Shown piece by piece: positions 1 through 33,207 of a stretch of 33,207 nt of DNA (within the stretch, counting starts at the first letter, position 1; each line of letters begins with the position of its first letter). The translations under genes were made by a program, and so were the position numbers. The notes under the pieces are model-generated. The model did not search any database, was not told where the DNA came from, and worked only from the letters and a program-made list of their open reading frames with translations. The DNA lies in the IMG/VR virus record IMGVR_UViG_3300005356_000486, positions 1 through 33,207 of that record. The stretch is one strand, 5' to 3'. The stretch is from a virus.

Positions 1-327
1 ATGATGGAATTTATTTACTCGTCAGAACAACCCTGCCAAGATTGTGGTATATCCCCTGATGATAGGGCGGCAATCAACGTAGCGGGGCGTTTGGGTGGCG
101 CATACAGCGTTGTTGATCCGGATACTGGCGTGGTTGATTGGGATGGGGTGGACGATGTTCGTGAGCAGGTCGCGGAGTTGGCGAAGGCTGAGCCTAATGG
201 GCTATATGGGTTGGTGTATGAGAGCTTGGATAGAGGGCATCGTAATAATCACCCGGCGCTTGTTTGTGCTCTACGGCAGTCGACTGGGCGGTGCTTGGGT
301 TCGTGCGCAATCGACGGTATGCAATAA
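1..327 (+). CDS. hypothetical protein, possibly 5'-truncated
   Basis: This reading frame encodes 108 residues and starts with two Met codons at the very edge of the window, so a start further upstream cannot be excluded and no ribosome-binding site can be checked. The protein is acidic and has a CxxC pair near residues 13-16 (QDCG context) and two more cysteines near the C-terminus. I recognise no family. It is followed by about 470 nt without a convincing gene, so it is probably the last gene of a transcript entering from the left. Confidence 0.5.
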   Translation: MMEFIYSSEQPCQDCGISPDDRAAINVAGRLGGAYSVVDPDTGVVDWDGVDDVREQVAELAKAEPNGLYGLVYESLDRGHRNNHPALVCALRQSTGRCLGSCAIDGMQ

Positions 328-371
328 AGACATAGATTACGGATGTGGCTGTAAATAAAACTGATAAACCC

Positions 372-386
372 GTTAGCACTCTTGAC
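372..386 (+). repeat. upstream copy of the GTTAGCACTCTTGAC half-site
   Basis: The 15-nt sequence GTTAGCACTCTTGAC occurs here and again at 434-448, a 62-nt offset. The first copy lacks the right inverted arm. It resembles the left half of a CIRCE operator with an embedded -35-like TTGAC. It could be a second operator half-site or the remnant of a duplicated promoter. Confidence 0.55.
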
Positions 387-433
387 CAAGCGCCAAGAAT
401 TCTAAGCCAAAACGCGCCTTAGCAGACATTTTT

Positions 434-460
434 GTTAGCACTCTTGACAGTAGTGCTAAC
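434..460 (+). promoter_or_regulatory. CIRCE-like dyad with embedded TTGACA
   Basis: GTTAGCACT and AGTGCTAAC form perfect 9-bp inverted arms around a 9-nt spacer CTTGACAGT that contains a consensus -35 hexamer, TTGACA, at 444-449. The arms match those of CIRCE, the HrcA heat-shock operator (TTAGCACTC-N9-GAGTGCTAA). The arm-to-arm spacing is 2 nt shorter than canonical, so HrcA binding is uncertain. No good -10 box is visible 16-18 nt downstream of TTGACA. The dyad precedes a small non-coding interval ending in a terminator. Confidence 0.5.
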
Positions 461-466
461 AATACA

Positions 467-554
467 GGGGTAGCCCAGCGGAATAATACTTTAGCGTTGA
501 TGCGCTAAACCTAGTAACAGAAGACCCGATTAGAACAATAATCGGGTCTTTTTT
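467..554 (+). ncRNA. possible small RNA between dyad promoter and terminator
   Basis: About 90 nt lie between the TTGACA-containing dyad and a strong terminator, with no open frame. The interval contains a perfect 7-bp hairpin at 490-509 (TTTAGCG, 6-nt loop, CGCTAAA) and then the terminator hairpin. This two-hairpin layout is typical of a bacterial small RNA. The 5' end is a guess because no clear -10 box is seen. A tRNA was considered and rejected because there is no T-arm. Confidence 0.35.
521..554 (+). terminator. rho-independent terminator
   Basis: Perfect 11-bp arms AAGACCCGATT (521-531) and AATCGGGTCTT (540-550) enclose an 8-nt loop and run into a T tract. This is a strong intrinsic terminator on the + strand. 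It ends whatever transcript crosses the CIRCE-like dyad. Confidence 0.85.
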
Positions 555-648
555 ATTGGGTTTTCTTTGTCACAGCATCGAACCTTTACAGCCCCGACGC
601 TTCGTCAGCGTTTAGCCTCTTAACAATTCAGAAATTTCAGAAAATCAA

Positions 649-779
649 ACGTTCATGCGCTCCTTGCCGGTAATAAAGGGAGGGTAGCTTATGGGGCGGC
701 CTTAAAATCGCCCTACTCTTAATCGCATCACTGGTCATGGGCTGGCGGTCTTTACCGCTGGCAAGGAGCGCATGAACGT
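649..779 (+). repeat. 131-nt nested inverted repeat / structured leader
   Basis: ACGTTCATGCGCTCCTTGCC at 649-668 is perfectly inverted at 760-779. The stem continues inward as GGTA(ata)AAG against CTTTACC. Inside, GGGCG/CGCCC and AGGGTAG/CTACTCT add another hairpin. The structure lies just upstream of the Shine-Dalgarno sequence (790-794) of the small gene at 799. No target-site duplication flanks it and no transposase is present, so a structured RNA or a DNA-level cruciform/origin is more likely than an insertion element. No convincing peptide starts inside it. Confidence 0.7.
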
Positions 780-798
780 CGTTAACCACAGGAGACAA

Positions 799-876
799 AT
801 GACAGACGAAGATCGGGAACGATTCAACGGACACGCCGATGACGATCCAAACGGCGGTGACGGTCCGGACGACTAG
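799..876 (+). CDS. small acidic 25-residue protein
   Basis: An ATG preceded by CAGGAGACAA, a strong ribosome-binding site at good spacing, opens a 25-codon frame. The product is very acidic: nine Asp and two Glu, with a Gly/Asp-rich tail ending GGDGPDD. There is no membrane segment. It is the first translated element after the nested inverted repeat and heads the recombination operon. Function is unknown; a DNA-mimic-like charge is a possibility only. Confidence 0.5.
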   Translation: MTDEDRERFNGHADDDPNGGDGPDD

Positions 877-907
877 ATAACTTTTAAAAACAAAAAGGCA
901 AGAACAA

Positions 908-1036
908 ATGAGAGTAGTACAGATCAAAAGGCAGCAGCCGGTGGCTGCGCCTTCACTTTTCAGAGAGACAATAACAGTTTTCGCAGTTGCTGCAGTGGCA
1001 TGGGCTTTCTATGTCGTTATCGGCGCTGCGTTCTAA
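908..1036 (+). CDS. small single-pass membrane protein
   Basis: A 42-codon frame begins at an ATG preceded by a weak purine tract (AAGGCAAGAACAA). Residues 1-23 are polar and basic (KRQQP, then RET). Residues about 24-42 are almost entirely hydrophobic (ITVFAVAAVAWAFYVVIGAAF), giving one transmembrane helix at the very C-terminus. The layout is that of a tail-anchored peptide. It sits between the acidic peptide and the exonuclease gene. Its function is unknown; inner-membrane phage peptides of this type are sometimes exclusion or host-takeover factors. Confidence 0.5.
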   Translation: MRVVQIKRQQPVAAPSLFRETITVFAVAAVAWAFYVVIGAAF

Positions 1037-1052
1037 TTCAGAGGAGACTCTA

Positions 1053-1829
1053 ATGGCAGAAGAAGTTAATTATCACAAACGACCCGAGTGGTCATATTCT
1101 TCGATGAAGAAAATTATAGATTCGGGTATCGACTACGCAGTTGCCGCAAAGCGCGGCAACCTAGGCGAACCATCAAGCAGCGCTATCGACCTGGGGCAGC
1201 TGGCACACATGCTAGTGCTCGGCGGCGAAGACACGTTTGCAATCAGCCCCTACCCAGATTTCCGCACCAAGGCGGCTCGTGAGTGGCGTGATGAGCAAAT
1301 CGCGGCCGGCAAGAACATCATTACCGACAGTCAGTTCAAAGCCGTGGATGACATGGTTAAGAACATCGAGAACCATCCACTAACGCCAGAGCTTCTGCTT
1401 GGTGAGGGATGGAAGCACGAAGTTGAGATGTACGCAAACACCGCTGAGGGTGTAGCGCTACGGGGGAAGGCCGACGCGCTAAAGGTTGTTCCAGGCAAGA
1501 GCCTGATAACAACCGACATCAAAACAACTGCAAAATTTGATGATTTTAAGAAGAAATCATCGTGGAACCACTACGACCTGCAGGCGGCAAACTACAACCT
1601 CATTGGAGCGTCCAGCCAGGGCATAGACCCAGGGATGTGTAACTTCTACTTCTGTGTTGTGGAGACAGTCGCACCGTACCGCGTGCAGTACTTCCACTCT
1701 AGCCTTGAATTTCTTGAGGCTGGCGAGCGAAAGCTACGCACCTGTATTGATGCCATCGTTGCCTTTGGCGATAAAGAGCCATCATTCCTCTTAACTGAGA
1801 TTGGTGAGCTCGGGGACTGGAGCATATAG
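1053..1829 (+). CDS. RecE-like PD-(D/E)XK exonuclease
   Basis: The 258-residue protein belongs to the PDDEXK exodeoxyribonuclease VIII-like group found in phage recombination modules, which resect double-stranded ends. The sequence shows the family hallmarks in order: a helical N-terminus with the LGQLAHMLVLG motif (H52), GKAD with D141, the catalytic DIK (D155, K157), and the Q-x3-Y motif (Q177, Y181). I chose the ATG at 1053 because GAGGAGACTCTA precedes it; an upstream in-frame start at 987 would overlap the membrane-peptide gene. The next gene begins right after its stop and encodes a Sak4-like ATPase, the usual partner. Confidence 0.85.
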   Translation: MAEEVNYHKRPEWSYSSMKKIIDSGIDYAVAAKRGNLGEPSSSAIDLGQLAHMLVLGGEDTFAISPYPDFRTKAAREWRDEQIAAGKNIITDSQFKAVDDMVKNIENHPLTPELLLGEGWKHEVEMYANTAEGVALRGKADALKVVPGKSLITTDIKTTAKFDDFKKKSSWNHYDLQAANYNLIGASSQGIDPGMCNFYFCVVETVAPYRVQYFHSSLEFLEAGERKLRTCIDAIVAFGDKEPSFLLTEIGELGDWSI

Positions 1830-1830
1830 C

Positions 1831-2679
1831 ATGAAGGTATTTAACAGTTTAGAACCGACCGCAAAGCCCTCAATCTTAATGGTTGTTTACGGAGAGGGCG
1901 GCGTTGGTAAGACTACATTCGCAGCAACGGCACCACGACCAATCATCGCCGACTGCGAGAACGGTAGCAAGTATTTTGGCTTACGCGGTATCGAAGCAGA
2001 TGTTGCTTTGATCGAGAGCTGGGACGATATGCAAGAATTTCTAGAAATATCGCTTACCGACAACTACGACACGGTAATCATTGACCCAATCGGCGAGCTC
2101 ATGGAGAAGCTAACCCGCTATATGGTTGCCAAGGCCGATAGCAAGCTAGTCATGAAGGACGGAAACCCTACTATGGCTGGCTGGGGTTGGCTCAAGCAAA
2201 CAATGCGTACTTTCTTGAAGACGATGCGTGACAGCGGCAAGAACGTCGTTGTTATCGCCCACGTACAAGAGAAAGAGGACGAAGGCCGTATCGTCAAGCG
2301 CCCAATGGTAGCAACCAAGTTATCAGAGGAGCTTGTGAACATGGTCGATATCGTGGGCTATATGACCACCGTAAACGATGAGAGCGGCGACACCAAGCGC
2401 GTTATCATCGTTGACCCGGCGAGCGACAAGTTTGTTGCTAAAGACCGCACTGGCAGGCTTGGCAAATATATCGAGCCTGACTTCACCAAGATCGTTGACG
2501 GTGTGCGTGGTGATAAAAGCTACTCGTGGATTCAAGGAGCCAAGCCAGAGGTGAACAAAGATCAGATAGCATCTGCAGCTCACCCTGAGATTCCAAACTC
2601 CCGCGTACAAATGACGCAGGCAACAATCGGCTCATCAGAAGAAGACCGTAACCAATCAAGGGGGAATGATGGAAAGTAG
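1831..2679 (+). CDS. Sak4-like RecA-fold ATPase (AAA_24)
   Basis: The 282-residue protein has a Walker A motif GEGGVGKTT at residues 21-29, a Walker B strand TVIID at 81-85, and a VVVIAH strand at about 139-144, all typical of phage nucleotide-binding AAA_24/Sak4 proteins. These support single-strand annealing or strand exchange next to a RecE-like nuclease. The C-terminal 40 residues are polar and probably disordered. The ATG at 1831, 1 nt after the preceding stop with GGAG upstream, is preferred to an in-frame TTG at 1801. The frame overlaps the following gene by 14 nt, consistent with one operon. Confidence 0.85.
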   Translation: MKVFNSLEPTAKPSILMVVYGEGGVGKTTFAATAPRPIIADCENGSKYFGLRGIEADVALIESWDDMQEFLEISLTDNYDTVIIDPIGELMEKLTRYMVAKADSKLVMKDGNPTMAGWGWLKQTMRTFLKTMRDSGKNVVVIAHVQEKEDEGRIVKRPMVATKLSEELVNMVDIVGYMTTVNDESGDTKRVIIVDPASDKFVAKDRTGRLGKYIEPDFTKIVDGVRGDKSYSWIQGAKPEVNKDQIASAAHPEIPNSRVQMTQATIGSSEEDRNQSRGNDGK

Positions 2680-3814
2680 CCTACAAGTCGTAATCGACGA
2701 AAAGAGAATAGCTAAAGAGAACGCCGCACTGTTGCTTGAAGCATACGGTGCGCCGTTCACTGAGGCGGGTAAAATTCTCGCCACCTACGACAAAATCAAA
2801 GTTACGGACGAATCACAAACTGACCTCATGCAAGAGGCGAGAGAGAAGCGCCTTGCGCTCAAAAAGATTCGCACGGGTGTCGAAAATAAGCGCAAAGAGC
2901 TTAAAGAAAACATCAACGCTCAGGCGCAGGCCATCGATGGTGTAGCCCACTACATCAAGGAAACGATAGAGCCCGCAGAACAATACCTGGAACTGCAGGA
3001 AAAGTTCGCAGAAATTAAGGCAGCCGAACGTGCCGCCAAGCTTAAGGCCGACCGCCTAGAGAAGCTGTCCCAATACACTGACGACACTTCCCTGTACAAC
3101 TTTGAGGCAATGAGCGACGAGCAGTTTGACAGCTTGCTAGCGACACTCAAAGCCCAAAAGGAAGCCGAAGCTGCCGCAGCCAAAAAGGCCGAGGAAGACC
3201 GTAAGGCTACCGAAGAGGCAGAACGTAAACGCCAGGAAGAGATTGAAGCTGAAAATACCCGACTCAAGGCTGAGGCCAAGGCGAAGGAAGAGCTAGAGCG
3301 CAAGCGTATTCATGAACGTTCGGAGCAGCTTAAAGAGATTGGCATGCCGGTCAACGAAGTCGTATTTGGCTTCCGCATTAGTGGTCTTGACCTAGCGGGC
3401 GAGGATGATGAGTACTGGAATAACTTACTTGCTGAAGCAAAGCGCCGTATCCAGATGGATAAAGACCAAAAGGCCGCTGACGCAAAAGCTGAGGAAAAAC
3501 GCCAGGCAGAACTTGCTGCAGAGCGCCAGAAAGCCGAAGAGGAGCGGGAAAAACGCGAGGCCCTTGAAGCTGAGCAACGCGCCAAGGACGAGGAAGAGGC
3601 TCGCAAAAAGCGTGAAGCTGAAGAGGCCGAGCGCCAGGCACTACTAGCGCCTGACAAGGAGAAGATTATTGCTTTCGCAAATGCCTTAACACTTGTCAGA
3701 ACTCAGAAAATCCCGGCCGTTAAAACTAAACAGGCGCAGGATGTCTTGAGTCTGGTCGATAAAGAGCTGGCTAGCTTAAGCGAAAGAATATTAAACGCAG
3801 CAAAACACCTATAA
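2666..3814 (+). CDS. coiled-coil recombination-module protein (DUF1351-like)
   Basis: The 382-residue protein consists largely of charged heptad-rich helix. Residues about 50-140 resemble the phage DUF1351 family (KKIRTGVENKRKELKENI region). There are two long Lys/Glu/Ala coiled-coil stretches at about 160-215 and 265-325, and a small folded part between them (VNEVVFGFRISG). The C-terminal 55 residues form another helical domain. It starts within the ATPase gene at tandem ATGs with GGGG upstream. Such proteins accompany phage exonuclease/annealase pairs, but their role is not known. The highly repetitive composition generates long shadow frames on the other strand. Confidence 0.7.
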   Translation: MMESSLQVVIDEKRIAKENAALLLEAYGAPFTEAGKILATYDKIKVTDESQTDLMQEAREKRLALKKIRTGVENKRKELKENINAQAQAIDGVAHYIKETIEPAEQYLELQEKFAEIKAAERAAKLKADRLEKLSQYTDDTSLYNFEAMSDEQFDSLLATLKAQKEAEAAAAKKAEEDRKATEEAERKRQEEIEAENTRLKAEAKAKEELERKRIHERSEQLKEIGMPVNEVVFGFRISGLDLAGEDDEYWNNLLAEAKRRIQMDKDQKAADAKAEEKRQAELAAERQKAEEEREKREALEAEQRAKDEEEARKKREAEEAERQALLAPDKEKIIAFANALTLVRTQKIPAVKTKQAQDVLSLVDKELASLSERILNAAKHL

Positions 3815-3838
3815 ACAGGGCCAACAGGAGGGTAAACC

Positions 3839-4360
3839 ATGTTCGGACTAGGGATATTTAGGAAAAAACAAACAGTCAGTCTTGAGCAAGATGAAGAGGT
3901 GCAACAGGTTATTTTTGATCTGATAGACAAAAGCACAATACCACTAAGCGGTAATTCCATACACCGACTATCACAGCTTGGGGCAACTGACATCGACGAA
4001 TGTCTGCAAAGGCTTGTTAGCAAAGGCTGGATTGAAGTCGTATATAGCAAAACAGGTCTAGACAGCATAGTGCGGCCTTTCTATCGTGTGACGGAAAAAT
4101 ACAACCTTATGGATGTGAGAGCCAAGGTAAGTAGCTTCATTACGGGCGTAGTCCGTAAGGCGAAGCCACTTGTTACAAACGACCACAGCTATCACGTCAC
4201 AGTAAAAGATCACAAGCAGTTCGATATGAATTTCGATGTGCGCGAGGATGCACGCCAATACAAACGACTACTAAAAACCAGCCGCATGAAGCTCGAGGCA
4301 GAGATTTGGGAGCAAATATTTGAGGAAGGCGTGCAGGTAAAGGAGATGAAAATATCGTGA
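3839..4360 (+). CDS. winged-helix-like protein
   Basis: The 173-residue protein starts after an excellent AGGAGG ribosome-binding site. Residues about 18-92 look like a winged helix: IFDLIDKSTIPLSGNSIHRLS, then a recognition-helix-like segment DIDECLQRLVSKGWIEVV and a wing ending FYRVTEKY. The C-terminal half is charged and helical. It could be a DNA-binding regulator or a replication-associated adaptor in the recombination module. No enzyme motif is seen. Its stop overlaps the GTG of the KH-protein gene. Confidence 0.55.
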   Translation: MFGLGIFRKKQTVSLEQDEEVQQVIFDLIDKSTIPLSGNSIHRLSQLGATDIDECLQRLVSKGWIEVVYSKTGLDSIVRPFYRVTEKYNLMDVRAKVSSFITGVVRKAKPLVTNDHSYHVTVKDHKQFDMNFDVREDARQYKRLLKTSRMKLEAEIWEQIFEEGVQVKEMKIS

Positions 4361-4623
4361 ACGAAGCAAAAGAATTTGTTGAATTTATGGTCAGTAGCAT
4401 TACTGGTGATCCAAATTGCTTTTCCGTTGATACATCTATCGATGAGAATGGCGGGCTACTTACCCTGAATGTCTCACAGCAAAATGCTGGTCGCGTCATC
4501 GGTAAGCGGGGCGCTACAGCGAAATCTATGCGCCAATTGCTTCGGGCTCTTGGGTTGAAAAACGGCCATCGATACCGCCTGTTGATCGATGATGGCGTAA
4601 GTAGGGCGGAGGTAGACGACTAG
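4357..4623 (+). CDS. KhpA-like KH-domain RNA-binding protein
   Basis: The 88-residue protein is close in size and order to bacterial KhpA (YlqC). It has an N-terminal helix EAKEFVEFMVSSITGDP, a beta hairpin, and a KH core with the RNA-binding GxxG loop GKRG at residues 49-52 inside GRVIGKRGATAKSMRQLLRA. KhpA proteins bind RNA, usually with KhpB. No KhpB partner is seen here, so it may pair with the host protein or act alone on phage RNA. It starts at GTG overlapping the preceding stop (GTGA) and ends overlapping the GTG of the next gene. Confidence 0.8.
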   Translation: MNEAKEFVEFMVSSITGDPNCFSVDTSIDENGGLLTLNVSQQNAGRVIGKRGATAKSMRQLLRALGLKNGHRYRLLIDDGVSRAEVDD

Positions 4624-4820
4624 TGGCGAGCCTTCATTGGTCAGAGCGAGAGCGAGACACAAATATCAGCATTATCGGCCAACGGTCGCTGCACATTAAC
4701 CGGCCACGCATGTCCTCACAGACAATCTTTAACCTGCTAACGCTCAAGGCAAAACTACTCGGCAAAAGGCTGGATATTTTGCAAGAAGCGCGCGAGTTTG
4801 AAGAGCGAAACGGTCTATAG
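4623..4820 (+). CDS. small hypothetical protein
   Basis: The 65-residue frame starts with a GTG that overlaps the KH gene stop (TAGTG), with GGAGG about 10 nt upstream. The product is basic, with a helical C-terminal half (IFNLLTLKAKLLGKRLDILQEAREFEE). No family is recognised. The start overlap makes translational coupling with the KH gene likely. It is the last gene before the structured 4821-5125 region. Confidence 0.55.
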   Translation: MASLHWSERERDTNISIIGQRSLHINRPRMSSQTIFNLLTLKAKLLGKRLDILQEAREFEERNGL

Positions 4821-5125
4821 AATCTCTGGCGGCAACTAGTGGTAGTTAAGTCGGCGCCAAGCCGGGTAATGTCAGGGTACTCGTAAGGGGGAATGCCCGT
4901 CGCCAGCAAACCACTTTGTGCGCGTGATTAACCTGTACGGCGTTTGCGAGTAAACGTGCAGGCCACGCAACCGCAGCAGATCGCATCGGCCTTTGCCGGG
5001 AGGTGTGATTAGGGCCGATGCTGCTGCGGCATATGGCGTTAGGTGCTGCCGACAAACGGAGGGAAGCAGTCTGTCGGCACCATCTGACGCTAAGGGTAAC
5101 AAATCTAAATGTTTAAGGAGGAACC
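4821..5125 (+). ncRNA. structured non-coding region, candidate RNA or origin
   Basis: No gene with a ribosome-binding site is present in these 305 nt. At least three consecutive stable hairpins are visible: CCTGTAC/GTGCAGG at 4932-4962 with an inner GTTT/AAAC stem; a 17-bp stem of 4971-4991 with 5013-5029 carrying a 4-nt bulge (GATC); and TGCCGACA (5047-5054) with TGTCGGCA (5072-5079). Upstream, CGGG/CCCG and GGCG/CGCC may close a further helix at about 4853-4903. No poly-T tract follows, so these are not simple terminators. A structured RNA, a long leader of the next operon or a replication origin all fit. The next gene has AAGGAGG at 5115-5121. Confidence 0.5.
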
Positions 5126-5431
5126 ATGTACGCATCATTAACACATAAAGACGTTATGCGCCTTATGGGGTTGGTCCGAGACGCAAACGTTAAGACGGCC
5201 GAGGCGCTTTCGGAGCTATCCGAGATCGCCAGTGAAACGGCGCACGAATCAGAAGGGGTGTCAGCCGTTGCGGGGGCAACTAGACCGCTTAACCACGATA
5301 TTCCACGCAGGCAGACATACAACCTGCCACAGCCGCGCCCACTAGCTTCTAGCAGCCACAACAGCGAGTTTATGAAGCCAAGCCGCATGCAACTCGGCCG
5401 GCACGGCATGAAATCGCGGAGGCATCGGTAG
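5126..5431 (+). CDS. hypothetical protein
   Basis: The 101-residue frame begins 4 nt after a perfect AAGGAGG and heads the small-gene operon. Residues 1-45 are likely helical (HKDVMRLMGLVRDANVKTAEALSELSEIASETAHE). The rest is Pro/Arg/Ser-rich and probably disordered, ending with RRHR. No family is recognised. The strong ribosome-binding site and downstream coupling (TAGTG) support a real gene. Confidence 0.6.
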   Translation: MYASLTHKDVMRLMGLVRDANVKTAEALSELSEIASETAHESEGVSAVAGATRPLNHDIPRRQTYNLPQPRPLASSSHNSEFMKPSRMQLGRHGMKSRRHR

Positions 5432-5664
5432 TGAATATGAGAGACATAGATATGCTGGGCGTGGGCATGGATTTGGGTATTTATGTGGCCGCCAAGCTTG
5501 CTAGCGAAGGTTTGCAGACTAGCCCGCAGGGGTGGGAGTCGATAAGTAAAAAGTTTGGGGCAAATGTAGAGGCCCAAACTGGTGTGCCCGTAGAGGATCT
5601 TGCGCTTATGGTTCAGCCGGTGATTGATTCGGCAAGGAATCAGATTAGGAATGCGAGGTCGTGA
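5431..5664 (+). CDS. hypothetical protein
   Basis: The 77-residue frame starts at a GTG overlapping the preceding stop; an ATG two codons later is an alternative. It contains a glycine-rich hydrophobic helix (LGVGMDLGIYVAAKLASEG) and a helical C-terminus. I recognise no family. Its stop overlaps the GTG of the next gene (GTGA), so it is part of the same translationally coupled array. Confidence 0.55.
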   Translation: MNMRDIDMLGVGMDLGIYVAAKLASEGLQTSPQGWESISKKFGANVEAQTGVPVEDLALMVQPVIDSARNQIRNARS

Positions 5665-6089
5665 GCAAAATCATTTACGAAGTGCTAGAAGCAGACACCA
5701 TTCAGGAGCTGGAAAAAACGGTACAGGTCCGGCTTGCAATGGGTGCGACACTTGCAGGAGGCGTCGCCACTGCTGCTGTATGGGTGCCAGATTTTAATGT
5801 CGGCGTTAAAACACATGGCGGCAAACTGTTACAACTCTTCTATCAAGCCGTAACGTACCCAGAAATGCTAGATGAGTCTCCGGCGGCCGCTGCGAAACGG
5901 CTTAGCGATGAAATTGGTGGCGCTGTCGATCAAGAGGTTAGCCGCCGCATTGCCGAATATAAAAAGTACTGGAACCCAAAAACCGGTAAGTATGAGATTG
6001 ACAAGGGTGACGAATTAAAAGAGTGGATTTGCACTGAGGATGAGCTCTACAACGATGTGCGCCGAAGTGTTATCGAGGAGATGGAATGA
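5661..6089 (+). CDS. DUF1737-like N-terminal domain protein
   Basis: The 142-residue protein begins at GTG in a GTGA overlap. Its first 66 residues (YEVLEADTIQELEKTVQVRL, then GGV and LLQLFYQAVTY) match the pattern of the small DUF1737 domain, common as a stand-alone protein in phages and bacteria and of unknown function. The usual QGG segment is present as LAGG. The C-terminal 75 residues form an added charged helical domain not typical of DUF1737. The gene lies in the early small-gene array. Confidence 0.6.
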   Translation: MSKIIYEVLEADTIQELEKTVQVRLAMGATLAGGVATAAVWVPDFNVGVKTHGGKLLQLFYQAVTYPEMLDESPAAAAKRLSDEIGGAVDQEVSRRIAEYKKYWNPKTGKYEIDKGDELKEWICTEDELYNDVRRSVIEEME

Positions 6090-6640
6090 TGTCCCAGGTA
6101 AACCATGCACACGACAGCCCAGTGGAATTTACGCTGCAAAGTCAGCTAGAGCCAAAGAAAATGACGCACACCGAATGCGTGGAAGTCGCTGCAAGGTATC
6201 TTAGCAAGCGCTGCAACGTTGTATTGCCGGAGTTCTACACCCATAACGACGAGTTGCCAGACGTGATTGGGTTCGATACAGGCATCATACGTGACGGCAG
6301 GTGGAATAGTGGCGTATATTCGCGGCTCATTGAGGTCAAGGTATCTAGAAGCGACTTCTTAGCAGACAAAAGGAAGTCGTTTAGGATGCGGCCAGAAAAA
6401 GGCATGGGCGATTTTCGTTACTACTGTTGCCCCAAAGGACTCATCAGCAAAGACGAAGTACCCGATGGGTGGGGATTGCTATATGTATACCCGAATGGGC
6501 AGGTGCGGCAAGTGAAGGAGTCAACGATGCACCAACACGACTTTGGCGGTGAGTTCTATCTACTCTACTACTATGCGCGGCGTGCGAATTTTGCCGGTGT
6601 CCACAGAACAATCCTCGAATACCGGGGGTACGACGGATGA
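6086..6640 (+). CDS. MmcB-like PD-(D/E)XK nuclease-fold protein
   Basis: The 184-residue protein has a PD-(D/E)XK core: PDVIGFD with D59, then LIEVKVSRSDF with E83 and K85, followed by a conserved basic helix (DKRKSFR) and YYCCPKGLI...VPDGWGLLYV, the arrangement seen in the phage/bacterial MmcB-like family. In other bacteria these proteins are linked to DNA repair. Its role here may be processing of recombination intermediates or host DNA. The double ATG at 6086/6089 follows GAGGAGATGGA and overlaps the preceding stop. The two adjacent cysteines at 114-115 are part of the usual family pattern as I recall it. Confidence 0.7.
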   Translation: MMSQVNHAHDSPVEFTLQSQLEPKKMTHTECVEVAARYLSKRCNVVLPEFYTHNDELPDVIGFDTGIIRDGRWNSGVYSRLIEVKVSRSDFLADKRKSFRMRPEKGMGDFRYYCCPKGLISKDEVPDGWGLLYVYPNGQVRQVKESTMHQHDFGGEFYLLYYYARRANFAGVHRTILEYRGYDG

Positions 6641-6873
6641 TTTACGCACTACAGCGCCTGCAGGCCAGTATGAGAACCGACCTGGAAAAATACGGCATAG
6701 AGCTGCGGCCGGAGGAAAACGCAATCATTTACCGCGATATGGTGATGAAGCTGCCAAATTACACCGAAACTCGTGTCTGCAAACGCATCATCAACGAAAA
6801 AATTAAAGACGCAAAAGCGCGTGAAGCGGCACGTATTGCCGCTAGGCAAACGAATCTATTGGAGGGATTATGA
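6637..6873 (+). CDS. small hypothetical protein
   Basis: The 78-residue frame overlaps the preceding stop (ATGA) and its own stop overlaps the next ATG. The protein is charged and helical, with a C-terminal basic amphipathic helix (INEKIKDAKAREAARIAARQ). No family is recognised. Overlapping starts on both sides suggest it is coupled to the MmcB-like and KwaB-like genes. Confidence 0.55.
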   Translation: MIYALQRLQASMRTDLEKYGIELRPEENAIIYRDMVMKLPNYTETRVCKRIINEKIKDAKAREAARIAARQTNLLEGL

Positions 6874-7916
6874 GCAAAGACGCCGAAGTAACTATAAGTG
6901 ACGGGAAAACAGAGGTGAAAACAACCGTTGGCGCACTCTCAAAGGCGGCCAAACAGTTTAGTGGCCCAGCCGTCGATGTGTTCACCTGGGCCAACAACCT
7001 TGTAAGCGACCGAGAAGAGTACGATATACAGCTCTTTTTCCTGAGCAGAAACAACGTAGTGTATTCCCTAAACACCCACAGCGCCATCAAGGATCGCTTA
7101 CGGGCATCATTCCTAGACAACATCATGGAGGACGTACTGAGCCTGGTCGATAGCGGTGGCCTGGTGCGTCCATACGAAGAGACGCTTAAGGGCGACAAAA
7201 ATATAGCCTGGCTGAGCGTAGCCGACACGCATCGCGTAAAAGAGGTGCTGCTATGGATTGAGGAGCACGCATCGGAGATCCAACGCTTCAAAGATGAAGA
7301 GCACGACATTAGGCGCATGAAAGCCATTTTTGCCCGGTTCACGAAGCCGGACGCCAAGACGTTCTACTCGTTCAAGCAATTTGCCGGCAAGCAGGCCGTC
7401 TCACCCAAAACAGACTTTGTGCTGCGTGGTGATGAGGTGGCGGCTTTCTACAAAGATACCGCTTTTAAGATTGACGACAGTAGCCAGGTAGTAGTTGTCG
7501 ATGACGACATATTTGTGTTTCGGCAAACCAAGTTCGAGCAGATTTTCGATACTAAGCCGCACATGACGGCCGTGGCGAATCGTAACGGCAGCATCATTGA
7601 TGAGCGTTTTAACCTCTCTATGCCGCTTGTGGTGCAGGAAATCGCTATATTGGCACAAAACAGCCCCACAGCTATGAAAAAGCTGTCTGAGGCTGATCCA
7701 AATGCCATGAACCAGCAACAGGTGGTTGAGGCAATTGAGGAGTACGGCATACCGCTGATGCAAGACGACGCCGGCAAAATCATAATCATGGACGCGAAAG
7801 ACGTTGTGTGCTTCCTAGATGTACTGTCGGACAACTATTTGCATGGCATCAACGGCGACTACCTGGCAAAAAGCAAGAAGCCGTTTGTGGCCGAGCCAGA
7901 CTTAGGTGACATATGA
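6870..7916 (+). CDS. DUF4868 / KwaB-like protein
   Basis: The 348-residue protein resembles the DUF4868 family, whose best-known member is KwaB of the Kiwa anti-phage system. The most telling segment is about residues 185-235: a charged stretch, then AFKIDDSSQVVVVDDDIFVF followed by RQTKFEQIFD, matching the family pattern of two short strands plus an aromatic helix. Kiwa normally pairs KwaB with the membrane protein KwaA, and no KwaA-like gene is adjacent. Start is an ATG with TGGAGGG upstream, overlapping the preceding stop. The role here may be exclusion of competing phages, counter-defence or an unrelated early function. Confidence 0.65.
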   Translation: MSKDAEVTISDGKTEVKTTVGALSKAAKQFSGPAVDVFTWANNLVSDREEYDIQLFFLSRNNVVYSLNTHSAIKDRLRASFLDNIMEDVLSLVDSGGLVRPYEETLKGDKNIAWLSVADTHRVKEVLLWIEEHASEIQRFKDEEHDIRRMKAIFARFTKPDAKTFYSFKQFAGKQAVSPKTDFVLRGDEVAAFYKDTAFKIDDSSQVVVVDDDIFVFRQTKFEQIFDTKPHMTAVANRNGSIIDERFNLSMPLVVQEIAILAQNSPTAMKKLSEADPNAMNQQQVVEAIEEYGIPLMQDDAGKIIIMDAKDVVCFLDVLSDNYLHGINGDYLAKSKKPFVAEPDLGDI

Positions 7917-8110
7917 CAAAAGTACCCGAACGTCCGCCGAGCTATGGCGAGGTTCTAAATGGCCTCTACACCGCTCATAGACAGCGTACTAGGCGCAAAG
8001 AGCAAGCCAAAGCGCTTAGGCCACGCAAACACGCCACGGACCAGCACGAATACTCACAAGGCGAGGTGCTGGCCCACATAGATAGGCTTAACGAGCGAGA
8101 CGAAAAATGA
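7913..8110 (+). CDS. small basic hypothetical protein
   Basis: The 65-residue frame overlaps the KwaB-like gene by ATGA and the following gene likewise. The product is highly basic in its middle (HRQRTRRKEQAKALRPRKH) with an acidic C-terminal helix (VLAHIDRLNERDEK). It may bind nucleic acid, but no family is recognised. Coupling to the KwaB-like gene is worth noting. Confidence 0.5.
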   Translation: MTKVPERPPSYGEVLNGLYTAHRQRTRRKEQAKALRPRKHATDQHEYSQGEVLAHIDRLNERDEK

Positions 8111-8397
8111 AATTTGAAACGAAGTTTGCTCTAGGCGAAAAGGTAATTAGCAAGATAGACGGTGGCTTTTGTGGTGCCGTTGTTGTGGCTGTAGTAATAC
8201 GATCCACGACGGACGGAGAGCATATAAACTACGAGCTCGTGTGCAGTGTGCCTCTGCCACCAGAAGTTACTAAAAAGTCCGGCCGCAAGTTTGAAAAGCG
8301 CTCTACCTTTGCGACCGAAGCCGAGCTGATCGAATACAAACAAGAGTATGTGGACCGTGAAAAAAGATTAACAAAGGAGGCAAAAACAGATGGTTGA
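8107..8397 (+). CDS. small beta-rich hypothetical protein
   Basis: The 96-residue protein starts in an ATGA overlap. Residues 1-60 have alternating beta strands, FALGEKVISKIDGGFCGAVV then VVIRSTTDG and YELVCSVPLPPEV, resembling small SH3-like barrels seen in phage early proteins. The C-terminus is a charged helix. Function is unknown. The last 8 nt overlap the start of the next short gene. Confidence 0.55.
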   Translation: MKFETKFALGEKVISKIDGGFCGAVVVAVVIRSTTDGEHINYELVCSVPLPPEVTKKSGRKFEKRSTFATEAELIEYKQEYVDREKRLTKEAKTDG

Positions 8398-8503
8398 AAT
8401 GCTGCTCGTGGTTGCGGCCGCAGTTGTAGTTGCTGTGCTGATCATGCTCGCAATCAAGCTCATCTTGTTTGTCATTAAGACTGTAATGGGAATCCGGGAG
8501 TAG
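8390..8503 (+). CDS. 37-residue single-pass membrane peptide
   Basis: An ATG 9 nt after AAAGGAGG opens a 37-codon frame. After MVEM, residues 5-31 are continuously hydrophobic (LLVVAAAVVVAVLIMLAIKL and then ILFV), forming one transmembrane helix with a short basic/acidic tail. The strong ribosome-binding site overlapping the end of the previous gene supports translation. Function is unknown; exclusion or membrane-takeover peptides look like this, as do small holin-like proteins. Confidence 0.6.
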   Translation: MVEMLLVVAAAVVVAVLIMLAIKLILFVIKTVMGIRE

Positions 8504-8509
8504 CCACTA

Positions 8510-8854
8510 GTGAAAAAAGTAACCATAGCATTCGATATTGACGGTACGCTTCGTGCAAACCGCGAAGAACGGCACCGAACCGAAGTCGAAGCAAACCCAC
8601 GAATCTTAGAGCAGTTAAGGGCTGATGCGCATAGCAAAAATGTGGAGATACACCTTTGGAGCAATCGGGACGCCGAATACTGCAGGGAAATGCGCGCGCT
8701 GTTTGGCCTGCAGAAATACGTTAAAGTATCACACTGCCATAAAAAGGTGTGGCTGCGGGACTGGGTACCCGGCGATTTTTGGCCGGACATTGCTTACGAC
8801 GATCAGCAGCGTTTTGATGGCGCAGACAAAGTGATTGTAGTGAGGGAGAAATGA
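8510..8854 (+). CDS. HAD-superfamily phosphatase
   Basis: The 114-residue protein carries the HAD motifs in order: motif I DIDGTL with nucleophile D9 and acid D11, motif II LWSNR with S51, a lysine in the CHKKV segment (K78/K79) as motif III, and motif IV PDIAYDD with D97/D98. It is a minimal HAD domain lacking a large cap, like phage nucleotide or polynucleotide phosphatases. The substrate cannot be read from the sequence. It starts at GTG 7 nt after the membrane peptide and ends in an ATGA overlap with the next gene. Confidence 0.8.
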   Translation: MKKVTIAFDIDGTLRANREERHRTEVEANPRILEQLRADAHSKNVEIHLWSNRDAEYCREMRALFGLQKYVKVSHCHKKVWLRDWVPGDFWPDIAYDDQQRFDGADKVIVVREK

Positions 8855-9096
8855 GCGACATACAGAAAGCCGCAGACCGGCTAATGAAGTCAGTGGATAT
8901 TCAACACAACACGGGGCTATATAAGTGCCCAAAGCCTACCGCAATGCAGGTTGCAGTGGTTCTGCACGCCTTAGCCGACCACACGGCCATTATGGACGCA
9001 CTGGAGCATAGGCCAGACCCTACAAGCCCGTGGGCGAAAGCCACGAGCGTTGGCAGGTGGTTCCATGATGTAGGTGGCAATTTGGAATGGAGGTGA
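8851..9096 (+). CDS. hypothetical protein
   Basis: The 81-residue frame starts in an ATGA overlap with GAGGGAGAA upstream. The protein has a helical middle (PTAMQVAVVLHALADHTAIMDALEH) and a Trp-containing C-terminus ending GGNLEWR. I recognise no family. It is the last gene of the array that started at 5126, and a new promoter follows immediately. Confidence 0.55.
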   Translation: MSDIQKAADRLMKSVDIQHNTGLYKCPKPTAMQVAVVLHALADHTAIMDALEHRPDPTSPWAKATSVGRWFHDVGGNLEWR

Positions 9097-9111
9097 TTAG
9101 CGAAAATAAAC

Positions 9112-9117
9112 TATAAT
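9112..9117 (+). promoter_or_regulatory. -10 box of a leaderless-type promoter
   Basis: A consensus TATAAT lies exactly 6 nt before the ATG at 9124, so transcription would start at or next to the start codon. No -35 consensus is found at 16-18 nt upstream. The GAGGT between box and ATG is too close to act as a ribosome-binding site. Three minus-strand genes in the window have the same geometry. Confidence 0.6.
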
Positions 9118-9123
9118 TGAGGT

Positions 9124-9447
9124 ATGCAAGTGAGAAACAGACTAAAAGACTGGAAAGAAAAACTACCGCTTCTGTCCGACCCAAAGGACCGGCCGAACGA
9201 CTTTCAGGCACTCGTAATAGGCTGCCTGAATAACAACATGAGCGTTCGGGACGCCACGAGAGTTTTCGGCCTAACCGAAAAGACCGTTAGAGCTTGGCGT
9301 GAGGCATACCCTGATCTCAATACAGAGAATGACGAGCGCTACTTTATGCGCCGCGCCCGTGCATTGGGTGCCGATGATGAAACCATAGCCGGGTGGTTCG
9401 GCTTTGACCGAGCTGATAAGGTTTCTATGCTGCTAGCAGAGAAGTAG
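9124..9447 (+). CDS. helix-turn-helix protein
   Basis: The 107-residue protein has a probable HTH at residues about 39-60 (MSVRDATRVFGLTEKTVRAWREAYPDL), the layout of transposase- or terminase-small-like HTH domains. A second helical repeat follows near residues 77-106 (ALGADDETIAGWFGFDRADKVSMLL) and may be another HTH. It has its own TATAAT box 6 nt upstream and a terminator 25 nt downstream, so it is transcribed alone. It is a good candidate regulator; no repressor or antirepressor family is recognised. Confidence 0.65.
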   Translation: MQVRNRLKDWKEKLPLLSDPKDRPNDFQALVIGCLNNNMSVRDATRVFGLTEKTVRAWREAYPDLNTENDERYFMRRARALGADDETIAGWFGFDRADKVSMLLAEK

Positions 9448-9470
9448 ATAACTTGAGCTCAAGCGCAGAA

Positions 9471-9495
9471 AAGAGCTACATTTGTAGCTCTTTTT
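9471..9495 (+). terminator. bidirectional terminator
   Basis: AGAGCTAC (9472-9479) and GTAGCTCT (9484-9491) form an 8-bp stem with a 4-nt loop, followed by TTTT on the + strand; the minus strand has a matching T run (AAAAG on +). It sits between convergent genes ending at 9447 and 9510 and can serve both. Confidence 0.8.
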
Positions 9496-9509
9496 GTTTG
9501 TCTGGATGG

Positions 9510-9713
9510 CTATATAACAGTAATGTCTTCTAGGCGCCCGTTTTTGACAGTATAGCTAATCTTCACGGCATTATCCTGCAGAATTTGCACTACTTCGTAT
9601 GTATCTCCTTGAACAGTAGTATGGGGCGCTGCGTGGTCGACAGTAAAGCCTGGGGGCAATGTGCCGCTTCTTTGATATTCAGCGACTAGTAGTTGAGCAT
9701 CTTCTTGCGTCAT
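9510..9713 (-). CDS. small moron-like hypothetical protein
   Basis: This 67-residue gene lies alone on the minus strand between + strand operons. Residues 1-27 are helical (EDAQLLVAEYQRSG, then PPGFTV) and the rest is beta-rich (TYEVVQILQDNAVKISYTVKNGRLEDITVI). No membrane segment or known family is recognised. No ribosome-binding site precedes the ATG; instead an extended -10 box lies 6 nt upstream. Its isolation, orientation and own promoter and terminator fit a gene expressed from a prophage. Confidence 0.6.
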   Translation of the reverse strand: MTQEDAQLLVAEYQRSGTLPPGFTVDHAAPHTTVQGDTYEVVQILQDNAVKISYTVKNGRLEDITVI

Positions 9714-9719
9714 GCGTCC

Positions 9720-9728
9720 ATAATACCA
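9720..9728 (-). promoter_or_regulatory. extended -10 promoter of the minus-strand gene
   Basis: On the minus strand the sequence reads TGG-TATTAT-GGACGC-ATG: an extended -10 box (TGnTATTAT) placed 6 nt before the start codon at 9713. No clear -35 hexamer or Shine-Dalgarno is visible. This predicts a leaderless mRNA. Confidence 0.6.
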
Positions 9729-9789
9729 TGCCTGGCCAACATAAGCATTTACATCGTGGATGCAATATGTTACGATGCGCTTACATTCA

Positions 9790-9819
9790 TTGATTCTCTC
9801 TTCTCTGTGAGGCTATAAA
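9790..9819 (+). promoter_or_regulatory. sigma70-type promoter for the 9840 operon
   Basis: TTGATT (9790-9795), an 18-nt spacer and TATAAA (9814-9819) form a reasonable promoter. Transcription would start near 9826 and leave a short leader containing AGGGTGG before the ATG at 9840. It is divergent from the minus-strand promoter at 9720. Confidence 0.55.
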
Positions 9820-9839
9820 CCTAATCGATAGGGTGGTAT

Positions 9840-10214
9840 ATGCTAGCCTCACAGCAAACTATTGGGCTTGATGTAGCTCGACGTATAGGTAAGCCTTTAA
9901 TAAGTAATGTCGCTGACCCATGCATACTGCCTCCTATATCTGATGAAATATACCGTCCTACGCATACCCTTACTTTTATCCTCACCCCCGATAAGACCAT
10001 TGTCGCAACTCGATTAAATGCCTTTTTCATAAAGTACGACCACCGAAACTATCAAAAGCAACTCGATAGGCTACGGGATATGGTCAGAAACGGCAAGATA
10101 AAATCTATAGTTGATTTGATTGACTACTGTAAGTTCAGACCGGGTAACTACAGGGACCAAATGTGCGGCCTTGAGCTTGTACCAACCAAGATGCCGGAGT
10201 ACATCCATGGCTGA
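9840..10214 (+). CDS. hypothetical protein
   Basis: The 124-residue protein opens the second early operon, behind its own promoter and an AGGGTGG ribosome-binding site. The N-terminal half has a beta strand pair (THTLTFILTPDKTIVATRL) and the C-terminal half is basic and helical (YQKQLDRLRDMVRNGKIKSIVDLIDYC). No family is recognised. Its last 8 nt overlap the membrane-protein gene that follows. Confidence 0.55.
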   Translation: MLASQQTIGLDVARRIGKPLISNVADPCILPPISDEIYRPTHTLTFILTPDKTIVATRLNAFFIKYDHRNYQKQLDRLRDMVRNGKIKSIVDLIDYCKFRPGNYRDQMCGLELVPTKMPEYIHG

Positions 10215-10440
10215 GTTTGTATATGCTGTACTGGCTACTTTCGGTGTGTCGGCACTCATATCGAACTATGACGGTCCACAGGGCGTTCTTGTGCTGCTCC
10301 GGGCTCATGTAGCGGCGGCAAGGTGCTGCGTCTGTCTATCTGTATGGTTAGGGATTCCGATTGCTTTACTTACTGGTGTCGGCGTTGTTGGGTATCTAGC
10401 AATCGTTGGAACCGTAATCTTGCTTGAGAGGTTAGCATGA
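10207..10440 (+). CDS. DUF1360-like small membrane protein
   Basis: The 77-residue protein has two hydrophobic segments, residues about 3-19 and 44-76, around a CCVCLSVWLGIP motif. The Cys-x2-Cys followed by a Ser/Gly-Val-Trp is the signature I associate with the phage/bacterial DUF1360 membrane family. Function is unknown. I chose the ATG at 10207, with GGAG upstream and a short overlap with the previous gene, over a much longer upstream extension that would sit inside that gene. Confidence 0.6.
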   Translation: MAEFVYAVLATFGVSALISNYDGPQGVLVLLRAHVAAARCCVCLSVWLGIPIALLTGVGVVGYLAIVGTVILLERLA

Positions 10441-10664
10441 TCGTCTATACGAGAACGTGCCTACCCTGCACCCATAAGCAGCAATGGCATGCCCTACGAA
10501 AGTTTGCTCGAGAACGCGGCATACAAATTGAACAGCGCCGTGTAACCCATAACCCTGAGTGGATGTCGCAGGCTGAAAAGTACGGAATTAATTTGCCATT
10601 CATCGTAAACGGCAAGCAAGCATTAAGTTTAAGCAAGGCATTGGAGCTGCTGGAGGAACTATGA
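10437..10664 (+). CDS. glutaredoxin/thioredoxin-like protein
   Basis: The 75-residue protein begins IVYTRTCLPCTHKQQW, a beta strand leading into a CLPC active site at C8 and C11, as in NrdH/glutaredoxins. A second strand and the LPFIVNGK segment with the expected cis-proline region follow. This is a minimal redoxin fold that likely exchanges thiol/disulfide electrons in the cytoplasm. No ribonucleotide reductase gene is in the window, so its partner may be host-encoded. Its start overlaps the preceding stop (ATGA). Confidence 0.7.
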   Translation: MIVYTRTCLPCTHKQQWHALRKFARERGIQIEQRRVTHNPEWMSQAEKYGINLPFIVNGKQALSLSKALELLEEL

Positions 10665-11035
10665 CAGTAATAGACCTATCGAATCGCAACACAACAAGTA
10701 AAAAGACGCCCGAAATTGACTCTTTGTATGTATATGCGACCAGGCACCGCGCCAAGTTCACGCATCGTCACCAGTTAGGCATGGGCTACAAGTACACCAA
10801 TCACAAGGCAATCATAACCGCCGGCGAAGACGAAATACACATCTACCATCGTACAGCAACCATCAAAGGTATTTCTAAAGGGCTGACTATGGTCACAAAA
10901 AATTCAAAAGTCCGTGAGGTACAGAAGTTTTTCACCGAGCAGATTAAAGCAATTGAAGCCGATGCCAAGCTATTTGATATGTTCAGTCATGCAAAGGCTT
11001 CGCCAAGTGAACTAGGGATTTACTACACATACTAA
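10661..11035 (+). CDS. hypothetical protein
   Basis: The 124-residue frame follows GGAGGAACT and overlaps the redoxin stop. It is basic, with a beta-rich middle (KAIITAGEDEIHIYHRTATIKG) and a helical segment (SKVREVQKFFTEQIKAIEADAKLFD). I recognise no family. It lies just before the glycan cassette and may belong to either module. Confidence 0.55.
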   Translation: MTVIDLSNRNTTSKKTPEIDSLYVYATRHRAKFTHRHQLGMGYKYTNHKAIITAGEDEIHIYHRTATIKGISKGLTMVTKNSKVREVQKFFTEQIKAIEADAKLFDMFSHAKASPSELGIYYTY

Positions 11036-11036
11036 A

Positions 11037-11651
11037 ATGCGCGATGTAGTTATTCCATACAAGCGAAACAATTCCGGCGAGCTCGAAGCCTGCCTAAAGC
11101 TCATAGAGAGAAACGTGCCGCATCGGAATGTCCACGTTGTTGAGCAATATGATAAATCGCGCTACTCGGAAGTGTCGCACATAAACCAGATATTGAAGCT
11201 GGAATGGGCGATAAACAACCTGGCTTTGAGCGATGAGTTTTATCTGTTTAACGATGACTTCTTTGTTATGGAACCAATCATGGGCACCCCATACTTCCAT
11301 AAGGGCACACTCGCAGATCACATCACAAATAGACGTGGCGGCGGCACATATATCAGGGCGCTCCGTACAACCCAAGAATATTTAGGTCCACTGTCATTAT
11401 CATATGAGCTGCACATACCATTCCTATTCGATAAAGAGAAACTAGCGAATCTAATCGAAGTGCTGAGGCCGAATATTGCGAGTGGTAAATGCCCGCTTAT
11501 CCGTTCTGCCTACGGAAATATTTACAAGGTTGGCGGCGAGCGAATGGAAGATGTGAAGAATATCAGAGACTATGTCGGCAAAACATATTTAAGCACTTCT
11601 GAGGGTTCGTTCCGGCTGGGCATTGGTGATTATATACGGAGCAAAATATGA
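11037..11651 (+). CDS. Stealth-like sugar-phosphotransferase domain protein
   Basis: The 204-residue protein resembles the Stealth/capsular phosphotransferase group. It begins DVVIPYKRN, has a SHINQILKLEWAI segment, then the hallmark FYLFNDDFFVMEP (N72, D73, D74) and a later YELHIPFLFDKEKL with H126. Stealth enzymes transfer hexose-1-phosphate to glycans. The protein is shorter than bacterial members and may contain only the core. No ribosome-binding site is evident before the ATG, 1 nt after the preceding stop. The gene overlaps the next by ATGA and opens a glycan cassette. Confidence 0.65.
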   Translation: MRDVVIPYKRNNSGELEACLKLIERNVPHRNVHVVEQYDKSRYSEVSHINQILKLEWAINNLALSDEFYLFNDDFFVMEPIMGTPYFHKGTLADHITNRRGGGTYIRALRTTQEYLGPLSLSYELHIPFLFDKEKLANLIEVLRPNIASGKCPLIRSAYGNIYKVGGERMEDVKNIRDYVGKTYLSTSEGSFRLGIGDYIRSKI

Positions 11652-12502
11652 TTCCTACCGTAGAACTTCTAGCTAAGGGCGGGCATATAAAATCGACTGG
11701 CATGCCCATTGTTGGCGAAGGCGGATGCACTTATATCTTACCTAAACCCCAAAATAAAATTGCCGTATGCATAACTACGCGCAATCGGTATGACGCTTTT
11801 TGCAATAGCTTAGTCTTTCATGGTAAGAACCGTCCGGAAGGTTCGATACTATTCGTAGTAGATGACGCAAGTGACAAGCCCGTTCGGATCGGTGGCAATT
11901 TCTATAGATTCGAGGAGCGGGCAGGTATTCCGAGGGCAAAGAATAAGTGCCTGGAGCTCGCATACAACGCCGGAGCAGACCACATATTTCTATTTGACGA
12001 TGATACTTACCCTATTACTCCTGACTGGTGGAAGCCCTACGTAGAGCACCCAGCGCCCCATCTTTCTTACATATTCACCGACAAAGGCAACCAAAGGCGC
12101 ATTGTGAGGGAAATCTACCGCGATGATAAAACGGTGGCGTACAACCACGTCCGAGGCTGCATGTTGTACGTAGAGCGCCGCGTGCTTGATGTTGTGGGCG
12201 GATTCGATACTAATTTCGGGCTTGGATATGGAGAGCATGCCGACTGGACGAACCGTATTCATAATGCTGGGCTTACCGCTTACCGCGTCATGGACGTGGT
12301 GGATTCAAACAAGCTTATTTACTCCATGGACGAGTTTAAGGAAGTGGGTAGCACGTTCCCGCTGCGGGAAAGGTTAGAAAGATTAAGGGTTAATCGGAGG
12401 TATCGCAGGATGAAAGGTAAGGCTAAAGAATATAGGGAGTTTAGAGAGTCGCAATACGCACACGAGATTGCACAGCAGATGATAAAAGAGGCCGGTCTAT
12501 GA
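11648..12502 (+). CDS. GT2-family glycosyltransferase
   Basis: The 284-residue protein has a GT-A fold typical of family 2: AVCITTRNRYD at about 39-49, VVDDAS (D72, D73), PRAKNKCLELA, the metal-binding DDD at 117-119, and GGFDTNFGLGYGEHADW near 184-200 with the expected acidic residues. These enzymes transfer a sugar from a nucleotide donor. The C-terminal 50 residues are basic and helical and could contact membrane or partner. The sugar and acceptor cannot be told. Overlaps both neighbours, so it is translationally coupled in the cassette. Confidence 0.85.
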   Translation: MIPTVELLAKGGHIKSTGMPIVGEGGCTYILPKPQNKIAVCITTRNRYDAFCNSLVFHGKNRPEGSILFVVDDASDKPVRIGGNFYRFEERAGIPRAKNKCLELAYNAGADHIFLFDDDTYPITPDWWKPYVEHPAPHLSYIFTDKGNQRRIVREIYRDDKTVAYNHVRGCMLYVERRVLDVVGGFDTNFGLGYGEHADWTNRIHNAGLTAYRVMDVVDSNKLIYSMDEFKEVGSTFPLRERLERLRVNRRYRRMKGKAKEYREFRESQYAHEIAQQMIKEAGL

Positions 12503-13146
12503 ACCGTTGGCTTACATCAGCAGTAGAAGCGTACACAACGCATTTTGGGGCTGTTTCAGAGCCTCTAATCTACGAAGTGGGTAGTAGAGACGGTAATGAT
12601 GGCTACGAGCTTGCACAGCGTATATCTGACCGCATAAACGACAAGAATATCGTGCTATTTGAGTGCAACCCGCCGCACGCAGAGGCTATTAAAAAAAATT
12701 ACCCTAACATCACTTTAATCACTGATGCAATATCTGACAAAAAAGGCGAAGCAGAGTTCCTGCAGGTGTCCGGCGCCAAGGACATAGCCGGATCGAGCAG
12801 CCTTGATCTCTCCAGGGTCAAAGAGCCATGGATAAAAGACTACACGACAATTAAGGTCAAAACCCGGCGCCTGGATGATGTCATAGAATCACTCGGCCAC
12901 CAAAACAAAGAGATAGATATCATGAAAATAGACATCGAACACTATACGTGGGAAGCCTTGCAGGGAATGGGCAAATACCTCAGAAACGTAAAAGTCTACC
13001 ATCTTGAAACTGAGGTTGAGGGCGAAGCTAAAGATAAAACCAACCTAGATATTTTTAAACTTATGGAAGAGAGGGGCTACAAATGTACAGCGCTAGAAAA
13101 CGAATGGGGCGAACATATTCAAGATCAGGTGTGGGTGAGGGTTTAG
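12499..13146 (+). CDS. FkbM-family methyltransferase
   Basis: The 215-residue protein is a class I SAM-dependent methyltransferase of the FkbM type. Motif I is IYEVGSRDGNDG (about 24-35), the ribose-binding acidic residue is in FECNPP (E55), and the characteristic IMKIDIEHYTWEALQG occurs at about 141-156. FkbM proteins usually O-methylate sugars. Here it sits between glycosyltransferases and a propeller protein, so a methylated glycan is a natural guess. It starts in an ATGA overlap. Confidence 0.85.
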   Translation: MNRWLTSAVEAYTTHFGAVSEPLIYEVGSRDGNDGYELAQRISDRINDKNIVLFECNPPHAEAIKKNYPNITLITDAISDKKGEAEFLQVSGAKDIAGSSSLDLSRVKEPWIKDYTTIKVKTRRLDDVIESLGHQNKEIDIMKIDIEHYTWEALQGMGKYLRNVKVYHLETEVEGEAKDKTNLDIFKLMEERGYKCTALENEWGEHIQDQVWVRV

Positions 13147-14132
13147 CTGATATTCAGTCGCTTGGCGGCCGGTTGATCATTTACGGGGACATAAACGACC
13201 CTGTGATGAATTATTTTAATCCGTCCATTGAGTTTATTGGGAATGACCTAAAGATAGCAATCCGGAGTTGTAATTTTACGACCGTGAGGCATAGCGATTG
13301 GAAGTTCCTTGACGATGGCGTATATTCCAAGACCGATGTTGTTTATGGTGATGTAGACCCCGACACCCTGGGAATTACGAATCTGCACAAGCTGGAGCTG
13401 GAAAACGCCCCGGTCAAAACACAGATAGCAGGGCTTGAGGACGTGAGACTGTTTCCCCGCAAGGACGGTATGCACGCTATAGGCTTTGAAGTGGACCGGG
13501 TAACGCCAGTCGAATATCAGAAGTCTGGTATGGCTGAGTATCTCATCAAAGGCAAAAAGCTAATCTATCTTAGGACTCTCAAAAAACCCAACGAAAATAT
13601 CGTAGAGAAGAACTGGATGCCGGCAAATGTTCCGAGCGATAGCTTTGATTTCACCTATTCCCCTACGCAAGTATGGATGGACGGAGAAGTAATCGGCGAA
13701 GCATACGATAGTGAGATACACGGCGGCTCGCAGCTTATCAAACAAAAGGACGGTAGCTATTTGAGCATTGTCCATAACAAAGTGCGTGATCCCCAGCACG
13801 GCATGGTATACGACAGGTTCGTGTACATTACCTATCTCGCTCGGCATGATGAAAATGGGCTTATTACCGAGCTCTCGAAGCCCTTCCGGTTCGGAACGTA
13901 CGAAAACATAGAATTCGCTAGCGGAATGGTCGAACACGGGGACGATTTCATAATCTCTCTAGGGGTCAGAGACTCTAAGATAGCTTTGGCGAGGATAAAG
14001 AAAGATATTCTAGTGGACCTATTGCAACCATACGACAAAGAGAACGATGGCACACAAGACCCCCTGATGGTCGTGAAGCGTAGGCGGCAGTTGATGCGGG
14101 CGCAGCGGCAGAGAATACCCAGCCGAGCCTAA
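13083..14132 (+). CDS. GH130-like beta-propeller protein
   Basis: The protein (349 residues from ATG 13083) resembles five-bladed propellers of the GH130/GH43 type. Seen motifs are GLEDVRLF (like the GH130 EDxR), FDFTYSPTQVW, IHGGSQLI, and NIEFASGMVEHGDDFIISLGVRDSKIALARI, the usual last-blade signature. GH130 enzymes are mannoside phosphorylases or hydrolases; activity here is not assured. The ATG at 13083 has GAGAGGGG upstream but overlaps the methyltransferase gene by 64 nt; a GTG at 13131 is an alternative start, and the propeller begins after it. The C-terminus is basic (RRRQLMRAQRQR). Confidence 0.55.
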   Translation: MYSARKRMGRTYSRSGVGEGLADIQSLGGRLIIYGDINDPVMNYFNPSIEFIGNDLKIAIRSCNFTTVRHSDWKFLDDGVYSKTDVVYGDVDPDTLGITNLHKLELENAPVKTQIAGLEDVRLFPRKDGMHAIGFEVDRVTPVEYQKSGMAEYLIKGKKLIYLRTLKKPNENIVEKNWMPANVPSDSFDFTYSPTQVWMDGEVIGEAYDSEIHGGSQLIKQKDGSYLSIVHNKVRDPQHGMVYDRFVYITYLARHDENGLITELSKPFRFGTYENIEFASGMVEHGDDFIISLGVRDSKIALARIKKDILVDLLQPYDKENDGTQDPLMVVKRRRQLMRAQRQRIPSRA

Positions 14133-14168
14133 AATGTAGGTAGATAGGTATTTAGATTTTTAAACCTT

Positions 14169-14723
14169 ATGACAGATAATATTGAAATCGTCAATAACAG
14201 AGATGAGCCACTGGAATCAGTAGGTGAAGTTGTCCGTCGTAAAAAAGGTGGCGCCCAACCCGGCAGCGGGCGCCCAAAGGGCAAGCTAAACCAATCAACC
14301 ATTGATGCTATGGCGGTCAAGAAAAAATACCAAGACAGAATCCGCAAGAATGCCGACCGACTATTCAATGCACAGTTTAGTCTTGCACAAGGCACTCAGA
14401 TGCTATTTGTCATCCATACCGATTCAAAGGGCCGCAGGGGCAAGCCAGAGCTTGTTACTGACGTAGATTTAATCTCGCGCTTCCTTGATGAGAATGAGGG
14501 TGTGGACGGCAGCATGAAAGTTGCCGACTATGCCGAGGGGTCTGCGTGTGACGATTATTTCTTCATCACTACGAAGCTTCCCGACAGCCGCACAATATCC
14601 GACATGCTCGACCGCGCCTTTGGCAAGGCAGACGCTACTCTAGATGTTACGACTAAGGGCGAGAGCATTAATCCATACTCCCAACTGTCTGTAGATGACC
14701 TACGAAAACTAGCGGGTAAATAA
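14169..14723 (+). CDS. putative terminase small subunit
   Basis: The 184-residue protein directly precedes the large terminase, whose ATG overlaps its stop. Residues 25-42 (KKGGAQPGSGRPKGKLNQ) are a basic Gly/Pro-rich AT-hook-like element seen at the N-terminus of many phage terminase small subunits. A helical region follows (AMAVKKKYQDRIRKNADRLF). No canonical HTH is obvious. The call rests on position and the basic DNA-binding element. No clear ribosome-binding site is seen in the 36-nt gap upstream. Confidence 0.65.
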   Translation: MTDNIEIVNNRDEPLESVGEVVRRKKGGAQPGSGRPKGKLNQSTIDAMAVKKKYQDRIRKNADRLFNAQFSLAQGTQMLFVIHTDSKGRRGKPELVTDVDLISRFLDENEGVDGSMKVADYAEGSACDDYFFITTKLPDSRTISDMLDRAFGKADATLDVTTKGESINPYSQLSVDDLRKLAGK

Positions 14724-16120
14724 TGATCCCTGACGAGGTTAAGCTAGAAGCCAGAAAGGAGCTCGCCCGCCGCTTCTTTTGGGACTTCGAGCAAATGCTG
14801 TATCCTGACCTGTATTGCGACGAACGCAAGATATTAAAGCTCGTTGCCGACACGCTACAGGACTTCATTGATAACTCCCCTAAGCATTACCTAGTACTAT
14901 CGTTGCCGCCAGGCTTCTATAAGTCATTCACAGCCAAGAATCTAGCCATGTGGTTAATGGGCCGCAATCCAAGGAACCGTGTCATTGGCGCCGCTAACTC
15001 GGGCGACTTATCAAGCATGTTTTCTACGCAGGTCAGAGACACTATCTTAGGCACCAACTACGGCAAAGGCGGCACGCCATACCCTGAAATATTCCCGGGC
15101 ACTAAAATCAAGCAGGGATTCGCAACCAAGAGCAAATGGGAGCTTGAGGGAAGCGCAGAGCCGTCTTATCGTGCAACGTCGCCTACATCAGCTCTGACAG
15201 GCTCTAGGGCGGATTACTTTATCATCGATGACATTATCAAGAACGCTACCGAGGCTCTTAATGCCAAGGCACTTGAAGATCACTTTAGCTGGTACAGGAA
15301 CACGCTGTTTTCCCGCGCCGATGGTGATAACTATAAATTCATATTCGTTATGCAGCGGTGGGCCACTAATGACTTGTCGGGTAGAATCATCAAATTCTAT
15401 GGCGATGATGTAGATGTAATCGACTTCCCCGTAGAAAAGGATGGCGTGCTGCTGGATGAAACCATTGTGAGTCGGGATAAGCTTGCCGAGGCTCAAAGAA
15501 CGCTGGCGCCCGAAGTATTCAAAGCCAACTACTACCAGCAGCCCGTGGACATCGAGGGTAGGCTTTACGAAGGGTTCAATGAGTGGAGCAAATTGCCTGA
15601 CGTTCCTATTAAACGCAACAACACTGACGTTGCAGATGAGGGTACGGACAATGTCTGTTCTATCAACTGGCTGGAAGTTAAAACTGATGATGAGGTCAAA
15701 GTCTACGTCACTGACATTTATTACTCACCGGACAAAGCTGAGATCACTGAACCGGAAGTAGCTAAGATGATTAACGCTGGTGACATCACCGAAGCAGAAT
15801 TTGAAAGCAACAATGGCGGTAAAGGGTACGCCCGGAACATCGAGCGTGAGCTACACAAGCTGCAGAACTACAAGACTGTCGTTACGTGGACACCGCAAAC
15901 ATCAAACAAAGAGGCTCGCATCTTGGCTTCAAGCGCATGGGTTGGCAAAAACGTCTACATGCCGCCGAACTGGACTAGCAAATATCCAGAGTTTGCTGCA
16001 GAGGTGCTTGGGTATGTGGCCGGTGGCAAGAACCTGCATGATGATGGCGTTGATGTACTGGCTACTATTTACGAGCGTGCGGTTAACGTGCAGCCTCTTG
16101 AGTATGGCGGCGTGCGTTAA
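14723..16120 (+). CDS. terminase large subunit
   Basis: The 465-residue packaging motor has a variant Walker A LPPGFYKS (G64-S68, lysine K67), a Walker B FIIDD ending at D169/D170, and a C-terminal RNase H-like nuclease region from about residue 300. VKVYVTDIYYS, ESNNGGKG and the late DDGVDVLA supply candidate acidic residues for the nuclease. It cuts concatemers and drives DNA into proheads with the small subunit and portal. Length is normal for the family. The start is in a TAATG overlap with the preceding gene. Confidence 0.9.
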   Translation: MIPDEVKLEARKELARRFFWDFEQMLYPDLYCDERKILKLVADTLQDFIDNSPKHYLVLSLPPGFYKSFTAKNLAMWLMGRNPRNRVIGAANSGDLSSMFSTQVRDTILGTNYGKGGTPYPEIFPGTKIKQGFATKSKWELEGSAEPSYRATSPTSALTGSRADYFIIDDIIKNATEALNAKALEDHFSWYRNTLFSRADGDNYKFIFVMQRWATNDLSGRIIKFYGDDVDVIDFPVEKDGVLLDETIVSRDKLAEAQRTLAPEVFKANYYQQPVDIEGRLYEGFNEWSKLPDVPIKRNNTDVADEGTDNVCSINWLEVKTDDEVKVYVTDIYYSPDKAEITEPEVAKMINAGDITEAEFESNNGGKGYARNIERELHKLQNYKTVVTWTPQTSNKEARILASSAWVGKNVYMPPNWTSKYPEFAAEVLGYVAGGKNLHDDGVDVLATIYERAVNVQPLEYGGVR

Positions 16121-16148
16121 TTCAGCCCCTACATACTAATTAGTAGAA

Positions 16149-17507
16149 ATGAGCCTCAAATCATACACAGCGGGTATAGTCAGTGCCATAAAAGGCAAAC
16201 CAGCCATGATTACAGTGGCTGATTTAGGCTGGAATAAGATAGCGATGGGTTCTACGTATGGCGAGTTCAAGTCAAACGATTACGAAAACGCCTACCCCTC
16301 CATAACGAAGATAACCAACAAGTTCATGAAGATTCGGCCATACGCTGTTAATGCGGATGGCGAGAAAGTCAGTACGACCCCCGCTGTCATCAATGCACTC
16401 TACCACCCAAACAAACTGAACAGTTCAGTGGAGTTCCGTGAGGCTCTATCGCTTATGTACCTCGTGCATCCAAAGACGCACATTCTCGTATGGCGTAAAG
16501 AGGGCGGCAAGATCGTTCCTGGCGGTAAGATTACGGCAAACAATATTGCTGGCTTTTCTTTCATGGAAGGTGTGGCGTGCGTCACTGTTGACGGTAAGAC
16601 CACATACACAATCACCACTCAGAGAGGCAGCGCCACATACACTGATGATGAGGTCATTACGCTCAGGGGATTAAACCCATACCGCATCAACACGGGTGGC
16701 TTCTCGCCAACACAGGCGGCGTGTAAGTGGACTACGATTGATGATTACATTGCTCAGTACCAAAAAGGATTCTTCAGGAATGGCGCAGTTCCATCCGGTG
16801 AGTTTATCATCACGGCCGCCACGGCAAAAGAGTTCAACGATATGGTCGATAAGATGCAGGAAAAGCATCGCGGCGCAGACAATAACAATAACATCATCTA
16901 CACCCATCGCCCTATCGACAAGGCCACAAACAAGCCAGCCCAGGCTCAAGTCGAGTGGGTGCCTTATTCTGTTTCAAACCGTGAACTGTCGCTTAAAGAC
17001 CTGTTCGACCAGGCCAACAAGAAGATCGACTCATCATACGGCGTACCAGCTTCTATCCGTGGCGTTGGCGAAAACAATAACTACGCTACAGCCCGAACCG
17101 ACCAGCAGAACTTCATGGAGAATGTTGTTGACCCTATCGCACTAAAGATATGGACCGGCTTCACTCATGAGCTAAACCGCATTACCGGCGGCCTGGGTGT
17201 GGCTATCTCTTACGACATCGTAATTCCACAGCTTGCAGATGAAGAATATGTCATAGAACAGCGCGACCAGATTCGTGATGAGCGGGTGCAAGCGTGGCTC
17301 GATAAAGGCTATTCCATAACCTCCATCAAGGCATACATGGACAGCGGCGATTTAGAGGACTTGGAGGTAGCAGAAGTTACCGAAGTTACCGAAGATGATC
17401 CAGACGTTGATGAGGGTAATGAGGTGTCGAAATCACCCGACCCTAATGCGCCAATCAAAGCGCAAAACAAAGAGGCAGCGAAAAGCACAAACCCAAAAGC
17501 GAAGTAA
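16149..17507 (+). CDS. portal protein
   Basis: The 452-residue protein matches HK97/SPP1-type portals: an N-terminal region with NAYPSITKITNKFMKIRPYAV, the wing segment LMYLVHPKTHILVWRK, the clip/stem region with YQKGFFRNGAVPSGEFI, and SYGVPASIRGVGENNNYATARTDQQNFMENVVDP typical of portals. It forms the dodecameric DNA channel. The last 60 residues are acidic then lysine-rich. A slippery heptamer lies three codons before the stop, giving a predicted 740-residue portal-MuF fusion. The ATG lacks a clear ribosome-binding site; a TAATTA box 6 nt upstream may indicate a local promoter. Confidence 0.9.
   Translation: MSLKSYTAGIVSAIKGKPAMITVADLGWNKIAMGSTYGEFKSNDYENAYPSITKITNKFMKIRPYAVNADGEKVSTTPAVINALYHPNKLNSSVEFREALSLMYLVHPKTHILVWRKEGGKIVPGGKITANNIAGFSFMEGVACVTVDGKTTYTITTQRGSATYTDDEVITLRGLNPYRINTGGFSPTQAACKWTTIDDYIAQYQKGFFRNGAVPSGEFIITAATAKEFNDMVDKMQEKHRGADNNNNIIYTHRPIDKATNKPAQAQVEWVPYSVSNRELSLKDLFDQANKKIDSSYGVPASIRGVGENNNYATARTDQQNFMENVVDPIALKIWTGFTHELNRITGGLGVAISYDIVIPQLADEEYVIEQRDQIRDERVQAWLDKGYSITSIKAYMDSGDLEDLEVAEVTEVTEDDPDVDEGNEVSKSPDPNAPIKAQNKEAAKSTNPKAK
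17492..17498 (+). promoter_or_regulatory. -1 programmed frameshift slippery site
   Basis: The heptamer C_CCA_AAA is in frame with the portal gene (CCA at 17493, AAA at 17496) and fits X_XXY_YYZ. After it the portal frame reads GCG AAG TAA. A -1 slip enters the open MuF frame. A GAGG at 17472-17475, 16 nt upstream, could act as an internal stimulatory Shine-Dalgarno. No strong downstream stem was identified by eye. Confidence 0.6.
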
Positions 17508-18370
17508 GCCCCGACCCATCCGTTGATGCTGAACTTGTCCCTTACGAGCAAGACATTGAAGCGAAGCTAAACGCTCAGATTGACCGACAGGTTGCACGAG
17601 CCACTGACAACGTAACCGATGAAGCCTCAACCGATCAGGAGGATAACGATTTATCTGAGGCTATTCTGGCTACTCTACTGCTGGCTCTACTTATGCGCGG
17701 CTCTACGCAGTACAACAACGGTATTGGCCTAGCCTTGGCTGCAGGGGTAGATATATCCGGCACAAGCAAGTTTGTTGGTTCAATGACCGATGACGATCAG
17801 ACTCGTATGCTCGAAGTCGTGCAGGGATTCAACAGCGATACCGACAAGGGTATTCAGAAGCTACTCGCAGACGCTAAAGCGGCCGGTAAGACCCCAGATG
17901 AAACTAGGAAAGAGCTAGAAAGCTTTACGGCCCAGCAAGCCGACCGCGTTGAACGGTTCGCCAAGAATGAAGCATGGCGTATCAGTGAGATTGGTGGCCT
18001 ACGGGCTATGACTCAGCTAGATGGTGAGCTTCCGAGTGCTGGCATGTATAAGACGTGGACTGTACAGGCAAGCGCCTGCCCTATTTGCCTGGATTACGCG
18101 GGAATATCAGTAAAGGTAAAACAGCAGTTTTTCGGCGGCATAGATGGGCCACCAGCTCACGTCACATGCCGGTGCATGCTCACCTACTCAGTGGTCAAAG
18201 AAGACGCTACCGGCAAGCTAGAGATGCACTGTGCATCATGTGATCGATTTTTAGGCATTACGGACAGAACGGAAACTAACGACCAGATCAAATGCCCAAA
18301 CTCTAAATGCCGTGCGCTCGCTGTGCCTGTGCTTAGGGTGTTAGTTCAGCCTCTTCACAATAGTAAATAG
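17498..18370 (+). CDS. MuF-like head morphogenesis protein with Com-like zinc ribbon
   Basis: From the slippery site, 290 residues are open in the -1 frame. The segment before the first ATG (17693) looks coding (LVPYEQDIEAKLNAQIDRQV), as at the N-terminus of MuF proteins, but has no ATG, GTG or TTG and the 17693 ATG has no ribosome-binding site. The MuF core is helical, then TWTVQASACPICLDYAG and GPPAHVTCRCMLTY, the family's Cys/His signature. A C-terminal zinc ribbon follows (HCASCDRFLG, then KCPNSKCRA), similar to phage Mu Com. MuF proteins are minor head proteins acting at the portal. Expression as a portal fusion is the favoured reading. Confidence 0.8.
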   Translation, partial: SEVSPDPSVDAELVPYEQDIEAKLNAQIDRQVARATDNVTDEASTDQEDNDLSEAILATLLLALLMRGSTQYNNGIGLALAAGVDISGTSKFVGSMTDDDQTRMLEVVQGFNSDTDKGIQKLLADAKAAGKTPDETRKELESFTAQQADRVERFAKNEAWRISEIGGLRAMTQLDGELPSAGMYKTWTVQASACPICLDYAGISVKVKQQFFGGIDGPPAHVTCRCMLTYSVVKEDATGKLEMHCASCDRFLGITDRTETNDQIKCPNSKCRALAVPVLRVLVQPLHNSK

Positions 18371-18438
18371 AACCGAACGAGCAAAGTTCATAAAGAGCGC
18401 TAGGGAGTGTTCTAAAACTTAACAATTAAGGAAGTGCT

Positions 18439-20373
18439 ATGAAGAAACCATTTATGCAGGTTGCTTCTGATGGTGTTTACGAAGTCATTATAGAGGGCAT
18501 AATTTCTAGCGAATATTGGTGGGGTGATGAATTTACTCCAGACATGGTTCGCCAGGAACTTGCAATCGCAGGCGGAAACCCGATCAGGATTATCATCAAT
18601 AGTCCTGGCGGCGAATGTTTTGCGGGCGCAGCTATCTACAATGCTCTGTTGCAATACCAAGGACGCAAGACTGTACGGGTTGACGGCGTAGCGGCTTCAA
18701 TGGCAAGTGTGATTGCTATGGTAGGTGACGAGATTCACATGTCTCCCGGCTCTACCATGATGATTCATCGTCCGTCTGTGCTAGCTGCGGGGAATGCAAA
18801 TGACCTACAGAAAGCTATCGAGATGCTTTTAGCGCTCGAAGAGACAATCATCCCCATTTACGAGAAACGCACTGGTTTATCGAAGGATGAAATCTTTGCA
18901 CTGCTCGATGCAGAAACATGGATGTCGCCCGAGAAAGCTATTGAGCTCGGATTTGCGGATAAGTTGGACGAAGAACCGGCGCCAAGCACCAATGCCTTTG
19001 ACAAGATTAAGGCCATGCTCACCAATGAGCAGTTCGCCTTTTCTATGTCAGCCGTCCACAAATCCCTAGAGGATTATGTGGCTAAAGCCGAAGCATCCGA
19101 AGTGGAAACCGAAGTACAGACCGAGGAAACCACGGAGCCTGAGACTCCAAAACCCGCAGAAGAAACTGCTGTTGCAACCGAGGAAGTTGCCGAGACTGAG
19201 GAAGTCGAAAGCGTTGCAGAGACGCCAGTGGAAGAGGAAGTGACTGAACCTACCGCCGCTGAAACCAATAAGCCAGTCGCAAAGGTAAATGATATGACTA
19301 AAAATATTGCCGCAGATACTGTTGTAGAAGCACCGGCCCTAGCCGATCCTGCTGTTGCAACTGTAAACAAAGAGGGCGTCACGACTCGTGAAGCCAAGAA
19401 AATGGTTGCACTAGCATTCGCTGCTGCATACAAGAAAGACACTAAAGAATTCAACCGCATCACCGAAGAGTTGAATGCAAAGATGGTGATCGACGGAACC
19501 AATACGGAACTGTTCGGTTCGCAAATCTTTGATACCGACATTCGTAACGCATATCTAAACGTCGGCCGCGTTGGTCAATTGGTTAACCGCATTGATCTTG
19601 AGGGCGCAGGCTCATTCAAGATTCTCGTTGAGGAAGCCGTAACCGCATTTGCCCCAACTTCGCTTGGTGGCGAAAAGGACGTGGACACCCCATCATGGGT
19701 TCCTGTTACCTGGGCTCCACACGAATGGTCGAAGATTGTGCCTTGGCTGGATGGTGTACAGCGCCGCTCACCGCTCGCAATGTACTCGCTCATTGTTAAC
19801 TACATCGCTCGTTCACTCGCTTTGACCGAAGACACTATCATCCTGACCTACGAAGGTGAAACTGTTGACGGCGAAGTGTTCCCCGCCACTGGCCTTGTTC
19901 CAATTTTGATAACTGCTGGCCGCGTAACGTCTGTTGCAAGCTATGACTCTGGTGATGTAATTCGGGCACTTGGCGAGGCTTACGGAAAGGTTAAGAGTGA
20001 TTTGCCTCTGACCATCGTAGCCAACCGCACCACTTGGGGTCTGCTTGCTACTTCCATGGATGCAAATGACCACCCAGTCTTTACGGTAGTTGGCGACCAA
20101 GTTTCTGCCGGTGCCTTGGGCACGTTCAAGGTCGTTCAGTCGAGTGTGCTTGAAGATGGCGATGTGGTCATCGGTGCCCTCCCCGACTACACGTTGGCAA
20201 CTCGTGGTGATGTGGACTACCTATTCAGCCGCGAAGCTACCATCGGTAGCGGTGAAGGTGCGCTTAATCTGTTCACGCAGAACGGTTCAGCTGTACGTGC
20301 TTCTATCGAGTACGATGGCCGTCCTGAGCGAAACACAAGCTTCCAGTTGCTTGAATTCGCGAGTGAATCTTAA
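18439..20373 (+). CDS. ClpP-like prohead protease fused to major capsid protein
   Basis: The 644-residue polyprotein starts after AAGGAAG. Residues 1-190 are a ClpP/S14-type protease: SPGG (55-58) oxyanion segment, GVAASMAS with nucleophile S87, and MMIHRPS with H110. Residues about 210-280 are Glu/Thr/Pro-rich and resemble a scaffold. From about 286 the sequence is an HK97-fold capsid protein, with the delta/scaffold-like helix REAKKMVALAFAAAYKKDTKEFN and the core VGQLVNRIDLEGAGSFKILVEE. An in-frame ATG at 19294 (M286) has AAAGG 8 nt upstream and could yield a free 359-residue capsid protein. Confidence 0.9.
   Translation: MKKPFMQVASDGVYEVIIEGIISSEYWWGDEFTPDMVRQELAIAGGNPIRIIINSPGGECFAGAAIYNALLQYQGRKTVRVDGVAASMASVIAMVGDEIHMSPGSTMMIHRPSVLAAGNANDLQKAIEMLLALEETIIPIYEKRTGLSKDEIFALLDAETWMSPEKAIELGFADKLDEEPAPSTNAFDKIKAMLTNEQFAFSMSAVHKSLEDYVAKAEASEVETEVQTEETTEPETPKPAEETAVATEEVAETEEVESVAETPVEEEVTEPTAAETNKPVAKVNDMTKNIAADTVVEAPALADPAVATVNKEGVTTREAKKMVALAFAAAYKKDTKEFNRITEELNAKMVIDGTNTELFGSQIFDTDIRNAYLNVGRVGQLVNRIDLEGAGSFKILVEEAVTAFAPTSLGGEKDVDTPSWVPVTWAPHEWSKIVPWLDGVQRRSPLAMYSLIVNYIARSLALTEDTIILTYEGETVDGEVFPATGLVPILITAGRVTSVASYDSGDVIRALGEAYGKVKSDLPLTIVANRTTWGLLATSMDANDHPVFTVVGDQVSAGALGTFKVVQSSVLEDGDVVIGALPDYTLATRGDVDYLFSREATIGSGEGALNLFTQNGSAVRASIEYDGRPERNTSFQLLEFASES
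19294..20373 (+). CDS. possible internal start: free major capsid protein
   Basis: Inside the protease-capsid frame, ATG 19294 is preceded by AAAGGTAAATGAT, an adequate ribosome-binding site, and begins MTKNIAADTVV, just after the acidic linker. Initiation here would give 359 residues of scaffold helix and HK97-fold capsid, the subunit needed in hundreds of copies, without equimolar protease. Lambda C/Nu3 is the classic precedent for nested starts. Proteolytic release from the polyprotein is the alternative. Both could operate. Confidence 0.45.
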   Translation: MTKNIAADTVVEAPALADPAVATVNKEGVTTREAKKMVALAFAAAYKKDTKEFNRITEELNAKMVIDGTNTELFGSQIFDTDIRNAYLNVGRVGQLVNRIDLEGAGSFKILVEEAVTAFAPTSLGGEKDVDTPSWVPVTWAPHEWSKIVPWLDGVQRRSPLAMYSLIVNYIARSLALTEDTIILTYEGETVDGEVFPATGLVPILITAGRVTSVASYDSGDVIRALGEAYGKVKSDLPLTIVANRTTWGLLATSMDANDHPVFTVVGDQVSAGALGTFKVVQSSVLEDGDVVIGALPDYTLATRGDVDYLFSREATIGSGEGALNLFTQNGSAVRASIEYDGRPERNTSFQLLEFASES

Positions 20374-20397
20374 TAGAGGTGTAAAGGGGTCAAACTG

Positions 20398-21027
20398 ATG
20401 GACCAAGCACAACTTGAAGCGCTGTTAGGGCGACCCCTAACCTCTATGGAGGCTAGTAACCTCGAATTGTACCTTGAAATAGCACAGGAAAGCCTTGAGG
20501 AGCTGCTTTGCATCTCGCTAGATTCCGCACCGGATGATAGTACAGACCCGGCGGAAGAAACGAGGACGTTCGACATACGAGAGGGTTATGGTACGGTATT
20601 TACCGATATATTCGCAGGAATATCCGAGGTAAGCGTGGATGGTGTTACAACCACCGATTATTACCCGGCATTCTGGGATAAGCGAAATAGCCCGTACTAT
20701 AACTCAATCGTGCTGGATGGCTGCAGCGGAAAAACCATATCCATTACCGGATATTGGGGCTTTGACGAGCTGCCGAGCGATCTGAAGCTGCTTCTGGCGC
20801 AATTATTTGCTAACACTAGCAAAAAATATGTAGCCGGAGGCGATAATGTCAAAAGCAAGCAAGTTGAGGACTTCCGCATTACCTATGGTGATCTGACTGA
20901 TGATCAGACGTTCCTGAATGCCAATGCTCGCACCATTCAGAAGTACAGCATGTGCAATATAGGATACGTAAGGCATGGCAAAACATGCGCCAGGCATGGA
21001 GTACACGACTGTGGATACTGTATTTGA
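20398..21027 (+). CDS. head-tail connector (adaptor) protein
   Basis: The 209-residue protein follows the capsid gene with AAAGGGG upstream. Its start, QLEALLGRPLTSMEASNLELYLEIAQESLEELLC, is the usual helical opening of phage gp6/gp15-like connectors, followed by strand-rich EVSVDGVTTTDYYP and a closing helical part (LPSDLKLLLAQLFANTSKKY). It would bind below the portal ring. The C-terminus has an unusual Cys/His-rich tail (CARHGVHDCGYCI) that may bind metal. It overlaps the next reading frame. Confidence 0.7.
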   Translation: MDQAQLEALLGRPLTSMEASNLELYLEIAQESLEELLCISLDSAPDDSTDPAEETRTFDIREGYGTVFTDIFAGISEVSVDGVTTTDYYPAFWDKRNSPYYNSIVLDGCSGKTISITGYWGFDELPSDLKLLLAQLFANTSKKYVAGGDNVKSKQVEDFRITYGDLTDDQTFLNANARTIQKYSMCNIGYVRHGKTCARHGVHDCGYCI

Positions 21028-21391
21028 TGTATTCGAGCAGGTTTCGTACCAATTCCTAGAAGTATCTAGGGGTGGTGTGTACGGCAACCGGATTACTGCA
21101 ACGCACGATGCGATGGGAGTATTTAAGCTTCGCAATTCTATGGTGCAGCAGCAAAACCAGGAGCTACGTCAATCTGCCGCCGCCCTTCACATCCATCCAG
21201 ACGAATCTTTTATTGCCGACATCACCACTGCCGGCAAAATACAGTTCGTAGGCAATGGTGTACGGGTTGCGGGAGTCGACTACGAGATCATCGGTAACAC
21301 TGGTGGTGACAACTATGATGATGGCGAGCGTGAACATTACACACTTACTCTGCAAAATGCTGACTATTCAGATTACGAGGAGGAATCGTAA
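20975..21391 (+). CDS. putative head-closure (stopper) protein
   Basis: The protein has 138 residues from ATG 20975, or 131 from the ATG at 20996; neither has a strong ribosome-binding site. Both overlap the end of the connector gene. It is beta-rich (VDTVFDVFEQVSYQFLEVSRGGVYG and later FVGNGVRVAGVDYEII) with a charged helix between. Size, fold pattern and position after the connector suggest an SPP1 gp16-type stopper. I did not recognise a specific family motif. Confidence 0.55.
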   Translation: MAKHAPGMEYTTVDTVFDVFEQVSYQFLEVSRGGVYGNRITATHDAMGVFKLRNSMVQQQNQELRQSAAALHIHPDESFIADITTAGKIQFVGNGVRVAGVDYEIIGNTGGDNYDDGEREHYTLTLQNADYSDYEEES

Positions 21392-21717
21392 TGGGGGGCT
21401 TTACATCAAACTCACGCGCTTGGTTTGCCGAGGAAACTCGCGTTTTGAAACGCGCAGAGGAGGCCATGGCTGGCGTTATCGTCACGAGAGCAACAATACT
21501 CGCACCAAAAGAAAGCGGCGCACTAGGCGATGATGGGCGCGTTGAAACGGGCTCTGACGGGCACCATTCGGCAGTGTTTGGTGACGCATCTGTGCCATAT
21601 GCACGGCGCCGGCACTTTGAAAACAAAAAGAACCCGCAGACGCTTAACTACTTGCAAAAGGCCGGTGATAGCGTCGCAAAAGAAAACGTTAAAAAGTATG
21701 TGGATATGGGTCGTTGA
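21391..21717 (+). CDS. HK97 gp10-like neck/tail-completion protein
   Basis: The 108-residue protein starts in a TAATG overlap. An N-terminal helical segment (ETRVLKRAEEAMAGVIVTRA) is followed by APKESGALGDDGRVET, the conserved 'P..sG.Lr.s' turn of HK97 gp10-type proteins, and by VPYARRRHFENKKNPQT, where these proteins usually carry YA..vE.G. It probably joins head and tail. Confidence 0.7.
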   Translation: MGGFTSNSRAWFAEETRVLKRAEEAMAGVIVTRATILAPKESGALGDDGRVETGSDGHHSAVFGDASVPYARRRHFENKKNPQTLNYLQKAGDSVAKENVKKYVDMGR

Positions 21718-21719
21718 CC

Positions 21720-22118
21720 ATGATTACGCTAAGTTTTTTGAAACTCCTTGAGACTGAGGGCTTTGGCACGATAGACACTGATCTGTTCTTTCAAAAGCTA
21801 ACTTTGGATAAAAAGGGTGTTTATATCGCAGATATAGGCAACCCAGTCGCCAAAGGAAGCCGAGATACGCAGTCGTATGAGCTATTAGCTAGGGGCACTA
21901 GCGATGTTGACGGCTACCAGAAATTAACTGCTATACGCAAGTATCTGGTACGAAACTACTCAACAATCTGCGAATTGCCCGCTGTTCCACCGATAACCGA
22001 TGAGGCTTACACCAATGTCGAGTTATCCAAACCATCAACAATAACCAATGTCGGCTTAGATGCCCAAAACAGAATCATCTATAGCATGACGGGAACAATA
22101 ATCTTTAAGGAGAAATAA
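21720..22118 (+). CDS. putative tail terminator / minor tail protein
   Basis: The 132-residue protein starts at ATG 21720; a TTG at 21714 gives two more residues. It has the alpha/beta pattern expected of gp12/gpU-like tail terminators (FLKLLETEGFGTIDTDLFFQKL, YELLARGTSDVDGYQKL, and a C-terminal SMTGTIIFKEK strand). It lies between the gp10-like gene and the major tail protein, where the terminator is normally found. No motif is decisive. Confidence 0.6.
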   Translation: MITLSFLKLLETEGFGTIDTDLFFQKLTLDKKGVYIADIGNPVAKGSRDTQSYELLARGTSDVDGYQKLTAIRKYLVRNYSTICELPAVPPITDEAYTNVELSKPSTITNVGLDAQNRIIYSMTGTIIFKEK

Positions 22119-22119
22119 T

Positions 22120-22602
22120 ATGTCAGTTCCAACTAGCTCCGACCCTATGGGCGGCAAACTTAGTGTCGAAATTAATAGTGTAGTCATTCCTAGCTTTATG
22201 CTTGGCTCGGTATCGGCGAATGTGGCGCAGCTGTTACGTACTAGCGACCGCCTGTCCGGTTCTACCACTACGCCCAGCAACCAGCTCGACAACCCATCGT
22301 TTGACATCGCGTTCTACCCGAACAACTGGTCAGACTTGCGATATTTCATGCCTGACAACATGGACGGTGATTCATTCGTGCTTGGGGGTGCCGACTGCAC
22401 GCTGCCAGCCACGGTGCCAGTAGTTTTGCACTATGAGTGCGAGGATGATGAAAACCGTGACGTGAATATCCCAGTTGCCCGCGTTTCATTCGAGGACAAG
22501 AGTGAGCGCAACGCTACTGATGACCTTTCGGTACTGATTCACATCTACCCGCAGCCGAACGAGCTCGGCCAAGTCGTTTACGGCCCGATGCCTACGAGCT
22601 AA
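22120..22602 (+). CDS. major tail protein
   Basis: The 160-residue protein follows AAGGAGAAATAAT and begins 1 nt after the previous stop. It is beta-rich with few helices (LSVEINSVVIPSFMLGSVSAN, then VPVVLHYECEDDENRDVNIPVARVSFEDK), consistent with the tube-forming fold. A strong terminator follows, as expected at the end of a head/tail-tube transcript. The call rests on position, fold pattern and high expression context rather than a unique motif. Confidence 0.7.
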   Translation: MSVPTSSDPMGGKLSVEINSVVIPSFMLGSVSANVAQLLRTSDRLSGSTTTPSNQLDNPSFDIAFYPNNWSDLRYFMPDNMDGDSFVLGGADCTLPATVPVVLHYECEDDENRDVNIPVARVSFEDKSERNATDDLSVLIHIYPQPNELGQVVYGPMPTS

Positions 22603-22622
22603 GTCGCGCGGATCGTGCATTT

Positions 22623-22648
22623 AAAAAGCCCCTATCTTGGGGCTTTTT
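22623..22648 (+). terminator. bidirectional terminator
   Basis: AAAAAGCCCC (22623-22632) and GGGGCTTTTT (22639-22648) form a 10-bp stem with a 6-nt loop and T runs on both strands. It separates the major tail gene from the convergent minus-strand gene ending at 22651. Confidence 0.9.
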
Positions 22649-22650
22649 CT

Positions 22651-23175
22651 TTATTCAATCTTACAACTTATTGCCCCGCCCGTAATGTATGAGGCACCCT
22701 TATTGGTCACGGTGAGCATTGCTAGACCATCGTATGATTCGCCTGGCTGTATTTCATTTGGTGACTTGAACCCAAAATCATTGCCGTGGTAGGTTCGGGA
22801 GGAATCGTATACCTCTATATCGCACGATGATTTGCCGGCATGGTCAGTAGTATTTGTGACGGTGTACTCCTGGGTTATCGATGCTGGGTTCGTGACTCGG
22901 TAGCTTCCTAGGTGGGCCTCAATCTTGGCAGTGCTTTGTGATGGGCCACCGAATACCCGAAAACATATAAAACCTATGATTGCCAGCACTACGAGGGCAA
23001 AGACTACCTGCCCAGCACCGGATAACGGCTTTTGTTTCTCTAACTTCCTTTTCTCTTTTTGGTACGTTTTGTAGTCGATCTGCCCGCTCTTCTTGAAGTC
23101 TTCCAGCTCAGCTACTTTATTTTGCCACTCTTCCAGTCTCTTATTTGTAGGTTTAACGTGTGGTTCGCGCTTCAT
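22651..23175 (-). CDS. membrane-anchored moron with extracytoplasmic domain
   Basis: This 174-residue gene is isolated on the minus strand within the tail operon. A charged helical N-terminus (residues 1-50, resembling short SHOCT-like segments: DFKKSGQIDYKTYQKEKRKL) is followed by one transmembrane helix at about 54-74. A C-terminal beta-domain follows, with two cysteines that could form a disulfide (SSCDIEVYD and AISCKIE); its layout resembles FxLYD-type domains. It probably displays a domain outside the host membrane. No ribosome-binding site precedes the ATG; an extended -10 box lies 6 nt upstream. Confidence 0.7.
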   Translation of the reverse strand: MKREPHVKPTNKRLEEWQNKVAELEDFKKSGQIDYKTYQKEKRKLEKQKPLSGAGQVVFALVVLAIIGFICFRVFGGPSQSTAKIEAHLGSYRVTNPASITQEYTVTNTTDHAGKSSCDIEVYDSSRTYHGNDFGFKSPNEIQPGESYDGLAMLTVTNKGASYITGGAISCKIE

Positions 23176-23181
23176 GGTGCG

Positions 23182-23190
23182 AGTATAGCA
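23182..23190 (-). promoter_or_regulatory. extended -10 promoter of the 22651-23175 gene
   Basis: On the minus strand the sequence reads TGC-TATACT-CGCACC-ATG, an extended -10 box 6 nt before the start codon. A leaderless mRNA is predicted. The palindrome at 23201-23222 lies at the position of the -35 region and could be an operator. Confidence 0.6.
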
Positions 23191-23194
23191 CCGC

Positions 23195-23222
23195 TTTCAG
23201 CCTATCCATAATTATGGATAGG
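23195..23222. promoter_or_regulatory. palindromic operator-like site shared with 30498-30517
   Basis: Positions 23201-23222 form a perfect 22-bp palindrome with arms CCTATCCATAA / TTATGGATAGG. TTTCAGCCTATCCATAATTA (23195-23214) matches 30498-30517 at 19 of 20 positions. Both sites lie upstream of isolated minus-strand genes. A host or prophage transcription factor site is likely. Confidence 0.6.
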
Positions 23223-23270
23223 TAACACCTTAATAATTGTGCGAAAGCATTGACGATCCAGGAGGATTGT

Positions 23271-23750
23271 ATGGAGAGCGAAGTAAGCATCTCACTAAAT
23301 AATATTCAGAATATTAAGACGGTTAACATCGTTGGAATCGGTGTTGTTAGGGTTAGGAAACTTGGCGCCGGTGAGGAATTAGACCTATCGGCCAAAACGA
23401 GGCAGCTCGGCAAACTCGTAGCCGAGCTAAGCGACATGGACTTTACGAAGTTTGATGCAAACAAGCCGGGGGACGTGGGGAAGCTTGCAGAGCTTTCCAA
23501 AAGGGCTGAGGCTATCGCTGACGAGATTGAGGATATTCAGAGATTTGAGTTTGACACCTTTAAGCGGTGCTTCTCTGATGATGAGAACGGCAAGGTTGTT
23601 GACGCTATCATGAATACCCTTACTAACGAAGAGCGAGGAGAGCTGTTCAAGCAGGTATTCGGCCGCAAGAAACAGGTTGATGCGCCTGCTGCCGTTACTC
23701 CGGCTCAAGAAGTCGATAAGTCTGGAGAGGTGACTACCAATGAGCAGTAA
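23271..23750 (+). CDS. tail assembly chaperone (first protein)
   Basis: The 159-residue protein starts at ATG 23271 with AGGAGG upstream; a TTG 21 nt earlier is not needed. It precedes a small overlapping gene and the tape-measure gene, the invariant location of tail assembly chaperones. The sequence is acidic and helical (LGKLVAELSDMDFTKF, AELSKRAEAIADEIEDIQRFEF) after an N-terminal beta part, with a disordered Ala/Thr-rich tail. It would coat the tape measure during tail assembly. Confidence 0.7.
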   Translation: MESEVSISLNNIQNIKTVNIVGIGVVRVRKLGAGEELDLSAKTRQLGKLVAELSDMDFTKFDANKPGDVGKLAELSKRAEAIADEIEDIQRFEFDTFKRCFSDDENGKVVDAIMNTLTNEERGELFKQVFGRKKQVDAPAAVTPAQEVDKSGEVTTNEQ

Positions 23751-24132
23751 GTCATTGCTCGACCTTATGCCCAAAGCCGAAGCTGAAAAGGCAATCAAGC
23801 GCGGGCAAGAACGTATGGCGCGACAACGTGCAAAAAAAAGCGTAGATATTTCTCCTGAGATATATATGGTTGCTGAGTTCGGCTACTACTTCGGGTGGGA
23901 TGCCATGATGGCAATACGCCGGGGGTATACCGTAGAGCCTGGGACCAATAAAAAAGAGCCGCTAACCTTGGATGAGGCGCTGGTTCTGTTGGAAGGTGCT
24001 CGCAAAGTCTGGTACGCAAAGCTTATAGAGCAAGCTCACAGTTCGGTTGTGGGCAATAGTTTCCGTTCTGCTTCAGGGTCATTTGACAATGCCATTAAAC
24101 CTTTTGCAGAAAAGTCGGAAGTAAAGGGCTAG
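23740..24132 (+). CDS. tail assembly chaperone (second protein)
   Basis: The 130-residue frame overlaps the first chaperone by 11 nt, in the +1 frame relative to it. In many phages this product is made by frameshifting, but here an ATG with GGAGAGG about 8 nt upstream is available, a stop lies just upstream in this frame, and I see no slippery heptamer in the overlap. Independent initiation is more likely. The helical sequence (EIYMVAEFGYYFGWDAMMAIRRGY and LTLDEALVLLEGARKVWYAKL) fits a gpGT-type C-terminal partner. Confidence 0.65.
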   Translation: MSSKSLLDLMPKAEAEKAIKRGQERMARQRAKKSVDISPEIYMVAEFGYYFGWDAMMAIRRGYTVEPGTNKKEPLTLDEALVLLEGARKVWYAKLIEQAHSSVVGNSFRSASGSFDNAIKPFAEKSEVKG

Positions 24133-24133
24133 T

Positions 24134-26623
24134 ATGTCGTCGGGAACAACTACAGTTGGGGTTGTAAAATATGATGCAATCATAGATTTGCCGCAGCTTA
24201 AGAGTTCCCTCGCCGAAGCAGACAAATTAGTACAGAAATCATACGATAACCAGGCAAAGGCCGCTAAGAGCGCCGCTAAAGCCTCAAGTAGTCCTGGTTC
24301 TACGTCTGGTGGCACGGCCACTTCTGATGCCGAAGCCCGTGTTGCTGCCATAAAAAAAGAGGCTCAGGACACTGTAACCGCATTGTCAAAATATGCTCCA
24401 CAGGTTCAGAAACAGTTCTTAACCGTTCAGCGGGCCAACAACCAAGTTGCCAGCGCGACCGATAGAAGCACCGCAGCTATACAAAAATATGGTGAAGGGT
24501 CTGTGCAGGCGTCGGCAGCGTCACGATCACTCGGCGTTGCTATACAAAACCAGTCTCAGCAGCAAAATAAGCTGAATGCAATGCTTGATGGGAGCAATGA
24601 GAAGACTTCTAATTTTTCGGGCGGTTTATATAAATCTCTAGCAGTATTCGGCACTGTAACGGCAGCAATTTATACGGTACGTCAGGCTCTCTCTGTATTC
24701 GGGAGCGCCGTGCAGGCTGCCAATCAATACCAGGCTTCACTTACGGGGCTTTCGCGTCTGTCTGAAAGATTCGGTTACGACCAGAATCTTGCGACGCAGG
24801 CTGCACAAGACTTGGCGAGTGACGGTCTTATTACTGTAGCAACTGCCGCACAGGGATTACAGACGCTCCTTAATGCGGGCGTTGGTCTGCCTCAAGCCAT
24901 ACAGCTGATGAAAGGGTACAAAGACCAGGCAGCATTCGGCCGGTCAAGCACTATAGATTTCGATACTGCAGTCGGCAACCTAGCGGAATCGTTCTACACG
25001 GAAAACTCTACCATAGGCAACTTATCTGGTCAGACTGAAAACTGGAACCAAATTCTTGAATACGGCGCCAGTGTGATGGGTAAAAACGTTGACCAACTAT
25101 CTGCAAGTGAAAGAGTGCAGGCAAAACTAATCGGTCAGCAGAAGCTCAATAACGTAGTTCAGGGAGATGCCGCCGTATATGCCGAGACTAACGCCGGAAA
25201 GCAGGCCGAGCTCAATGCTGTTTTGAAAGAGGTACAGCAGACAATCGGTGGCCTTATCAATGAAATCTCTGGTGGCCTTATTGGCGCTCTCGGTGGTATG
25301 AGCAAGGGCACGCAGGATTCAATCATATCCTGGGGCGCAGGACTCGTTACATTCTCGGCATTCGTATTTCTTGTGCCGAAGATTATTTCCGGCATTAAAG
25401 CAATCATAGCTACCATGAAGACGCTGACGATTGCTAGCGCACTATCAAGCGGTGGTTTGACGGTCTTGCTGGGCGTGCTCGCCGGTGTGGCCGCTTCAAG
25501 CTACATTGATCAGCTTACGCAAGGGTTAGATGATGCCGACACATCTGCCGACTCGGCCGCTGGCAGCATAAACCAAATGGATGCTGGGCTTTCAACCGCA
25601 TCCGACAATGCAAAAGATGTCGCAAAGCAACTGAAAAAAATTAGCGAAGAGGCGCAGCAGGCGAATGACGATTACCGGTATTCACTGGCTCAGCTAATCC
25701 AACAGAAGAACGAGGATATAGCATCGCTCACAAAAACCCTTGCCGATGAGAAGAAAGAGTACGACGATTCCTACAATGAACGGCTCGCCTCTTTCAATAA
25801 ATCCCAAAACGATGAGCTTGTCTCGCACCAGGAAAAAGTTAGGGCTTTGCAGAGTCAGATCGACTTTCTGACCAAGTACAACTCCGCAGCCAATAATAAG
25901 CAGGTTGCCGACCTCAAGTTCGCATTGGCGCAGGAAAACGCTCAATACCAGCAAAGCACCCAGGATGCCCAGGATGAGTTTGATACCCAGACGCAATCGG
26001 CTAAGGACCAATACGAAGAACAGCGCCAAGAGCACCAGAAAGAGCTGGACGCCGATCTAGCTTTGCTCCAACAGCACCGACAGGACGTTCTAGATGTCCA
26101 AAACGTTATGGTGCTCGACGAAATTGACTCGCTCAAAAAACAGCGCGACGCTCAATTGCAATCTTTGCAGGAGCAGAGGCAGGATATAATCGACACCCTT
26201 ACGGATGCCGGTTCAACGGCCGGGACTAATGCTGCAGACGCATTCAATAAGGCGTTTGGCGCCGAGGGTATCTACTTCGATACCGCAACTAACTACAAAG
26301 TGCAAAAGGTTAAAGGCCAGACCATTGTTACGCCGGAGTTTGCAACCGGTGGCTTTACTGGCAGTGGCGGCAAATATGATGTTGCAGGTGTTGTCCATGC
26401 TGGTGAGTACGTCTTGCCGCAGGAGCAAGTCAACCAGGCAACCGGCCAACCTGACTGGAGCAAGATTGGTGGCGGTAGCCAGAGCGTTGTCGTGAATCTC
26501 TCTCTTGCGGGTATCATGACATCAACAAAATCAGATGAGCGGGCTATCGCAAAGAGAATGGCAAAACTGATAAATGAAGCTGTTAAATCAAAAACCGGCA
26601 AACCGGCAATAGTAGGGGTCTAA
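24134..26623 (+). CDS. tape measure protein
   Basis: The 829-residue protein is the longest in the window and follows the chaperones. It has an Ala/Ser/Gln-rich helical N-terminus, a hydrophobic patch at about 396-458 with two or three membrane-like segments, and a long charged coiled coil at about 500-690. A C-terminal part follows with FATGGFTGSGGKYDVAGVVHAGEYVLPQEQV, a motif common near the end of tape measure proteins. It sets tail length, roughly 120 nm at 0.15 nm per residue. The coiled coil creates long shadow frames on the minus strand. Confidence 0.9.
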   Translation: MSSGTTTVGVVKYDAIIDLPQLKSSLAEADKLVQKSYDNQAKAAKSAAKASSSPGSTSGGTATSDAEARVAAIKKEAQDTVTALSKYAPQVQKQFLTVQRANNQVASATDRSTAAIQKYGEGSVQASAASRSLGVAIQNQSQQQNKLNAMLDGSNEKTSNFSGGLYKSLAVFGTVTAAIYTVRQALSVFGSAVQAANQYQASLTGLSRLSERFGYDQNLATQAAQDLASDGLITVATAAQGLQTLLNAGVGLPQAIQLMKGYKDQAAFGRSSTIDFDTAVGNLAESFYTENSTIGNLSGQTENWNQILEYGASVMGKNVDQLSASERVQAKLIGQQKLNNVVQGDAAVYAETNAGKQAELNAVLKEVQQTIGGLINEISGGLIGALGGMSKGTQDSIISWGAGLVTFSAFVFLVPKIISGIKAIIATMKTLTIASALSSGGLTVLLGVLAGVAASSYIDQLTQGLDDADTSADSAAGSINQMDAGLSTASDNAKDVAKQLKKISEEAQQANDDYRYSLAQLIQQKNEDIASLTKTLADEKKEYDDSYNERLASFNKSQNDELVSHQEKVRALQSQIDFLTKYNSAANNKQVADLKFALAQENAQYQQSTQDAQDEFDTQTQSAKDQYEEQRQEHQKELDADLALLQQHRQDVLDVQNVMVLDEIDSLKKQRDAQLQSLQEQRQDIIDTLTDAGSTAGTNAADAFNKAFGAEGIYFDTATNYKVQKVKGQTIVTPEFATGGFTGSGGKYDVAGVVHAGEYVLPQEQVNQATGQPDWSKIGGGSQSVVVNLSLAGIMTSTKSDERAIAKRMAKLINEAVKSKTGKPAIVGV

Positions 26624-26624
26624 C

Positions 26625-27005
26625 ATGGATTACACAATATATCTCACCGATTCAGCAGGAACACATGAGCTTCCACCTTTAGAAGTGCCTCTGACGCGCG
26701 TAAAGAACGAAATCACGACTACCGTTACTCCGCTGAGCGGTAACGTGTATGATGATTTTTTGGCTACCAAGCGCGTTTGGTCACATACCTGGGCTTTTCT
26801 ATCGAAGGATGAATACGATCTGCTGGATGCAATCTATGAGCGCATGAAATCGGAGTTTACCTACCCGCAGCTAACGATTGACGGCGAAGATGTCACGGAC
26901 TTGGTGGTGAAGTTCACTTTGGGCCCGAAAGACATCATCGATGACTGCGGCAATGTGTCAGGCGTAACCGTTTCATTCCAGGAAACGAGGCAGTTAGGTT
27001 CATAG
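26625..27005 (+). CDS. distal tail-like protein
   Basis: The 126-residue protein starts after GGGG, 1 nt past the tape-measure stop. It is beta-rich, with TTTVTPLSGNVYDDFLATKRVWSHTWAFLSKDEYDLLDAIYERM and GVTVSFQETRQ, the pattern of small Dit-like or tail-tip proteins that set up the tail end. It lacks the carbohydrate-binding insertions of large Dit proteins. Position just after the tape measure is the main support. Confidence 0.6.
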   Translation: MDYTIYLTDSAGTHELPPLEVPLTRVKNEITTTVTPLSGNVYDDFLATKRVWSHTWAFLSKDEYDLLDAIYERMKSEFTYPQLTIDGEDVTDLVVKFTLGPKDIIDDCGNVSGVTVSFQETRQLGS

Positions 27006-27007
27006 CA

Positions 27008-28564
27008 ATGCAGACGGTCAGCGATAGATTCAATGAATTAGCAGAGGGTGACATACGTCCCATATCATGGGGCGCTATGATGGCGTTTACCAAAGAGTTT
27101 GATGATGACACCACATTCTTTACCCTCGACCAATCGACGTTGGACGGCTCTGATTTGCTCGCACAGGCTGATGACAACCCCATCCAGGCATGGGATTTTT
27201 ACAAATATACTGATTTCACTGACCGCCTGATTTATGTGTCGATAGAGCGTAGCCTGGACTTCCCATACTCAGTAGTGTCTGCAATAGCTGATTTCCAGCT
27301 CAATAACTACGATAGGTACTTTACGCCCAACTCAAGTTCGCCAATAGCAAGCTATATATTGCCGAAACGCCCTGTCAGGCTGTTTCAGGGCTTCTCCAAC
27401 ACGGTTTTGCCGCAATTCGTAGGTCTTACCGAGGGAATGCCCGAAATAAGCCGTACAGACGGTACAGCGACGTTTACAGCCAATGATTTCCTGACATGGA
27501 TTTATGACATGCCAATCCGGAATACGATTGCCATGCAAAACGTCACAACCGATGAGGTTTTGGCAAATGTATTTACCCAGTTTGGGCTATCTTCAAGCCA
27601 ATATGATCTGGCTAAAGGCAGAAACCGCATACCATTCCTATTCTTTGAGCGAGATCAAACGACGGCCGGTGACATCATACGGCCGCTTATGCAGGCCGAA
27701 ATGGGGCTATTATGGCTCGACGAGCAAGGGGTTATAAAGTTCCGCCCGCGCCTGCAGCAGCCGAGCGAATCTATATACATTTTTGACCATGATAACATTG
27801 TCGATATCGAGACTTCCGAAGACCAACAGCTAATTAACCATGTCCGAATAAATACCGATGTCCGCGAAGTACAGGAGTTCCAGGTGGTTTACTCAAAGAC
27901 TACTTCGGATACGACTCTGCATGTCGTGCCGGCCGGTGACACCTATGTATTTTCCGCAGAGCTTTCAGACCCCTGTCTAACTATTGAAGACCCTACGTTC
28001 GGCCAGGATTCAAGCGTTTCATGGTTTACGGCCGCGCTTCCGGATGGCACGGAAGTCTCGACCGGGGTATCCGTAGTGTCTACAGAGCTAAAAACAAACT
28101 CGTTTGATATCACATTCAGCAACTCAAACGGCTTCTCTGTGGATATAAACCAGCTCAATCTATGGGGGCAGCCAGCGAAACAAATAGGTGTTGAGCCCGT
28201 CGTTTACGATTCGTACGATGACGATTCAGTACTGAAATACGAAGAGCAGTTGCTTTCGATAGACAATAATTTCATTCAATCCGTATCGCAGGCCGATTCC
28301 CTCGCGCTGACCATCCTGGATGAGTACGCGGAGCACAACGACATAATAACCATGGAAGTTAAGGGGAATCCAGCGCTGCAGCTCTCGGACATTGTAGAAG
28401 TGGACTACGAAGAATACTCGGGTGAATATAGAGTTATAGGCACATCAAATAAAACTCAAGATTCTAAGTTCACTCAGATATTGACCTGCAGAAAATATAC
28501 ACCGCGCCATTGGTTTACTCTGGATCAATCAGCTCTAAATGGAACGGATGTTTTAGCACCGTAG
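27008..28564 (+). CDS. baseplate hub / tail-associated protein
   Basis: The 518-residue protein resembles phage tail hub proteins of the gp27/gpD-like fold: SIERSLDFPYSVVSAIADFQLNNYDRYF, then LFQGFSNTVLPQFVGLTEGMP and TFTANDFLTWI, plus a later LRPL-type block (LMQAEMGLLWLDEQGVIKFRPR). A 17-residue element occurs twice: FFTLDQSTLDGSDLLAQ at 37-53 and WFTLDQSALNGTDVLAP at 502-518, 11 of 17 identical. No lytic domain is seen. It would sit at the tail tip under the distal tail protein. Confidence 0.75.
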   Translation: MQTVSDRFNELAEGDIRPISWGAMMAFTKEFDDDTTFFTLDQSTLDGSDLLAQADDNPIQAWDFYKYTDFTDRLIYVSIERSLDFPYSVVSAIADFQLNNYDRYFTPNSSSPIASYILPKRPVRLFQGFSNTVLPQFVGLTEGMPEISRTDGTATFTANDFLTWIYDMPIRNTIAMQNVTTDEVLANVFTQFGLSSSQYDLAKGRNRIPFLFFERDQTTAGDIIRPLMQAEMGLLWLDEQGVIKFRPRLQQPSESIYIFDHDNIVDIETSEDQQLINHVRINTDVREVQEFQVVYSKTTSDTTLHVVPAGDTYVFSAELSDPCLTIEDPTFGQDSSVSWFTAALPDGTEVSTGVSVVSTELKTNSFDITFSNSNGFSVDINQLNLWGQPAKQIGVEPVVYDSYDDDSVLKYEEQLLSIDNNFIQSVSQADSLALTILDEYAEHNDIITMEVKGNPALQLSDIVEVDYEEYSGEYRVIGTSNKTQDSKFTQILTCRKYTPRHWFTLDQSALNGTDVLAP

Positions 28565-28572
28565 GGGGAAAT

Positions 28573-28836
28573 ATGGCAATTATCAAGAAGATTACTCAAC
28601 CTGGAAATAGCACAATATCTACCCTCGACGGCAGGGTACGGCTCGAGACGGGGCGAAACCGACTTGTATCAACCGATTCAGAGACTAGCAAAGAGCTCAA
28701 TGTAATAGACGGCCAAGGCATTAAAACCCTTGATGACGGCAGCGAAATAGCTAGGAGTGGACACTTGCCGGACGGTTCAATCACTCATGCGGTAGCTAAT
28801 CCCGGGCACACCATTGATGATGCGATAACCCCATGA
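28573..28836 (+). CDS. small tail-tip protein
   Basis: The 87-residue frame starts at ATG 28573 after TAGGGGGAAAT. It is Gly/Thr/Asp-rich with beta-type repeats (STISTLDGRVRLETGRNRLVS, and ELNVIDGQGIKTLDDGSEIARSG), as in short tail-tip or fibre-connecting proteins. The stop overlaps the next ATG. No family is recognised; role inferred from position. Confidence 0.55.
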   Translation: MAIIKKITQPGNSTISTLDGRVRLETGRNRLVSTDSETSKELNVIDGQGIKTLDDGSEIARSGHLPDGSITHAVANPGHTIDDAITP

Positions 28837-29576
28837 TCGATAGAACGAAGCTAAAATATTTCGGCGGCGACAGGATGGACCAGATTATTGGTTACTTTAC
28901 GGGCACTATTAGTGTTGGCGCCCCGACTCTGGCGCAAGGAAAATTATCCGTAACAGACCCTAAGACGCACCCATTCGGCGATAGCGTTTATTTCAGGGGA
29001 AGATTTACGGTCGATGGAGGCGCAACCTGGAATGATTTTGGGGCGCAAACACCTATACTCACCGGCACTTTCCCTACTTTTCAGACGGCAGATTGTAACG
29101 CCACTTCAGATGCGAGTGCGATCTACATAAAGGCTACTAGCTGGTATGACTTCTCCAACTCAACAAGCCATGCATATACCTTTCAATATGAAGTCTTTGC
29201 CATTGCAAAGAATGTTATGGCAAAGCCAATTGCGCCAATCGAGACAGCGCAAAAACTGTCCTTATTCACCAAGAATAACTACCAAAAAATAGCACTTGCG
29301 AATAGCGTAGCGATATCCGTAGCCAGCGGTTCTACTGGCGGCCCAACCATAAACTATGATCTTAAGAAAGTACCAACAGTGCGGGCTTGGTTTTTCCAAG
29401 GCACATCACCGGGGGTCTGCAGGCCATTAACTCCAGATGACACCCTAGTAAATTACAGTCAGATTACTCCGCAAATTACTACATCTTCTGTCCAGTTTTT
29501 TGTTGATGCCGGTTCGACTTTCGGCGGTGCCCCAGCCACCGTAGGAACAATTGAGTATAGGATTTACTATGATTGA
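28833..29576 (+). CDS. putative receptor-binding / tail fibre protein
   Basis: The 247-residue protein is beta-rich and lies downstream of the hub. The first 120 residues (IIGYFTGTISVGAPTLAQGKLSV, SVYFRGRFTVDGGATWNDFG) form a jelly-roll-like or Ig-like domain; the rest includes YQKIALANSVAISVAS and ends with TVGTIEYRIYYD. There is no enzymatic motif. It starts in an ATGA overlap and shares 8 nt with the next gene. Host recognition is the likely job. Confidence 0.6.
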   Translation: MIDRTKLKYFGGDRMDQIIGYFTGTISVGAPTLAQGKLSVTDPKTHPFGDSVYFRGRFTVDGGATWNDFGAQTPILTGTFPTFQTADCNATSDASAIYIKATSWYDFSNSTSHAYTFQYEVFAIAKNVMAKPIAPIETAQKLSLFTKNNYQKIALANSVAISVASGSTGGPTINYDLKKVPTVRAWFFQGTSPGVCRPLTPDDTLVNYSQITPQITTSSVQFFVDAGSTFGGAPATVGTIEYRIYYD

Positions 29577-29985
29577 CACTAATAAGAGCCAGTACGCAGG
29601 CCAATATTCAGGATTCGCAAACAAAGACATAGATGTGCCATTTTCCGCATCATATGCAGGAGGTAGCTTGACGGCTGGACATTATGCCGGTCCTGTCAGG
29701 GCAACGGTTGCGCTTGATAATTCGGATGATATTAGTTCGATAAAGGTCAAACTTACAGGTCTTGAATCATTCTATAGGATGCTGGAGGGAACATTTTATA
29801 AAAACTTCCCTAATTCTGCGTCCCCATCGTACCAAGTAGAGCTATTCAGCTACTACAAAGGCGGTCTACTGTACGTGGATGCTTATATATCGAACCAAAG
29901 TCAGACAGGCAGTACGGTGACTGTTCCGGCGTTTACTATGGACTGTCTGGCTTGTCTTTATCAGACGCCAACTAGGGTTGGCTAG
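29569..29985 (+). CDS. putative second receptor-binding / tail protein
   Basis: The 138-residue protein starts at ATG 29569 with AGGA 7 nt upstream and overlaps the preceding stop by 8 nt. It is beta-rich with many aromatic and Ser/Thr residues (YAGQYSGFANKDIDVPF, VKLTGLESFYRML, GGLLYVDAYISNQSQTGSTVTVPAF), typical of adhesion domains. It is the last gene of the tail operon and overlaps tail-to-tail with the minus-strand gene that ends at 29972. No separate terminator is visible. Confidence 0.55.
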   Translation: MIDTNKSQYAGQYSGFANKDIDVPFSASYAGGSLTAGHYAGPVRATVALDNSDDISSIKVKLTGLESFYRMLEGTFYKNFPNSASPSYQVELFSYYKGGLLYVDAYISNQSQTGSTVTVPAFTMDCLACLYQTPTRVG

Positions 29986-30451
29986 ACCTGACGTTGATCC
30001 CACATAGGCCGGGTGCGCCAAAAACGACCTGACCGGCTAGGAATTGCTTGAGCAGTGGGAAGTTTACCAATGAATCGTAGTCGCCATACAAGTTGGCGCT
30101 GGTGAACGCCCTATCGAAGCATGTCGTTGACTGATAGACGGCACCTTGGCCATATGTTGAGTTAACGTAATCTGTAATAACTCCCATAATTTTTGCTTTG
30201 TTCTCATCGGGCGTTGGTGCTGCAGGTGTTACGGGAGTAGTTTCTGCTTGCTGGGGAGCTTGTGTCGCAGTTGTATCTACTGGAGCCGTTGTCGCGGGTG
30301 TCTCTGTTTCTGTCGTTGACTGCACACTTGCCACACTCTTTTTTGGCGCAGGTGTATTGCTTGTAAGGGCATGTACGGTTATGCCGCTTCCAACAATAAC
30401 AATTGCTGCTGCCGCACCGATGACAAGTCCTTTTCTTAAGCTCAATTTCAT
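29972..30451 (-). CDS. secreted or membrane-anchored moron
   Basis: The 159-residue protein starts at ATG 30451 (an in-frame ATG at 30457 adds two residues). It has a basic start (MKLSLRKG), a hydrophobic signal/anchor at about 9-28, an Ala/Thr/Pro-rich linker (about 30-85) and a compact C-terminal domain with two cysteines (TTCFDRAF and PGLCGINV). The domain would lie outside the membrane. No family is recognised. It has its own extended -10 box and the operator-like motif also found at 23195. Its 3' end overlaps the tail gene by 14 nt. Altered cell surface or exclusion is a plausible function. Confidence 0.7.
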   Translation of the reverse strand: MKLSLRKGLVIGAAAAIVIVGSGITVHALTSNTPAPKKSVASVQSTTETETPATTAPVDTTATQAPQQAETTPVTPAAPTPDENKAKIMGVITDYVNSTYGQGAVYQSTTCFDRAFTSANLYGDYDSLVNFPLLKQFLAGQVVFGAPGLCGINVRSSQP

Positions 30452-30458
30452 GTTCATA

Positions 30459-30467
30459 TATATACCA
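30459..30467 (-). promoter_or_regulatory. extended -10 promoter of the 29972-30451 gene
   Basis: On the minus strand the sequence reads TGG-TATATA-TATGAAC-ATG: an extended -10 box 7 nt before the chosen start. No Shine-Dalgarno is present. The geometry matches the promoters of the other two minus-strand genes. Confidence 0.55.
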
Positions 30468-30497
30468 CAAAACACTTAAATAAGCAAGCTATAGCTG

Positions 30498-30517
30498 TTT
30501 CAGCCTAGCCATAATTA
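30498..30517. promoter_or_regulatory. operator-like motif shared with 23195-23214
   Basis: TTTCAGCCTAGCCATAATTA matches the site at 23195-23214 at 19 of 20 positions. It continues with an imperfect dyad, CCATA and TATGG, 8 nt apart. It lies about 33 nt upstream of the -10 box of the minus-strand gene and also upstream of the lysis genes on the + strand, so it could control either. Confidence 0.55.
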
Positions 30518-30557
30518 AAAATATGGATTTGGTAGTAAGCAAGATTGTGAGCTTGAA

Positions 30558-30956
30558 GTGACTGATGGGCACGGAATAGCAGCAATTATTGGTGCCACAG
30601 GTGGGGCAGTCGTTACTTTCATAGGCGCATGGTTCCGCCAGCGTAGACTCTCGGCCCGCTCAAAGAATATATCCATGGTAGACAACTACCAGACACTTTA
30701 CGTCGAGCTACGTAAGGAGATTGGCCGCATACGCGAAGAACAGATCGAAGAGCGCAAACAATGGTCTAATGAGCGCCAGTCCTTTAACGAAAAAATCGAC
30801 AAACTGCAGGAAATTATCAGAACCCAGGATAAGGCTTCGCACGCCAAAGACATTGAAGTAACGGAGTTACGCGGCAAGGTCGAATTACTGACCACTCAGC
30901 TTGAGATTTATAAAGATGCGCATATCGCAGCTAAGAACGTAACGATAAAGACATAG
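30558..30956 (+). CDS. holin candidate (membrane helix plus coiled coil)
   Basis: The 132-residue protein starts at GTG 30558 with only a weak GAG upstream. Residues about 6-26 (GIAAIIGATGGAVVTFIGAWF) form one membrane helix, followed by a basic stretch and a long coiled coil (ELRKEIGRIREEQIEERKQW to LTTQLEIYKDA). It lies directly before the endolysin gene. A single helix with a cytoplasmic coiled coil fits several phage holins and also spanin-like or membrane-scaffold proteins. Confidence 0.6.
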   Translation: MTDGHGIAAIIGATGGAVVTFIGAWFRQRRLSARSKNISMVDNYQTLYVELRKEIGRIREEQIEERKQWSNERQSFNEKIDKLQEIIRTQDKASHAKDIEVTELRGKVELLTTQLEIYKDAHIAAKNVTIKT

Positions 30957-30964
30957 GAGAAATT

Positions 30965-32185
30965 ATGTTTGAACAACCAGTAACCCCGAACCTTGATCCG
31001 TATATGTATGACGATAACGGGACATTACTTAGAGACTGGCTTGGTTGGTGTATGAACTACGTTCGTACAGCCTTTGGTGTAGCGAGGAAGATTCCTAGTG
31101 CCTGGCAGTCATGGGCCGCCTCGAGCACTCAGCATGCCGACAGGAATTTCCCTAAAAATGTGTATTTTGCCGTCTACTTTTCGTATTTTGCTAACCTCGA
31201 CGGCACCGGCGTTAAAAACTGGGGCCATGTAGTCATCTGTCTAGTGCATGATGACGGCTCAATGGAGATTTGGTCTGCTCCTATCTCGCACAAGCCATTT
31301 GCTGACAAATGGAGCTCTATTGAAGAGGTAGAGCGCAAATATGGCGTTACATTCGCCGGATGGACTGAAGATGTGAATGGTACGCTTGTCATCCAACCTG
31401 CAGCGGCTGCTCCAGCTACTCCGCCAGCCCAAAAATATGAAGTCGTTGAAACCTACCCCAATGGCAAACAGATTCAGCTGAACAAGCAGCCGACCAACCT
31501 GTGGGGCATGAATTATGACTTTGACTACATGGCGGAACATCCGGTCGAAGTACACAACCAGGGCGAAATATGGGTCGTAACGAATAAGGTTCATCATGCG
31601 GATGGTTACGACTACTACCGGCGTGATGGACAGGTAGATGGGTTTAATGTTCTGGATTGTGACGACTACACGCCACCTGCACCCGATCCTGTTCCTGCGC
31701 CGGAACCGGAAGAACCTGAACCAACTCAGCCCACCGAACCTGTGACACCACCAGCAGCCCCAGAAGAGCCCACGGAGCCGACAGCTCCAGAACCGAATGA
31801 GCCGACATTGCCCGAACCTGGCACCGTAGTTCAGCCTGATCAGCCGGCACCGACTACGCCGACAAAGACAAAAGTCATTGTGCCTCCGCCACATGAGTAC
31901 TACACGGTTTGGCAATTACTCGTAGCCACCTTTAAAAGAATGGGTGGCAAACTGCAGCCGATCATAGATACAGCTAAAGACCAATGGAACAGCCTCCCTG
32001 ACGGCGTGAAGCGGGTTGTGCATGCCGTTTGGCAAGCAGTAGGTGGCGCAGTCCTGACGGCCGTAACAGCCCCCCACAGCACTCTTGATGTGCAAGGTGG
32101 TCTATTCACGGCATATACTGCCGGACTATCGGCTGCAAAGAATGCCATCGTTACATGGGTTAAAAATCGAGCTAGCACGCTTTAA
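30965..32185 (+). CDS. CHAP endolysin with C-terminal hydrophobic domain
   Basis: The 406-residue protein follows AGGAGAAATT. Residues about 20-130 form a CHAP-type amidase/peptidase with catalytic cysteine C29 in WLGWCMNYVRTAFG and histidine H88 in NWGHVVICL. A middle domain follows at about 155-237 (YEVVETYPNGKQIQLN to NVLDCDDY), of unknown type but probably wall-binding. Next is a Pro/Glu/Thr linker (about 238-310). The C-terminus (VVHAVWQAVGGAVLTAVTA and TAYTAGLSAAKNAIVTWVKN) has two hydrophobic segments resembling small r1t-type holins. It degrades host peptidoglycan at lysis. Confidence 0.8.
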   Translation: MFEQPVTPNLDPYMYDDNGTLLRDWLGWCMNYVRTAFGVARKIPSAWQSWAASSTQHADRNFPKNVYFAVYFSYFANLDGTGVKNWGHVVICLVHDDGSMEIWSAPISHKPFADKWSSIEEVERKYGVTFAGWTEDVNGTLVIQPAAAAPATPPAQKYEVVETYPNGKQIQLNKQPTNLWGMNYDFDYMAEHPVEVHNQGEIWVVTNKVHHADGYDYYRRDGQVDGFNVLDCDDYTPPAPDPVPAPEPEEPEPTQPTEPVTPPAAPEEPTEPTAPEPNEPTLPEPGTVVQPDQPAPTTPTKTKVIVPPPHEYYTVWQLLVATFKRMGGKLQPIIDTAKDQWNSLPDGVKRVVHAVWQAVGGAVLTAVTAPHSTLDVQGGLFTAYTAGLSAAKNAIVTWVKNRASTL

Positions 32186-32202
32186 TTGAGTGATCTTAAT
32201 TA

Positions 32203-32343
32203 ATGATGTTGCCACCTACCAGGAATATTGTTATTAGCCTTCCCGTAGCCACACTCGATCCGCGACCAAAGAACCGCGCTACCCGCCGGCATCGTATATT
32301 CGGAAAGGGCGGTAAGCGATTACGTGAGTGGGGCTTACGCTGA
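32203..32343 (+). CDS. possible small basic protein
   Basis: A 46-codon frame from tandem ATGs (32203/32206) encodes a very basic peptide (RPKNRATRRHRIFGKGGKRLREWGLR at its C-terminal half, about 14 Arg/Lys). Only a weak GAG lies 12 nt upstream. It falls between the endolysin stop and a strong terminator, so it would be on the lysis transcript. It may be chance; a GTAAGC/GCTTAC hairpin overlaps its 3' end. Confidence 0.3.
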   Translation: MMLPPTRNIVISLPVATLDPRPKNRATRRHRIFGKGGKRLREWGLR

Positions 32344-32360
32344 TTGTCGGCACCACTTAG

Positions 32361-32393
32361 AAAAGGAGGGGTACAATTTGTACCCCTCCTTTT
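32361..32393. terminator. 33-nt perfect palindrome / bidirectional terminator
   Basis: AAAAGGAGGGGTACAA and TTGTACCCCTCCTTTT are perfect 16-nt arms with one central base. With A and T tracts on either side it is a strong terminator in both directions, ending the lysis transcript. It lies immediately before the start-less fibre frame at 32396 and could also mark a recombination boundary. Confidence 0.8.
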
Positions 32394-32395
32394 AG

Positions 32396-32860
32396 TTCGA
32401 CACTCTGGCTGGGAGTGCTGTAACGGCCAGTAAGCTTGCTACTGACGCCATCACACTAGGATATGCGCAGATAACGAGCAATAAGACAAGTACATCTTCA
32501 TCTGGAACGCAAATTTCTGGTCTTACCACTACTGTTACTACACCCGGTAGCAGAAGGATAAAGATAACGGTGTACGTATACGGCATGTTCAATAGCACCG
32601 CAGCCAGTAATTATGGCTTGAGCCTATGGGATGGCACTGTCGGTAGCGGCACTCAGCTCCAGGCAGCCCAGCTCAACAACTCATTAGGCAGCTCTACACA
32701 GCAGAACCTGACCGTTCCTGTCACTATGGTCTGGGTAAGTAATTCAGCCCCAGCCGCTGGCTCAAAGACCTACAATGTGGCTGGCTTTACCTCATCGGGC
32801 ACCCTAAACGTCCCAGCGAGCTCTACAACTCCTGCGTTTATATTAGTCGAGGCAATCTAG
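32396..32860 (+). pseudogene. start-less tail-fibre C-terminal cassette
   Basis: The frame is open from just after a TAG (32393-32395) to the stop at 32860, 154 codons, but has no ATG; the first GTG is deep inside (32570). It begins FDTLAGSAVTASKLATDAITLGYAQITSN, the repeat style of tail-fibre shafts, and ends with a jelly-roll-like head (IKITVYVYGMFNS, GLSLWDGTVGSG, APAAGSKTYNVAGF). A terminator precedes it. It looks like the C-terminal part of a fibre gene without its N-terminus: a silent cassette or a remnant. It faces a paralogous frame on the other strand. Confidence 0.65.
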
Positions 32861-33207
32861 CCTACCGTCTCTGCCATAAAGGTAATTGGTGAGCTTGAAC
32901 TTGCTAGAACATTCCCTGTCCCAGAGCCAACGCTACCCTTTATAGAAAATGTCTTGCTTGCCCCAGGCGTGACACCTATAACAAATGTTCGATCAGCATT
33001 TACCTGCACATTTGTTGCTAAGCTACCTACGTTTTTTGCGGCGACAATAGTTGAACCATCAAGAATTGATAGTGTGATGAACCCTGTGCCCGATGAGAAA
33101 TATACGGAGTCACATGAAAATGTCAGCCTTATTTTTGTTACCCCAGTTGGAACAGTGAATGTAGACAAGCTCGCTACTGTCGCACCACTAGATCCAAATG
33201 AAACAGA
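32857..33207 (-). CDS. tail-fibre C-terminal part, running off the right edge
   Basis: The frame is open from the right edge to the stop at 32857, 116 codons; the TTG at 33168 is an internal codon, since the frame continues upstream as SVSFGSSGATVASL. It has FTVPTGVTKIRLTFSCDSVYF, FITLSILDGSTIVAAKNVG and VTPGASKTFSIKGSVGSGTG, similar in order to the convergent frame at 32396-32860. It is a fibre or adhesin head domain whose N-terminal part lies outside the window. The two stop codons overlap by 4 nt. Confidence 0.65.
   Translation of the reverse strand, partial: SVSFGSSGATVASLSTFTVPTGVTKIRLTFSCDSVYFSSGTGFITLSILDGSTIVAAKNVGSLATNVQVNADRTFVIGVTPGASKTFSIKGSVGSGTGNVLASSSSPITFMAETVG

Follow-up and report, generated by a model that had tools for sequence, protein, structure and literature searches.

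We propose that the portal gene analysed here carries a functional and conserved site of programmed -1 ribosomal frameshifting, through which one gene would supply both a plain portal protein and a portal-MuF fusion, and that a short indel has inverted the polarity of this site; we give this reading a probability of about 0.72. The gene lies in a stretch of viral DNA of 33,207 nucleotides (IMG/VR record IMGVR_UViG_3300005356_000486, positions 1 to 33,207), hereafter the window. The slippery site, its phase, the reading frames around it, its conservation in related viruses and the enrichment of Shine-Dalgarno (SD)-like sequences upstream of it can be read directly in the DNA.

Reading frames at the portal-MuF junction

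The portal ORF occupies positions 16,149-17,507 of the plus strand and codes in the zero frame for 452 aa, the predicted short product. It is an HK97-type portal (Pfam PF04860, 91.8 bits against a curated cut-off of 39.1) with matches to phrog_2662 and phrog_12, and it ends in AAC CCA AAA GCG AAG TAA, with the stop codon at 17,505. This end holds the X_XXY_YYZ heptamer C_CCA_AAA at 17,492-17,498 in the zero-frame phase, exactly as an initial annotation of this DNA had claimed. The -1 frame is open from 17,447, directly after its last upstream stop at 17,444-17,446, to the stop at 18,368-18,370, and codes for a MuF head protein (PF04233, 36.0 bits against a cut-off of 29.6). When fused relatives are compared with the window by tblastn, their portal part aligns in frame 3 up to 17,474-17,501 and their MuF part in frame 2 from 17,522 or earlier to 18,109-18,337, which bears out the earlier claim that the -1 frame is coding, from 17,522 onward, well before its first ATG.

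A -1 slip at the heptamer would add to 450 portal residues the 290 codons, followed by a stop, of 17,498-18,370. This segment is homologous to the fused C-termini of relatives and holds MuF with a C-terminal zinc-ribbon-like part. The component parts thus predict a fusion of 740 residues over 16,149-18,370, the size previously given for it, with the slip-junction peptide ...NPKSEVSPDPSVDAELVPYE. Each half matches a different part of PHROG 2662 (portal protein, a 717-position profile). An uninterrupted portal-MuF ORF is present in relatives and absent from the window, where the stop at 17,505 intervenes.

The heptamer is located between the portal and capsid genes, and the tape-measure-sized ORF starts only at 24,134. 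Downstream of the junction, a ClpP-type protease and the major capsid protein form one 644-aa ORF at 18,439-20,373 (Pfam CLP_protease and Phage_capsid). Two small ORFs at 23,250-24,132 precede the tape-measure-sized ORF in the position of the tail chaperones; they overlap at ATG 23,740 and have no evident -1 slippery site.

Conservation of the slippery heptamer

Relatives were collected from IMG/VR with the portal and its neighbouring genes as queries, which gave about 60 distinct ones. In nearly all of them portal and MuF form a single ORF, roughly 660-770 residues in length and larger in genes with inserted domains. The only isolated phages that match over the full length are the Bifidobacterium phages BlindUri1 and BlindBasel1, and portal and MuF are fused in BlindUri1 as well; no prophage relatives were found in the GTDB genomes scanned. 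The initial annotation had held that the frameshift makes the fusion and that portal and MuF in one frame in relatives would speak against this. Nearly every relative has just this arrangement, so frameshifting is not the normal route to the fusion in this family. What stands of the proposal is that the heptamer looks conserved and selected and that two forms of the portal are likely; what does not stand is their assignment, since the relatives encode the fusion in the zero frame and would obtain the short portal by the slip; the window alone has the inverted arrangement.

For the statistics we used 55 distinct portal-MuF genes, with L112 excluded, as well as L063, L066 and L082-L084 because no MuF follows the portal in these five. 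In L082-L084 the portal ORF stops about where the others carry the heptamer. The alignment of relatives, which the initial annotation had suggested as a check, finds a canonical heptamer in the portal phase and in the same linker in 38 of the 55 genes. Shuffling synonymous codons in the same genes (300 trials) gave a mean of 17.5 +/- 3.1 and a maximum of 27, and other 75-aa segments that do not overlap the site gave 4-10 heptamer matches in up to 55 genes. The canonical heptamer is absent from the remaining 17 relatives. BlindUri1 has CCCAAAA in its linker in the phase CCC AAA ACC, and therefore no canonical -1 tandem slip site.

The heptamer mostly lies 75-111 residues past the portal core and later in L067 and L071, where a domain is inserted before it; in these two and in L118, domains are inserted upstream and the heptamer remains at the MuF boundary. 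CCCAAAA is found in most genes, and CCCTTTA, AAAAAAA or AAAAAAG, and TTTAAAA are found in others. On the portal tree these types interchange and the site is still slippery, as expected if slipperiness and not a protein motif is selected. The interchange amounts to at least 21 state changes with absence counted as a state. This figure should not be taken as that many proven independent events, since support is weak at many forks of the tree and the linker could have recombined.

Furthermore, at 12 CCCAAAA loci the same codon is used at shared residues in 87% of cases over the module versus 45% over the portal core. Codon identity is 75% when only the six codons preceding the heptamer are counted, which fall outside the criterion by which these loci were selected. 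L118 shares 32 identical nucleotides with the window across the cassette, and the two portals are 44% identical. Collectively, the slippery site NEVERTHELESS looks conserved in relatives despite their fused ORFs, although some of this conservation could be due to common descent or to recombination of the linker.

SD-like element and downstream structure

In E. coli, frameshifting is prone to occur on both C_CC.A_AA.A and C_CC.U_UU.A, and an SD-like sequence lying 6-17 nt upstream was regarded as stimulatory (PMC4066793). SD-like runs of 5 or more precede 62% of the heptamers, compared with a background of 12% elsewhere in the same linkers. The GAGG at 17,472-17,475, 16 nt 5′ of the window heptamer and earlier suggested as a stimulator of slippage, belongs to this enriched element, but the window run is only 4 long.

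We found no significant downstream structure in the window (folding z -1.06). Across the set the mean z of -0.8 is a weak trend, though folding is strong in some, for instance L071 (z -3.8), and in one subset the stem common to seven sequences lacks compensatory changes; a conserved downstream structure is thus unsupported as a general feature. The -1 stop lies no closer than expected from background, so that a nearby stop is no evidence of frameshifting and was dropped as such.

The linker and its inserted domains

The AlphaFold model of L005 is of modest confidence (mean pLDDT 68). Its portal part resembles HK97-type portals (best match 8fql, E 8.4e-10), and residues 406-438, between the portal and MuF helices, are of low confidence. 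As the L005 heptamer encodes residues near 423, inside this stretch, a slip would shorten or lengthen the protein within a flexible linker.

Several relatives carry additional domains in this part of the protein. In L067 (2686-5376) and L071 (4467-7091) a 2H-phosphoesterase domain (Pfam 2_5_RNA_ligase2, with a weaker match to the anti-CBASS protein Acb1) sits in the portal-MuF linker 5′ of the heptamer, and since it precedes the heptamer both predicted products would carry it. An intein splicing domain is found at the C-terminal end of the MuF part or inside it in L096 (2672-5611) and L107 (4473-7388). The CxxC...CxxC zinc-ribbon-like segment of the window (18,224-18,350) is C-terminal to MuF, likewise in L005; it stands between portal and cassette in L118 and, in the MuF-less L063, immediately behind the portal, and in other relatives a separate small ORF after MuF resembles it. 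The Com zinc-ribbon family PF10122 has no match in the window, and the control was also without a match.

Proposed swap of polarity in the window and alternative explanations

In the fused relatives a -1 slip would terminate after 3-25 codons and give a product shorter than that of the zero frame. The window has its zero-frame stop two codons past the heptamer and MuF in the -1 frame, so that the slip product would be the longer one. Comparison with the fused relatives places the putative polarity-swapping indel in or adjoining the zero-frame end GCG AAG TAA (17,499-17,507).

An unlikely alternative is that the frame break is a sequencing or assembly indel, and that the real virus has one portal-MuF ORF from which the heptamer yields a short portal by -1 slippage. 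All close relatives are fused in frame. The near-identical contigs L002-L004 carry indels inside MuF that resemble the assembly errors of older data; as the position of the break differs among these contigs, that in L004 lying elsewhere, we discounted the breaks as probable assembly errors. Just one further record, L001, has the window indel, but it matches the window without a difference over 20 kb and is therefore no independent confirmation. Against this explanation, single-base insertions and deletions simulated in six fused relatives gave the window layout, in which the zero frame is short and the heptamer leads into a long -1 frame, in only 0.07-0.35% of cases, and the portal-MuF junction is the only frame break among the homologous genes compared by tblastn over about 9 kb. 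As the layout is rare and no other compared gene is broken, a random sequencing error, which the initial annotation had itself named as a possibility, is unlikely, and the indel is probably real.

It is quite improbable that the gene is truly split, with MuF lost or dispensable and the heptamer a relic. L063, L066 and L082-L084 do lack MuF after the portal, and the MuF protein gp7 of SPP1 is dispensable for assembly, though no more than about 25% of virions without gp7 are infectious (PMC6316719). But the -1 frame of the window is intact and conserved to near its end, the heptamer is intact as well, and the indel is placed where slippage would still express MuF.

We give even less weight to a separate translation of the window MuF, whether re-initiated past the portal stop or begun at an internal or a non-standard start. 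In its favour are ATG 17,693 and an AGGAGG at 17,637-17,642. The initial annotation was right that the -1 frame has no ATG, GTG or TTG before ATG 17,693 and that this ATG has no Shine-Dalgarno sequence; the AGGAGG, which we add here, has no in-frame start codon at a usable distance and is read as coincidental. Moreover, a start at 17,693 would drop about 57 residues that can be aligned with relatives, and TTG 17,523 and ATG 17,526, which follow the portal stop, are in the wrong frame. Least credible is that the two products arise by slippage of RNA polymerase and not of the ribosome. Long A runs do occur at the site in L034, L053, L076 and L077, but the window and most relatives have only A4, and the X_XXY_YYZ phase and the SD-like element fit ribosomal slippage.

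A model for two portal subunits from one gene

Under programmed ribosomal frameshifting, the family would keep a -1 site in the disordered linker between portal and MuF, and one gene would give a plain and a MuF-bearing portal subunit that share their N-terminal portal. In most relatives portal-MuF is read in the zero frame, and a -1 slip, stopping a few to about two dozen codons on, would give the plain portal, which is the polarity of dnaX. A short indel immediately 3′ of the heptamer would have swapped the outcomes in the window, the slip now giving the fusion. Such a swap should change the ratio of the products, except if slippage were close to 50% or the ratio were uncritical.

The portal is a ring of 12 subunits at a single vertex of the capsid. 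We infer from the sequence comparisons that the ribosome does slip at this site, at some efficiency, and that this may serve to build a mixed portal ring in which only some of the 12 subunits bear MuF. More broadly, the cassette of SD-like element, linker and interchangeable heptamer might set the ratio of plain to MuF-bearing portal in a broad group of uncultivated tailed phages, with a polarity that a local indel can invert because either outcome still supplies both subunits; for this wider reading the odds appear to us about even.

If true, a conserved frameshift in the portal gene would offer a genetic and testable route to a mixed ring, that is, to the placing of a few MuF or cargo domains. 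It would also be a case of a recoding site that persists through changes of slippery sequence and a reversal of polarity, and many portal genes of the group would have been annotated with a single product although they make two. The linker site would then be a natural attachment place for portal cargo such as the zinc ribbon and the 2H-phosphoesterase/Acb1-like domain.

Comparison with known systems

A close parallel in the arrangement of elements is E. coli dnaX, which has a slippery heptamer, an upstream SD-like element and a shorter slip product, as the fused relatives do. It is a different gene, and its SD-like element is spaced at about 10 nt, whereas the spacing in this family is longer, about 15-18 nt in many cases. 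Furthermore, the window is without a strong downstream stem and its slip product is the longer one.

Frameshifts in structural and assembly genes are known from several phages, including the lambda G/GT tail chaperones, the T3 and T7 coat proteins, Lactobacillus phage A2, Listeria phage PSA and SPP1 gp17.1 (PMC5009743, PMC6316719). The likeness is that one gene gives two products at a set ratio, with a C-terminal extension on a fraction of the capsid or tail copies. None of these genes is a portal gene, and the available text of PMC5009743 makes no mention of portal or MuF. Lambda G/GT sits just upstream of the tape measure gene, unlike the window site.

Portal and MuF joined in one gene, as in PHROG 2662, are also found in Microbacterium phage clusters EA3/EA5/EA8 and EB, where the fusions are reported as unusual (PMC7302621). 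The passages of that paper on these fusions mention no frameshift, whereas the window fusion needs a change of frame. We found no published portal-MuF frameshift in the open-access literature, to which our search was confined.

A functional counterpart is the portal gp6 and MuF protein gp7 of SPP1, in which MuF binds the portal and enters the procapsid through it in few copies (PMC6316719). The two SPP1 proteins are the products of separate genes and associate by binding, whereas in the family described here MuF is predicted to be fused to some of the portal subunits.
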